Source: Melioribacter roseus (GTDB lineage: Bacteria; Bacteroidota; Ignavibacteria; Ignavibacteriales; Melioribacteraceae). Taken from it: 64,000 nucleotides of DNA. Both the position numbers and the translations under genes were made by a program. Shown here one piece after another: positions 1 through 64,000 of this stretch (position 1 is its first letter; each line of letters begins with the position of its first letter). The notes beneath the pieces are model-generated. The model searched no databases. It was not told where the DNA came from and saw only the letters and a program-made list of their open reading frames with translations. The stretch covers positions 21,561-85,560 of the forward strand of contig DYLP01000006.1 in the NCBI GenBank assembly GCA_020722005.1, written 5' to 3'.

Positions 1-306
1 TTGAAAATTTCCAGAGTCGGAAATCTTATGCAGCCAATTAAATATCTCAAGGAAAAAGGATTCTGGATTTTTGGAGCTGACGTTTCTGAAAAATCGATAA
101 ATTACGACACTGTCGACTATTCCGGTCCAATTGCCCTTATTGTAGGTAACGAAGAAAAAGGAATAAGAAGGCTCGTTGCGGAAGAATGCGATTTCCTGGT
201 TAAAATTCCGATGAAAGGGAAAATTGATTCTTTAAATGTATCTGTTGCCACAGGAGTGATACTTTTCGAAATTAACCGCCAGCGTTCAATCAAACGTCAG
301 GATTAA
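1..306 (+). CDS. rlmB: C-terminal part of a SpoU/TrmH-type 23S rRNA 2'-O-methyltransferase (RlmB-like), truncated by the window edge
   Basis: IALIVGNEEKGIRRLVAEECDFLVKIPMKGKIDSLNVSVATGVILFE matches the SpoU knot motifs (GNE..G, IPM.G...SLNVSVA..I.L.E). Confidence 0.8.
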   Translation: MKISRVGNLMQPIKYLKEKGFWIFGADVSEKSINYDTVDYSGPIALIVGNEEKGIRRLVAEECDFLVKIPMKGKIDSLNVSVATGVILFEINRQRSIKRQD

Positions 307-1430
307 GAATTCATAACTTTTTCGTAATATTCGATATACTTCGGTACAATCAAATCTTTGTCAAAATTTTGCACTGCTCTGTTTCTTGAATTCAAAGAAA
401 ACGTTTTATACTTCTTTTCGTTGGTAAGCAAATCGAGAACATATTTAGCCATTCTTTCGACATCCCCAATTTCTGCAATATATCCGGTTTCGTTGTGAAT
501 AATTAATTCGGGCAATCCACCTACGGATGAACTGACAACAGGCAAACCGCAAGCCATTGCCTCCAAAGCAGAAAGACCAAAACTTTCGGATTGAGAAGGC
601 ATCAAAAAAATATCAGCTGCATTTAAAATTTCCGGAAGTGCATCTTGCTTGCCCAAAAAAATTACTTCTTCCTGTAAATTTAATTCCCTCGACAACCGTT
701 CGCATTCAGAACGTTCCGGTCCGTCGCCTACAAGTAACAGACGTGCTGGAATTTGTTTATTAACAATATCGAGTATTTTGATTGTATCGGTTACTCTTTT
801 AACGGCTCGGAAGTTAGAAGTGTGAACCAGCACTTTTTCTCCATTCGGTGCAATATGATTTCTAAAGTCTTTGCTCTCCGTCGGTCTATATTTATTAATA
901 TCAATAAAATTATAGATAACTTCTATCTCTTTCTGAATATTGAAATTCGTCAAAGTTTTTTCTTTCAGGAAGCGGGAAACTACCGTTACACCGTCGCTCT
1001 CTTCAATACTGAATTTAACGAGTGGCATGAATGAGGGTTCCAATCCCATCAAGGTTATATCGGTACCATGTAATGTAGTTATGAATTTAATACTGCTGTT
1101 CATTTTTTTTCTAATTTGCTTCGCCAGATACGCACTTATTGCATGTGGGATTGCATAATGTACATGAATTAAATCCAGATTTTCATATTCAATAACTTCA
1201 AGCATTTTACTCGTAAGCGATATATCATAAAGCGAATGCTCGAATAGAGGATAACTTGCCATTTCAACTTCATGATAAAAAATATTTTCGACAAAATGAT
1301 TCAAGCGATGAGGTATAGCATAACTAATAAAGTGAACCTGATGGCCCCTAGCAGCAAGCTCAAGTCCCAGTTCGGTTGCAACAACTCCGCTGCCGCCATA
1401 TGTTGGATAGCAAGTAATTCCGATTTTCAT
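303..1430 (-). CDS. bshA: N-acetyl-alpha-D-glucosaminyl L-malate synthase (bacillithiol biosynthesis glycosyltransferase); start probably internal to the supplied ORF
   Basis: MKIGITCYPTYGGSGVVATELGLELAARGHQVHFISYAIPHRL N-terminus plus GT4 motif SESFGLSALEAMACGLPVVSS. Confidence 0.9.
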   Translation of the reverse strand: MKIGITCYPTYGGSGVVATELGLELAARGHQVHFISYAIPHRLNHFVENIFYHEVEMASYPLFEHSLYDISLTSKMLEVIEYENLDLIHVHYAIPHAISAYLAKQIRKKMNSSIKFITTLHGTDITLMGLEPSFMPLVKFSIEESDGVTVVSRFLKEKTLTNFNIQKEIEVIYNFIDINKYRPTESKDFRNHIAPNGEKVLVHTSNFRAVKRVTDTIKILDIVNKQIPARLLLVGDGPERSECERLSRELNLQEEVIFLGKQDALPEILNAADIFLMPSQSESFGLSALEAMACGLPVVSSSVGGLPELIIHNETGYIAEIGDVERMAKYVLDLLTNEKKYKTFSLNSRNRAVQNFDKDLIVPKYIEYYEKVMNS

Positions 1431-1515
1431 AATTTTTTTTATAGTTTTTTGTAATTTTTCATCATTCAACAAATTTTTGAATTAAACTGTTCATAATATA
1501 TTAATTTTTAACAAT

Positions 1516-2379
1516 ATGAATATTGCATTGATAGGACACTCAATCATCGATTATATCTCCATAAACGGAAAAGAATTCGTTCGACCTGGAGGAATCTACT
1601 ATTCGGCGCTTGGAATGTTCTCACAAATTAAACGGCGGGACAATATTTTTTTAATTACCGGCATAAATAAGAATCAATTTTCGCTTTTTAATTCCCTTTA
1701 CGGAAAATTGCGTACAGACTACGTTTTCAATTTATCCGATATGCCTTCAGTTATATTGATTACCGAAGAAGAAGGTGAACGTGAGGAAATCTACAAAAAT
1801 TTATCCGGTAAATTAATTCTTCCCGATATCGATTGGAACCGTTTCGACGGTATTTTGATTAATATGATTACCGGTTTCGATGTCGACCACCAGCAACTTG
1901 CAAAAATTAGAAAGAGTTACAAAGGACTAATTTATTTCGACGTTCATACACTGGCACGAGGAGTTGATACTGACAACAAGCGCTTATTCAGAACAATACC
2001 CGAAATAGAAAAGTGGCTATCTGGTATCGATATCTTGCAATGCAACCAGAACGAGTTAAAAACAATTTATGACTACAGTAACCGTAACGAAGCAGCGGCA
2101 GAAATTATAAATCACGGAGTTAAGATTGTCCTGATTACAAAAGGAAATTCAGGGGCGGAACTACATTACAGTTCAGGCAATCAGCTAGAAACGGTCGAAG
2201 TTAAAGCTAAAGAAGTGGATGAGATTAATAAAATTGGCTGCGGCGATATCTTTGGGTCGGTCTTTTTTTATTCATATCTTTCCACCCGGGATTTGAATTA
2301 TTCCCTAAAAAGAGCCAATTATTTTGCAGCTTTATCTGTATCCGGTAAAATTGACAACATTATAAAAGCAAAATTATGA
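1516..2379 (+). CDS. PfkB/ribokinase-family carbohydrate kinase
   Basis: N-terminal PGGIYYSALG and C-terminal GCGDIFGSVFF (variant of the GAGD anion-hole motif). Confidence 0.75.
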   Translation: MNIALIGHSIIDYISINGKEFVRPGGIYYSALGMFSQIKRRDNIFLITGINKNQFSLFNSLYGKLRTDYVFNLSDMPSVILITEEEGEREEIYKNLSGKLILPDIDWNRFDGILINMITGFDVDHQQLAKIRKSYKGLIYFDVHTLARGVDTDNKRLFRTIPEIEKWLSGIDILQCNQNELKTIYDYSNRNEAAAEIINHGVKIVLITKGNSGAELHYSSGNQLETVEVKAKEVDEINKIGCGDIFGSVFFYSYLSTRDLNYSLKRANYFAALSVSGKIDNIIKAKL

Positions 2380-3278
2380 TTAAGACAAGAATATTGATTG
2401 TTGGGTCGAATGGAATGTTGGGTCAACGTCTCACACGTTATTTTTCATTGCGGTTGGATAAATTTGAACTTTTGTGTGCCTCAATTGAAAAAAATTCGAA
2501 TATAAAATCGGTCCAGTATAAAACTCTCGACATAACAGACAAAAACAGCGTAAAGAAAATTATACTCGATTTCTTTCCCGACTTCGTAATTAATGCTGCC
2601 GCCTATACCAATGTCGACAAAGCTGAAACAGAACGTGAACTGGCATGGAAATTAAACGTAAAGGGCGTGGAAAATCTGGCATTTTATTCGTGGACTATCG
2701 ACGCTCATCTTATCCACATTTCTACCGATTATATTTTTGATGGAAAAAAGGGACCCTATTCCGAGACCGACCGTCCCTGTCCAATAAGTTATTACGGTAG
2801 GACAAAACTTGCTGCTGAAAATTCAATTCGTGCAAACGGAGTAAGGTATACAATACTTAGAACCAATGTGCTCTACGGTCCTACCAAAGAAGGCAAACCG
2901 GATTTTGTCAAATGGGTTATTAATTCGTTGAAAGAAAACAAAGTTATCAACATCGTAACCGATCAATACAACAATCCAACTTTTACGGACGACCTTGTAG
3001 ATTCCATTGCCAAAATAATTGAATTCAGGAAAGAAGGAATTTACAATATAGGCGGGAAAGAAATACTATCCCGTTACGAATTCACACAGAAAATTGCAGA
3101 CTATTTTCAGCTCAATAAAAAATTAATTCGCCCCATACTAACGAAAGATTTGAATCAGCCTGCACAGCGTCCACTGAAATCGGGATTAATTATTCTCAAA
3201 GCCGCAATTGAACTGGGTTATCAACCTCATTCGTTCGAAGAAACTTTTGCCGCTATAAAATCGGAATTGAATCTTTAG
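2376..3278 (+). CDS. rfbD: dTDP-4-dehydrorhamnose reductase-like SDR (RmlD/RfbD family)
   Basis: GSNGMLGQRL Rossmann motif, INAAAYTNVDKAE, HISTDYIFDGKKGPYSE, YGRTKLAAE; ATGA overlap with upstream kinase. Confidence 0.85.
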   Translation: MIKTRILIVGSNGMLGQRLTRYFSLRLDKFELLCASIEKNSNIKSVQYKTLDITDKNSVKKIILDFFPDFVINAAAYTNVDKAETERELAWKLNVKGVENLAFYSWTIDAHLIHISTDYIFDGKKGPYSETDRPCPISYYGRTKLAAENSIRANGVRYTILRTNVLYGPTKEGKPDFVKWVINSLKENKVINIVTDQYNNPTFTDDLVDSIAKIIEFRKEGIYNIGGKEILSRYEFTQKIADYFQLNKKLIRPILTKDLNQPAQRPLKSGLIILKAAIELGYQPHSFEETFAAIKSELNL

Positions 3279-3346
3279 TGAGTTCTATTTCTCTTGTTAA
3301 TTTGAGATAACTATAATAACTTATCGTTCAAAAAAGGGGGGCTATT

Positions 3347-5884
3347 ATGATAGTTAAAGTTCTATTAATAATTGTATTACTGCTTCCGCTACAATTATCT
3401 GCTCAAAAATTTAATTTGCAAAGCTACAGGGAATTTTTGGATGCAAACATTAATATGACTCCCGACAATCTTTACAGACTTTACAATGCTGGTAAATTCA
3501 AAGAATCGATTCACTATAATATCGACAATGCCAAATATTTCGATTCGATAAGAATCAAATACAAACTTACCGAAGACGAAATTGAGCTGCTCAAAGAAAA
3601 CGGATTTGTAGTAACCGAACGAATAAGCGACAATGATTTTCTTCATTTATATCTCGACCTCTATAAAAATGATATTCCGACAATAGTAACAACGGATGCA
3701 ATCTTAAATGCCTTTCACCTTTCATACGATGTAATTCTCAAGGAAGTCGAAATAGAATCGATTATTCCCAAACTCAAAGTTTTATTAAAAGGAATGTACG
3801 GAGCTTTGCCTCAACTGGAATCGAAGTACGGTTCTTATCCAGAACTCGCTCCAATGTTAAAAGATGCGGAAGTTTATACGACAATGGCATTAAAACTACT
3901 GGGCGAAAATTACAACCTGATTTATCAGGACAATAAAAACACACTTGACGAACTATCCGAATTAATTAATAGTCTAAACGCTACGAGTTATCCGCTCTTT
4001 TCTTCCCGGCAAAGAAAAATCGATTTTTCACAATTTAAGGTAAGAGGTCATTACGAAGATACGAATTACCCGATACTGTCGTCTTACTTTCAAACGATGC
4101 TCTGGCTTGGTAGAACAGAATTATATCTCCTTCCACCGAAAGAAGACTTAGATACTACTACATTTGAAAACGTACAAAGACAAATAATCGACGCGTTTAT
4201 GATTTCTGAATTGATTGAAATCGCAAATGTTTACAATGAATATTCTGCAATCGATAATATTTTGAAGGCATTTGTAGGCGAACAGGATAATGTTTCTCTT
4301 GATGAATTAAGGGAAGTATTTACCGAGACTCATATTCAGTCAGCTGTCGATTTACTCGATACAAATAAAGTAAATGAATTTCAGGATATTTTAGCTAACA
4401 AACCTTATGCCGATCAAAAAATCCTTTCTCAAATATTAATGAGCGATCCAATGTCGCCGGAACAGATAAAACCGGCATCTGCATTCCTGCTTTTTGGACA
4501 GAGGTTTGTAATTGATTCATACATTACCAATAATGTTACTTACGATAGAATATTATATAATAATACAAAAATCCTGAGAATGCTGCCTTCGTTACTGGAT
4601 GTAATGTTTGCTCTCGGTAATTCTGCAGCTGCTCAATTACTGAACGACGAGCTGGAAGAGTATCATTATTCTTCCAATATTGCTGCGCTTCGTTATTTGA
4701 TTGATTCATACACAGATGAATTCTGGAATGGTTCGATTTACAACTTATGGCTGAACTCGATACGAAGTTTAAACCCGTCAACAGACAGATTGGTCTTTCC
4801 CGAATTCATGCAAACGGCGGCATGGTGGCAGCAAAAGTTAAACACACAACTTTCGGCATGGACGGAACTACGTCACGACAATCTGCTCTATGCAAAACAA
4901 TCGTATTCAGGCGGAGTGGTATGTTCATTCCCGCACGGTTACGTTGAGCCGTTCCCTCAGTTTTATGACGCAATGAAAAGACTTGCAGAAAATACATATG
5001 GCAAATTAGAAAACATTATCGGCGAAAATAAATCTCTGAAAAGCTATTTTTCGTTTTTCGGAAATGTAATGGATACACTGGAAACAATCGCCGAAAAAGA
5101 ATTGAGTTCAACCAGGTTAAATGATATCGAGATTAGATTCCTCAAAAATCTGTTATACGAAAATATGGTTGGATGCGCACCGCAGTTCAACGGCTGGTAT
5201 TATAATTTGATTTACAAAAGCCAATATGGCAGCCGTGATGAAGCTCCCGATTTAATTGCCGCCGATTATCATACAAGTCCAACGGATGCATTAGGAAATC
5301 CGGTTGGTTGGGTAAAACATGCAGGCACAGGCAAACGGAATTTAATGATTGTTGCAGCCGAGCATCCAAACGAAGGTTTGACTGTTTTTGCAGGACCTGT
5401 TAATTCTTATTATGAATACATAACGAACGGCTTTTATCGAATCAGCGATTCGGAATGGCGGGAAGAATATCTGGACAAAGCTCAAAGACCGGAATGGACA
5501 AATATTTACCTTGCCGACGTTGAAGGGGAAAAAATGCAGCCGGGAACGCAATTGATAACAAGTCTGGAAAAATATGAAAACGAAAATAATATAATCCAGT
5601 CGAACATTTATGCTCAGAACTTCCCGAATCCCTTTAATATAAGCACTATTATTTATTTTACCATTCCCTATTCGATGACCGGCTCGTGTGTAAAATTAAA
5701 CATCTACAATATTAGCGGAGAACTTGTCAAAACACTTGTCGACGAAGAGCTTCAGGCGGGGAATTATTCGACGGAATGGGATGGTACAAATCAAAGCGGG
5801 CGGATTGTTGCCAGCGGCATTTATCTCTACGAAGTTCGGGCAGGGAATTTAAATAAATTTGGGAAGATGAATTTATTAAAGTAA
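3347..5884 (+). CDS. DUF3160-family secreted protein with C-terminal T9SS type A sorting domain
   Basis: Signal peptide; DUF3160-like body (TDAILNAFHLSYD...); C-terminus NFPNPFN...IYNISGELVKTLV...G.Y...WDG.N.SG..VASGIYLYEV. Confidence 0.8.
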   Translation: MIVKVLLIIVLLLPLQLSAQKFNLQSYREFLDANINMTPDNLYRLYNAGKFKESIHYNIDNAKYFDSIRIKYKLTEDEIELLKENGFVVTERISDNDFLHLYLDLYKNDIPTIVTTDAILNAFHLSYDVILKEVEIESIIPKLKVLLKGMYGALPQLESKYGSYPELAPMLKDAEVYTTMALKLLGENYNLIYQDNKNTLDELSELINSLNATSYPLFSSRQRKIDFSQFKVRGHYEDTNYPILSSYFQTMLWLGRTELYLLPPKEDLDTTTFENVQRQIIDAFMISELIEIANVYNEYSAIDNILKAFVGEQDNVSLDELREVFTETHIQSAVDLLDTNKVNEFQDILANKPYADQKILSQILMSDPMSPEQIKPASAFLLFGQRFVIDSYITNNVTYDRILYNNTKILRMLPSLLDVMFALGNSAAAQLLNDELEEYHYSSNIAALRYLIDSYTDEFWNGSIYNLWLNSIRSLNPSTDRLVFPEFMQTAAWWQQKLNTQLSAWTELRHDNLLYAKQSYSGGVVCSFPHGYVEPFPQFYDAMKRLAENTYGKLENIIGENKSLKSYFSFFGNVMDTLETIAEKELSSTRLNDIEIRFLKNLLYENMVGCAPQFNGWYYNLIYKSQYGSRDEAPDLIAADYHTSPTDALGNPVGWVKHAGTGKRNLMIVAAEHPNEGLTVFAGPVNSYYEYITNGFYRISDSEWREEYLDKAQRPEWTNIYLADVEGEKMQPGTQLITSLEKYENENNIIQSNIYAQNFPNPFNISTIIYFTIPYSMTGSCVKLNIYNISGELVKTLVDEELQAGNYSTEWDGTNQSGRIVASGIYLYEVRAGNLNKFGKMNLLK

Positions 5885-5976
5885 TGTCGGTTTTTGAGAA
5901 ATTATGATTTATATCATATATGATAAAATAAAAATTCTTAATTTTACAGCAAGAAAATTAAATTTTTTGCTTAAAG

Positions 5977-6150
5977 ATGGAATTCAATAACTGGTCTATC
6001 GACAAAGGGGATTATAAAAGAGATAAAACAGCCACGTGGAGTTATCAAAAGAAACTAATCAGAAGACGACGAATAAAAAAAATTTTACTATTAATTTTTT
6101 ATATAACAATCCTCACATTTGCGTCATACATAATTATAGAAGGATTATGA
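5977..6150 (+). CDS. Small (57 aa) predicted single-pass membrane protein, not in the supplied ORF track
   Basis: Uninterrupted ATG..TGA reading [57 protein letters not shown]: basic RRRRIKK followed by a hydrophobic helix; fills the otherwise empty gap up to convergent lptB. Confidence 0.5.
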
Positions 6151-6897
6151 ATAGCGGTCGAGCCTGAATTTTTCGCCGAGATAAAGTTTGCGGACTTCCT
6201 CGTCTTCAGCTAATTCGTGGGCTTTGCCTTCTTTAAATATTTTTCCGTTAATCAATATATAAGCGCGGTCGACAATACTCAATGTTTCATGAACATTATG
6301 GTCGGTTATTAAAATACCAATGCCTTTGTGTTTGAGATTGGCAACAATATTCATAATATCTTCAACTGCTATCGGGTCTACTCCGGCAAAAGGTTCGTCG
6401 AGCAGAATGAATTTTGGATTAGTAGCCAGAGCTCTTGCAATTTCCGTTCGCCTTCTTTCGCCTCCGCTGAGTTGAAATCCCATATTTTTTCGAACGTGTT
6501 TTATACCGAGTTCTTCAAGCAGCGACTCGAGCTTTTCTTCCCTTTCTGACTTAGAAATGTTTATCATTTGAAGAATTGCCATTATATTGTCCTCAACACT
6601 CAATCTTCTGAAAACGGAGGCTTCCTGCGGTAAATAACCGATGCCCATTTTAGCTCTTTTGTACATCGGTTCTTCCGTAATCTCGTTTTCATCCATAAAC
6701 ACTCTTCCGCCATTGGGTTTAATCATTCCGACAATCATATAAAAAGTAGTGGTTTTACCTGCACCGTTCGGGCCTAAAAGTCCTACCACTTCTCCCTGTT
6801 CTACCGATATAGAAACGTCGTTTACGACAGTTCGTTTCTTATAAATTTTCTTAAGACCTTCACCACTTAATTTCATATTACCAGCCTTAGTTTTCAA
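6145..6897 (-). CDS. lptB: LPS export ABC transporter ATP-binding protein
   Basis: [73 protein letters not shown]. Confidence 0.95.
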
Positions 6898-8243
6898 TTT
6901 TTAATGAATTCGTCTTTTACTGGTTTATCTTTAATTAGTATAAAATCGGGCAGAGTAAAGTCAATTTCTTTTTCGGTTACAAGATTTTCGGGATAATATT
7001 CACTTGCCGGTTTTCCGTATAATTTCACTTTGTCCACTTTATTATCCACGAAATAAATCACAGCATTTTGCGAGCTCGATTTTATCAAACCGTTAGGTTT
7101 ATTTTCTTCATAAAGGTAATAAATACTCAGCATATTTCCACTTACAACCGTTTTATTCAATTTGCCACCTTCAAAGAACATTTCGAATTGGGCGCCCGAA
7201 ATCTGGTCGTATCTTTTTGGATATTCGTTATTCTTAGTAACAATAAGTGCATTTAACGTTGTTTCGGCATCCGATTTAATTGTCATTCGTTCCAGTTTAT
7301 TATTATCGATTATAATATCGATTGTGTCTCCAAGAATCTGTGTATTTTCATTCCATATTACAGGGATCATTTGATCGTTCGACAATTTGTATGTAAAAAT
7401 TCTGTCTTTATCTCGATAATAGATGGTATAATTATTTACCGAAGCAAATTCTCCTTTAAGTATTCTAACAGAATCGGTGCAAATCAGGCGATTTGTAGAA
7501 TCCGAATACGATTCCATAATTTTCGCTTTTACAAACAAAGTATCCTTTTCACCAGAGTCAAGTGTATCAATTTTAATCAGGAAAGCATTACCGGTTACCT
7601 TCGAGTAATCGTTTTTACTTTCCAGATAATTACCTTTAATCAACATACTGTTATTCAAATCTTTCACGATGACATTACTGAAAGCAAATGTAGCATTCTC
7701 GTTTCTGTAATTGATCAAACTGTCTGCGTGGAGAGTTAAAGATGTATCAATCACCGTCACGTTGCCAACCGCGACTGCTTTATCGGCGTCATCGTAATAA
7801 TAGAAACGGTCGGCTTTTAAATTCCTCACCAAATCGTGTATAACGACATTGCCATAGAAAAATGCTCTTTTTTCGTCGTAATAATAATAACCGTTATCTG
7901 CAGTCAACGTTATATGGCCGTCTGTGTAAAATACACCGTTATTTGAAAAACTTATTTTCGAGTCGTCATAATAAAATCCGTGTTTAGTTTTTATTATTAT
8001 ACTGTCCTGAATTGCTGTAACATGTCCGATTAGTTCTGCTCGATTTTTAGTAATGTATTGAATTGCCGTATCACATTTTATAACAACGTCGTCCTGATAC
8101 ATAACCACGTTGCCGTGTACTTCTCGTATTGTTTCGCCATTGATTCTTTTGCCGATCAGGCTATCCCCTTCGACGCGCAGAATTTTACTTTGTCCGTATA
8201 TTGCAAAAGCAGTTAATAATATCACAAAGAATGTTTTCTTCAC
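6894..8243 (-). CDS. Large OstA/LptA-like periplasmic protein
   Basis: Signal peptide, repeated beta-rich OstA units (e.g. [18 protein letters not shown]..., [32 protein letters not shown]); between lptB and lptC. Confidence 0.8.
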
Positions 8244-8246
8244 CGA

Positions 8247-8780
8247 TTATTCCCCGTCGTTCAAAGTTGCAGAATAAGTAATCTTGAATATAACGTAATT
8301 AGTAATCTGCTGGTCTGAAAGGAAACCGTAGCCTTCAATAATCTCGTCCTTCGATCTAATCGACACAAATTTGTCAGTTAGAATTTTTTTATCAGAATTT
8401 CTCCACATCAGTTCGTCTGTCGTTAGTACAGTGCCGCTATCGTTAACTGCCAGTACACTGTCGTAAGCAAACATATCCATCGTTCTATCGTCCACTTTGC
8501 CTCTAAGAGAAGTGAGGGTGGTAGTTTTTTTATTTTCGTCATAAAAGTCGATTTTAACTCCTTCGAGTAAAGTTATTTTTTTTTCGTCGTATTTTCGGAG
8601 ATGGTCGGCATACAAAATTGCTTTAAGAACGCCGCCATTACTAAATATAACTTTAGAACCCCAGCTTTCATGCGCGGGTATTTCACTTTCAGCGGGAGTA
8701 TCAGAGATAAGGGGCTTTACGTTGTCTTCAGAACATGCCGCAATTATTAGAACCGACATAATCAGAAAAAAATGTTTCAT
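8247..8780 (-). CDS. lptC: LPS export ABC transporter periplasmic protein LptC-like lipoprotein
   Basis: Lipobox IIAACSE, GVKIDFYDENKKTTTLTSLRGKVDDRTMDMFAYDSVLAVNDSGTVLTTDELMW. Confidence 0.85.
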   Translation of the reverse strand: MKHFFLIMSVLIIAACSEDNVKPLISDTPAESEIPAHESWGSKVIFSNGGVLKAILYADHLRKYDEKKITLLEGVKIDFYDENKKTTTLTSLRGKVDDRTMDMFAYDSVLAVNDSGTVLTTDELMWRNSDKKILTDKFVSIRSKDEIIEGYGFLSDQQITNYVIFKITYSATLNDGE

Positions 8781-9754
8781 CTTCTTTGCAGTCCGAGTTT
8801 GACAAGGTCATGCAGGTGAACTATTCCCACAGGAATTCTGGTATCGTTTATTACAATGAGAGAAGTTATATTGTATTTTTCCATTTCCTGAAGAGCAAAC
8901 GACGCCAGGAGTTCGGGCTTAATGGTTTTTGGATTTTTGGTCATAATGTCGGCGGCTTTCAGATCTTTCAAGTCGAGTGTCTTTTCGAGCAGTCGTCTTA
9001 AATCGCCGTCAGTTATAATGCCGGTTAATAAACCATTTTCGTTCACCACGCAGGTAGTACCGAGACGTTTAGAAGTGATTTCGTAAATCGTGTCCTTGAG
9101 AGAAGTGTTTTCATTCACAATTGGAACATCCTTTCCTTTAATCATAATTTCTTCAATACGGAGCGAAAGACGTTTACCGAGGCTACCAGCTGGATGGAGC
9201 AGTGCAAAATCTTCCGGAGTAAAGCCTCTCATTTCCAGAAGAGCAATTGCGAGTGCATCTCCCATTGCCAGTGCAGCGGTGGTCGAAGCCGTTGGAACAA
9301 GATCGTGCGGACAGGCTTCTTGCTCTACAGATACATTTAAACAGACGTCGCATTCTCTGCCAAGTTTTGATTCTCGAGCTCCAATCATTCCGATTATTTT
9401 AACGTCGATTCTTTTGAACATCGGAATGAGATTCAATAATTCATCGGTATTACCACTTTTGGAAATCATAATAACCACATCGTCTTTTCTTACCATGCCG
9501 AGGTCGCCATGAAGTGCGTCGGTCGGATGCATAAAAATAGCCGCTGTGCCCGTCGAATTCATGGTAGCTACAATTTTTCGGGCGATCAATCCAGACTTCC
9601 CCATGCCTGTGAAAACTACTCTGCCCTTCGAGGAAAGAATAATCTTTACGGCTTTTACAAATGAATCATCGATACTTTTTTCCAATGCGAGAACGGCATT
9701 ACCCTCTATCTTTATTACTTCCTTGCCCTTGGCTATAACTTGTTCTTCCGACAC
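8777..9754 (-). CDS. kdsD: Arabinose-5-phosphate isomerase, KpsF/GutQ family (SIS + 2 CBS)
   Basis: GRVVFTGMGKSGLIARKIVATMNSTGT, HGDLGMV, LHPAGSLGKRLSL, C-terminal CBS pair. Confidence 0.93.
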   Translation of the reverse strand: MSEEQVIAKGKEVIKIEGNAVLALEKSIDDSFVKAVKIILSSKGRVVFTGMGKSGLIARKIVATMNSTGTAAIFMHPTDALHGDLGMVRKDDVVIMISKSGNTDELLNLIPMFKRIDVKIIGMIGARESKLGRECDVCLNVSVEQEACPHDLVPTASTTAALAMGDALAIALLEMRGFTPEDFALLHPAGSLGKRLSLRIEEIMIKGKDVPIVNENTSLKDTIYEITSKRLGTTCVVNENGLLTGIITDGDLRRLLEKTLDLKDLKAADIMTKNPKTIKPELLASFALQEMEKYNITSLIVINDTRIPVGIVHLHDLVKLGLQRR

Positions 9755-9757
9755 TTA

Positions 9758-10516
9758 TTACCTCTTTTTTGTCTTCAATAAAGAAAATAAACCGAATATA
9801 CTTCTACTTTTTGGTCTTTCACTTAGCTCAATTTTAATATCAAGCCTTCTAATATATTTGTTGTAGAAATATAAACCCCTTATAAAATCTTCATCTTTGA
9901 ATTTATTTAAGTTAGTAAACAGATAATTCGGATTGACGACAATTTCCTGTGATTGAATATTTTTAGAGCGCACTAATTCATTGAAAAAGTTGGAGAGCGG
10001 AATTAAATAATTTATGCCCGTCTCGTATTCGTAAAGCCAAATTCTTTTGAGAGAGGGAGCTACCGCAAGTACATATTTATTCTTCACAATATCAATTTCT
10101 CTTACTTTGGAATTGTTGAAAGGAGCTTTCGTACCCGGTTCCCAGTTTGCGTATGTTTCGATGCTCAAGAGCTTACCGTATTGGCTAAACTTTTCGTCCT
10201 TAGAAATTTCGATTTCGAAAATATCATCTTCAAGAGAAGAGACTGTAATGTACACTTCTGCATTTTCATATTTTATTATTCCCACCGAGATAGGAGTTGT
10301 TGCATACGTATCCGGATTATTTTTACCAGTATTATTTTCGGGTACAAGAATTAACTTGTAAGAAACTTGACTCTGTTCTTCGGATAATACAATTCTTTTT
10401 GAAACAAAAGAATTTTCGATTTTATTTCGGATCGACCTATAACCGGGTTTGTTTTCGGGAAGAATGGCAAAAAGCCATCGTTTTTCGAAGGTATTGATTT
10501 TTGTATCAAAGTTCAT
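9758..10516 (-). CDS. Hypothetical protein within the Kdo/Lpt operon
   Basis: Tightly packed ORF between kdsD and kdsC; no family recognised by eye. Confidence 0.75.
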   Translation of the reverse strand: MNFDTKINTFEKRWLFAILPENKPGYRSIRNKIENSFVSKRIVLSEEQSQVSYKLILVPENNTGKNNPDTYATTPISVGIIKYENAEVYITVSSLEDDIFEIEISKDEKFSQYGKLLSIETYANWEPGTKAPFNNSKVREIDIVKNKYVLAVAPSLKRIWLYEYETGINYLIPLSNFFNELVRSKNIQSQEIVVNPNYLFTNLNKFKDEDFIRGLYFYNKYIRRLDIKIELSERPKSRSIFGLFSLLKTKKR

Positions 10517-10982
10517 CTTTACCGTCGAGATAATCTAAAATTTCCTTAAAAATTTCTTTTGCATTAGTACCGTTAAGAATAAAATCGACTACTCTTCTTA
10601 CTTCTCTGCGTGCGGTGCGGGGTGCCGCCGAAAGTCCACACAAATTCAGCAGCGGTATGTCGAGTATATCGTCCCCCACATAAAAAGTATTTTCACAATC
10701 GATATCCATTTTTTTCAAGAGAAATCTGGCAGAGGACACTTTATCGATACTTCCGTATACAACATAGCAATTATCGATTTCCTTCAGTTTTTCAACAAGT
10801 TCATCTTTCTGTCTGGCAGTGACGATGGCAATTGCGAGATTACGCTTTTTAAATTCTTTCGAGTTCTCGGTAACGGATTCAATCAAAAGTTCTGAATCGT
10901 TTTCATTTTGAATAAGTACGCCATCGAGGTCAAAAACAAATAGTTTTATATTGTTCAGTTTCTCTTTTATATTAATGTTCAC
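10506..10982 (-). CDS. kdsC: 3-deoxy-D-manno-octulosonate 8-phosphate phosphatase (HAD)
   Basis: FVFDLDGVLIQNE, VTARQ, YVGDDILDIPLL, context with kdsA. Confidence 0.9.
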   Translation of the reverse strand: MNINIKEKLNNIKLFVFDLDGVLIQNENDSELLIESVTENSKEFKKRNLAIAIVTARQKDELVEKLKEIDNCYVVYGSIDKVSSARFLLKKMDIDCENTFYVGDDILDIPLLNLCGLSAAPRTARREVRRVVDFILNGTNAKEIFKEILDYLDGKDEL

Positions 10983-11790
10983 TTTTCGCTATCTCGTCGA
11001 ATTTCTTGATCAAAATCAGCAATTCCTCGAGTTGATTCAATGGAAGTTGACTTCCCGCGTCGCTCAAAGCTTTTGGAGGCTCGGGATGAACTTCGAGAAA
11101 GAGTCCATCAATTCCCACAGCGGCAGCAGCTTTTGCGAGTGTTTTAATAAATCTCGGCCGACCTCCGCTTATTCCTCCTCTACTCGGAATTTGAACCGAA
11201 TGAGTTGCATCCATAATTACCGGATATCCGATTTCTTTCATTATTTCCAGACTTCTCATGTCGACAATTAGATTATGGTAGCCGAATGTAGTGCCTCTTT
11301 CTGTCAATAAAATTTTTTTATTGCCGGTCGATTCAATTTTTTCCACCACGAATTTCATATCTTCGGGCGCAAGGAATTGTCCTTTTTTAACGTTAACTGT
11401 TTTGCCTGTTTTACCGGCAGATAGTAATAATTCCGTCTGCCTGCAGAGGAATGCTGGAATCTGGAGTACATCAACAACCTCTGCTGCGGTTTTAACTTCA
11501 GGCTCTGTGTGTACGTCTGTTAAAACTGGAATACCTATGGAATCCTTTACTTCCTTCAGTATGGCAAACGCTTCTTCTTCTGGTAGTCCGGTAAAAGAAT
11601 TAAGACTTGTACGATTTGCTTTTTTGTAACTCGATTTAAAGATGTATGGAATTCCTAATTTTGAAGTAATTTTCTTGATTTCCTCTGCAGTGCGCATTGT
11701 AATTTCTCTGTTCTCGATCACGCATGGACCTGCAATAAGAACAAAACGATTTCCACCGCCGATTTCAATATTATTAATCTTCACCATCAT
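10972..11790 (-). CDS. kdsA: 3-deoxy-8-phosphooctulonate synthase
   Basis: FVLIAGPCVIENRE, FKSSYKKANRTSLNSFTGLP, PVLTDVHTEPE, DATHSVQ, LEVHPEPPKALSDAGSQL. Confidence 0.96.
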   Translation of the reverse strand: MMVKINNIEIGGGNRFVLIAGPCVIENREITMRTAEEIKKITSKLGIPYIFKSSYKKANRTSLNSFTGLPEEEAFAILKEVKDSIGIPVLTDVHTEPEVKTAAEVVDVLQIPAFLCRQTELLLSAGKTGKTVNVKKGQFLAPEDMKFVVEKIESTGNKKILLTERGTTFGYHNLIVDMRSLEIMKEIGYPVIMDATHSVQIPSRGGISGGRPRFIKTLAKAAAAVGIDGLFLEVHPEPPKALSDAGSQLPLNQLEELLILIKKFDEIAKSEH

Positions 11791-12818
11791 TAAAATAAAG
11801 ATTGTTGATTGTTATGGATTCCGCGTTTACGATTAAAGCGTGTGTATGCCAGTTCGGTAGCTTCTCTGCCGCGTGGAGTCCTTTGAATAAAACCTTGTTG
11901 AATTAAAAACGGTTCATAGACCTCTTCAATTGTACCAGCATCTTCATTGACTGCCACGGATATTGTATTTAAACCGACCGGACCACCGTTAAATTTTTCA
12001 ATTATTGTAAGGATAATTTCTTTATCCATTTCGTCGAGCCCATCTTCATCAACTTCGAGTGCAGACAATGCCTTGCGCGCAATTTCTACGTCGATATATT
12101 TTTTATTTTCATAATCGGCAAAGTCCCTTGTCCGGCGGAGCAGTCGGTTAGCTATTCTTGGAGTTCCTCTTGAACGTTTTGATATTTCCTCTGAGGCGAG
12201 GTCATCAATCTCGATATTTAAAAGGCGCGCTGAGCGATTAATTATTTTTTTAATAAGAGAACTATCATAATAGTCGAGCCGTGCTTTAATGCCAAAACGG
12301 TCTCGCAGAGGAGCCGTAAGAAGACCAGCACGTGTTGTAGCTCCGATAAGGGTATACTTTGGCAGCTTAATCTGGACAGTTCTGGCATTGGGTCCGCTGT
12401 CTATCATAATATCGAGCTTAAAATCTTCCATTGCAGAATAGAGGTATTCCTCGACAACTGGGCTTAAACGATGTATTTCGTCGATAAAAAGGACAGAATG
12501 TTCTTCGAGATTTGTCAACAAACCTGCAAGGTCGCCTGGTTTTTCGAGAACAGGACCTGAAGTTACTTTAATCTTAACACCCATTTCATTTGCAATAATA
12601 TGAGCAAGAGTTGTTTTGCCTAATCCTGGCGGACCTGTAAGCAACACATGGTCCAGACTATCGCCTCTTTTAAGAGCAGCACCGATAAATACTTTCAGAT
12701 TGTCTGTAATTTTCGTCTGACCCGTAAACTCGTTAAAAGTTCTGGGGCGCAGAGTTTGTTCAACTCTGACATCTTCGTTATTTGCAGTGGGATTGAGATC
12801 CTCGGTTCTTTTCTTCAA
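11790..12818 (-). CDS. ruvB: Holliday junction branch migration helicase RuvB
   Basis: [62 protein letters not shown]. Confidence 0.97.
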
Positions 12819-13897
12819 TTTCGGGCTACCTCTTTTTTGAATGTCAATTTATACTTTTCAATACCCCATACCATAATAATCATTGCAGCAATCATAACAA
12901 TTGCACAGCAAACAGACAAATATAGATTCATACTCTTTGCAAATAGGGTATTAAGTCCAGGTACCCAGGCGCTGCCGTAGAGGATTATTACGTGCACTGC
13001 ATAAACAACGAGTGTATGCCTTCCTATCCATTTGATAATATCGGGGATAGTATCAAGTTTAACAGCAATATATGACATAATGCTATTCAGTAATATTACA
13101 CCTCCCAGTCTCAACGGAACAAAATAATAAGTATCTTTTTGTAGACTGTTCAGGTAATTAATGGAAGCAAAGACGGGTGCAGCAATTATAAGGACAATAC
13201 CGATTATGAATAAATTTTTGCTGAAGCGGCGTGAAGTAAAAACATCGGGATTTTTTGCCAGGTAACTGCCAAGCAGAGCGCCGCTTATTACATAACCTGC
13301 CCACGGGAAAAGAGGAAAGAAAGAGCCGGTTTTATGATAAAAATATGCTGCCAGAGGAACGGGCATATACTCTGTCCACTGAATTTTTTCAGTAAAAGGA
13401 TGGATTATAAAAAAGAAAAGTGCTCCGAGTAGAAAAACAATATAGCTGTTGACCTTAAAAGTTTCACTGATTAATTCAAAAATTAGAATTAATAGCAAGC
13501 CTAATCCAATTAAGTGGAGCGCATCTACAGTAAAAAAAATATACCACTGTTCTAAAGAAACACTCTGATAATCGATCAAAGATGCTGTGGGAAATCGAAG
13601 TAGATAGCCTATTACAAGCAGAGTGATTACTCGTTTAAATCCTTTGTATACTCTCGGATTTTCCCAGAAAGGCTGATTTTGCAGTTTGAGGAGATAAGTA
13701 AATACGACACCGGAAGTAAACATAAAAATCGGAGCAGTAAAACCACGTTTTATTAACCAGAGTTGGTATAACCATGAATCTGGATTCCGGAAATGGTCTG
13801 CAAGAAAAGTATCGGTTGTATGACCTTCGACCATCATCAAGACGGCCAGGGCGCGCATTAAATCGAGATATATTATTCTTCTCGGAGAAATATTCAT
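12815..13897 (-). CDS. DUF1624/heparan-alpha-glucosaminide acetyltransferase-like integral membrane acyltransferase
   Basis: [26 protein letters not shown] start followed by multiple hydrophobic helices. Confidence 0.75.
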
Positions 13898-14298
13898 CGT
13901 CTGTTTTGTTCAACCCATTTTTTTAAAAAGTCGATAATTTCTGTAGTCGGAGTACCAGGCGTAAAAAGTTCGCCCACTCCCATTTCTTTAAGTTTTTTGA
14001 GGTCATCATCAGGAATGATACCACCGCCGAAGAGTAAGACGTCATTGAGATTTTTTTCTTTCATTAATTCGAGAATGCGTGGAAAGATGGTCATGTGGGC
14101 ACCTGAAAGAATACTGATGCCAATAGCATCGACGTCTTCCTGCAGTGCCGCCTCGACAATCATTTCAGGAGTTTGCCTTAGACCCGTGTAGATTACCTCC
14201 ATGCCGGCGTCCCTCAAAGCCGCTGCTACAACTTTTGCTCCCCTATCGTGTCCGTCCAGCCCTGCTTTGGCTACCAATACTCTTATTCTTCGATCCAT
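13894..14298 (-). CDS. Stand-alone cobalamin-binding domain protein (methylmalonyl-CoA mutase C-terminal type)
   Basis: [40 protein letters not shown]: DxHxxG B12-binding motif; [15 protein letters not shown]. Confidence 0.9.
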
Positions 14299-14358
14299 AA
14301 TAACCTCTTAAATTTTTATGTCACTAAAATAAAATGGTTTCAAGGAAAAGACAATTTG

Positions 14359-15120
14359 TCATCTGTGGGACTTGATGTACCTTTCGTAAAATCGGCGTGC
14401 AATTTCGAGGTCTTTTGGCGTGTCTACAGAAAGGCTGTCGTATTGGGTTAAAACCACTTTAATTTTCACTCCGTGTTCCAGCATTCTAAGTTGTTCAAGT
14501 TTTTCGATCCTCTCAAGGTCAGTTTGCTTCCACGAAGTAAATTTAAGCAATGTTTCTCTCCTGTAGACGTAGAGTCCGATATGTTTATAGATTTCGCCAG
14601 CTTCAACTCGCTCGAGATTTGTTTTAGCGTCTCTTACGTATGGAATTGGCGAGCGGGAAAAATAGAGAGCAAAATTATTATAATCAAAAACTACTTTTAC
14701 TACAGAGGGGGATTTCATTTCTTCTACTGTTGTAATCCGTCTGATCAAAGTAGATACTTCCACATCTTTATCGAAGAGCAAAGGTTCAATGGCTTCGTCG
14801 ATCATTTTACCCTGAATAAAAGGCTCGTCGCCTTGAATATTCACAAAAATCGATGCTTCTGGCAAATGTTCCGCTACGAGTGCAATCCGGTCTGTTCCGG
14901 AATTAACTTCTTTTGGAGTCATATATACTTCGGCACCGAAATCTTTGACTACTCGATAAACTTTGTCGTCGTCAACAGCTATTACTACTTTATCGACCAG
15001 TTTCGATCTTTTTGCATTCATCCAGGTATGCTGAATCATTGGCATGCCTCCAATGTCTGCAAGAGGTTTACCCATAAGTCTAGTTGAGGCAAAACGAGCG
15101 GGAATTACACCGACAATCAT
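14359..15120 (-). CDS. kdsB: 3-deoxy-manno-octulosonate cytidylyltransferase
   Basis: GVIPARFASTRLMGKPLADIGGMPMIQHTW, FVNIQGDEPFI, YFSRSPIPYVRD. Confidence 0.96.
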   Translation of the reverse strand: MIVGVIPARFASTRLMGKPLADIGGMPMIQHTWMNAKRSKLVDKVVIAVDDDKVYRVVKDFGAEVYMTPKEVNSGTDRIALVAEHLPEASIFVNIQGDEPFIQGKMIDEAIEPLLFDKDVEVSTLIRRITTVEEMKSPSVVKVVFDYNNFALYFSRSPIPYVRDAKTNLERVEAGEIYKHIGLYVYRRETLLKFTSWKQTDLERIEKLEQLRMLEHGVKIKVVLTQYDSLSVDTPKDLEIARRFYERYIKSHR

Positions 15121-15131
15121 ATCAGAGCAAT

Positions 15132-15422
15132 TTATTTATTGATGACTTTGGGAACTTTAAAAAACTCTTCGTCTCTGGAAGGAGCGTTTTTTAGAGCATC
15201 GGCGCGGTCTATCGACACAATCAGCTTATCATCTCTGAACACATTGACATTTTCAATAGGATGGGACAATGGTTCCACTGTTTCTGTGTTTAGCTCGTTC
15301 AGTTTTTCCATGTAATTAAGTATTTCATTCAGTTCTGCTGTATAACTTTCGAGCTCTTCGTCATTAAATCTCAACCGGGCAAGTCGGGCAATATATTCGA
15401 CGTCCCTTTTAGTAACAGACAT
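15132..15422 (-). CDS. gatC: Asp-tRNA(Asn)/Glu-tRNA(Gln) amidotransferase subunit C
   Basis: VEYIARLARLRFNDEELESYTAELNEILNYMEKLNELNTETVEPLSH. Confidence 0.93.
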   Translation of the reverse strand: MSVTKRDVEYIARLARLRFNDEELESYTAELNEILNYMEKLNELNTETVEPLSHPIENVNVFRDDKLIVSIDRADALKNAPSRDEEFFKVPKVINK

Positions 15423-15441
15423 ACAATTTTTTCTCCTTTAA

Positions 15442-16704
15442 TTAGTTGGAATAAAATCCTTTACTGTTGAATGTTCCCTGTACAAAAGAACCTTCGCCAT
15501 TAAACGGATTGTTTTTTATTCTTACCATCAATGTGTGATTCCTGTCCCCTCTTTTGGGACTCTTATACGAAATCAAATAAAAGCTGTTTGCAAATTTATC
15601 TACTTCTGATTTTATTTGCTCGAATCTGGAATTTAATTCTGTTACATTAGATATTGGATAATAACCTGCCGTTCCAATTGAATTCAAAACAGCAGGTTGA
15701 ATTTCCGGTCCAAGTCCCACTGCAAAAACAATTTTGTTATAGACAGAATTGACTGCTTCAGTCAAAGTGTGTGAGCCCTGTGTATCTCTACCGTCGGTAA
15801 AAAGAATCATAAAACTTTGAATAACACTATCGGCAGTAAAAACATCGTTAAGTAATGATGCGCCTTCTATAACAGCGCCGTATAAATCAGTTGATGAGTA
15901 TCCGAGGCGATACCGCTGTATGCTTCTCAGAAGGGAGTCGGTGTCGCTTGTAAAATTAGCAAGTATCTCTGTCTTTTCAGAAAATTGAATAATAGAAAAT
16001 TCCTGCTCATTGTATTTATTAGAAATAAATTCCGCAGCGGCGTTTCTAATTTCATCAATATCGTTGTTAAGACTTGTACTGTTATCCAGCAACAAAAGTG
16101 TTCGTAATTTATAGTTTATTCCTTCCTTTTTACTTATGGATAATTGAGACTCGGAAGGTGAAAGTGGTTCGCCATCCTCGAACACTTCGAAATCGGAAGA
16201 TTGAAGATTCGTTACACCCTTTCCCGAAAGGTCGAGTACCTGCACCAATACATAAACGTTGCTGGGTTCGGACGTTTCAACTTTATAAAGTTTTATCACG
16301 TAGCCAGAAGTAGTAGCTTGACCGGACTCTATAGTAGTAAAACTCCAGATCGGTCCGGCTATCTTAGAACCATCGCTGAAATAAGCCGTTATCTGCCAGT
16401 AATACGTAGTCGATGGTTTAAGATTGGTCAGAAGGTACGAGAGTTCGTTCAAACTGTCTGCATAAATAATATTCGGCGGATAAGTTTCTCCAAAATACAA
16501 ATCGTATCTAACAGCGTTTTCAGCCTGCCATTTCAACGTAACAACGGTCGACACTCCAGTTTTGTTGTTTTCCGGATAGGGGGAATGGGGGACATTTGTA
16601 TCGCTAATAAACGGCTCGGTTCCAGCCTCTTTATCGAACTGGCAGCTCGACAATACAAATGCTAAAATAATACAGTATTTTATTATCCGTTTTATCAAAT
16701 CCAT
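15442..16704 (-). CDS. Lipoprotein with fibronectin-type domain and von Willebrand factor A domain
   Basis: Lipobox VLSSCQ; FN3-like TLKWQAENAVRYDLYFG...LKPSTTYYWQITAYF; vWA LLLLDNSTSL...ILFTDGRDTQGS. Confidence 0.8.
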   Translation of the reverse strand: MDLIKRIIKYCIILAFVLSSCQFDKEAGTEPFISDTNVPHSPYPENNKTGVSTVVTLKWQAENAVRYDLYFGETYPPNIIYADSLNELSYLLTNLKPSTTYYWQITAYFSDGSKIAGPIWSFTTIESGQATTSGYVIKLYKVETSEPSNVYVLVQVLDLSGKGVTNLQSSDFEVFEDGEPLSPSESQLSISKKEGINYKLRTLLLLDNSTSLNNDIDEIRNAAAEFISNKYNEQEFSIIQFSEKTEILANFTSDTDSLLRSIQRYRLGYSSTDLYGAVIEGASLLNDVFTADSVIQSFMILFTDGRDTQGSHTLTEAVNSVYNKIVFAVGLGPEIQPAVLNSIGTAGYYPISNVTELNSRFEQIKSEVDKFANSFYLISYKSPKRGDRNHTLMVRIKNNPFNGEGSFVQGTFNSKGFYSN

Positions 16705-16854
16705 AAATTCATTTTATGCAATTCAAATATAATCAGATTGGTAAAAAGAATTGGCTTTAAATTAATATTATTATACTCATATTTCTGCAGCGTCTATACC
16801 CATCCGAAAGTTGTATACACATTTGCCGATTCATAAAATTCAACTACAAAGTTG

Positions 16855-17970
16855 CTATAATTTTTCTATATAGCCAATTCTTTTTTTCAACGAGGGATGA
16901 GTGTAAAATAACCATTCGACCAATGGAAGAGGCTCTTTATCGGCAAGATTTTGTTCAGTAAGTGAAATAAGCGTACTTATAAATTCATCTTTTCCACCTG
17001 TTAATTTGATTGCAAATTCATCTGCCTCATGCTCATATTTTCGCGATATTAAATTCATAGCTGGAGTGAGTACTATAAAAATAAATCCCATACATATCAA
17101 TAACAAGGGAAGAGCGGCAAGTCGGTAAATATTTTCAAAACCGAACCACTCTACAGCTTTTGCATAAAATGCCGCAGTTAAATAAAAACTCGTGAAACTG
17201 AATACCGCAGCGATAAAAATATTTTTTATTAAATGTTTTTTCTTATAATGACCGAGTTCGTGAGCAATTACAGTTATTATTTGTTGAGGAGAATAATTTT
17301 CGAGTAGTGTATCTGACAATAGAATTCTTTTGGCTTTGCCCAGTCCAGTAAACGCGGCATTAATTTTTCTGGTATTCTTGCTCATATTGAATTTCATAAC
17401 ACATTCGACTTCGACTCCTGCATTCTTAAACAGCTCTTTGATTCTATCGTTTATTAAATCATTTTCGATTGGTGTAATTTGATAGAAAAACGGTATCAAT
17501 ACGACAGGTGCTATTCTTGCGAGAAGTACCGAAAACAAGAAAGTTACAACGCCAAACGGCAACCACCATAAATTTCCAAAATTTTGGAGTATCCAGTAAA
17601 AAATCAAAATAAGCGGCAACCCGATAACACCGCCTATCAGAGCACCTTTGAGTTTATCATTAATCCATCCGAAAATGTTTTGATTCGATAAATTGTATTT
17701 GTGCTCAAGTAAATATTCCTCATAAAAATCGATGGGCAAAAAAATAATGGTTAAAATTATAAGTGCAATTGCTACAAATAAAATCAGTGCAATGTAATCA
17801 TTGCTATTCAAAGAGATAACAAATTGTTCAAGACGGATGCTCCATCGAGCGACTATAAATACAATGAGTAATATAAATGACAGTGCAGTTTTGGAAATCG
17901 AGACGAGAATTTTAATCCGGTTATATTCTTTAGACCTGTCTTCATATTTGTCTGACAGCATTCCTTTCAA
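16855..17970 (-). CDS. M48 family (Ste24/CAAX-type) membrane metallopeptidase
   Basis: VIAHELGHYKKKH (HExxH), distal YEHEADEFA zinc ligand, several hydrophobic helices. Confidence 0.92.
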   Translation of the reverse strand: MKGMLSDKYEDRSKEYNRIKILVSISKTALSFILLIVFIVARWSIRLEQFVISLNSNDYIALILFVAIALIILTIIFLPIDFYEEYLLEHKYNLSNQNIFGWINDKLKGALIGGVIGLPLILIFYWILQNFGNLWWLPFGVVTFLFSVLLARIAPVVLIPFFYQITPIENDLINDRIKELFKNAGVEVECVMKFNMSKNTRKINAAFTGLGKAKRILLSDTLLENYSPQQIITVIAHELGHYKKKHLIKNIFIAAVFSFTSFYLTAAFYAKAVEWFGFENIYRLAALPLLLICMGFIFIVLTPAMNLISRKYEHEADEFAIKLTGGKDEFISTLISLTEQNLADKEPLPLVEWLFYTHPSLKKRIGYIEKL

Positions 17971-18697
17971 CCCATCCTACTTTTCCGTCCGGCAATTTTA
18001 TTTTCACCCATTCACCCACTTTATCGACGAGTTCCATTTTTAATCCTTCGTGCACTACGAATGCATCGTTGCTATTACCGTCGGGAGCAATTTTAACGCT
18101 GTAAACATTTTCAACTAAAATTCCGTAATGCATCGATACTTCCCTGTTGTACCTTGCATAAAGAATTATCGACAGGACTATCAGAACCGGCAGGGCAAAA
18201 GAAGCTGAAAAGAAAGAGAGCTTCTGGATCTTAATTTTTTTCGACAGGAAATATTCCCCTAAATTTGCAATAATAATCAGATAAACTACAATTACAATGA
18301 CCGCCCATCCATCGAGCGAAAGTGAAGTGACAATGGCATCCCACCATTCAACTAAAAAAATACGCGGTACTTCTTCTACCTTATCGACCGTTCTTGCCCT
18401 GGCTATGCGAAGATTATAGTTGAGGTCCTCGTCGCCAGGTTTTAGTTTAAGCCCCTTTTCATAATAAAGAATTGCGTAACCAATTTTACCTGACTTGAAA
18501 TATGCATTGCCCAGGTTGTAATAAAACTCGGGGCTTTCATAACCTGCCCTCAATATTTCATTATAAAGCTCTATTGACCTGTCATATTTCTGCTGTCGGT
18601 AATATTCATTGGCTTGTTTAAATAACTCTTCGACTGACTGAGCCTTCAAGTTCAAATTCAGAACGAGAAATAATAAAGCTATTAATCGCAGTATCAT
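17942..18697 (-). CDS. batE: BatE-like TPR protein with transmembrane segments and C-terminal SH3-like domain
   Basis: TPRs (YNEILRAGYESPEFYYNLGNAYFKSGKIGYAILYYEKGLKLKPGD), C-term GLKMELVDKVGEWVKIKLPDGKVGWVERNAVR. Confidence 0.8.
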   Translation of the reverse strand: MILRLIALLFLVLNLNLKAQSVEELFKQANEYYRQQKYDRSIELYNEILRAGYESPEFYYNLGNAYFKSGKIGYAILYYEKGLKLKPGDEDLNYNLRIARARTVDKVEEVPRIFLVEWWDAIVTSLSLDGWAVIVIVVYLIIIANLGEYFLSKKIKIQKLSFFSASFALPVLIVLSIILYARYNREVSMHYGILVENVYSVKIAPDGNSNDAFVVHEGLKMELVDKVGEWVKIKLPDGKVGWVERNAVRQI

Positions 18698-20523
18698 TTT
18701 TTCTTCTCCAGATATGAATCGATTTCTACAATTGTTTTCACTGCGTTATCATAAAATTCATTGGCAGAAATTACAGTTTCAGATTTTGGAGCGAATCTAA
18801 CATATTCGCATTTTTCCGCAATGTCTTTAATTTTGTTCAATAAATCTGAGGGCACATTATATACCATTAATTTATTCAGAGCCAGTTCAATTGTAAATTC
18901 GGATTTATCAATGCCCAATTTATCCTCGAGATATCCGAAAAGGGCTGACGACAATTCAGAATAGAAATTCTCTATGTCATTTCTGTCGAGAGCTTTTCTT
19001 GCCGATTTCAATCTTTTCTTAGCTGCTTGTTCAGCTTTTCTGTATTTGAGCAAACGAACATCGTTTTGAATTATAGCCTTCCTCCTGTTGGCAAAAATCA
19101 ATATTGCCAGAATCAGGGGCGAAACAAAGAGAGCAATCCAGAACCATGGTTTTATCAGTCTATCATTTTCTTTTTTGATTAAACTCAAATCTGAAGTTTT
19201 GATATATCTTATATCTTCGCTCAAAAGCTTAATATCTTCTTTGGAAAATCCTGCAGTTTCAGATTCATCATCGCCTACACCTTTTAAAATGTTAATTTCG
19301 TATTCGGTTGATTTTATTGTCACATATTTTTGAGTAGAAGGATTGAAATAAGAAAATTCGGTCGAAGGAATTACCTTTTTGCCGGGCGTTCTGGGAACAA
19401 TAAGATATTCGGTAATCTTCTGACCTGATACGACTGAGCCGCGATTGATATTTTCATAAACTTTCGGCTCATATTTTTCGACACTGGCAGGCAAAAGAGG
19501 CTTCGGTGCCGTCAATAGTTTTATGTTACCTGTTCCGGAAATCGTATACCTCAACGTAATGCTTTCATTCGTGTAGGCTTCCTTTTTGTCGATTTCTGTT
19601 TTAAAGGTAAAATTACCGACCGCGCCATCGAACGACGGCGGAACGTTTTCCGATGGTAATGGCATAACATTTATTTTCAACGTATTCGAGCGTGCTGTGT
19701 GTTCTATTGTTTCGGTCCTACCAAAGAAGGAATCGTTAAAAAATTCGTCAAAGATATCGTTACCAGTTCTCTTGCGCCTGATAATAATTGGGACATTCAA
19801 TTCAAAAGGCGTAACACTTAGAGTCCCTGCTCGGGTGGGAAACAATGCAACTTTTTTAATTTCAGCAACACGGTATCTTTCACCTTTGTAAGTTCCAATT
19901 GTAAAATTAATGGTCTGTCTCGGTTCAATTTCTTCAGCCCAGAATCCCTGATACTGAGGTAATTTGGTTATCTGAGGCGAGGCAATATTTACTTTTGTAT
20001 AAAGTTTGTATGTTACTGTTACTTGCTCCCCTACGTATGCACGGGATTTACTTGCTTCGGCTAATATAAAAACACTTTTTGATAATTCTTCCTGAGAAAT
20101 GCCTCCTGAAGCCGATTTATTATCCTGCGGAGAACCTTTAACTACATTTATAGTTATCGATTCTGTTTTGTAAGTTTTCCCTCCGAAATCAACAAATGCT
20201 GCACCAATAGTAAATTTTCCGGTATTAGTAGGTTGAAGAATATAAGAATAAGTTAAAGACGCCGAGACCTTCCCGTTTATGATTTGCATGCTCGTCGATT
20301 GGTTTGGACCGCTGAGAACTCTAAAGCCCTCAAACGATGGTGCCCTGAAATTAGTCAAATTATGAACCGATTCGCCTTCGAATGTAAAATAGACCTGAAA
20401 TCGTTCGTATTGCGATATGGTTGTTTTGTCAACGCTCGCACTGAAACTTTGCGCCGAAATATTTATCAGTACGCCGATCCAAATGAAAATTAAAAATACA
20501 AACTTTATTCTTGCTCTTTCCAT
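18694..20523 (-). CDS. batD: BatD protein
   Basis: Signal peptide, SFSASVDKTTISQYERFQVYFTFEGE, YILQPTNTGKFTIGAAFVDFGGKTYKTESI; Bat cluster context. Confidence 0.87.
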   Translation of the reverse strand: MERARIKFVFLIFIWIGVLINISAQSFSASVDKTTISQYERFQVYFTFEGESVHNLTNFRAPSFEGFRVLSGPNQSTSMQIINGKVSASLTYSYILQPTNTGKFTIGAAFVDFGGKTYKTESITINVVKGSPQDNKSASGGISQEELSKSVFILAEASKSRAYVGEQVTVTYKLYTKVNIASPQITKLPQYQGFWAEEIEPRQTINFTIGTYKGERYRVAEIKKVALFPTRAGTLSVTPFELNVPIIIRRKRTGNDIFDEFFNDSFFGRTETIEHTARSNTLKINVMPLPSENVPPSFDGAVGNFTFKTEIDKKEAYTNESITLRYTISGTGNIKLLTAPKPLLPASVEKYEPKVYENINRGSVVSGQKITEYLIVPRTPGKKVIPSTEFSYFNPSTQKYVTIKSTEYEINILKGVGDDESETAGFSKEDIKLLSEDIRYIKTSDLSLIKKENDRLIKPWFWIALFVSPLILAILIFANRRKAIIQNDVRLLKYRKAEQAAKKRLKSARKALDRNDIENFYSELSSALFGYLEDKLGIDKSEFTIELALNKLMVYNVPSDLLNKIKDIAEKCEYVRFAPKSETVISANEFYDNAVKTIVEIDSYLEKKK

Positions 20524-20541
20524 ATACCACCTGGTATTGAA

Positions 20542-21267
20542 TTACCAATCTTTTTCTGTCTTTACGGGTTTACCTTGCATTTTACGTAATTTTTTCTGCA
20601 ATTCCTTTTCGTTGTCTTTCAAAGCTTCAAGAATCCTTTGTGCTTCTTCTTTAGAAATCTGATTTCTCTGTTGCTGTTGTTGTTTCTGATTCTGCTGATC
20701 TTTTTTATCCCTGTCTTTATCCTGATTGTTTTTATTGTTCTGTTCTTTATCCTGGTTCTGGTTGTTATTTTGCTCTTGGTTTTTATCTTTGTTCTGGTCG
20801 TTGTTCTGATTCTTGTTTTGATTCTGGTTCTGATTTTGTTGCTGTTTTAATTTATTCAAAGCGTAAGAAAGATTATACTTCGTTTCGAGATCGTTGGGAT
20901 TAAGTTTAAGGGCATTCTTATAAGCTTCAATGCTTTCATTATATTTTTCGGATTTCAATAACGAGTTGCCGATATTGTGGTATATTTTTGCCTTCCTCAA
21001 CTTATCATCAGTAAACGAGAGGGCATTTTTGAAGGATTGAATCGCTTCGTCGTATCTGCTCTGTTTATAATATGCATCACCCAGGTTGAAATGACCTTCG
21101 AAGAAATCATTCTTTTTTTCGAGACTCTTCTTAAAATTAACTTCGGCTTCTGTATATTTTTTTTCTTTATAAAGTTCGGCGCCTTCATTAATTAAATTTC
21201 TTACACTCTGAGCGGCTACCATTCCGTTAAGTAACATTATAATCAGCCATGCTATTATTTTCTTCAT
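20542..21267 (-). CDS. batC: BatC-like TPR protein with long Q/N/K-rich low-complexity tail
   Basis: Three TPRs after a signal peptide, then QQNQNQNQNKNQNNDQNKDKNQEQNNN... tract; between batB and batD. Confidence 0.82.
   Translation of the reverse strand: MKKIIAWLIIMLLNGMVAAQSVRNLINEGAELYKEKKYTEAEVNFKKSLEKKNDFFEGHFNLGDAYYKQSRYDEAIQSFKNALSFTDDKLRKAKIYHNIGNSLLKSEKYNESIEAYKNALKLNPNDLETKYNLSYALNKLKQQQNQNQNQNKNQNNDQNKDKNQEQNNNQNQDKEQNNKNNQDKDRDKKDQQNQKQQQQQRNQISKEEAQRILEALKDNEKELQKKLRKMQGKPVKTEKDW
20665..20850 (-). repeat. Low-complexity CAG/AAC/AAG-type codon repeat encoding the Q/N/K-rich segment of batC
   Basis: + strand reads repeated ttctgattttgttctggttctgattc...; encodes NQNQNQNKNQNNDQNKDKNQEQNNNQNQDKEQNNK... 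Confidence 0.85.
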
Positions 21268-22307
21268 TCCGATGCCTCTCTCAAATTTACAATTTTAGTA
21301 ACGATAGAACTCTTATTGTAAGAAATAAAGAAATCGATCAACAATAAAATAATGGCGGGTACAAGAAAATAATAAAATCGATCTTCATAATCAGTAATTC
21401 TTTTTGCACCATATTCTGTTTCTTCAATTTTTGCGAGGTCATTGTAAATTGCTTCCAGTTCATCTTCTGTATTAGTACCGTGATAGTACTTACCACCTGT
21501 TTCAGTAGCAATTTTTTTTAGAATCTCGTCATTGAGTCGCGTTAATACAATTTCGCCGTTAATATCTTTTTTATAACCGACCTGTATGCCGTCTTGATTA
21601 TAAACCGGAATTGGTACTCCCGACACAGAACCGAGTCCGATTGAATATATTACCACGTTTTTGTCTTTAGCTTTTTCGATCGAAGCGTCGATATCGCCTT
21701 CGTGGTCTTCGCCGTCGGTTATGAGAATAATTGCTTTCTGGGTAGGGTCGTCATATTTAAATGAATTTAATGCCAGATCGACAGCAGAGGCAATTGCTGT
21801 TCCCTGTTGTGGAACCGAGTTGAAATCTACAGCATTCAAAAACAAATTTGCTGCATTGTAATCTGTCGTAAGAGGGAATTGAATGTAAGCCCTGCCGGCA
21901 AAAACAATCAAACCCAATCGATCTCCCTGGAGTCTTCTAATAAGTTGGGATATTTCATATTTGGCTTTTTCGAGGCGATTCGGTTTTATATCTTCCGCCT
22001 GCATACTTTTCGATACGTCGAGCAGTATATAAACATCGAAGCCAACCTGTTTAACTTCTTCAACCTTTGTACCCACTTGAGGATTAGCCAGAGCAATCAT
22101 CAGGGAAAAAAGAGCCATAAGGAAGAGAACAAACTTAAGATGTTTTTTAGCGTTGCTTGATGCTGGCATTAAGATTGGGTGCAGAGGTAAGCCGGCAAAT
22201 TGCTTGATAATGTTGGACTGTTTTTTATGGAAATAGAAATATAAAAATGCCAGCAGCGGTATCAAAAACAATCCGTATAAAAATTCGATATGTTCAAATC
22301 GAATCAT
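21264..22307 (-). CDS. batB: BatB vWA-domain membrane protein (start taken at the internal MIRFEHIEF)
   Basis: FDVYILLDVSKSMQAEDIKPNRLEKAKYEISQLIRRLQGDRLGLIVFAGRAYIQFPLT; MIDAS DxSxS; flanking TM helices. Confidence 0.9.
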   Translation of the reverse strand: MIRFEHIEFLYGLFLIPLLAFLYFYFHKKQSNIIKQFAGLPLHPILMPASSNAKKHLKFVLFLMALFSLMIALANPQVGTKVEEVKQVGFDVYILLDVSKSMQAEDIKPNRLEKAKYEISQLIRRLQGDRLGLIVFAGRAYIQFPLTTDYNAANLFLNAVDFNSVPQQGTAIASAVDLALNSFKYDDPTQKAIILITDGEDHEGDIDASIEKAKDKNVVIYSIGLGSVSGVPIPVYNQDGIQVGYKKDINGEIVLTRLNDEILKKIATETGGKYYHGTNTEDELEAIYNDLAKIEETEYGAKRITDYEDRFYYFLVPAIILLLIDFFISYNKSSIVTKIVNLREASE

Positions 22308-22309
22308 AC

Positions 22310-23314
22310 TCAAGGCAACTTTCTTAAATAAAATTTTGTTATCGAAAATTCGAGCAACAGAAATATAAATCCGCCGAATGCCCATGGTAAATACAATTCT
22401 TTTGCATGGCGATAAGAAGTAACTTTCACTTTGGTTTTTTCGAGTTTATCGATCTCGTCATAAATTTCGGCAAGTTTACGGTTGTTTGTTGCACGAAAAT
22501 ATTTACCGCCTGTAATTTCAGAAACCTGTTTGAGCAAATTTTCGTCGATTTCTACAGGCACCATCTGACGTCGGATGCCGAACGGCGTTTGAAAAGGATA
22601 AGGCGCTTCTCCAAGCGATCCAACCCCAACGGTATAGATCCGGATGCCGAACTTCTGGGCAATTTGCGCAGCTGTAATCGGGTCAATTTCTCCGGCATTA
22701 TTAACTCCGTCGGTCAACAATATCATTACTTTACTTTTTGCGTTGCTGTCTTTGAGTCTGTTAACCCCGTTTGCAATTGCATTCCCGATCGCTGTGCCGT
22801 CCAGTATCATACCGCTTTTAATTTCCGATAGTAGATTTCGCAATACATTATAATCGATTGTCAGTGGACATTGAGTAAAACTTTCCCCTGCAAATATAAC
22901 GAGTCCAATCCTGTCGTTTGTTCTTCCTGCAATAAAATCACCAATAACATTTTTTGCTGCCTCAAGACGATTTGGATTGAAATCCTCAGCCAGCATACTA
23001 CCCGATACGTCAAGCACTATTGCGATATCGATTCCTTCTGTATAAATATTTTCTCCGCTAGAGAATGTTTGAGGTCTTGCCAATGCAACTATCAGAAATG
23101 CAAGTCCGAAGAGTCTTAATACCTGAGGTAACTGGACTAATTTCTCCCTGAGACTCTTTGGTACATCGTCCAGAAGTTTTAATGAAGAAAAGAGAAGCGA
23201 AGGAGAGTATTTTTTGCGTTTTTTCCAGTAGGAATAAAAAAGCAAAGGGAGCAATAGCAGTAAAAATAAAACCCATTGATTTGCGAATTCGATATCCTTA
23301 AACATTTGCCGCAA
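22310..23314 (-). CDS. batA: BatA vWA-domain membrane protein
   Basis: IDIAIVLDVSGSMLAEDFNPNRLEAAKNVIGDFIAGRTNDRIGLVIFAGESFTQCPLTIDYNVL; TM helices at both ends. Confidence 0.92.
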   Translation of the reverse strand: MRQMFKDIEFANQWVLFLLLLLPLLFYSYWKKRKKYSPSLLFSSLKLLDDVPKSLREKLVQLPQVLRLFGLAFLIVALARPQTFSSGENIYTEGIDIAIVLDVSGSMLAEDFNPNRLEAAKNVIGDFIAGRTNDRIGLVIFAGESFTQCPLTIDYNVLRNLLSEIKSGMILDGTAIGNAIANGVNRLKDSNAKSKVMILLTDGVNNAGEIDPITAAQIAQKFGIRIYTVGVGSLGEAPYPFQTPFGIRRQMVPVEIDENLLKQVSEITGGKYFRATNNRKLAEIYDEIDKLEKTKVKVTSYRHAKELYLPWAFGGFIFLLLEFSITKFYLRKLP

Positions 23315-24239
23315 CCTCTACTTCTTTTTTAGTCATGGATGCAGTTTGTTCGACAATCTCGTACGCTTGTTTCATCATTTCTTCATTCACTTTTGGTAGC
23401 GGTTCGAATTTTGCAAACTTAACCATATCAGCATTACTAAAGAATTTCTCTGCCGTATCGATTATGTTTCCTCCGTCGTTGCTTTTTTTAAGTTCTTCAA
23501 TAATTTCAGCAGATGTTTGCTCCAGTGCGTTGAATCCAAATCTCTCCTCGAAATATCTTCTGATAATTTCAGTTATTTCGCTGTGATACTCTTTTATGAA
23601 TCCTTGTTGCCATAATTTCTTTGCTTCAAGCTCTTTGAGGGAAACCAGCGCCTTTTCGTGCGGTGGTATCTTGACAACCGCTTTTTCCACAGTCATTCTC
23701 TTCTTATTTTTCCAGTAACGATAAGCAACATAAATGAGCATAAGCACTACCAAGATACCCGTGATAATCAATAAAATCATTATCCAGTTGAGTGGTATCG
23801 TTACAGGAGCTTTGACGTCCTGGATATCTTTTGCCGGGTCGGTTTTTAACGCATGTACATTAATCGTCAAACCCTCGACTGCGGCAAAACCGGTGTCATT
23901 ACCAGCAACATATTTTACGTAGAACGATGGAATGGTAACCCGGGCTGAATCGTAGTAAGAAAAAAGGTAATCATGCTTTTCAATTATTCTATTGTCAAGT
24001 CGTTTAATCTCAGTATGGAGCGTATCAATAAATTCAAGATTCTTCAACGAATCTTTTATCGAAGGCAGTAAAATTTTTACATCTGGCGCGTGAACAATTT
24101 CCAGTTGATATTGAATATAGTCACCAATTTTATAATCGGACGTGTCGGTTGTTGCTTTAAGCGAAATCTGTTGCGCATTAATTAACTGTGAAAATAAGAA
24201 CCAAAAAAGGAGAATATTTGAATAACCGCATTTTACCAT
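23298..24239 (-). CDS. Membrane protein of the Bat operon (BatD/DUF4381-like; oxygen-tolerance type)
   Basis: Signal peptide, beta-rich domain, single TM (IPLNWIMILLIITGILVVLMLIYVAYRY), helical C-term; between DUF58 gene and batA. Confidence 0.65.
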   Translation of the reverse strand: MVKCGYSNILLFWFLFSQLINAQQISLKATTDTSDYKIGDYIQYQLEIVHAPDVKILLPSIKDSLKNLEFIDTLHTEIKRLDNRIIEKHDYLFSYYDSARVTIPSFYVKYVAGNDTGFAAVEGLTINVHALKTDPAKDIQDVKAPVTIPLNWIMILLIITGILVVLMLIYVAYRYWKNKKRMTVEKAVVKIPPHEKALVSLKELEAKKLWQQGFIKEYHSEITEIIRRYFEERFGFNALEQTSAEIIEELKKSNDGGNIIDTAEKFFSNADMVKFAKFEPLPKVNEEMMKQAYEIVEQTASMTKKEVEVAANV

Positions 24240-25114
24240 CTTCTTTCTCGCATCTTAAAAAATTCTACCAATGGCTTAATGTAGGGCTGGCTTGTATCTA
24301 TTTCCACCGAATCGATCCTTCCGGAAACAAAAATCGATTTTCTGTATTCATTCAATCTTCTGATGGTTTCTGAATAATTTACTTCGAAATTCCTGTTGCT
24401 AGTATCAACATATCTTATTTCACCGGTTTCCGGGTCGTGAAATTTAATAAGTCCGAATCCATATAGTTCTTTTTCTCTTCTGTCGTTAAGAACAATTCCT
24501 ACAAGGTCATGCTTTTTTCCAACTATTCTGATAACCTTATCATAGCCTTCATCCAGAAAGTCTGATATCAAAAAAACAATTGCCCTTTTTTTAATTGCAT
24601 GATTGAGGTATTCGAGAGCTTGTTTGATATTGGTGTTATTTCCCCGAGGTTCGAAGGAAAGCACTTCCCTGATTAATCGAAACAAATGAGTCTTTCCTTT
24701 TTTAGGTGGAATGAATTTTTCAATACGGTCTGTAAATAAAATCAAACCGACTTTGTCGTTGTTTTTAAGTGCAGAGAAAGCAAGAATGGCACTTAATTCG
24801 GCAGCTAAACTTTGTTTGTTTTTCTCATTGCTTCCGAAAAGTAACGAGCCGCTCATATCTACCATTAGAATAACGGTCAGTTCGCGTTCTTCTTCAAAGA
24901 CTTTAACATATGGATGCCCAAACCGTGCAGTCACGTTCCAATCGATATTCCTGATATCGTCGCCGACTTGATATTCACGCACTTCGGCAAATTCCATTCC
25001 CCGCCCCTTAAATACCGAATGGTACTCGCCCGAGAACAATTCGTTGACAAGTCCTCTTGTACGTATTTCGATATGTCTTACTTGTTTGAGTAAATCCTTG
25101 GTTGTCATTTTCAA
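24233..25114 (-). CDS. DUF58 domain protein
   Basis: RTRGLVNELFSGEYHSVFKGRGMEFAEVREYQVGDDIRNIDWNVTARFGHPYVKVFEEERELTVILMVDMSGS. Confidence 0.93.
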   Translation of the reverse strand: MKMTTKDLLKQVRHIEIRTRGLVNELFSGEYHSVFKGRGMEFAEVREYQVGDDIRNIDWNVTARFGHPYVKVFEEERELTVILMVDMSGSLLFGSNEKNKQSLAAELSAILAFSALKNNDKVGLILFTDRIEKFIPPKKGKTHLFRLIREVLSFEPRGNNTNIKQALEYLNHAIKKRAIVFLISDFLDEGYDKVIRIVGKKHDLVGIVLNDRREKELYGFGLIKFHDPETGEIRYVDTSNRNFEVNYSETIRRLNEYRKSIFVSGRIDSVEIDTSQPYIKPLVEFFKMRERRW

Positions 25115-25122
25115 TCTGAATA

Positions 25123-26106
25123 TTAAGGAACTTCCACTCTGTTAAGTATTGTCTGAATAATTTTTTCAGAAGTAATTTCTTCGGCTTCAGCTTCGTAAGT
25201 AACTGCAATTCTGTGCCTGAGAACGTCGTAGCAAATAGAACGTACGTCTTCGGGAATTACGTATCCTCTCCTTCTAATGAAAGCCATTGCTCTTGCGCCT
25301 AAAGAGAGATTAATAGTAGCTCTTGGAGAAGCGCCGTAACTAATCAGGTCGGTGAGTTCGTCCAGACCGTAATCTTTTGGATTTCTTGTGGCAAATACAA
25401 TATCGAGTATATATTTTTCGACTTTTTCATCCATATAAACTTCGTGTACAAGATTTCGTGCGCGCAGAATGTCGTCAGGATTTATAACCTGTTTGACTTC
25501 GGGTAAGTTATTAGACGAATTCAGTTTCATTATCTTTAGTTCTTCTTCTCTGGAAGGATATGTAATTTTAACTTTCAGCATGAAACGGTCGACCTGTGCT
25601 TCGGGCAACGGATATGTTCCTTCCTGTTCAATCGGGTTTTGAGTAGCCAGAACGAGAAACGGCTCATCAAGTTTGAATGTCGTATCACCAATCGTCACCT
25701 GGCGTTCTTGCATGGCTTCAAGCAATGCACTTTGAACTTTAGCAGGCGCTCGATTAATTTCGTCGGCAAGTATAAAATTAGAAAATACAGGTCCTTTTTT
25801 AATTGCAAAGTTGCCATCTTTTTGATTGTAAATTAACGTACCGACAAGATCTGCAGGTAATAAATCCGGTGTGAATTGAATTCTTTGAAATTTTGCTTTC
25901 ATTGATGATGCAAGAGTTTTTATGGCGAGGGTTTTTGCCAGACCGGGAACACCTTCTAAGAGTACATGTCCATTGCTCAATAATCCAACAACCAGCCGTT
26001 CGAGCATATATTTTTGACCGACAATTACTTTGCCGACCTCATTAAATAGAATGTCAATGAACTCGCTTTCACGTCTGATTTTTTCGTTTAATGCCGAAAT
26101 GTCCAA
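25123..26106 (-). CDS. MoxR-family AAA+ ATPase
   Basis: LLEGVPGLAKTLAIKTLA, FILADEINRAPAKVQSALLEAMQERQVTIGD, LATQNPIEQEGTYPLPEAQVDRFM. Confidence 0.96.
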   Translation of the reverse strand: MDISALNEKIRRESEFIDILFNEVGKVIVGQKYMLERLVVGLLSNGHVLLEGVPGLAKTLAIKTLASSMKAKFQRIQFTPDLLPADLVGTLIYNQKDGNFAIKKGPVFSNFILADEINRAPAKVQSALLEAMQERQVTIGDTTFKLDEPFLVLATQNPIEQEGTYPLPEAQVDRFMLKVKITYPSREEELKIMKLNSSNNLPEVKQVINPDDILRARNLVHEVYMDEKVEKYILDIVFATRNPKDYGLDELTDLISYGASPRATINLSLGARAMAFIRRRGYVIPEDVRSICYDVLRHRIAVTYEAEAEEITSEKIIQTILNRVEVP

Positions 26107-26283
26107 TTTGCCACCTCAATATTTTTTAAAATCGTACGGTTTAACAAAACTTGTATATAAAAGTTTCTATAAATTTTATGAAGTGTAAATATAAAAATAT
26201 TCAAAATGAGTAGTGCAATTGAAATCCAAGTAATAGAATATTTATAAATTTATTAAATTGAGAGTCAATAAAAGAGGTTTCTA

Positions 26284-26943
26284 ATGAAAAAATTAGTGGC
26301 TCTTTTTCTAATATTAATTTTCGGATGTGCACCACAACCGAAAATTGAATACAAGGAATATAAGGACAAACTGGTCGAAACTGCCCGACGGTGTTATGAC
26401 CGTCAGCTTTTCTGGGGTTCGGGAGGTGATATCAGTGTTAAGGTCCCCGGCACAAACAAGTTTATTGTTAAATCGACTGGCTATTCACTCGGTTACCTCG
26501 ATTATAATAAAATAACTACTATGACTTTAGACAATGATGTGATTGAAGGAAAAACTCCTTCGCACGAAGCTCCTATTCACGGTAACATCTACAAAATTAG
26601 AAAAGATGTGGGTGCAATTCTTCATATGCACGCTCCTTATTCAACTGCGTGGGCAACCGCTGGAATGAAAGTACCTCCAGTAACTCAACAATCCGTTAAA
26701 CTACTCGCAAAATGTGGCATCGTTAAATACTATCCAGTGGGATCAAATGAGCTAATAGATGAAATTACTAATTTATATAAAGACGAAGTTATAAAAGTAG
26801 TTTTCATGGAAAACCACGGCGTATTCGTCGTCGGCAAAGATCTGGATGAACTGCTAAACAATGCTGAATTCGTCGAAAATACAGCTCGTATAGCTTATTT
26901 GTTAAAAGCAATTGGTACACCGAAGGAGTTCAAATTCGAGTAG
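26284..26943 (+). CDS. Predicted lipoprotein with class II aldolase/adducin domain
   Basis: MKKLVALFLILIFGC lipoprotein signal; SHEAPIH, ILHMHAPYSTAWA, ENHGVFVVGKDL retain class II aldolase residues; upstream AGAGG Shine-Dalgarno-like motif. Confidence 0.85.
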   Translation: MKKLVALFLILIFGCAPQPKIEYKEYKDKLVETARRCYDRQLFWGSGGDISVKVPGTNKFIVKSTGYSLGYLDYNKITTMTLDNDVIEGKTPSHEAPIHGNIYKIRKDVGAILHMHAPYSTAWATAGMKVPPVTQQSVKLLAKCGIVKYYPVGSNELIDEITNLYKDEVIKVVFMENHGVFVVGKDLDELLNNAEFVENTARIAYLLKAIGTPKEFKFE

Positions 26944-27123
26944 TATTCAGCGTCCAAATCGATTTGAATGAATACAAAAGCTACGACTCGAATAAAATTA
27001 CGAACTAATTTATATAAGTCGAAAAAAATGTTTGGTTAACGAAACCTTTATTCTAAAAGACTATCGTTTTATTCATAATTTATTTAGCCTATTAATTCTG
27101 ACGACCAATCAATTTTTTGTTAT

Positions 27124-27641
27124 TTATTGATCACTGAATATGAAGTCATCGGGATTGTAACCGTTTTGTTTCAAAATTGAAAAAATTTTTTCTACAACTT
27201 TATTTTCTAATTTAGTAGTACGACTTAAAATCCATCCATATTTTCGAGAAGGTGTTCCTACTATTGCCCATTTGTAATCCTTATCCAATCCGATAATCCA
27301 ATAATCGCCCCAAACGGGACGCCACCCCAGAATACTGAAAAAGCTTACTTCCAGTTTGGAATTTGTTTTTTTTCGACAACGCGAGCTACGCCTTCCGCTT
27401 TATCTGTCTCTTCGTCTTCATCGATGCATGAATTTATTACTTTAATCTCCCCGTTCTTTTTAATCGAGTAGTGCGCTGTAATTCCCTTTATGCAATGCTT
27501 CTGAAACTTATTAGGGATCTTGGCAATTTCGTACCAGAGACCCATATACTTGTTAATGTCTACATAATCTACTGTTTTTAGTTCATTATTCTGTGCAAAT
27601 AATAAACCAGTTAGAAGAAGGGATAAAAAGATAATTTTCAT
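27124..27641 (-). pseudogene. Lipocalin (Blc-like) interrupted by a one-nucleotide frameshift
   Basis: Frame 1: MKIIFLSLLLTGLLFAQ...VDINKYMGLWYEIAKIPNKFQKHC...; after the 8-A run (T-run 27366-27373 on +) the next frame gives KLEVSFFSILGWRPVWGDYWIIGLDKDYKWAIVGTPSRKYGWILSRT to a stop at 27124; adding one base restores a 172-aa lipocalin. Confidence 0.85.
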
Positions 27642-27661
27642 ATCCGATGCATTTTTTTAAT

Positions 27662-28639
27662 TTATAAATCCATTATTAACTTCAAATTTTCTTCTGTAAC
27701 ATTCAATAATCCGCTGGGAATGAGTCTCGGAGTAAGGATTTTCCAATTTTTATCTTTTTCGAATACCTCTTTGAAAAGCTTAAGCGCATCATCGATTCTG
27801 TTGTTATTTGCAAGCGTCACAGCAGTCCAGTATTTCATTTCGAGATTATCGGGAAACATTTCCATAGCAGCTGAATATTCTTTCATAGCAGTTTCCATGT
27901 CATTTTTTTCGACAGCCAGATCGCCGTTATTCATATGTTCGTATGCACGGTGTACTTTAAGTAATCGTTTGATTTCTTTTATCGGTTCTGGATGGTCGTC
28001 TACTCTTAAGTCGACCAATTTATCAATCCATATTTTACCGGTTGGTTTACCAGAAAAGACCAATAAAGCGGCTGATTGTTTGCCTCTGATATCGCCGCCA
28101 GCATTTTCGGCAGCTTCCAGAGCAGCTACCATTCTCTCAGCAAGAGGACCTTTTGAATTTTCAAATGCATTCGACATTGCACCCCATATTTTGTCGTTCG
28201 ACATCAAATTGGCTTGAACGGAGTAATTTTTCCCTTCGATATGTCCGGCAGGTTGAATGCAATTCTTTCCCGTAAAAGCCGCTACATTTCCTCTGGCATC
28301 GAGGATGGCTAATTGTCTGTATTCCCTACCTTCGTCTTCTTTAAGAAGTTGTTCTACAGCTTGCTTTGGACTATATCCTTTTTTCAGGAGCTCCAATCCT
28401 CTCGGTCCGAAAGATACATTGACAAACGATTGAGTAGCAACTACTCCTACTCCTGCTTCGCCCCAGCAAACCACAGTGCCCACAGAAAACCAATGCGATT
28501 GAACGGCAACGCCAATTTCTCCAGTAGTTGAATCGTACGCAACGATGGAATAAGTATGAGCTAAGGGATTATCACCATGAAATATTTGTGCCGTCATAAC
28601 GACAAATGGAATTAACAACAAGTATATTATTTTCTTCAT
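27662..28639 (-). CDS. Secreted DUF1028 protein (Ntn-hydrolase-like) with C-terminal TPR-like region
   Basis: AHTYSIVAYDSTTGEIGVAVQSHWFSVGTVVCWGEAGVGVVATQSFVNVSFGPRGLELL; later YEHMNNGDLAVEKNDMETAMKEYSAAMEMFPDN. Confidence 0.88.
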   Translation of the reverse strand: MKKIIYLLLIPFVVMTAQIFHGDNPLAHTYSIVAYDSTTGEIGVAVQSHWFSVGTVVCWGEAGVGVVATQSFVNVSFGPRGLELLKKGYSPKQAVEQLLKEDEGREYRQLAILDARGNVAAFTGKNCIQPAGHIEGKNYSVQANLMSNDKIWGAMSNAFENSKGPLAERMVAALEAAENAGGDIRGKQSAALLVFSGKPTGKIWIDKLVDLRVDDHPEPIKEIKRLLKVHRAYEHMNNGDLAVEKNDMETAMKEYSAAMEMFPDNLEMKYWTAVTLANNNRIDDALKLFKEVFEKDKNWKILTPRLIPSGLLNVTEENLKLIMDL

Positions 28640-28763
28640 AACTTTATCTCCCGATTGATGTGATAAAAATAACGCATAGAATAAGATTAGTCAATTTATT
28701 TGCTATTCATATGGACAGGATATATTTTCAACAATCACAATTTATTAATTTACGGGAGAACAA

Positions 28764-29447
28764 ATGAAATTAAACAAAATAATCGTATTACTTCTCGCTT
28801 CTGCAACATTAAGTTTAGCCCAGGAAGAATCCATTCTGAAAACAGCTGAAGATTCGATCAGTTATAGTGTAGGACAAAGTATTGGGAAGAATATCAGTGA
28901 CCCTCAATTAAATATTAATTATGAAGTTTTGTATCGCGGCTTAAAAGATCAATCTGAAGGGAAGTCTCTTTTGACCGAAAGTCAGATTCAAACGATGATG
29001 ATCAGATTAAATCAGAAACTAATTGCAATGCGTAATGCCAGGATCGACGAACAAAAAGTTAAGAATAAAAAGGCAGCCGATGAATTTTTAACTAAAAATA
29101 AAAACAAAGAAGGAGTGGTTACTCTTCCGAGCGGATTGCAGTATAAAGTATTGGTAAAAGGTGACGGTCTTTCGCCGAAAGAAAATAGTATTGTAAAAGT
29201 GCATTACAAGGGAACAACAATCGATGGTAAAGTTTTCGACAGCTCGTATGACAGAGGCGAACCCGCTGAATTCGAACTCAATAGAGTTATAAAAGGCTGG
29301 ACAGAAGCATTACAATTGATGCATGTTGGCGATAAATGGGTACTTTACATTCCACCCGAATTGGGTTATGGAGAAACTGGAGCCGGCGAAGTTATCGAAC
29401 CGAATTCACTCTTGATTTTCGAAGTCGAACTGCTGGAAGTAAAATAA
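28764..29447 (+). CDS. FKBP-type peptidyl-prolyl cis-trans isomerase with signal peptide
   Basis: VKVHYKGTTIDGKVFDSSYDRGEPAEFELNRVIKGWTEALQLMHVGDKWVLYIPPELGYGETG. Confidence 0.95.
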   Translation: MKLNKIIVLLLASATLSLAQEESILKTAEDSISYSVGQSIGKNISDPQLNINYEVLYRGLKDQSEGKSLLTESQIQTMMIRLNQKLIAMRNARIDEQKVKNKKAADEFLTKNKNKEGVVTLPSGLQYKVLVKGDGLSPKENSIVKVHYKGTTIDGKVFDSSYDRGEPAEFELNRVIKGWTEALQLMHVGDKWVLYIPPELGYGETGAGEVIEPNSLLIFEVELLEVK

Positions 29448-29470
29448 AAAAGGGAGGCTATGCCTCCCCA
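29445..29470. terminator. Intrinsic terminator between convergent FKBP and trxB genes
   Basis: Stem gggaggc (29452-29458) / gcctccc (29462-29468), 3-nt loop, with A-run on the left giving a U-tract for the minus-strand trxB transcript. Confidence 0.8.
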
Positions 29471-29478
29471 TTTCTCTT

Positions 29479-30429
29479 CTAAGCCAATTCTTTTTCTTCC
29501 AACCAATGTTGTGCATCTAAAGCAGCCATACATCCCGTGCCTGCTGCTGTAATAGCCTGTCTATATTTCTTATCTGCAACATCACCTGCGGCAAAAACAC
29601 CTTCTACGCTTGTACGAGTGCTGCCGGGTTTAGTAATTATATATCCCGTTTCATCCATTTCGAGCTGACCTTTGAAAAGCGATGTATTGGGTTGATGTCC
29701 TATTGCAATAAAAATACCATCGGCTTGAATTTCTGTTGTCGAACCGTCCTTAGTATTTTGAAGAATTGCGCCTGTAACAGATTTTCTTCCGTTTTCTTCT
29801 TTACCCACTATTTCTTTGATAACGGAATTTGTTATGAATTTTATTTTTGGATTTTTCTGTGCACGTTCGAGCATAATTTTAGAAGCTCTGAATTCATCTC
29901 TACGGTGTATAATTGTAACTTCAGAAGCAAATTTTGTCAAATAAGTGGCTTCTTCCATTGCAGTATCGCCGCCACCAATTACGAGCACTTTCAAATCTTT
30001 AAAGAAAAATCCATCGCACGTTGCACAAGCCGACACACCATATCCCATATATTTCTTTTCACTTTCAAGTCCCAATAATTTTGCAGAAGCTCCCGTTGCA
30101 ATAATTACAGAATCTGCTGTGTGAATCTCGTTCTCGGCTTTAATTACAAAAGGACGTTTTGAAAAATCGACTTCGGTTACATTTTTGAATACGCATCTGG
30201 CTCCAAATTTGCAAGCCTGCTTTCTCATAATGTCCATTAGCTCAGGTCCCTGTATTCCATTTTCGAATCCAGGATAATTCTCCACTTCGGTAGTTATCGT
30301 CAGCTGCCCACCGGGTTGCATCCCTTCAAAAACATATGGATTCAAATTTGCTCTTCCAGTGTATAATGCAGCTGTTAAGCCCGACGGACCGGATCCAATG
30401 ATAATTACTTTGTGATGATTATTGTTCAT
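29479..30429 (-). CDS. trxB: Thioredoxin-disulfide reductase
   Basis: [77 protein letters not shown]. Confidence 0.97.
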
Positions 30430-30469
30430 AATATCTCCCGTATTTTAATTTCGTTAGATGTAAATATAT

Positions 30470-31402
30470 TCAATACGATTCAGAATCAAGCAGAAATTGC
30501 GCGTTTCGTTTTAGCCCATTTAACTTCGATCTTTTGATTGGGCTAATAGAAAATTTTTCCTTGAACTCTTCTTCAGTAATATTTTGAATATCTTCAATTA
30601 AAAATTCTTTCCCTATTAATGGTTTGAAAGTTTCCTCTTTTGTAGGCGAAGAAAATTTTTTATTCCATGGACATACATCCTGACAGATATCGCAGCCGAA
30701 AAGCCAGTTGTCAAATTTACCTTTGAACTCCGGCGGTATCTCCCCTTTGTTTTCGATGGTTAAATACGAAATGCATTTGTTAGCATCGACAACGTAATCT
30801 TGAACAATGGCATTTGTAGGACATGCATCAATACAAGCTCGACACGTTCCACATAATTCATTTGCTGTTCCCGTATATTCGAATTCCCGATTATTTATTA
30901 AAGTGGAAATAAAAAACCAGCTGCCTAAATACCTGTTGATTATATTGGAATTCTTTCCCATCCAGCCGATACCGGCTTTAAGAGCCCATACTTTATCCAT
31001 TACAGGACCTGTATCTACATAAGATTTCGATATAAAACCCTCGTCCAAATTTTTTAGTTCTTCTTCGAGTAGTTCGAGCTTATCCCATATAATCAGGTGA
31101 TAATCTTTACCCCAGGCATATCTTGAAATTTTTCCGTGTCCCGGCAAATTAGAATGTTTTTCGTCTGTATAATAATTCAAACCCAAACTGATAATTGATT
31201 TTGCTTCGGGTAATATTTTTTTTATGTCTGCTCTTTTTTCGATATTTCTTTCCATGTATTGCATACCAGCGTGGTATTTTTGATCGAGCCATTGAGATAG
31301 CCTCTCTACTTCGTCTTGTAGAATTTGATACGGAGCAAAGCCTATTAAATCGAATCCAATTTCTCTTGCTTTTTCGATTACGATTTCGTTTGTAAGTTTC
31401 AT
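30470..31402 (-). CDS. queG: Epoxyqueuosine reductase
   Basis: ISRYAWGKDYHLI, SKSYVDTGPVMDKVWALKAGIGWMGKNSNII, two 4Fe-4S motifs CGTCRACIDACPTNAI and CDICQDVCPWNKKF. Confidence 0.95.
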   Translation of the reverse strand: MKLTNEIVIEKAREIGFDLIGFAPYQILQDEVERLSQWLDQKYHAGMQYMERNIEKRADIKKILPEAKSIISLGLNYYTDEKHSNLPGHGKISRYAWGKDYHLIIWDKLELLEEELKNLDEGFISKSYVDTGPVMDKVWALKAGIGWMGKNSNIINRYLGSWFFISTLINNREFEYTGTANELCGTCRACIDACPTNAIVQDYVVDANKCISYLTIENKGEIPPEFKGKFDNWLFGCDICQDVCPWNKKFSSPTKEETFKPLIGKEFLIEDIQNITEEEFKEKFSISPIKRSKLNGLKRNAQFLLDSESY

Positions 31403-31433
31403 AATTCGATCTGAAATTCTGTATTACTTTTTT

Positions 31434-31769
31434 CTACCAATTTGGGAATCGTTCAGTAATTCTCACGAATAGATCGTCTCCAATTAATTTTACTTCATAG
31501 ACAGGTATACCTCGACTTCCATTAGGCAAACGACCATCTTTTAAATTAAATTTCCAGCCATGCAAGGGACAGATTACATATCCGTTTTCAATAATGCCGT
31601 CATACATAAGATGAGTCTTTTGATGCGGACAAATATTACTTATAGCATATACTTTATTATTAATTTTGAATAATGCAATTTCCACATCATCAACAAAGAA
31701 TTGTTTGCCTTCCTCTTCTTTTAAATCATAGATTTTGCAAATTTTCACAAAACCTTCCGGTATTTTCAT
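31434..31769 (-). CDS. Rieske [2Fe-2S] ferredoxin-like protein
   Basis: CPHQKTHL ... CPLHGWKFNLKDG (CxH...CxxH). Confidence 0.9.
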   Translation of the reverse strand: MKIPEGFVKICKIYDLKEEEGKQFFVDDVEIALFKINNKVYAISNICPHQKTHLMYDGIIENGYVICPLHGWKFNLKDGRLPNGSRGIPVYEVKLIGDDLFVRITERFPNW

Positions 31770-32620
31770 GGCAGTTTTTCGAATTTTTCTTTGATAAAGA
31801 TTATCCCTTTTTCATTGCGTTCAAGCGTTGCAGTAGTAGTAAATGGGTCGTGCTCGAAAAACAAAATCCAATTTTCTTCAACCGCTTTATTGAGTACATC
31901 GATTTTTTCGTTCAATGTAACCAGCGGTTGGAGGTCGTAGCCCATAATGTAAGGCAAAGGAATATGAGAAGTAAACGGAAGCAGGTCGGCACAGTAAAGG
32001 AGTGTTGTATCCGAATCGTAAATTTTTACAAGTTGCTGCGCAAAAGTGTGACCATTAATTACGATTAGTTCAATTCCTTCTGTCAGTTTTTGATTACCTT
32101 CTGTAAAAACGACCATATTTTTATCTACCAGAGGTTGATACCGTTCATTAAAGTAACTCGCTTTATCTCTCAAAGAAGGGTTCATAGCCCATTCGTACTG
32201 CTTTCTCTGAATATAATAAGTGGCATTGGGAAATGAGGGTTGCCATTTGCCGTCAATTAATTTTGTTGCTCCTCCCGTATGGTCAAAATGTAAATGCGTT
32301 ATAATAACATCCGTTATTTCTTCAGGATGTATGTCGTTTTGCGACAACGATTTTTCCATTGAAAAGAGTGAATTATCGATACAATAAATACTTGAAAATT
32401 TTTCGCTCCAGTTTGTACCGACGCCCGTATCAATTAAAATTTTTCTTTCCGGAGAATTCAAGAGAAGACAACGCGCATGCAATACAATCCTGTTATTCTC
32501 GTCGGGAGGATTTGTCTTTTCCCAAAACACTTTCGGCACTACACCAAACATAGCACCACCGTCGAGTTTGAAACTGCATGTTTCAAGTGGAATTAGTTGA
32601 TATCTGTTTATTTTCATCAA
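31766..32620 (-). CDS. MBL-fold metallo-hydrolase
   Basis: ILIDTGVG, VIITHLHFDHTGG (HxHxDH), later H in ELIVINGHTFAQQ and CADLLPFTSH. Confidence 0.9.
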   Translation of the reverse strand: MMKINRYQLIPLETCSFKLDGGAMFGVVPKVFWEKTNPPDENNRIVLHARCLLLNSPERKILIDTGVGTNWSEKFSSIYCIDNSLFSMEKSLSQNDIHPEEITDVIITHLHFDHTGGATKLIDGKWQPSFPNATYYIQRKQYEWAMNPSLRDKASYFNERYQPLVDKNMVVFTEGNQKLTEGIELIVINGHTFAQQLVKIYDSDTTLLYCADLLPFTSHIPLPYIMGYDLQPLVTLNEKIDVLNKAVEENWILFFEHDPFTTTATLERNEKGIIFIKEKFEKLP

Positions 32621-32671
32621 TTTTTCCTATGTTTTTTGAAATAAAAACATCAACTAAGATGAAGGTACATT

Positions 32672-33565
32672 ATGAACACCAAAAACAGCCTGCTCAGTTC
32701 AGCTATGCTGCTCATTTTGCTTGCGCTGCTTAGTTGTTCTTCTGCAAATCTAATAAAAAAAGAAGAAAAAGATGCCGTTGCCATAAAAGTAATGACATTT
32801 AATATACGATATGGCAGCGCTGAAGACGGAATTAACAACTGGGACAATCGAAAAGAAGTTGCTTTCGATGTCATAAGAAATTATTATCCAGATTTGTTAG
32901 GAATGCAGGAGGTACTAAAATTTCAGCTGGATGAAACACTCGATCAATTTCCGTATTATGATTACGTAGGAGTTGGTAGAGATGATGGCAAAACAGGTGG
33001 AGAATATTCACCCTTGTTATATTTGAGAGAGCGATTTATAGTTGATACTTGCGGAACATTCTGGTTCTCTGATACTCCCGAAATTCCAGGTTCGAAATCG
33101 TGGGGAAATGAAATTACTAGAATAAGTAGCTGGGCTCGGCTTTTCGACAAATTTACCGGAAATGTAATTGAAATTTACAATCTGCATCTTGACCACAAAT
33201 CGAAGGACTCGAGAATTAAAAGCGCTCGGTTGTTGCTTAAAAAAATTAAGCCGAATATTCCCACTATAATAACTGGAGATTTCAACAGTTCCGAAGACGA
33301 GGAAACTATAAAATTAATATCAGACAGCGGCTTTAAGGACACCTATCGTTTTATCTATGCAAATTCAAGCCACGAGGGGACATATCATCGTTTTGTAGGC
33401 GACGATACAGGGGATAAAATAGATTTTATTTTCGTTTCAAATCATTTCAAAATACTGGATGCTGAGATAATTAAAACATACAGATTGACAGGCGATAAGA
33501 AGCAATATCCTTCCGATCATTTTCCTGTTGTAGCCGAAGTAGCAATAGATGACCGGGTGAAATAA
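32672..33565 (+). CDS. Endonuclease/exonuclease/phosphatase family lipoprotein
   Basis: Lipobox ALLSCSS; MTFNIRYGSAEDGINNWDNRKE, LGMQEVL, TIITGDFNSSEDE, YPSDHFPVVAEV. Confidence 0.93.
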   Translation: MNTKNSLLSSAMLLILLALLSCSSANLIKKEEKDAVAIKVMTFNIRYGSAEDGINNWDNRKEVAFDVIRNYYPDLLGMQEVLKFQLDETLDQFPYYDYVGVGRDDGKTGGEYSPLLYLRERFIVDTCGTFWFSDTPEIPGSKSWGNEITRISSWARLFDKFTGNVIEIYNLHLDHKSKDSRIKSARLLLKKIKPNIPTIITGDFNSSEDEETIKLISDSGFKDTYRFIYANSSHEGTYHRFVGDDTGDKIDFIFVSNHFKILDAEIIKTYRLTGDKKQYPSDHFPVVAEVAIDDRVK

Positions 33566-33598
33566 AAATTCCCGAAGCTCGTGAAGCTTCGGGAATTT
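33566..33598. terminator. Bidirectional intrinsic terminator between convergent genes
   Basis: Perfect stem aaattcccgaagc (33566-33578) / gcttcgggaattt (33586-33598), short loop, A/T-rich ends. Confidence 0.85.
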
Positions 33599-33602
33599 AA
33601 AA

Positions 33603-33935
33603 TTATCTTCCTACCGAATCGAGATATTCTTTCTTTTTGAGGAGAGTTTCTTTGTCTTCTACATGTTTGGGGTCGGGAATGCAGCAATCGACTGGACATA
33701 CAGCAGCACATTGAGGTTCGTCGTGAAAACCGACACATTCTGTACATTTGTCCGGAACAATGTAAAAGTGCTCGTCCGAAAAAAATCCTGTAGCACCCGA
33801 TGGAGCCGGATCGTCAGGTCCATAGGTTTTACCTCCCAGAGACCATTCAGCACCACCTTCATAAATTGCAGTATTAGGGCATTCCGGTTCGCAAGCACCA
33901 CAATTGATGCATTCATCAGTTATCATTATAGCCAT
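33603..33935 (-). CDS. 4Fe-4S dicluster ferredoxin (YfhL-like)
   Basis: [20 protein letters not shown] and [25 protein letters not shown]. Confidence 0.93.
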
Positions 33936-34057
33936 TTTCAAATCTCCTGGTTTATTTGATAAAAGAAAATTAAGCTTAAAATTTTTCTAAAACCAATGAA
34001 ATAATAATAAAAGGATAATATAACTTCAAGGGAAAAAGGATATTTCCTCATAAAATA

Positions 34058-34762
34058 TCACCAACTTCCGCTGGCTCCTCCGCCTCCGAAGGAACCCCCA
34101 CCGCCACTAAATCCTCCTCCAAAAGATCCACCGCTCCAACCACTGCTTCTACCTCCCATCGAGCCGATTACCAGCCAAGGCAGTAATCCTCCCCTCTTTC
34201 CACCTCTTGTTAAAAGTATTAACAGGATAATCATGATTATGTAACCAATCGGTAATTTTATATCATCCTTTTCCTCACGTTGATCGTTCGTATATTCACC
34301 TTTGACAGCCATCATAATAGCTGCTAAACCGGATTTAATGCCTGAATAGTAATCGCCTTCCCTAAAATAAGGTTTTACTTCATTTCGTAGAATTGAACTT
34401 GCGAGCGCATCGGGTAGAACACCTTCCAAGCCGTATCCCACCTCAATGCGCATTTTACGGTCATCTTTTGCAACAAAAAATAAGACTCCGTTATTTTTAC
34501 CCGTTCTTCCTATTTTATTTTTTTCTGCAACTTCATATGTATAATATTCGAGTGGATAACCTTGTAAAGAACTAATCATAAGAAAAACAATTTGTGTAGA
34601 AGTTGAGTCGTCGAAACTTTTGAGTAGATAATTAAGCTCACTCACTTGAGGTTGTGCAAGTGTTGTAGTAAAATCGTTGGCATAATTTTTCAAAAGAGGT
34701 ATTTCCGGTTGTGCCGTCAACTGAATTGTAATAAATAATAATAAGGCAATTTTTTTCATCAA
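34058..34762 (-). CDS. TPM-domain membrane protein with glycine-rich C-terminus
   Basis: VNDFTTTLAQPQVSELNYLLKSFDDSTSTQIVFLMISSLQGYPLEYYTYEVAEKNKIGRTGKNNGVLFFVAKDDRKMRIEVGYGLEGVLPDALA; GGSFGGGFSGGGGSFGGGGASGSW tail. Confidence 0.93.
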   Translation of the reverse strand: MMKKIALLLFITIQLTAQPEIPLLKNYANDFTTTLAQPQVSELNYLLKSFDDSTSTQIVFLMISSLQGYPLEYYTYEVAEKNKIGRTGKNNGVLFFVAKDDRKMRIEVGYGLEGVLPDALASSILRNEVKPYFREGDYYSGIKSGLAAIMMAVKGEYTNDQREEKDDIKLPIGYIIMIILLILLTRGGKRGGLLPWLVIGSMGGRSSGWSGGSFGGGFSGGGGSFGGGGASGSW

Positions 34763-34771
34763 TTGTACATC

Positions 34772-35380
34772 TTAAAATTGAACTCTGGGTGCTTCTTCCG
34801 CTCCTGCTGCGGCACGGAAATACTCTTTTTCTTTAAAACCAGACATGTTGGCAATAATAGCAGCGGGAAAACGTTTGATCTGAGTATTATATTCCTGGAC
34901 GACCTGATTATATTTCATTCTTTCTACGGCAATTCTATTTTCCGTTCCTTCGAGCTGAGTCTGTAACTGGAGAAAATTTTCGTTTGCTTTCAGTTGAGGA
35001 TAGTTTTCAGAAACAACCAGCAATCTCGATAATGCACTGCTCAAACCATCCTGAGCCTGTTGAAATTTTCTAAATGCCTCAGGGTTACTCAATTGGTCAG
35101 GCGATAGTCGTATTTGGCCAACTTTTGCTCTTGCTTCGGTAACTGCAGTATAAGTTTCCTTTTCGAAATTGGCTACGCCTTTTACTGTTTCAACTAAATT
35201 TGGAATAAGATCGAATCTTCTTTGATATTGATTTTCAACCTGGCTCCATGCCTGATTGACCTTTTCGTTCAAACCAATCAGATTATTGTAGATACCCACA
35301 CCCCATCCAACTATAACAAGGATGAGAATGACAATTGCAGCAACAATACTCAGTGTAATAATTAAACCTTTTTTCATCAT
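34772..35380 (-). CDS. LemA family protein
   Basis: YNNLIGLNEKVNQAWSQVENQYQRRFDLIPNLVETVKGVANFEKETYTAVTEARAKVG. Confidence 0.96.
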   Translation of the reverse strand: MMKKGLIITLSIVAAIVILILVIVGWGVGIYNNLIGLNEKVNQAWSQVENQYQRRFDLIPNLVETVKGVANFEKETYTAVTEARAKVGQIRLSPDQLSNPEAFRKFQQAQDGLSSALSRLLVVSENYPQLKANENFLQLQTQLEGTENRIAVERMKYNQVVQEYNTQIKRFPAAIIANMSGFKEKEYFRAAAGAEEAPRVQF

Positions 35381-35393
35381 ACCTCCTGAAAAA

Positions 35394-36755
35394 TTAATTA
35401 GTAAGACTTCTCATCGGAGCAGGAATTCTGCCCCCTCTATTTATAAAACCGGCACTGCTAAGCTTTTTAACTTCCATAATGGGAGCTTTACCAAGCAAGC
35501 CGCCGTAATTCACAAAATCGCCAACGTCTTTGCCGAAAGCAGGTATAATTCTGACAGCGGTAGTTTTATCGTTAATAACTCCGATAGCAGATTCGTCGGC
35601 AATAATACCAGCTATTGTTTCGACTGGAGTATCTCCTGGTATAGCAATCATATCGAGTCCCACGGAACAGACAGCTGTCATAGCTTCAAGTTTTTCTAAT
35701 GTAAGATTCCCGTTTTGAACGGCACGAATCATACCCATATCTTCACTAACTGGAATGAAAGCACCGCTTAGACCTCCAACCGAAGAACTTGCCATCAAGC
35801 CTGCTTTTTTTACTGCATCATTCAACATAGCCAGAGCAGCCGTAGTTCCTGGAGCTCCGACATCCTCCAGCCCCATGGCTTTGAGAATATCTCCAATACT
35901 GTCCCCTTCAGCCGGTGTGGGCGCCAGTGATATGTCGACAATCCCGAATGGGATTCCGTTTTTTTTGGCTACTTTCCTACCGATTAATTCACCCGCACGT
36001 GTAATCTTAAAAATAGTTTTTTTAATTACTTCAGCAAGTTGCTGCAGGTCAACATGTCCTGCTTCACGGATTGCATCGAGTACAACACCAGGTCCGCTAA
36101 TACCAACATTTAGAACCACTTCTGGTTCGCTAACCCCATGGAAGGCACCTGCAACAAATGGATTATCCTCAACTGCATTGGCAAATACGACCAGTTTGGC
36201 GCATCCGATCGAATCGTTCTCTTTTGTTAATTCGGCTGTTTTTTTAATAACATCAGCCATCATTTTAACAGCGTCGATATTAATTCCTGTTTTTGTAGAT
36301 GCAACATTCACACTCGAGCAAACGCGCTTCGTAGAAGCAAGTGCTTGTGGTATCGAATTAATTAGTTCAGCCTCGCCGTTTGTCATCCCTTTCTGAACAA
36401 GAGCTGAATATCCGGCGATATAGTCAATACCAATATCTTCCGCAGCTCTGTCAAGTGTATGCGCAATTTCAATGAATTCCTCTTCTTTGCAGGAATCAAA
36501 TGGAATGGAAATCGGGGTAACAGAAACTCTCTTATTGGCAATCGAAATTCCGTAATGCGATTCGATTTCCTTTGCATACTTAACGTGATTTCTTCCGTAA
36601 CGAATTATTTTATCGTAAATTTTCTGACAGGTAACTTTAATGTTTCTGTCGGAACAGTCCCTCAAACTTATTCCCATTGTGACCGTACGGATGTCGAAGT
36701 GTTCAATTTCTGTCATCCGTATAGTTTCGAGAATTTCTTCGAATTCGTATTGCAT
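35394..36755 (-). CDS. PFL (UPF0210/DUF711) family protein
   Basis: [85 protein letters not shown]. Confidence 0.92.
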
Positions 36756-36784
36756 ATCAGATAATCTTTATTTGTGATTGTGGG

Positions 36785-37213
36785 TTAAATTCTGTGCATA
36801 AATCTGAAAACATCTTCATGCTGCAAATAAATTTTAATTTTAAGGTCGTCAGCCACTTTTTGCATATCCTTTAGAATTTCGTTCAAATCTTTTGGAGAAG
36901 CCGTAATATCGATAATCATTATCATCGTAAAAAAGTCTCCCATAATTTTCTGGCTTAAGTCGAGAATATCACAACTGTTTTCAGCAAGCGCCCTGGTAAC
37001 GGCAGCAACTATGCCGGGTTTATTTAATCCGAATGAGGTGAGTATCACTTTGCCCGAATCCATATTTTTCTTTTCCAGATCGATATTGTCGATGTTCATC
37101 GTTTCGATTTTGGATCGGACTGCATTTTTAATCTCATCTTTTGTAGCTCCCAAACCAAGTTCTTCGATTGTTTCGAGTGTAATTTTTCTAATAACATCTT
37201 CCGTTATTTTCAT
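36785..37213 (-). CDS. ACT-domain protein (UPF0237-like) with N-terminal extension
   Basis: VILTSFGLNKPGIVAAVTRALAENSCDILDLSQKIMGDFFTMIMIIDI; paired with the PFL-family gene. Confidence 0.85.
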   Translation of the reverse strand: MKITEDVIRKITLETIEELGLGATKDEIKNAVRSKIETMNIDNIDLEKKNMDSGKVILTSFGLNKPGIVAAVTRALAENSCDILDLSQKIMGDFFTMIMIIDITASPKDLNEILKDMQKVADDLKIKIYLQHEDVFRFMHRI

Positions 37214-38049
37214 GGTTTTGCTCCGTCATAATTTAACTGAAAATAAACGAGTGCTCGGTTAAAAATTTCTTTGTTTCTTTTGCGTGCACTTTTTTCTGCA
37301 GCTTGAATACTTCCTCTATAAAAACGTAACCATAAAAGAGAACCATTTGCCATTCCGTCGAAAATACGTTCAGCCGCAAAAGCATCCGCCGTAAAATAAC
37401 CGAATAAAATGTTATATCCGAGAGATAATAGTCCTTGTAGATAATTACCAGTATAAATGAGACCACTTCCTGGCACAATATAAGAAATTGTTTTTGCAAA
37501 AGTAACCGAATATTTTTCTTCGATAACATTTCTGCAGATTCGCTGCATTTCATACGACAATTGATTTTCCTTGAGAATCTGATAAGCCGATTCCCAGTCC
37601 TCATCGAATATGTGAATCCATGCTTTCCAGTATAAAAGGGAATCTTTTTTATTCAGGAATCTCGCATCCTCTTCCATTTCATGAATGATTTCGCTGGCTC
37701 GTGGCAGTGTTCCTCTCAATATATTAACTTTTACCATTTCGATTTTTGCTATGAATTCGCTGTTGGCATCATTAGCATTCAGCGCAGCTCTAAAAAAATA
37801 TTTAACCGCATCATCAAAGCGCGCGCCACCTTTATAAGATTTTCCTATCATCAAATTACAATAGTAAGAATATTCCTGCAGCCGATTACTCATCTCTGCA
37901 AAAAAACAGAGCCTTTTATATTCTGTTATAGCATCAAAATAATTATGGCTTTTATAAAGACTGTCGGCTTTTGCCTTCAAAAACTCCAGTGAATTCTGAG
38001 CACTTATTGCATTTACAACAATTAGTAATATCAAGAGAAACTTTTTCAT
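37210..38049 (-). CDS. Secreted/membrane TPR-like protein with C-terminal PGxGxIYTGN membrane module
   Basis: Signal peptide; TPR-like helices; SYIVPGSGLIYTGNYLQGLLSLGYNILFGYFTADAF. Confidence 0.7.
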   Translation of the reverse strand: MKKFLLILLIVVNAISAQNSLEFLKAKADSLYKSHNYFDAITEYKRLCFFAEMSNRLQEYSYYCNLMIGKSYKGGARFDDAVKYFFRAALNANDANSEFIAKIEMVKVNILRGTLPRASEIIHEMEEDARFLNKKDSLLYWKAWIHIFDEDWESAYQILKENQLSYEMQRICRNVIEEKYSVTFAKTISYIVPGSGLIYTGNYLQGLLSLGYNILFGYFTADAFAAERIFDGMANGSLLWLRFYRGSIQAAEKSARKRNKEIFNRALVYFQLNYDGAKP

Positions 38050-38909
38050 TTTATTGTCAAATCCGGCAAATAATAATTTCTTGAATGAAAATAAAATTTA
38101 ATTTTTTTGGCGATTTCTATACTGATTTTTGCATTATAGATATTAGCCGAAGCGACCGAGCCATAAACATTCCCTGCATAAAACGCTGCTGCTATTCCAG
38201 CAAAAAGATAACCTCTAAATTTATGATTATGCTGAAAAGCCGATACGGAAAGATAAGCTGTTAGTCCTGTAACTATAAACGAAGTAATGCCGTCGCTAAT
38301 ATTCCCTGTATAAATTTTTCCGGCTCCTGGAATAATCGCTGAAAGGAGTCCGGCTTGCAATTCGCTCTTAAATGGTGGGTTAAGTTTAAGATAGTATAAA
38401 CTTTTTACTTCTGCTTTGTTTGAATCTGGAAACACCTCAAAGAATGCAGTCGTGTCCTCTACTTTTCTGCCTTCATACAAGTAAGATATTGCAGAAAGTA
38501 ATTTCACTTTATCACGATACACTTCCGGCTGATAAACTTCGTATTGTGCCAGTTTTCTGAAATCATCAAATTTACCCGTCAAAAAATTCGACAGGTAAAA
38601 TTTTAATTTTGCTTTATCTTCCAAACTCGAGTTAAAGAATAGGGACTTGAAAGTAGCTGCGGCTTCTTCATAACGCTCCATGTTAAAAAAGCAGTCAGCA
38701 TACTTAAAGAGAGCAGTGTCGTTATACGAAGATTTCAGATAGGTTTTGTATTCGTCCAGAGTTCTCAAAAAATCATTTGTACTATAAAGGTAATTGGCAA
38801 ATTTCAGCCGGTTTTCTGGTGAGTAAAAATCGAAATCGGTTCTTTGAGCTACAAGCCTTAATTGAAGAAAAGACAGAAGGAAAATTACAATAAGCTTATT
38901 TATCGTCAT
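38046..38909 (-). CDS. Paralogous TPR-like protein with C-terminal PGxGxIYTGN membrane module (start taken at internal MTINKL)
   Basis: Signal peptide MTINKLIVIFLLSFLQLRLVAQ; SAIIPGAGKIYTGNISDGITSFIVTGLTAYLSVSAF. Confidence 0.7.
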   Translation of the reverse strand: MTINKLIVIFLLSFLQLRLVAQRTDFDFYSPENRLKFANYLYSTNDFLRTLDEYKTYLKSSYNDTALFKYADCFFNMERYEEAAATFKSLFFNSSLEDKAKLKFYLSNFLTGKFDDFRKLAQYEVYQPEVYRDKVKLLSAISYLYEGRKVEDTTAFFEVFPDSNKAEVKSLYYLKLNPPFKSELQAGLLSAIIPGAGKIYTGNISDGITSFIVTGLTAYLSVSAFQHNHKFRGYLFAGIAAAFYAGNVYGSVASANIYNAKISIEIAKKIKFYFHSRNYYLPDLTIK

Positions 38910-39318
38910 TGAAAATCGCCTGATATTTTTTCTGTAAAAGCGAATAGATTTCGGGAGGGTCGTAAAATTTACCTTTCTCCGAAACGGGATAATCATTAAG
39001 TCCCTTGAAAAAATTGATATCCCGTAGAAACCGGTCAGAAAACATCAGAAACCCCTTAAATAATCCCTCCGATTTAATCGATTTCACGAAGAATGCCGAG
39101 CATGCAGGTTCGAAGGGGCAATTATCACCGTCAATATCGGAAATTAAATAACGATACCCGTTCGCAAGGAACGCAAGGAAATCGTAATCATTCTGTTGAG
39201 CATTATCGAAGCCATAGCTGACATAATTAAATTCAACCGCACTCCATTTCGTCCATTCGGTTTGTGCGTTCAATATTGTGCTGAATATCAATATATACAG
39301 TAATACTTTAATCATCAT
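38896..39318 (-). CDS. YidD-like membrane protein insertion efficiency factor with predicted N-terminal signal peptide
   Basis: GDNCPFEPACSAFFVKSIKSEGLFKGFLMFSDRFLRDINFF...YDPPE resembles YidD CxFxPTCSxYxxxAIxxxGxxKGxxLxxxRLLRCxPFxxxGxDPxP; N-term MMIKVLLYILIFSTILNAQ. Confidence 0.75.
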   Translation of the reverse strand: MMIKVLLYILIFSTILNAQTEWTKWSAVEFNYVSYGFDNAQQNDYDFLAFLANGYRYLISDIDGDNCPFEPACSAFFVKSIKSEGLFKGFLMFSDRFLRDINFFKGLNDYPVSEKGKFYDPPEIYSLLQKKYQAIFNDDK

Positions 39319-39368
39319 TCACATAAAGTTAAGGTTCACTAAAATAATTAATTTTAACTACAAGATGG

Positions 39369-39393
39369 AGGGCGGAGATGAGAATTCCGCCCT
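39369..39393 (-). terminator. Putative terminator hairpin downstream of the acyl-CoA dehydrogenase
   Basis: Stem agggcgga (39369-39376) / tccgccct (39386-39393), 9-nt loop; only a weak U-tract. Confidence 0.5.
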
Positions 39394-39400
39394 GCAAAAA

Positions 39401-40549
39401 TTAATTGAAATGCTTCAAGATTTCCCGTGCAATAACAATTTTCTGGATTTCAGAAGTGCCTTCGTATATTTCTGTAATTTTTGCGTCGCGCAGATATCTT
39501 TCCACATGATACTCTCTAACATAGCCATATCCGCCATGGATTTGAATGGCTTCGAGTGAGTTTTCGACCGCAACTTTTGAAGAATACAATTTTGCCATCG
39601 CTGCCGCTTCGATGTAATCCATCTGCTTGTCTTTCAAAAAAGCTGCTTTTAATGTAAGTAGTTTGGCAGCCTCGAGGTTAACCGCCATATCGGCAAGTTT
39701 GAACTGGATGGCTTGATGATTCGCTATTTCAGTACCGAAAGCTTTCCGGGTTTTCGAATATTTAACAGCTGCCGAAAAAGCAGCTTCTGCAATACCGCAG
39801 GACTGTGCCGCTATACCAATTCTACCGCCGTTTAAAGTCATCATCGCAACATTAAAGCCTTTGCCAACTTCCCACAGAATATTTTCTTCGGGCACTTCGC
39901 AATTATCGAGTAATAGTGAACAAGTGTCGCTACTTCTTATACCCAGTTTGTCTTCCTTTTTGCCTTGTGTAAATCCCGGCATTCCTTTTTCCACAATAAA
40001 ACAAGTAATACCTTTATGACGTTTTTCCTTGTCAGTTTGAGCAAAGACCAAATAATAATCCGCACTCATGCCGTTAGTAGTCCAGTTTTTAGTACCGTTT
40101 ATAATCCACTTATCGCCTTTCTTAAAAGCAAATGTATGCTGATGAGTAGCGTCGCTACCGGCTTCTGGTTCCGACAGTGCAAAGGCTCCAAGTTTGTCGC
40201 CCCCCGCCAGAGGTTTAAGATATTTCTCTCTCTGATAATCCGTTCCCCATTCTTCCAGACCGTAACAAACCAGTGAATTGTTAACCGACATAATTACTCC
40301 AAGGCTGGCATCCACTTTAGAAATTTCTATCATAGCCAGCACATAACTAACTGTATCCAGTCCGGCGCCGTTGTATTCCGGAGATACCATCATACCCATA
40401 AATCCGAGCTCCCCCATTTTTTTTACCAGGTCGTGCGGAAATACGGCGTTTAGATCGCGTTCTACAGCAGACGAAGCTACTTCGTTTTCCGCAAATTCTC
40501 TGGCTGTCTGTTGAATTAAAAGCTGTTCTTCCGTAAGGTTAAAATCCAT
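39401..40549 (-). CDS. Acyl-CoA dehydrogenase
   Basis: MDFNLTEEQLLIQQTAREFAENEV, GAFALSEPEAGSDATHQHTFA, IHGGYGYVREYHVERYLRDAKITEIYEGTSEIQKIVIAR. Confidence 0.96.
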   Translation of the reverse strand: MDFNLTEEQLLIQQTAREFAENEVASSAVERDLNAVFPHDLVKKMGELGFMGMMVSPEYNGAGLDTVSYVLAMIEISKVDASLGVIMSVNNSLVCYGLEEWGTDYQREKYLKPLAGGDKLGAFALSEPEAGSDATHQHTFAFKKGDKWIINGTKNWTTNGMSADYYLVFAQTDKEKRHKGITCFIVEKGMPGFTQGKKEDKLGIRSSDTCSLLLDNCEVPEENILWEVGKGFNVAMMTLNGGRIGIAAQSCGIAEAAFSAAVKYSKTRKAFGTEIANHQAIQFKLADMAVNLEAAKLLTLKAAFLKDKQMDYIEAAAMAKLYSSKVAVENSLEAIQIHGGYGYVREYHVERYLRDAKITEIYEGTSEIQKIVIAREILKHFN

Positions 40550-40668
40550 AAAGACTCCTGGTATTCGTTAAAATTATTTTATTTCTTATGAAACTAAGGA
40601 ATGGAATTCCGAATATCAACTAAATTATTGACGGGAAATTAATTTATGGAGTATTTATATTTGGAATT

Positions 40669-41730
40669 ATGAAAGACAATTCAAAAAAAATATTAAAAGG
40701 TTTGACGCTGAGTGAACTGCGCAATTATTTCGAATCGATCGGCGAGGCAAAATACCGCGGCGACCAGCTTTTTAACTGGCTCTATAATCATATTGTGTTT
40801 GATGCGATAGAATTATCCAACTTCCCCAAAAGTTTGCGCATGCGACTGGCTGAAGAAACAGAATTTACTACTCTTACGTTATTGGATAAGCAGTATTCAT
40901 CCACAACAGGGACGATTAAATATTTGTTCTCCACAAACGACGGGCACAAAATCGAATCGGTATTGATTCCTGATGAGGATAGAAATACACTTTGCTTGTC
41001 TACACAGGTAGGCTGTCCTCTCGATTGTAAATTCTGTGCAACAGGATTAATGGGCTTTAAAAGAAATTTGACAGCTGGCGAAATAATAGACCAGTACCTC
41101 ATAATTGCTTCCAACAGTGGCAAAGAAAAAATAACAAATATAGTTTTCATGGGAATGGGTGAGCCATTAATCAATTACCAAAATACTTTGAGAGCTATCG
41201 AAATATTCACACACGAATTATCTAAAGGATTGAGTCGCAACCGAATCACGGTATCGACTGCAGGAATACCAGAGAAAATTAGAGAGCTTGCAGACAGCAA
41301 TCTTCGTGTAAAACTTGCATTTTCACTCCATTCTACATTTAACGAAATCCGCAATAAAATTATGCCAATCAATAAAAAGTATCCTCTCGAAAAAAATATC
41401 GAAGTATTGAAATATTATGCAGCAAAAACAAAAACACGAATTACTTTCGAATACACAATGCTTCGAGATATTAATGATCGAAATGAGGACATTAAAGGAT
41501 TAGTTAAATTGTGCAGCCAGATTCCATCTAAAATTAACATAATACCATTTAACAGCATTAAACATATGAATCCAGGCGGGATTTCGGCAGAACTGGAACC
41601 AACTCCCCTCGACGAGATAATAAAATTTGCAGATGAATTGCGACAACGCAACATAAGCGTTTTCATTAGAGATACTCAAGGCGACGATATTGCAGCTGCC
41701 TGTGGGCAACTGGCAGTTAAATATAACTAA
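40669..41730 (+). CDS. rlmN: 23S rRNA (adenine(2503)-C(2))-methyltransferase
   Basis: Radical SAM CPLDCKFCATGLMGFKRNL, FMGMGEPLINY, LAFSLHSTFNEIRNKIMPINKKYPL, IRDTQGDDIAAACGQL. Confidence 0.97.
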   Translation: MKDNSKKILKGLTLSELRNYFESIGEAKYRGDQLFNWLYNHIVFDAIELSNFPKSLRMRLAEETEFTTLTLLDKQYSSTTGTIKYLFSTNDGHKIESVLIPDEDRNTLCLSTQVGCPLDCKFCATGLMGFKRNLTAGEIIDQYLIIASNSGKEKITNIVFMGMGEPLINYQNTLRAIEIFTHELSKGLSRNRITVSTAGIPEKIRELADSNLRVKLAFSLHSTFNEIRNKIMPINKKYPLEKNIEVLKYYAAKTKTRITFEYTMLRDINDRNEDIKGLVKLCSQIPSKINIIPFNSIKHMNPGGISAELEPTPLDEIIKFADELRQRNISVFIRDTQGDDIAAACGQLAVKYN

Positions 41731-41748
41731 ATTAAAAGAGGGTTAACC

Positions 41749-42258
41749 ATGAAAGCAGCAATTATTTTCCTGCTTTCTTTTATTCAGGTTTATTCGCAAT
41801 CAACAGTTAAGAAAGCAAAAACCGTCTTAATACTGCCTTTTTACGAAAGACAGTTCAATGTATCGACAGAATTGTACCATTCTTTAAAGACGGGCTTTAT
41901 GAGAGAAAATTATTTAGTGCTGACAAACGATACAGTATGGAAGAAACTTGATAGTCTCGGCATTTCATTTTCTGACATCGATTCTGAGATTGCAGATTCA
42001 ATAAAAAAAATAATCGACTGCGATTTAATTGTCTACGGAAGAATTGACGAAGACATTAAGCCACGCAGTTCATCATTTCACGATCGAAATGTTTCCTATA
42101 AGCCTTTTATAATAAAAGTATACGATACACGTTCAAAATCTCTGGTACTCTATGAAAGAATAGAACTGTTAAGTCGATGGGGACTTTTCAACGACAATAC
42201 GGAAATTCAAGATATCGGATATAAAACTGCTTTGAAATTAAGGGCACTGGGTTACTGA
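41749..42258 (+). CDS. Secreted hypothetical protein
   Basis: Signal peptide MKAAIIFLLSFIQVYSQS; overlaps next ORF by a few bases; DCDLIVYGRIDEDIKP. Confidence 0.7.
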   Translation: MKAAIIFLLSFIQVYSQSTVKKAKTVLILPFYERQFNVSTELYHSLKTGFMRENYLVLTNDTVWKKLDSLGISFSDIDSEIADSIKKIIDCDLIVYGRIDEDIKPRSSSFHDRNVSYKPFIIKVYDTRSKSLVLYERIELLSRWGLFNDNTEIQDIGYKTALKLRALGY

Positions 42259-42698
42259 TGAAAAGTTGGTCATTAATTCTAATTTCGATAATTATAGTAT
42301 TATACGGCTGTGAAGTGTCAAATTTCGAACCAGAAGCGCATAACTTCAGGTTCGAGCAATTAGCCGGTTGTCAAACTCTCGTTTATCAGAATAACCTAGA
42401 TAAGTCGACCACAAAGGACAGTTGTTTTAATTACAGCTTTACTGAAAATTTAGAAGTAGAATTTTGCGTAAAAGGAAACTGCTGTCCTGATTCCAATCGA
42501 TTCGCTGTAGATGGAAAAGTAGTGGGGGACACTATCTACATAGCAGTTAAAGACACCGCCGCTAACTTATGTAGATGCATCTGCAACTATATTATTTTGA
42601 CAGAATTTCAGAATTTAAGCGGCGACGAATACTATATTAAATGCTTAGAAAAGGACTCGGGTAAAATTCTTTATCTGAAAGAAGTAAAACGTCGCTAA
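42258..42698 (+). CDS. Cysteine-rich lipoprotein, unknown function
   Basis: Lipobox VLYGCE; FCVKGNCCPDSNRF...ANLCRCICNYII. Confidence 0.7.
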   Translation: MKSWSLILISIIIVLYGCEVSNFEPEAHNFRFEQLAGCQTLVYQNNLDKSTTKDSCFNYSFTENLEVEFCVKGNCCPDSNRFAVDGKVVGDTIYIAVKDTAANLCRCICNYIILTEFQNLSGDEYYIKCLEKDSGKILYLKEVKRR

Positions 42699-42748
42699 CT
42701 TTTTTGAAGTAGTTTCGTCATAAGTTCATCAATTTTCCAATTATTCGA

Positions 42749-45079
42749 ATGAAAAAACTGATAATAATTTTTTTCCTTTTCTCATCGCTTGTTTATTCTC
42801 AGCAGAAAGGAACTATTAATGGGTTTATATACGACGCCTCCAATGGCGAAGCTCTAATAGGAGCAAATATTTATCTTAAAGGGATGAATTTGGGAACGGC
42901 TTCGAACAACAGTGGTTACTATGCCATTCCAAATATTCCCGAGGGGACATACGAGCTTACGGCAAGTTATATTGGCTACGAAACTTTTTCAACTAAATTG
43001 ACAATTAAAAAAGGCGAAGAAAAAAGACTCGACATTAAATTAATCCCGAAAGCTGTAGAAAGTCAGGAAGTTGTGGTTTCAGCCGATTCGGTCGGAGTAG
43101 CAGAAAGACTTTTCAACAAACCGGTATCGAAAATTGACCTCACGCCTGTTCAACTGAGCAAAGTGCCACAAGTAGTAGAAGCCGACCTGCTACGCACACT
43201 ACAAAGCATGCCAGGTATTGTGCCTGTATCCGATTTTTCCTCGGCATTATATGTGCGGGGCGGCACACCAGACCAGAATTTATTTTTAATCGACGGCACG
43301 GACGTTTACAATCCCGAACATGCATTCGGATTGTTTTCAACTTTCAATACAGATGCAATTAAAAAAGTAGAAGTATATAAAGGTGGATTCGGCGCCGAAT
43401 ACGGCGGTCGCCTGTCAGCTGTAATAAACGTTACAAACAACGACGGAAACAGAAATAATTTTGAAGGGAAAACTACATTAAGTCTTCTTACATTAAATAC
43501 TACTTTACAAACTCCGATTGGTAAAATTGGCTCGCTCTCCGGTTCATTGCGCCGCACTTACCTCGATCAAACACTGGCAAAAGTAATTGATGATATACCG
43601 GACTATTATTTCCTGGATGGCAACTTAAAAGCCTTTTTTGATCTTAACAATAAAAATAAACTAAGTGTAAGTTTTTATGGCGGAATAGACAACCTCGATT
43701 TTAAGTTGGATGAAGACCGTCCTCAATCATTCGGTTTCAAATATGTATGGGGGAATCAAACAGGAAGTATAAACTGGAAGACAATATTATCCCCAAAACT
43801 TTTCGGAAATTTCTGGATTACTGCCAGTAGATTTTTCTCTGATTTTAATATTGATATAGTAGAATTCAGAGAGGAAAATAGAATTGAGGACTTTACTTTT
43901 AAAGGAGCGATTGATTATTTCTACAGCAAAGAATTTAATTTTAAATTGGGTTTCGAACAAAAGAATATTAACGGAGCTTTAAAACAGAATTTCACGTCTG
44001 CGCGTATCGACGTATCGAAGCATAGAACTCTCTACTCACTTTATTTCAGCGCACAATGGAATCCAGATCCTCTCTGGAATATTGAAACGGGTTTGCGCTA
44101 CGATTATTTCGATTCCGACAAAAATTTTAGTAATCTCGACCCGCGCTTGACAATCAAATATCGATTAACGGAGGAAAGCAATCTCAAATTTTCCACTGGA
44201 ATTTTTCATCAATATGCAAACAGAATTCCGAGATTATTTTTTGTAAGCATTTGGGTTAGTGCCGATGATTACATAAACGGTTCCAGTTCAAATCATTACA
44301 TCCTCAGTTACCAGCGCATGCTCACAAAAAATGTCGAATTCGAAATAGAGAGCTATTATAAAACATACGACAACATTTACTCCTTCAATCCCAATTATAC
44401 AGCTGAAGTGGAGCCTCAGGGTTATACGGAAGATAATTTACCCGTTTTTGCTTCGACCAAAGGTTTGTTCAACCGCGGTGATGGATATTCGAAAGGCATT
44501 GAAATACTGCTCAGAAAAGACGCAGGAGCATTAAACGGATGGCTGGCTTATTCTTACGCACAAACAAAATATCTGATTGATAACATCAACAATAATAATT
44601 ATTTCAATCCCAGACACGACAGGACTCATGCAATCAATTTTGTACTCAATGCTGACCTAAACAATCTTTTCAATGAATTATACGGCAGGAAATTTACTAA
44701 TAGCAAAAAGCAATGGAATCTGGGATTAAACTTCACGTACTTTTCGGGACAACCAATTACCCTCCCAGCTTCTGTTTATATTGCAAATTCAGTACCCGAC
44801 TGGGACTTAACCAAGAATAGCCTACAACTTTACCCTTCAGGAATAAACGAATTCAGGTTACCATATTATGCACGACTCGATTTGAGTATCAATTACAAAA
44901 TCTTATACGACGGATGGTCTCTTTCTCCATACATTCAGGTATTTAATCTACTAAACAGAAAAAATGTATGGTTTATTCAGTACGAAAACGAAATCAAAAA
45001 CAATACTGCACAATTGAAAGTTAAAAACGTAACAATGTTCCCAATTCTTCCAAGTATTGGCATTACAATAAAATTCTGA
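42749..45079 (+). CDS. TonB-dependent receptor with N-terminal carboxypeptidase-like regulatory domain
   Basis: GTINGFIYDASNGEALIGANIYLKGMNLGTASNNSGYYAIPNIPEGTYELTASYIGYE; plug LRTLQSMPGIVPVSDFSSALYVRGGTPDQNLFLIDGTDVYNPEHAFGLFSTFN. Confidence 0.95.
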   Translation: MKKLIIIFFLFSSLVYSQQKGTINGFIYDASNGEALIGANIYLKGMNLGTASNNSGYYAIPNIPEGTYELTASYIGYETFSTKLTIKKGEEKRLDIKLIPKAVESQEVVVSADSVGVAERLFNKPVSKIDLTPVQLSKVPQVVEADLLRTLQSMPGIVPVSDFSSALYVRGGTPDQNLFLIDGTDVYNPEHAFGLFSTFNTDAIKKVEVYKGGFGAEYGGRLSAVINVTNNDGNRNNFEGKTTLSLLTLNTTLQTPIGKIGSLSGSLRRTYLDQTLAKVIDDIPDYYFLDGNLKAFFDLNNKNKLSVSFYGGIDNLDFKLDEDRPQSFGFKYVWGNQTGSINWKTILSPKLFGNFWITASRFFSDFNIDIVEFREENRIEDFTFKGAIDYFYSKEFNFKLGFEQKNINGALKQNFTSARIDVSKHRTLYSLYFSAQWNPDPLWNIETGLRYDYFDSDKNFSNLDPRLTIKYRLTEESNLKFSTGIFHQYANRIPRLFFVSIWVSADDYINGSSSNHYILSYQRMLTKNVEFEIESYYKTYDNIYSFNPNYTAEVEPQGYTEDNLPVFASTKGLFNRGDGYSKGIEILLRKDAGALNGWLAYSYAQTKYLIDNINNNNYFNPRHDRTHAINFVLNADLNNLFNELYGRKFTNSKKQWNLGLNFTYFSGQPITLPASVYIANSVPDWDLTKNSLQLYPSGINEFRLPYYARLDLSINYKILYDGWSLSPYIQVFNLLNRKNVWFIQYENEIKNNTAQLKVKNVTMFPILPSIGITIKF

Positions 45080-45083
45080 TAAA

Positions 45084-45974
45084 ATGAAAAAATATTTATT
45101 AGCAATAGTGAGTTTGTTACTGGTAGCCTGCGGCGAAGGTACCGTTGAAATTGGCACCGAGCAGTACAAACCGAAAATAGTAGTCGAAGGGTATCTTACA
45201 CCAGGGAGTTCCATAAAAGGAATTCGTATAACCAGAAATTTCCCGATAAACAGTCAACCAAATCCTTTTGATCTTATTCTGAAAAACGCAAACGTTAAGG
45301 TTACAGAGATTGAAACAGGAATTACAGAACTCCTTTCCTACGACGATTCGACATTTTCATTTGAGGGTTCGAACAATTTTGTTATAAAATATAACAAGTC
45401 ATACCGCCTAACAGTTGAAGCTGAAATTGATGGGCATCGTCTCGAAGCATCGGCAGTTACGACTACGCCTGCAAAAGGTTTCGAGGTCATACGCGGAGAG
45501 TCGGTACTCGATTCGATGAAATACCGTCAAAAGGAGACTGATAACAATGTCAAAAATTTCAAAGTTGTCTTTAAACCATCGCCAGGTACGGGCTTCTATG
45601 CTTTTTCAATAGTTGCACTCGATGCTTCATATTCTACGTTTATTTATGATAATCCGTATATTGCTGTCGATTCGTCAGACCTCGATGAGAATTTCGACAA
45701 TTTGAGAAATCAGCTTAAATGGCTTCAGTACATAAATTCTTCGGCAGAAAAAATTGAATATGAGATCGAATGGCTCGATACCTGGTTCTACGGCAGATAT
45801 CGTTTAATAATTTATGCTGGAGACGAAAATTTCCGTCGCTTCCTTTTAACTCATAGCAACGTTCAGGAACCAGATGGTAATTTCCATGAACCGTTAATGA
45901 ACTTTGAAGGCGATGCAATGGGCGTTTTCGGTTCGTATTTGGCTGATACTCTTTACTTCAAAGTTCTCAAGTAA
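45084..45974 (+). CDS. DUF4249-family lipoprotein partner of the TonB receptor
   Basis: Lipobox LLVACGE; IVVEGYLTPGSSIKGIRITRNFPI... typical DUF4249 architecture and context. Confidence 0.85.
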   Translation: MKKYLLAIVSLLLVACGEGTVEIGTEQYKPKIVVEGYLTPGSSIKGIRITRNFPINSQPNPFDLILKNANVKVTEIETGITELLSYDDSTFSFEGSNNFVIKYNKSYRLTVEAEIDGHRLEASAVTTTPAKGFEVIRGESVLDSMKYRQKETDNNVKNFKVVFKPSPGTGFYAFSIVALDASYSTFIYDNPYIAVDSSDLDENFDNLRNQLKWLQYINSSAEKIEYEIEWLDTWFYGRYRLIIYAGDENFRRFLLTHSNVQEPDGNFHEPLMNFEGDAMGVFGSYLADTLYFKVLK

Positions 45975-46017
45975 TATCTCTTCGTATTTATTATTTTTGT
46001 AAAAAATTTTTTTTCGT

Positions 46018-46335
46018 ATGGGTTGGATTTACATATTAATTGCCGCTTTCTTCGAAATAAGCTGGGTCGTAGGACTAAAATACAGCAACGGGCTTACTAA
46101 TTTAAAAGCGAGCATTTTTACCATAATTACAATGCTGCTGAGTTTTTATTTTCTTGCACTCGGTTCAAAGGAATTGCCAATTGGAACTGCATATGCTGTA
46201 TGGACCGGCACTGGAGCAGTTGGCACTGTAATCTACGGCATGTTCTTCTTTAACGAATCAAAAGAATTTTTAAGAATATTTTTTATTATGATAATTATAC
46301 TTGGAATAATAGGACTGAAATTAACCGATAAATAA
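46018..46335 (+). CDS. sugE: Small multidrug resistance (SugE/Gdx-type) transporter
   Basis: MGWIYILIAAFFEISWVVGLKYSNGLT, LPIGTAYAVWTGTGAVGTVIYGMFFFNES; four TM helices. Confidence 0.92.
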   Translation: MGWIYILIAAFFEISWVVGLKYSNGLTNLKASIFTIITMLLSFYFLALGSKELPIGTAYAVWTGTGAVGTVIYGMFFFNESKEFLRIFFIMIIILGIIGLKLTDK

Positions 46336-46337
46336 TT

Positions 46338-46883
46338 TTGACAATGAGAAAATTATCGCACGAAGAAATTTCAAAAAACAGAAGCACACTCGACACGCTT
46401 CATAAAGTAAAAAAATTGCCCGTCTATACTGTCCTTCACAATATCAGAAGTAGCTACAACGTAGGATCGATATTACGCACTTCGGATGGAGCAATGATAG
46501 AAAAATTATATTTATGCGGTTACACTCCTGCGCCTCCCAAAAAAGAAGTTCTCAAAACATCGCTTGGTTCTGAAGAGAGCGTTGCTTGGGAATATATAAA
46601 AGATACAAAAAGCATTATTCGTGAGCTTAAAACTAAAGGTATTAAAATTTTTGCACTGGAATTGACCGATAGCAGTAAGCCGTATTATAATCTAACAAAA
46701 AATGATTTTCCGCTTTGCCTTGTAGTTGGAAATGAAATCAGCGGAGTAACTGACGATATACTCGAATTATGCGACTTTTCAATTGAAATTCCTCAGTACG
46801 GAATAAAGCAGTCATTAAATGTAGCGGTTGCTTACGGCATATCGATTTTCGATTTAAGAAGAATTTACGACACAAATAATTAG
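46338..46883 (+). CDS. TrmH/SpoU family RNA 2'-O-methyltransferase
   Basis: VLHNIRSSYNVGSILRTSDGAMIEKLYLCGYTP, LVVGNEISGVTDDIL, IPQYGIKQSLNVAVAYGI. Confidence 0.93.
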   Translation: MTMRKLSHEEISKNRSTLDTLHKVKKLPVYTVLHNIRSSYNVGSILRTSDGAMIEKLYLCGYTPAPPKKEVLKTSLGSEESVAWEYIKDTKSIIRELKTKGIKIFALELTDSSKPYYNLTKNDFPLCLVVGNEISGVTDDILELCDFSIEIPQYGIKQSLNVAVAYGISIFDLRRIYDTNN

Positions 46884-47532
46884 CCCGCGTATGTAAAATA
46901 GCTTTCCCCTCTGTCGTTAATATGAATCAGCAAAATATTTGCACGAACGAGTTTGATTAAAGTTCGCGACGCTCTTCGTTCGGAGATATTTGCTATTTTA
47001 CAAAGTGTTTTAACCGTTATCGTTTCATATCTGTCAAGGTAATCAAAAACAATTTTTTCGTTTTTTCCAAGAGAATAATTTTTTAACGATACACCGGCTG
47101 ACTGAGTTTGTAACAATTTGATCATTTCTTTACTCGCCTGCACGCTTTTATCGTTAATCCGTACGTACACGATTGCATTATTTAAATCTAGGCTAGGTTT
47201 ATAATCCTGTAGTCTATGGGGTTTAAGTTTCGATTCTTTAATTTCCACAGCCATAATTTCTTTATCATTAATTGGAATAACTGAGGTAGAATATTCGATG
47301 GGTGGCTCAATAAAATCACGAGCGGCTTTTTCAATTAACTCGAGGTCTGATTTTTCACTTTCGATACCATAAATTTTTTTATCGTCGTCCACACCAAGTA
47401 AAAGATAGCCACCTCGCGTGTTTGCTAAAGCCATCATTTCTTTGGCAATCTTTTCGTAGGAGGAAAAGCGCTGTTTGAATTCAACATATAAATTTTCGCC
47501 TCCTTCTATCAGTTCAAGTATTTTTTTGCGGT

Positions 47533-47536
<4 letters not shown>
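46880..47536 (-). CDS. Schlafen AlbA_2-domain protein with C-terminal winged-helix-like region
   Basis: GGENLYVEFKQRFSSYEKIAKEMMALANTRGGYLLLGVDDDKKIYGI; C-term EKIVFDYLDRYETITVKTLCKIANISERRASRTLIKLV. Confidence 0.85.
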
Positions 47537-53194
<5,658 letters not shown>

Positions 53195-53357
53195 TCACTC
53201 CAGTTTTTCGAAGTTGAAAGTTAAATAATGAGGTTCTGAAATGCAATTAATCACTTTATAACTCCACACTTATAAAGTCAACCAACCAGATAGTTCCACT
53301 CGATATAAAAATTGGAATAGAATATTCTTATTTTTGTTTTCAAACCTTTAGCAAAAT

Positions 53358-56141
53358 ATGAATAAGAAGAAATTTCGGTTTTCAGAGAAATTCACGAAAA
53401 GATTAATCGAGCTCTCCGAAGGTTTGATTAATTCGGAGAAGTTTGAATCTGTCCTGACACTCCTGGAGAAAGAAGCGTCGAAATATTATTTTTCTCCCTC
53501 CTCCGAAGTAAACTTATTAAGAGTTTTGACTGCCATTTATGACAAGCGAAGTTTTTTAAACGAGCTACTGATATATCCCCACCACGCCGAAATTCTATTA
53601 GCAATTACTGCCAGCAGCAATTATTTAACAGATATAGTTGTGCGTAACCCTGAATATCTTTACCAAACTTTCGATCAGGAGTATCTCAAGTGTTTTCTCG
53701 ATGAAGAAAAACTCAAAGAAGAATTGTTAACAGGAATCGAAAGATATTCGACCGTAAACGCAAAATTAAATTATATACGACAGTTCAAAAAAAGATACAT
53801 ACTGAAAATTGGATTAACAGATTTGCTCGGCATAAGCAACCTCGAGGAAATAACTTATCAGTTAGCCACACTGGCTAAAGTAATAAATTCCGGTTTGTTC
53901 GATTTTTGTTATTCTGAAATATTAAAAAAATATGAGCTGGAAAATATTGATAACAGATATTGTTTGTGCTCTCTTGGTAAATTAGGAGGCAACGAATTAA
54001 ACTACAGCTCAGATGTGGACATGCTTCTTTTTTATGATGAGAATGGTTCATACAGCAACAAAGAATACCACGAAATTTTATCCGAAGCAGCACTGCTTTA
54101 CATCAAATATTCAACAGAAATTACCGAACGAGGTTACATCTATCGCGTCGATTTCAGACTGCGACCCGATGGCAAATTTTCGCCTTTGTGTAAATCCTAC
54201 ATCGATTACGTGCGTTATTACGAGGCACGGGGTGAGGATTGGGAAAGACAAATGTTAATCAAACTCAACTTTGTTTCTGGCAACAGAGAACTTTACAAAC
54301 AATTTTACGATTTAATTCAACCATATATCTATCCTGCATCGTTTACCAGACCCCTTAAAGCGCAAATCAAAAAAATGAAAGCAAATATTGAACTCCATAG
54401 CAAATCAGAAAAAAACATTAAATTGTTTGCAGGTGGAATTAGAGACATCGAATTTACTGTTCAGGCACTTCAATTAATTAACGGTGGAAAAATAAAAGAA
54501 CTGAGAACGGGGAATACTCTCCTTGCAATTAAAATTCTTAATTCCTATCACCTGTTAAACGACCATGAAGCAGAAATACTAAAGAACGCTTACATTACCT
54601 ACAGAAAAATCGAGCATTTCCTCCAGCTTATGAACGATACGCAAACGCATTTAATACCTACGGAAGGCGAGTTACTCTTTAAATTGCTAAGCTATCTTGG
54701 ATTTAATAATCCTGCGGAATTCAATAAGAAGCTTGATGAATTCCGAAAAGAAGTAAGAAAAATATATAACGACATTCTGGGCGAAGACGAAGAAACCACT
54801 GCAGATTTATTCGTCAATATTAAATTTACAGACATTAATCGTGCGGATAAAAATCTAAAATATTTGCGTAGCGGAATTGGATATCTTGAACAGAAACAAT
54901 TCGACTACAGAACAATCGAATTGTTTTCTAATCTTGAAAAAGACCTGGCGAACTATCTCGAAAATTCAACGGCGCCGGATGTGGTACTCGAGAATTTTAC
55001 TAAAATTATCAGGGCAACAAAATTTCCGTCAATCTGGTATACTCAATTTTCTAATAGTGATTATTTTAAAGACTTCCTGCGCATTTGCGAATTCGCATCA
55101 AAAGCAATCGACATTATTACAATAGACAAACTTTCCGAAGAATCTTTTATTTCAGGAGAAGTTTTTCTTAAAAATTTATTCGACGATATTAGTAATTCCA
55201 GTCTCAACAAAATCATTCTATCAACTTCCATCCAGTATACTCTGGGTTTTATTGACGCAAATACCGTTTCGAAAATTTTGTGCAAATATATTGACATGAC
55301 AATACATCAATCGTGCGAAAAATATAGAGGAGAATTTCCCTTTTTCGTCGCAGGACTGGGCAGTTACGGTACGATAAAAATGCACTTCGCTTCTGATATC
55401 GATTTAATAGTCGTTACCGATGATATTACAAAACATCCAGAAATCCACACCATTTTTCAAAACGTACTCGGAATCATTAAGAACAGGCTACCTTTATTCG
55501 AAATCGATTTTCGTTTGCGTCCCGAAGGGAAGAGCTCGCCTCTTGTATGGGATATTAAGAATTATAAACAGTACCTGCGAACAAGAGCGCGCACGTGGGA
55601 ACTTCAGGCATTGTGGAAATCGCGTCTAATTACGGGTCAATTGAATTTATTCGAAGATTTTAAAAGGGAAGTAATCTCCAGAATAAAAGAATCTGACAGG
55701 GATAGACTGAAGAAAGAAATTCTGGAAATGTATAAACGAATTCAGAAAGAAGAGATACTCAGAACGGGCGATACATTCAATATAAAAAAACAACGAGGTG
55801 GTCTCCTGACAATCGATTTCCTCACCCAATTAATTGCTCTTACTAATGTAGAAATTTTTGATTCTACCTTCGGACAACCGACAGTTTATACTCTCGGTAT
55901 TTTAGCAGAGAAAGTCGACAGAAAGGATTTCGATGCGCTCTCTAAAAATTACAGGAAATTAAAAGAAATTGAGCTGGCAATTCAAATACTTTTCAATACG
56001 AAAAGTACAATTGTGCCGCTCGGCACAGAAAAGAAAAATCAACTTGCTACATTTTTCGGACAGAGTCCCGCTGAATTCATGAACGAATTCAAATCCATAA
56101 TCAAAGAGAACATCCATTTATTCGAAAAATATACTGCTTGA
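53358..56141 (+). CDS. glnE: Bifunctional glutamine synthetase adenylyltransferase/deadenylase-like protein
   Basis: Two nucleotidyltransferase motifs: CSLGKLGGNELNYSSDVDMLLFY...VDFRLRPDGK and AGLGSYGTIKMHFASDIDLIVV...IDFRLRPEGKSSPL; FAGGIRDIEFTVQALQL. Confidence 0.92.
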   Translation: MNKKKFRFSEKFTKRLIELSEGLINSEKFESVLTLLEKEASKYYFSPSSEVNLLRVLTAIYDKRSFLNELLIYPHHAEILLAITASSNYLTDIVVRNPEYLYQTFDQEYLKCFLDEEKLKEELLTGIERYSTVNAKLNYIRQFKKRYILKIGLTDLLGISNLEEITYQLATLAKVINSGLFDFCYSEILKKYELENIDNRYCLCSLGKLGGNELNYSSDVDMLLFYDENGSYSNKEYHEILSEAALLYIKYSTEITERGYIYRVDFRLRPDGKFSPLCKSYIDYVRYYEARGEDWERQMLIKLNFVSGNRELYKQFYDLIQPYIYPASFTRPLKAQIKKMKANIELHSKSEKNIKLFAGGIRDIEFTVQALQLINGGKIKELRTGNTLLAIKILNSYHLLNDHEAEILKNAYITYRKIEHFLQLMNDTQTHLIPTEGELLFKLLSYLGFNNPAEFNKKLDEFRKEVRKIYNDILGEDEETTADLFVNIKFTDINRADKNLKYLRSGIGYLEQKQFDYRTIELFSNLEKDLANYLENSTAPDVVLENFTKIIRATKFPSIWYTQFSNSDYFKDFLRICEFASKAIDIITIDKLSEESFISGEVFLKNLFDDISNSSLNKIILSTSIQYTLGFIDANTVSKILCKYIDMTIHQSCEKYRGEFPFFVAGLGSYGTIKMHFASDIDLIVVTDDITKHPEIHTIFQNVLGIIKNRLPLFEIDFRLRPEGKSSPLVWDIKNYKQYLRTRARTWELQALWKSRLITGQLNLFEDFKREVISRIKESDRDRLKKEILEMYKRIQKEEILRTGDTFNIKKQRGGLLTIDFLTQLIALTNVEIFDSTFGQPTVYTLGILAEKVDRKDFDALSKNYRKLKEIELAIQILFNTKSTIVPLGTEKKNQLATFFGQSPAEFMNEFKSIIKENIHLFEKYTA

Positions 56142-56146
56142 ATGGA

Positions 56147-57229
56147 CTACTCGAGTTCATCCATCAAATCTTCTTTTTTCTTTGGATCGACTTCCTTTTC
56201 GGTCATGAACGATTGCAACAACACATCTACCTGTTGAATTAATTTTTTCTTATAATATTTCGGCGCATAAATTGAAGCGTCGAGCATATAAAGCCGTTTA
56301 GTAGATTCGTCGTAAAAAGTATAATTAATGAAAGGACCTCCCATCGAGCCGTCGTTCATCTTCCATAATCCTTGAGTCATCAAAGCATAACGTCCCAGAA
56401 AATTTACTTCTTTTGTTGTTCTGTAATTATCTTCGATAACGACAAAATTTGAATCGTCCGGTGTTCGGTAAAACTTTTCTGTAATCCTGTTCCGTATTGC
56501 ATAAACCGAATCTTTATTAAGAAGCAGAGGCGATGCATTATTGATCCAGTGGACAAAGATCCATCTTTCCATATCCGTACCGGGGGAGCGTCTCAGCCAT
56601 ACAAAATTATGCTCAGGATTATCGATTGCAAGGTGATAGTCTGCCTCCACGTAAATCAACCATCCGTAATTTTTAAGAAGCTTAGCTTCGATATCTTTTC
56701 TTTCGTATCGGGAGTTGTACAAACTTTTGAAAAGTCGCTCGTTAGATATTTTCTGAAAAGAGTAGAGCAGATTTTCATGTTCATTCAGGATTTTCTTGCT
56801 GAGTATGTTCAAGTTGTTGGCGGTGAGAATCATTACCAGTTGTCCCTTTGCCCACACGTCAAATTTATTAATAACAAAAACAGAATCCTGACGCACCATC
56901 TCTTTTACCTGTCGATTTAATAATCCATCAATATAATTCGATGTATTCGAGCCACTTCCGAGAGGTGCAGCAATTATAATATTCTTCTTGTTTTTGTATT
57001 TATCGAGGTCGGAAATGTCCTTTCTGACCAAGATGAATAGATTTTCTGGCTGTGGTGTGTAAATGATCTTGCTAAAGACTGTCAAGAGCGAGGCTTCAAT
57101 TTGTTCATATTCGGTGGAATCCGCAAAGACAATGATTTCGTCTTCGTTACCTGTAGCACTTTTCTTTGTATCGCAGGCTACAACCAATGCAATCAGAATG
57201 GGAATAAGTAAAAGATTTTTTGTTCTCAT
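56147..57229 (-). CDS. DUF4837-family lipoprotein
   Basis: Lipobox ALVVACDT; KIIYTPQPENLFILVRKDISDLDKYKNKKNIIIAAPLGSGSNTSNYIDGLL; YVEADYHLAIDNPEHNFVWLRRSPGTDMERWIFVHW. Confidence 0.85.
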   Translation of the reverse strand: MRTKNLLLIPILIALVVACDTKKSATGNEDEIIVFADSTEYEQIEASLLTVFSKIIYTPQPENLFILVRKDISDLDKYKNKKNIIIAAPLGSGSNTSNYIDGLLNRQVKEMVRQDSVFVINKFDVWAKGQLVMILTANNLNILSKKILNEHENLLYSFQKISNERLFKSLYNSRYERKDIEAKLLKNYGWLIYVEADYHLAIDNPEHNFVWLRRSPGTDMERWIFVHWINNASPLLLNKDSVYAIRNRITEKFYRTPDDSNFVVIEDNYRTTKEVNFLGRYALMTQGLWKMNDGSMGGPFINYTFYDESTKRLYMLDASIYAPKYYKKKLIQQVDVLLQSFMTEKEVDPKKKEDLMDELE

Positions 57230-57277
57230 GGTTCAATTTTATTTTTGACCTTATACATGGTGCGTTCGATTATTGTT

Positions 57278-57943
57278 TCAGTAAGGGACGTTATGAAGCA
57301 GAAGCGAAATATTGGGGAAAAATATCGCATACAAAATCCACATAACCATCCCAACAGAAATCGGTACTGTGAAATTGTCATCTAGAAAGCCCGCCGATAA
57401 ATTTTCTACAATTGCTCCTACAGCCACAGCGGCAAATCCGATAAAATATTCAGACACTCCGCCAGTCACTTTTGGAGTAAACAGAACTACTAATCCAGAA
57501 AAGAAGAAAAAGGCAAATGTGCCTTCAAGGCTTTTTTTCAGTAGTGGCGTGTGTCCAAATTTCCTGCCGACTAAAGCAGCTGCAATATCTCCAATGATCA
57601 GAACAGCAAAAGCAGTAACTGCAATAACTTTTGGAAAAACTGAAATCACTATTACCGCCGATATTAAAACATAAGTTGCGCCGTTTAATCTTTTTGTGGA
57701 ATGATCTTTTTCATGATTTCTCAACAGGAAACCGAATATTTTATAAAAAAAGTCGCTGACGGGTTTAATATAATACCTGCTGAGGTCGATAATTACAGAT
57801 AAGATAAGAAGTGGCGCAAGTATACTGAGTGCCAATTCCTTAGTTATATGGTAATAAATAACTGGAATCGACATGGAGCACAGATGAATTGCCTTCCTGA
57901 GCACTTCGTTCTTATAATCGATTGTAGCGTAGTCAGTCGGCAT
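57278..57943 (-). CDS. Dolichol kinase/phosphatidate cytidylyltransferase-like membrane protein (start taken at internal [11 protein letters not shown])
   Basis: [73 protein letters not shown]. Confidence 0.85.
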
Positions 57944-60005
57944 TATTTGACTTATTGTTATCGTCTCCGGGTTCTCTCTTCTTTTTTCTTTCTTCGAGTA
58001 ATTGCTTGACATGTTCCGGTACTTCGTTATCTTCTTTTGGGATTTCTGTATTATTTCTTTTTACCGGCGGAAGTTCTTCGCCTTTAATAATTTTTTCAAT
58101 TTCTTCGCTGTCGAGAATTTCTCTTTCCAGCAATTCTTTAGATAGTTTATGAAGCAGATCAATGTTATCAGAAAGGATTTTTTCGGCTCTATTCATACAG
58201 GTCATAACAATGTTCTTAATTTCGTTATCGATCTCTTGTGCGGTTCTTTCGCTGTAATCTTTGTGGCGAGTTATTTCTCTGCCGAGGAATATTTCCTCTT
58301 CTTTTGAGCCGTAAGAAAGCGGACCTAATTTTTCACTCATACCCCACTCGCATACCATTTTACGGGCAATATTTGTGGCTTTTTCGATATCGTTTCCCGC
58401 GCCTGTAGTAAATCTTTTAAATACAATCTTTTCAGCTGCTCGTCCGCCTAAAGCGTAAGTAATCATTGCTTCGAGATATTCTTTCGAATATGTATGTTTT
58501 TCGTCAACAGGTAAATAAGTAGTAACTCCGAGAGCTCTGCCGCGTGGTATAATAGTCACTTTATGAACGGGATCGGCTTCCGGAAGCATTTTTGCAACCA
58601 GCACATGACCAATTTCATGATAAGCCGTAATTTTCTTTTCTTCTTCTGATATAATAAGACTTTTACGCTCCATTCCCATCATCACTTTGTCTTTTGCCTC
58701 TTCAAAGTCTTCCATCGATACTTTCTTTTTATTTTTGCGGGCAGCTAATAATGCTGCTTCGTTGACCAGATTTGCCAGTTCAGCACCTGCAAGTCCTGGT
58801 GTTGATTTGGCAAGGACACTCAAATCGACGTCGGAATCGAGAGGAATTTTACGCGTATGCACCTTTAGAATTCCTTCCCTGCCCTTAACGTCAGGTCGGT
58901 CGACAACAATCTGACGGTCAAATCTGCCAGGTCGGAGCAATGCCGGGTCGAGCACGTCGGGTCGGTTTGTAGCGGCAATAATAATTACTCCGCTATTTTG
59001 TTCAAAACCGTCCATTTCAACCAGGAGCTGATTCAAAGTTTGTTCTCGTTCGTCGTGACCGCCACCCAGTCCAGCGCCTCGATGTCGTCCAACGGCGTCA
59101 ATTTCGTCGATGAAAATTATGCAGGGTGCATTTTTCTTGCCCTGTTCGAACAGGTCACGAACACGACTGGCACCCACGCCAACAAACATTTCAACGAAAT
59201 CGGCTCCAGAAATTGAATAGAATGGGACACCTGCCTCGCCAGCAACAGCACGTGCCAGCAAAGTTTTACCCGTTCCTGGAGGTCCCAGTAGAAGAACGCC
59301 GCGCGGAATTTTTCCCCCGAGTTTCTGGAATTTGCCCGGCTCTTTCAGAAATTCGATAATTTCTTCTAGTTCAAGCTTGGCTTCGTCGGCACCAGCAACG
59401 TCTTTGAAAGTAACCTTTATTGCCGATTCAGTAATTAATTTCGCACGACTTTTACCAAAATTAAACAAGCCTTTTGTTCCACCGGCACCGCTTTGCATCC
59501 TTCTAAATAGAAGGATCCATACACCAAATAAAATAATCCAGGGCAAGAATCCCAATAAAACGGTTGTCCACTCGTTGGAATCTTTCACAAATGTAAACTT
59601 GATGTTTTTCTCTTTCCACAGTTTTACCTGATCTGATAGAACAGGCTCAATTAAAGTAACCACAAAGACCTTGACTTCAACATTTACACCGTCGAGAAGA
59701 ATACTTTCCTTAGTTTTTAGTTTGCCTTCAAAACGGTAATCGTTAATGTCAGTTTTATAGACTTTGGCTTCTGATATTTTATCCTGATTTAAAAAGTTTT
59801 CGTAAACGTCATACGGAACTTCGACAGCGTTGTTTACTCCAGTGCGCATAAATTGCATTATAATCACAGCAATAACTATTATTGCACCCCAGCTAAAAAC
59901 CGTTCTAATAATTTTCGACCAATCAAAATCGCCGTCTGGTTTTTGATCGTTATTATTTAACGATCTTTTCGGTTTAGAATTTTTCTTTTTATATTCGTTT
60001 GGCAT
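57933..60005 (-). CDS. ftsH: ATP-dependent zinc metalloprotease FtsH
   Basis: [54 protein letters not shown] region, HEIGH zinc site. Confidence 0.98.
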
Positions 60006-60022
60006 TCCTTTTTAACCTCAAT

Positions 60023-60586
60023 TTATTCACTCAATGCATAGATGGATTTTAAATTCCTGTATTTTTGGGCGTAATCAAGACCGTAGCCGATTACAAATTT
60101 GTCTTCAATTTCAAATCCAATATAATCAATTTTAACGTCATATTTTAAACTGCCCGGTTTTACCAGTAGAGAAACAACTTTCATGCTTGCCGGATTGTGC
60201 CCGGCTATCAAGTTTTCGATATATTTAATGGATAATCCGCTATCTACAATATCTTCAACTATAATTAGATGCCTATCTGAAATATCGGCATTAAGGTCTT
60301 TTATAAGTTTTACATTGCCTGAACTTATCTTAGAATCGCCGTAGCTCGAAAGTTTGAAAAAATCGACCTCGCATTTGATTGTAATTTGTTTCATTAAGTC
60401 GGACATAAACATGAACGAACCATTCAACACACCAATAAAAATTGGTAGTTTGGTTTTATAATCTGCCGATATCTGACGCCCCAATTCTTGAATTCTGTTT
60501 TGTATTTCTTCTTCTGTAAGATAGGGTACAAATTTTTCCGTTCCGACCCATATTTCATTATTTAATGGATTTATCATTTCATCCAT
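60023..60586 (-). CDS. hpt: Hypoxanthine phosphoribosyltransferase
   Basis: IFIGVLNGSFMFMSDLMKQITIKCEVDFFKLSSYGDS, HLIIVEDIVDSGLSIKYI, FVIGYGLDYAQKYRNL. Confidence 0.96.
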   Translation of the reverse strand: MDEMINPLNNEIWVGTEKFVPYLTEEEIQNRIQELGRQISADYKTKLPIFIGVLNGSFMFMSDLMKQITIKCEVDFFKLSSYGDSKISSGNVKLIKDLNADISDRHLIIVEDIVDSGLSIKYIENLIAGHNPASMKVVSLLVKPGSLKYDVKIDYIGFEIEDKFVIGYGLDYAQKYRNLKSIYALSE

Positions 60587-61926
60587 AGTTTGAATACCTT
60601 CCTTGTATTAGTTGTAATTTTAAATCGTTCGTCGATCCTTAAACCGACGACCCAGATAATATAGTTCCCATTTGTGATGACCAGTTGATTATTCCTTTCG
60701 AGCGGCGCCACTCTGGAATCGGTAAGGAAATCAGAAATTTTCTTGGGTTGCTTCATTCCCAGCGGAACGAATTTATCCCCCGGTTTCCATTTCCTGACCA
60801 CAAAATTTTCGGATAAATTGTCTCCCGAAATATATTCAACTTTCCTGGATTTTTGGTAACTTACTTTTGTTTTGTCAACAGATGCGATACCGACGGTATG
60901 CCCGAAAATTTTCACGCTCTTACCTGGCATTAATTCGATACTGCAATCCCTAACTTTTTCACGCTTGAGAAATGTTATATATCCTCTCTGTCGAACTGCA
61001 ATAAGCTGTTTTTTTAATTCAATCATTTTACCAGTTTGATTTAGATTTTCGAGCAGCTTAAAATCCGAATATTCTAGTTCTATTTTCCATTTTTCTCTAA
61101 CAGCTTTTCTGATAGCATCATTTAAAAGTACGTCTTCAACTTTTTTAAATGCAGTCGATTTTATTGATAATTTATTTTGCTTTACGATAAAAAAAGAATT
61201 AATGACTTTATTTATTTCCTTTTCGAGATAATCAAAGTATTTTTCGATTGTTTTGGACGTACGAAAGACAGCATCGTCGGCAGAGGGATTTATTTCCTTA
61301 AAAAGAGGGATGATTTTATTTCTTATAAAATTCCGCCTGAATTCGTTTTGAATATTCGTGCTATCAATTTTGAAATCGATATTTCTATCATTAAGATATG
61401 ATAATATTTCTTCCTTGGTCAAAGCCAGCAGAGGACGTATGATATTATCCCTTTTGACAGGAATTCCCGAGATTCCTTTCAAACCGGTTCCTGAAATTAG
61501 ATTTAGCAGCACCGTTTCCGTATTGTCGTCCTTGTTATGAGCTGTTACGATCTTGGCACTAAGTTCTTTTGAGAGCCTGGAGAGTTCTTCATATCTAAGA
61601 TTACGCGCCGCTTCTTCAACAGAGAGTTTATTTTTCTTTGCCTGTTCTTTTACGTCCAGGTCGATAATGGTCAATGGTATTTTTAACTTATCGCATATTG
61701 AAATTACAAATTCACGGTCCCGATCGGATTCCTTCCCTCTCAAGTGATGGTCGAAATGAACAGCATGTAGGCGGCATTTATATTTTCGCGAATATTTCAA
61801 AAAAAATGAGAGTGCAAAAACGGAATCCGGTCCTCCGCTTAGAGCAATCAACAAATTATCTCCCTCGTTGACAAGCTTCTGTTCTTTAATAAAATTAATT
61901 ACCTTCTCTTCGATCTTTTTAATCAT
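60574..61926 (-). CDS. tilS: tRNA(Ile)-lysidine synthase
   Basis: LLIALSGGPDSVFALSFFLKYS, HAVHFDHHLRGKESDRDREFV, TAHNKDDNTETVLLNLISGTGLKGISGI, C-term WKPGDKFVPLGMKQPKKISDFLTD. Confidence 0.96.
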   Translation of the reverse strand: MIKKIEEKVINFIKEQKLVNEGDNLLIALSGGPDSVFALSFFLKYSRKYKCRLHAVHFDHHLRGKESDRDREFVISICDKLKIPLTIIDLDVKEQAKKNKLSVEEAARNLRYEELSRLSKELSAKIVTAHNKDDNTETVLLNLISGTGLKGISGIPVKRDNIIRPLLALTKEEILSYLNDRNIDFKIDSTNIQNEFRRNFIRNKIIPLFKEINPSADDAVFRTSKTIEKYFDYLEKEINKVINSFFIVKQNKLSIKSTAFKKVEDVLLNDAIRKAVREKWKIELEYSDFKLLENLNQTGKMIELKKQLIAVRQRGYITFLKREKVRDCSIELMPGKSVKIFGHTVGIASVDKTKVSYQKSRKVEYISGDNLSENFVVRKWKPGDKFVPLGMKQPKKISDFLTDSRVAPLERNNQLVITNGNYIIWVVGLRIDERFKITTNTRKVFKLWMK

Positions 61927-61935
61927 TCAAAATCC

Positions 61936-63024
61936 TTATCTTCTCATTAGACGAATCAAAGCATCTTCTCCAATTTTTCGGACTTCATTCATATAGAATT
62001 TATAGGCTTTTGAAAGACTGTTAATACCCAGTCCGCTGCATAATGGAATACCTTCGCAAAGCAACTTTGGAGCAATGAACAGAAGAATTTCGTCGTCGAG
62101 CTTATTCTTAATAAATGACGAGAAAACTCTACCTCCTCCTTCTACAAGTATCGAAGTAATTTTCATTCTACCCAGTTTTCTCATCAAGGATTTGAGATCG
62201 AGCATTCCATCAGAATTTACAGGGACAAAGACAAATTCAACTCCAGCTTCGTAGTATTTAGTTAATTTCGGTAGGTCTTTGTTTTTTTTGTCGGTAACAA
62301 TTATCAGATTATTGTCCTTATTTTTTCGGACGAGATCGGAATTTGGTTTGAGTTCCAGACGTGTATCGAGCACAATTCTTTTGGGATTGCGTCCTTCTAC
62401 AAGTCTTACGGTAAGAGAAGGCTTATCTGTTATAACAGTATTATAACCCACTAGCACCGCATCATATTCGGTACGAAGTTCGTGAACCATACTTCTTGAT
62501 TCGACAGAAGAAATCCATTTCGAATTTCCGTTTATATCGCTTATTTTTCCGTCGAGTGTAAGTGCCATCTTCAATGTAACATAAGGTGTTTGAGAGGAAC
62601 CATATTTCAGAAAGAAGCGGTTTAAATCAATCGATTCTTTTCCCATAATTCCGGAGATTATTGTGATGCCGCTTTCTTTTAATTTCTTTGCAATTTTATT
62701 GTAGAAAAGAGAATTATTGTCGAGAGTGCCGAAAACCATCTTTTTGACGCCTGAATTTCTGAAAAGGGCAACATATCTTTCTTCATCCCTCGAAGTAATA
62801 ATGGGATTGATATTTGAATAGAGTATCGAACCATTTGGAATATTATTACACTTCGAAAGAAGATTAAATTCAGGTTGTTCCGAATGACGGTCCTTCAGAA
62901 ATTCGGCAGCAATAATTTTACCGTCGTTTACAATAATAACGCCCCTCAAAGAAAGGGGGCTAACTGCTCCCTTCCCTTTTTCAGCCATTTGTAGTGTAAT
63001 TTGAATGTAAGATTCGTCTTGCAA
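61936..63024 (-). CDS. ribD: RibD-like protein: degenerate deaminase domain plus apparently intact reductase domain
   Basis: TPYVTLKMALTLDGKISDINGNSKWISSVESRSMVHELRTEYDAVLVGYNTVITDKPSLTVRLVEGRNPKRIVLD (reductase); N-term AEKGKGAVSPLSLRGVIIVNDGKII lacks HAE and PCxxxGxTPPC motifs. Confidence 0.85.
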   Translation of the reverse strand: MQDESYIQITLQMAEKGKGAVSPLSLRGVIIVNDGKIIAAEFLKDRHSEQPEFNLLSKCNNIPNGSILYSNINPIITSRDEERYVALFRNSGVKKMVFGTLDNNSLFYNKIAKKLKESGITIISGIMGKESIDLNRFFLKYGSSQTPYVTLKMALTLDGKISDINGNSKWISSVESRSMVHELRTEYDAVLVGYNTVITDKPSLTVRLVEGRNPKRIVLDTRLELKPNSDLVRKNKDNNLIIVTDKKNKDLPKLTKYYEAGVEFVFVPVNSDGMLDLKSLMRKLGRMKITSILVEGGGRVFSSFIKNKLDDEILLFIAPKLLCEGIPLCSGLGINSLSKAYKFYMNEVRKIGEDALIRLMRR

Positions 63025-63025
63025 T

Positions 63026-63496
63026 TTATTCCAGCTCTAAGATTTCAAATTTTATAATGCCAGCCGGAACTTTTGCTTCCACAATCTGACCCATTTTAGC
63101 GCCAATTAATGCCTGCCCGACAGGCGAAGAAATTGAAATTTTACCCGCCTCAAGATTTGCTTCTTCGGGAGATACGAGTGTATATGTATACATTTTTTGA
63201 TTTTTGAGATTCTTTACTTTTACAGTAGATAGGATGTGTACCTGATCTTTCGGCATATTGGATGTGTCGATAATTCTGGCTCTCGAAAGGAGTTCTTCGA
63301 GCTTGCTGATTTTCATTTCCAGAAGACCCTGTTCTTCTTTGGCAGCATCGTATTCAGCATTTTCCGACAAATCGCCGTGTGCGCGAGCTTCGGCAATTTT
63401 TTCTGCCATTTTTTTTCTGCCGTTGGTCTTTAATTCATTCAGTTCTTTTTCTATTTCCCGCATTCGCTCTTTGCTTAAGTATATAAAGTTTGCCAC
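63026..63496 (-). CDS. greA: Transcription elongation factor GreA
   Basis: ELNELKTNGRKKMAEKIAEARAHGDLSENAEYDAAKEEQGLLEMKISKLEELLSRARII, ISSPVGQALIGAKMGQIVEAKVPAG. Confidence 0.97.
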   Translation of the reverse strand: MANFIYLSKERMREIEKELNELKTNGRKKMAEKIAEARAHGDLSENAEYDAAKEEQGLLEMKISKLEELLSRARIIDTSNMPKDQVHILSTVKVKNLKNQKMYTYTLVSPEEANLEAGKISISSPVGQALIGAKMGQIVEAKVPAGIIKFEILELE

Positions 63497-63533
63497 TTCA
63501 ATAACTCCTTTTTTCTTTTTTTTGTCTTTTCGT

Positions 63534-63566
63534 AAAAAAAAATTGCCACCGCATCCGCAGTGGCAT
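63534..63566 (-). terminator. Intrinsic terminator oriented on the minus strand, just upstream of greA
   Basis: Stem tgccac (63544-63549) / gtggca (63560-63565) with a 9-A run at 63534-63542 that becomes the U-tract on the minus strand. Confidence 0.75.
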
Positions 63567-64000
63567 CGAAAAAATAAAAATATTCGTCGAAGTTTTCAAC
63601 TATAAAAGATATATCTGAATAAGAAATAAACTTGTGCCACTTCATTTGCAAAAATGAACCAATCGTGAGGATACAACTTTGTTCAGATAGAAAAACTACA
63701 CAACAAGATTTACCAAAAGTAGAATTAAATTACGGAGAGACAATAAACTCAGTAACGTCGTAAGTTTAGCATTACTTTAATGAATTGCTTCGAAATGTCA
63801 ATACTTTATGTGAAAAGCAAAAAATAAGTAGAGAGATAGAGATTTGATCCGCTTGGCTTAAAAGATTTCCATGACGATAATTTTTTTCGGAAATTTGAGA
63901 GCATCCTTTCAGTTTTGCGTTGGCTTTCTTAAATTATACATTAATCCAGATTTGTCATTAGAGAAAAGTTTGTTTTGACAAACATAGAAATAATATCTGA

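Follow-up and report, generated by a model that had tools for sequence, protein, structure and literature searches.

A predicted exported lipoprotein of the class II aldolase fold with altered phosphate-site residues in Melioribacter roseus

The gene at 26284..26943 (+ strand) of the window, which is the whole 64,000-nucleotide stretch of Melioribacter roseus DNA analysed here, encodes a class II aldolase/adducin-fold protein with a lipoprotein signal (hereafter the aldolase lipoprotein). Its product is probably exported and held by a lipid anchor, and probably works as a metal lyase, epimerase or decarboxylase on a non-phosphorylated substrate. The product has 219 amino acids (N-terminus MKKLVALFLILIFGCAPQ), and the gene is supported by its open reading frame, by a match to PF00596 (E 8.6e-43) and by an overall dN/dS of 0.044 with its ortholog. 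Using hmmscan, the Aldolase_II domain was placed at residues 29–205 (26368..26898, +), with a score of 146.8 bits against a cut-off of 22.2 and coverage of profile positions 2–183 of 183. The NCBIfam equivalog cut-offs were all missed, the best score being that of FucA_Meth (117.5 versus 250), followed by OtnC (115.3 versus 250) and fucA (43.5 versus 400). An AlphaFold2 model built from a two-sequence input (pTM 0.63, mean pLDDT 63, low at residues 1–20) gave as its best Foldseek PDB matches DrdA, AraD, FucA, YgbL, HMPD decarboxylase, pyruvic oxime dioxygenase (POD), TqaM, NovR and adducin, every one with the class II aldolase fold. The profile match makes the fold secure, whereas the model is not good enough to judge the geometry of the pocket.

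The first 14 residues, MKKLVALFLILIFG (26284..26325, +), form a signal sequence that is kept as MKKIILLFLILIFG in a sister species, and they are followed by Cys15 (26326..26328, +), the putative lipid anchor, in the lipobox I-F-G-Cys15. The N-terminus thus reads MKK-LVALFLILIFG-C, with a basic n-region, a hydrophobic h-region and a lipobox with the invariant cysteine, all conserved in the ortholog. The n-region is short and its Lys-Lys pair is among the conserved features. The lipobox matches a PS51257-like pattern that also fits seven other open reading frames of the window. Both Lgt (E 1.1e-74) and LspA (E 1.5e-35) are encoded in the genome, and the catalytic domain begins within ∼10–15 residues of the Cys15 anchor. 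A likely ribosome-binding site, AGAGG (26273..26277, +), was read directly 6 nt upstream of the ATG, with AAGG at the equivalent position in the sister genome. Among residues 1–55 the only in-frame ATG, GTG or TTG codons are the ATG of residue 1 and a GTG at residue 5. Since both precede the hydrophobic stretch, no ordinary start yields a cytoplasmic product in which the domain is complete. An extracytoplasmic location is well supported by the sequence, and Cys15 would be lipidated. No Bacteroidota-type surface-export signal was seen by eye after Cys15, so that a periplasm-facing anchor appears at least as likely as a surface one.

The mature domain contains two cysteines, Cys37 (26392..26394, +) and Cys144 (26713..26715, +), which are the only ones after Cys15. 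Both are kept in the ortholog and absent from 57 relatives, all 57 of which have valine or isoleucine at position 144. This paired gain suggests a disulfide formed in an oxidising compartment. Signal peptides may occur in some class II aldolases of proteobacteria. Our literature search found no relevant exported, periplasmic or lipoprotein class II aldolase of the same fold, and the sequence searches made found no exported PF00596-family member other than this genus pair. No signal peptide was present in the six GHVS-type members inspected from a plasmid collection, which were retrieved with a consensus query.

A single ortholog was found, in the sister species, whose genome is the only other one from the genus. 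It is 87% identical over residues 1–219, has the N-terminus MKKIILLFLILIFGCTAQ and adjoins moxR, the same place as in the window. The sets searched, which overlap, comprised 58 relatives, 391 genomes of the class, 396 of the phylum and all 79 available from the family. All other homologs share at most ∼33% identity, none of those with inspected N-termini has a signal peptide, and they were counted as separate lineages rather than as the same gene. A close-relative scan of 84,980 species, with one genome per species, gave one remote homolog without a signal, the plasmid collection gave matches only below 60% identity, and viral contigs scanned with four class II aldolase queries gave no relatives. 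A scan of 297 phylum genomes for the pattern GDIxVK[VI]PG matched only the two genus members. The sequence-only reading had predicted an exported lipoprotein and had proposed to look for a conserved lipobox in homologs, naming homologs that start internally without the hydrophobic N-terminus as evidence against export. At the level of sequence the prediction is borne out, because signal and lipobox are kept in the only ortholog, which has the hydrophobic N-terminus, and the window copy has no usable downstream start. Between the two orthologs dN/dS was 0.035 in the body; for the signal, where there are few sites, it was ∼0.15. With dS as high as ∼1.6, these values indicate that selection has maintained the gene over a considerable time. 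In the tree the ortholog pair forms a long isolated branch, separate from the class II aldolases that belong to the family itself. A grouping with OtnC was not accepted, OtnC and the ortholog pair both being on long branches.

The aldolase lipoprotein gene is, as had been described from the sequence, a single gene transcribed divergently from the moxR/bat operon, whose moxR starts at 26106 on the − strand. It has no pathway neighbours at the window locus, and no kinase adjoins it among the window open reading frames. The genes downstream encode a lipocalin, a DUF1028 protein and an FKBP isomerase, each with a likely export signal at its N-terminus as judged by eye. The lipocalin-like gene (PF08212; 27345–27641, −) encodes 98 amino acids, being shortened by a frame change after an A run, and an intact 172-residue copy is present in the sister species; the shortening could be genuine gene loss or an artefact of assembly. 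Further along, 32672–33565 (+) encodes a likely lipoprotein enzyme that by eye is endonuclease/exonuclease/phosphatase-like, with the lipobox LLSC, and is kept in the sister species. An AbgT transporter gene lies ∼40 nt behind the aldolase lipoprotein gene in the sister genome (L059:11290–12810). No AbgT is encoded anywhere in the genome to which the window belongs, and the transporter was for that reason rejected as a functional partner.

Two further class II aldolases are encoded in the genome. One, on contig C57 (L001), has a C-terminal helical extension, adjoins an acetate-kinase-like gene and lies near three BMC shell genes, an arrangement that resembles the PVM-like microcompartment locus reported from Melioribacter roseus (PMC4207490). 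The other is AraD-like and lies beside a kinase. With two ordinary class II aldolases present, cytoplasmic sugar-phosphate cleavage and epimerisation are served by enzymes other than the aldolase lipoprotein. Elsewhere, within this order and also in a genome of the Bacillota, proteins of ∼430–440 residues (L027, L034) carry two tandem class II aldolase domains; in the second domain of L034 the catalytic Glu motif is lost, as are some of the metal His.

Alignment with E. coli FucA, AraD and YgbL places the metal ligands at His114-Met-His116 (26623..26631, +; FucA His92 and His94) and His178 (26815..26817, +; FucA His155), and the equivalent of the FucA base Glu73 at Glu95 (26566..26568, +). These residues lie in the motifs ILHMHAP (His114, His116), ENHG (His178) and SHEAPIH (Glu95), as the sequence-only reading had assigned them. 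Its description of the active-site residues as intact holds for the metal ligands and Glu95 but not for the phosphate-binding and acid positions, which are changed. Gln135-Gln136 (26686..26691, +) replaces the Pro-Glu of most relatives (Pro in 55 of 57, Glu in 49 of 57), and residue 69 is Leu where 49 of the 57 have Lys. FucA (PDB 1fua) shares with the aldolase lipoprotein the fold, the three metal His, the base Glu and three of five phosphate-site residues. It differs in being cytoplasmic and without a signal, at ∼25% identity; its Asn29, Ser72 and Tyr113' are replaced in the aldolase lipoprotein, where its C-terminal tail (Phe206, Tyr209) is missing.

In FucA the phosphate is contacted by Asn29, Thr43, Gly44, Ser71 and Ser72, with Glu73 and Tyr113' as catalytic residues (PMC11841055). 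The corresponding residues here are Asp49, Thr65, Gly66, Ser93 and His94, so that Thr65, Gly66 and Ser93 are retained and two positions are changed: Asp49 (26428..26430, +) stands for Asn29 and His94 (26563..26565, +) for Ser72. Both changes occur in the two orthologs and in none of the 57 relatives, 55 of which have Asn at the first position and 55 Ser or Thr at the second. The Ser72 position is occupied by Lys in E. coli YgbL, which is a putative 3-oxo-tetronate-4-phosphate enzyme, and His94 alone does not therefore rule out phosphate; Asp49 is the stronger evidence. The earlier suggestion of a non-phosphorylated substrate thus gains from two replacements unique to the ortholog pair but is weakened by the three positions kept.

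The top PDB sequence matches (E 1e-17) are OtnC/YgbL, the 3-oxo-tetronate-4-phosphate decarboxylases (6vop, 6voq), which have a similar GSxG...TGxxLGxLD stretch and a short C-terminus. They differ in their ∼27% identity and cytoplasmic location, and the OtnK kinase that neighbours them is missing at the aldolase lipoprotein gene; with the OtnC score below its cut-off as well, the protein was not assigned to OtnC. HMPD decarboxylase of Mesorhizobium loti (Mlr6791, 2z7b) has the same fold and metal His, acts on a non-phosphorylated substrate and has its phosphate-site positions replaced (GHIS and YLE). It belongs, however, to another subfamily (GHVS/YLE motifs), carries other replacements and has no known lipoprotein signal. 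POD of Alcaligenes faecalis (8il8) likewise shares the fold, the His triad and a loss of phosphate-site residues, and its substrate is non-phosphorylated, but it is an Fe(II) oxygenase and presumably a soluble protein of the cytoplasm (PMC5216522, PMC11841055).

The resemblance to POD raises the alternative that the exported lipoprotein is a non-haem iron oxygenase like POD, TqaM and NovR, which combine the aldolase fold with a His triad. The fold search matches these three about as well as FucA, and none of the five FucA phosphate contacts is kept in POD (PMC11841055). POD is, however, recognised by the lack of a Glu73 equivalent in its sequence and by an essential N-terminal helix of ∼30 residues ahead of the domain (PMC5216522, PMC11841055), whereas Glu95 is present here, the domain begins at residue 29 of the precursor, so that after Cys15 only ∼10–15 mature residues precede it, and the sequence is closer to YgbL, DrdA and FucA than to POD. 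An oxygenase is accordingly quite improbable. An exported protein without catalysis, which uses the aldolase fold to bind a ligand or to serve as a scaffold, would account for the changed acid positions and the partly changed phosphate site, and adducin, one of the fold matches, is a precedent for such a loss. The retention of all three metal His and the Glu under strong purifying selection argues against it, and we regard it as unlikely.

A further possibility is that the exported enzyme still acts on a phosphorylated substrate, such as periplasmic organophosphates, with the phosphate held by His94, Ser93, Thr65 and Gly66. In its favour, the phosphate site retains three of its five residues and YgbL has Lys where His94 stands, but Asp49 puts a negative charge where Asn29 binds phosphate, a residue seen in no relative, and periplasms are usually poor in sugar phosphates. 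We give this reading only a slight chance. That the protein is a class II aldolase of the usual cytoplasmic kind, whose hydrophobic N-terminus is a mis-called start or goes unprocessed, would fit the apparently cytoplasmic nature of all relatives with inspected N-termini, the short n-region and a TTG codon within the aldolase domain of the sister-species ortholog. Against this stand the conserved Lys-Lys n-region and lipobox, the window copy's lack of a usable downstream start and the two new cysteines, unlike anything in the cytoplasmic relatives, which make it very improbable indeed.

We therefore favour an exported, lipid-anchored enzyme and propose the following mechanism. The Sec lipoprotein signal would be cleaved before Cys15, which would be lipidated to hold the protein on a membrane outside the cytoplasm. 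By the family rule it would form a homotetramer with a divalent metal bound by His114, His116 and His178 and with Glu95 as the base. The pocket appears rebuilt by the changes Asn29 to Asp49, Ser72 to His94, Lys to Leu at 69 and Pro-Glu to Gln-Gln at 135–136, and because the pocket that binds phosphate in FucA is rebuilt, the substrate is most likely non-phosphorylated, perhaps a sugar, a sugar acid or a hydroxy-carbonyl compound that the enzyme encounters outside the cytoplasm. Its chemistry would run through a metal-stabilised enediolate, in a retro-aldol cleavage, an epimerisation or a decarboxylation. We infer lipidation, location, metal, oligomer, reaction and substrate alike.

More tentatively, the protein may represent a lineage-specific extracytoplasmic class II aldolase that is membrane-anchored and disulfide-stabilised and whose pocket now takes a free substrate in place of sugar phosphates, a fuller picture that we consider possible but stop short of calling likely. 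The characterised class II aldolases (FucA, RhaD, AraD, OtnC) are intracellular and grip the phosphate of their substrates. An export-adapted member in which these contacts are altered would show, in a natural protein, this fold retuned for free substrates, of interest for enzyme evolution, and solved FucA mutants at the same site (N29L/S71A, N29Q and S71Q, among the Foldseek PDB matches) offer a direct comparison. Aldolases that do not depend on phosphorylated donors such as DHAP are also of practical interest. If the proposal is true, metal-dependent aldol, epimerase or decarboxylase chemistry would join the cell-envelope metabolism of this genus.
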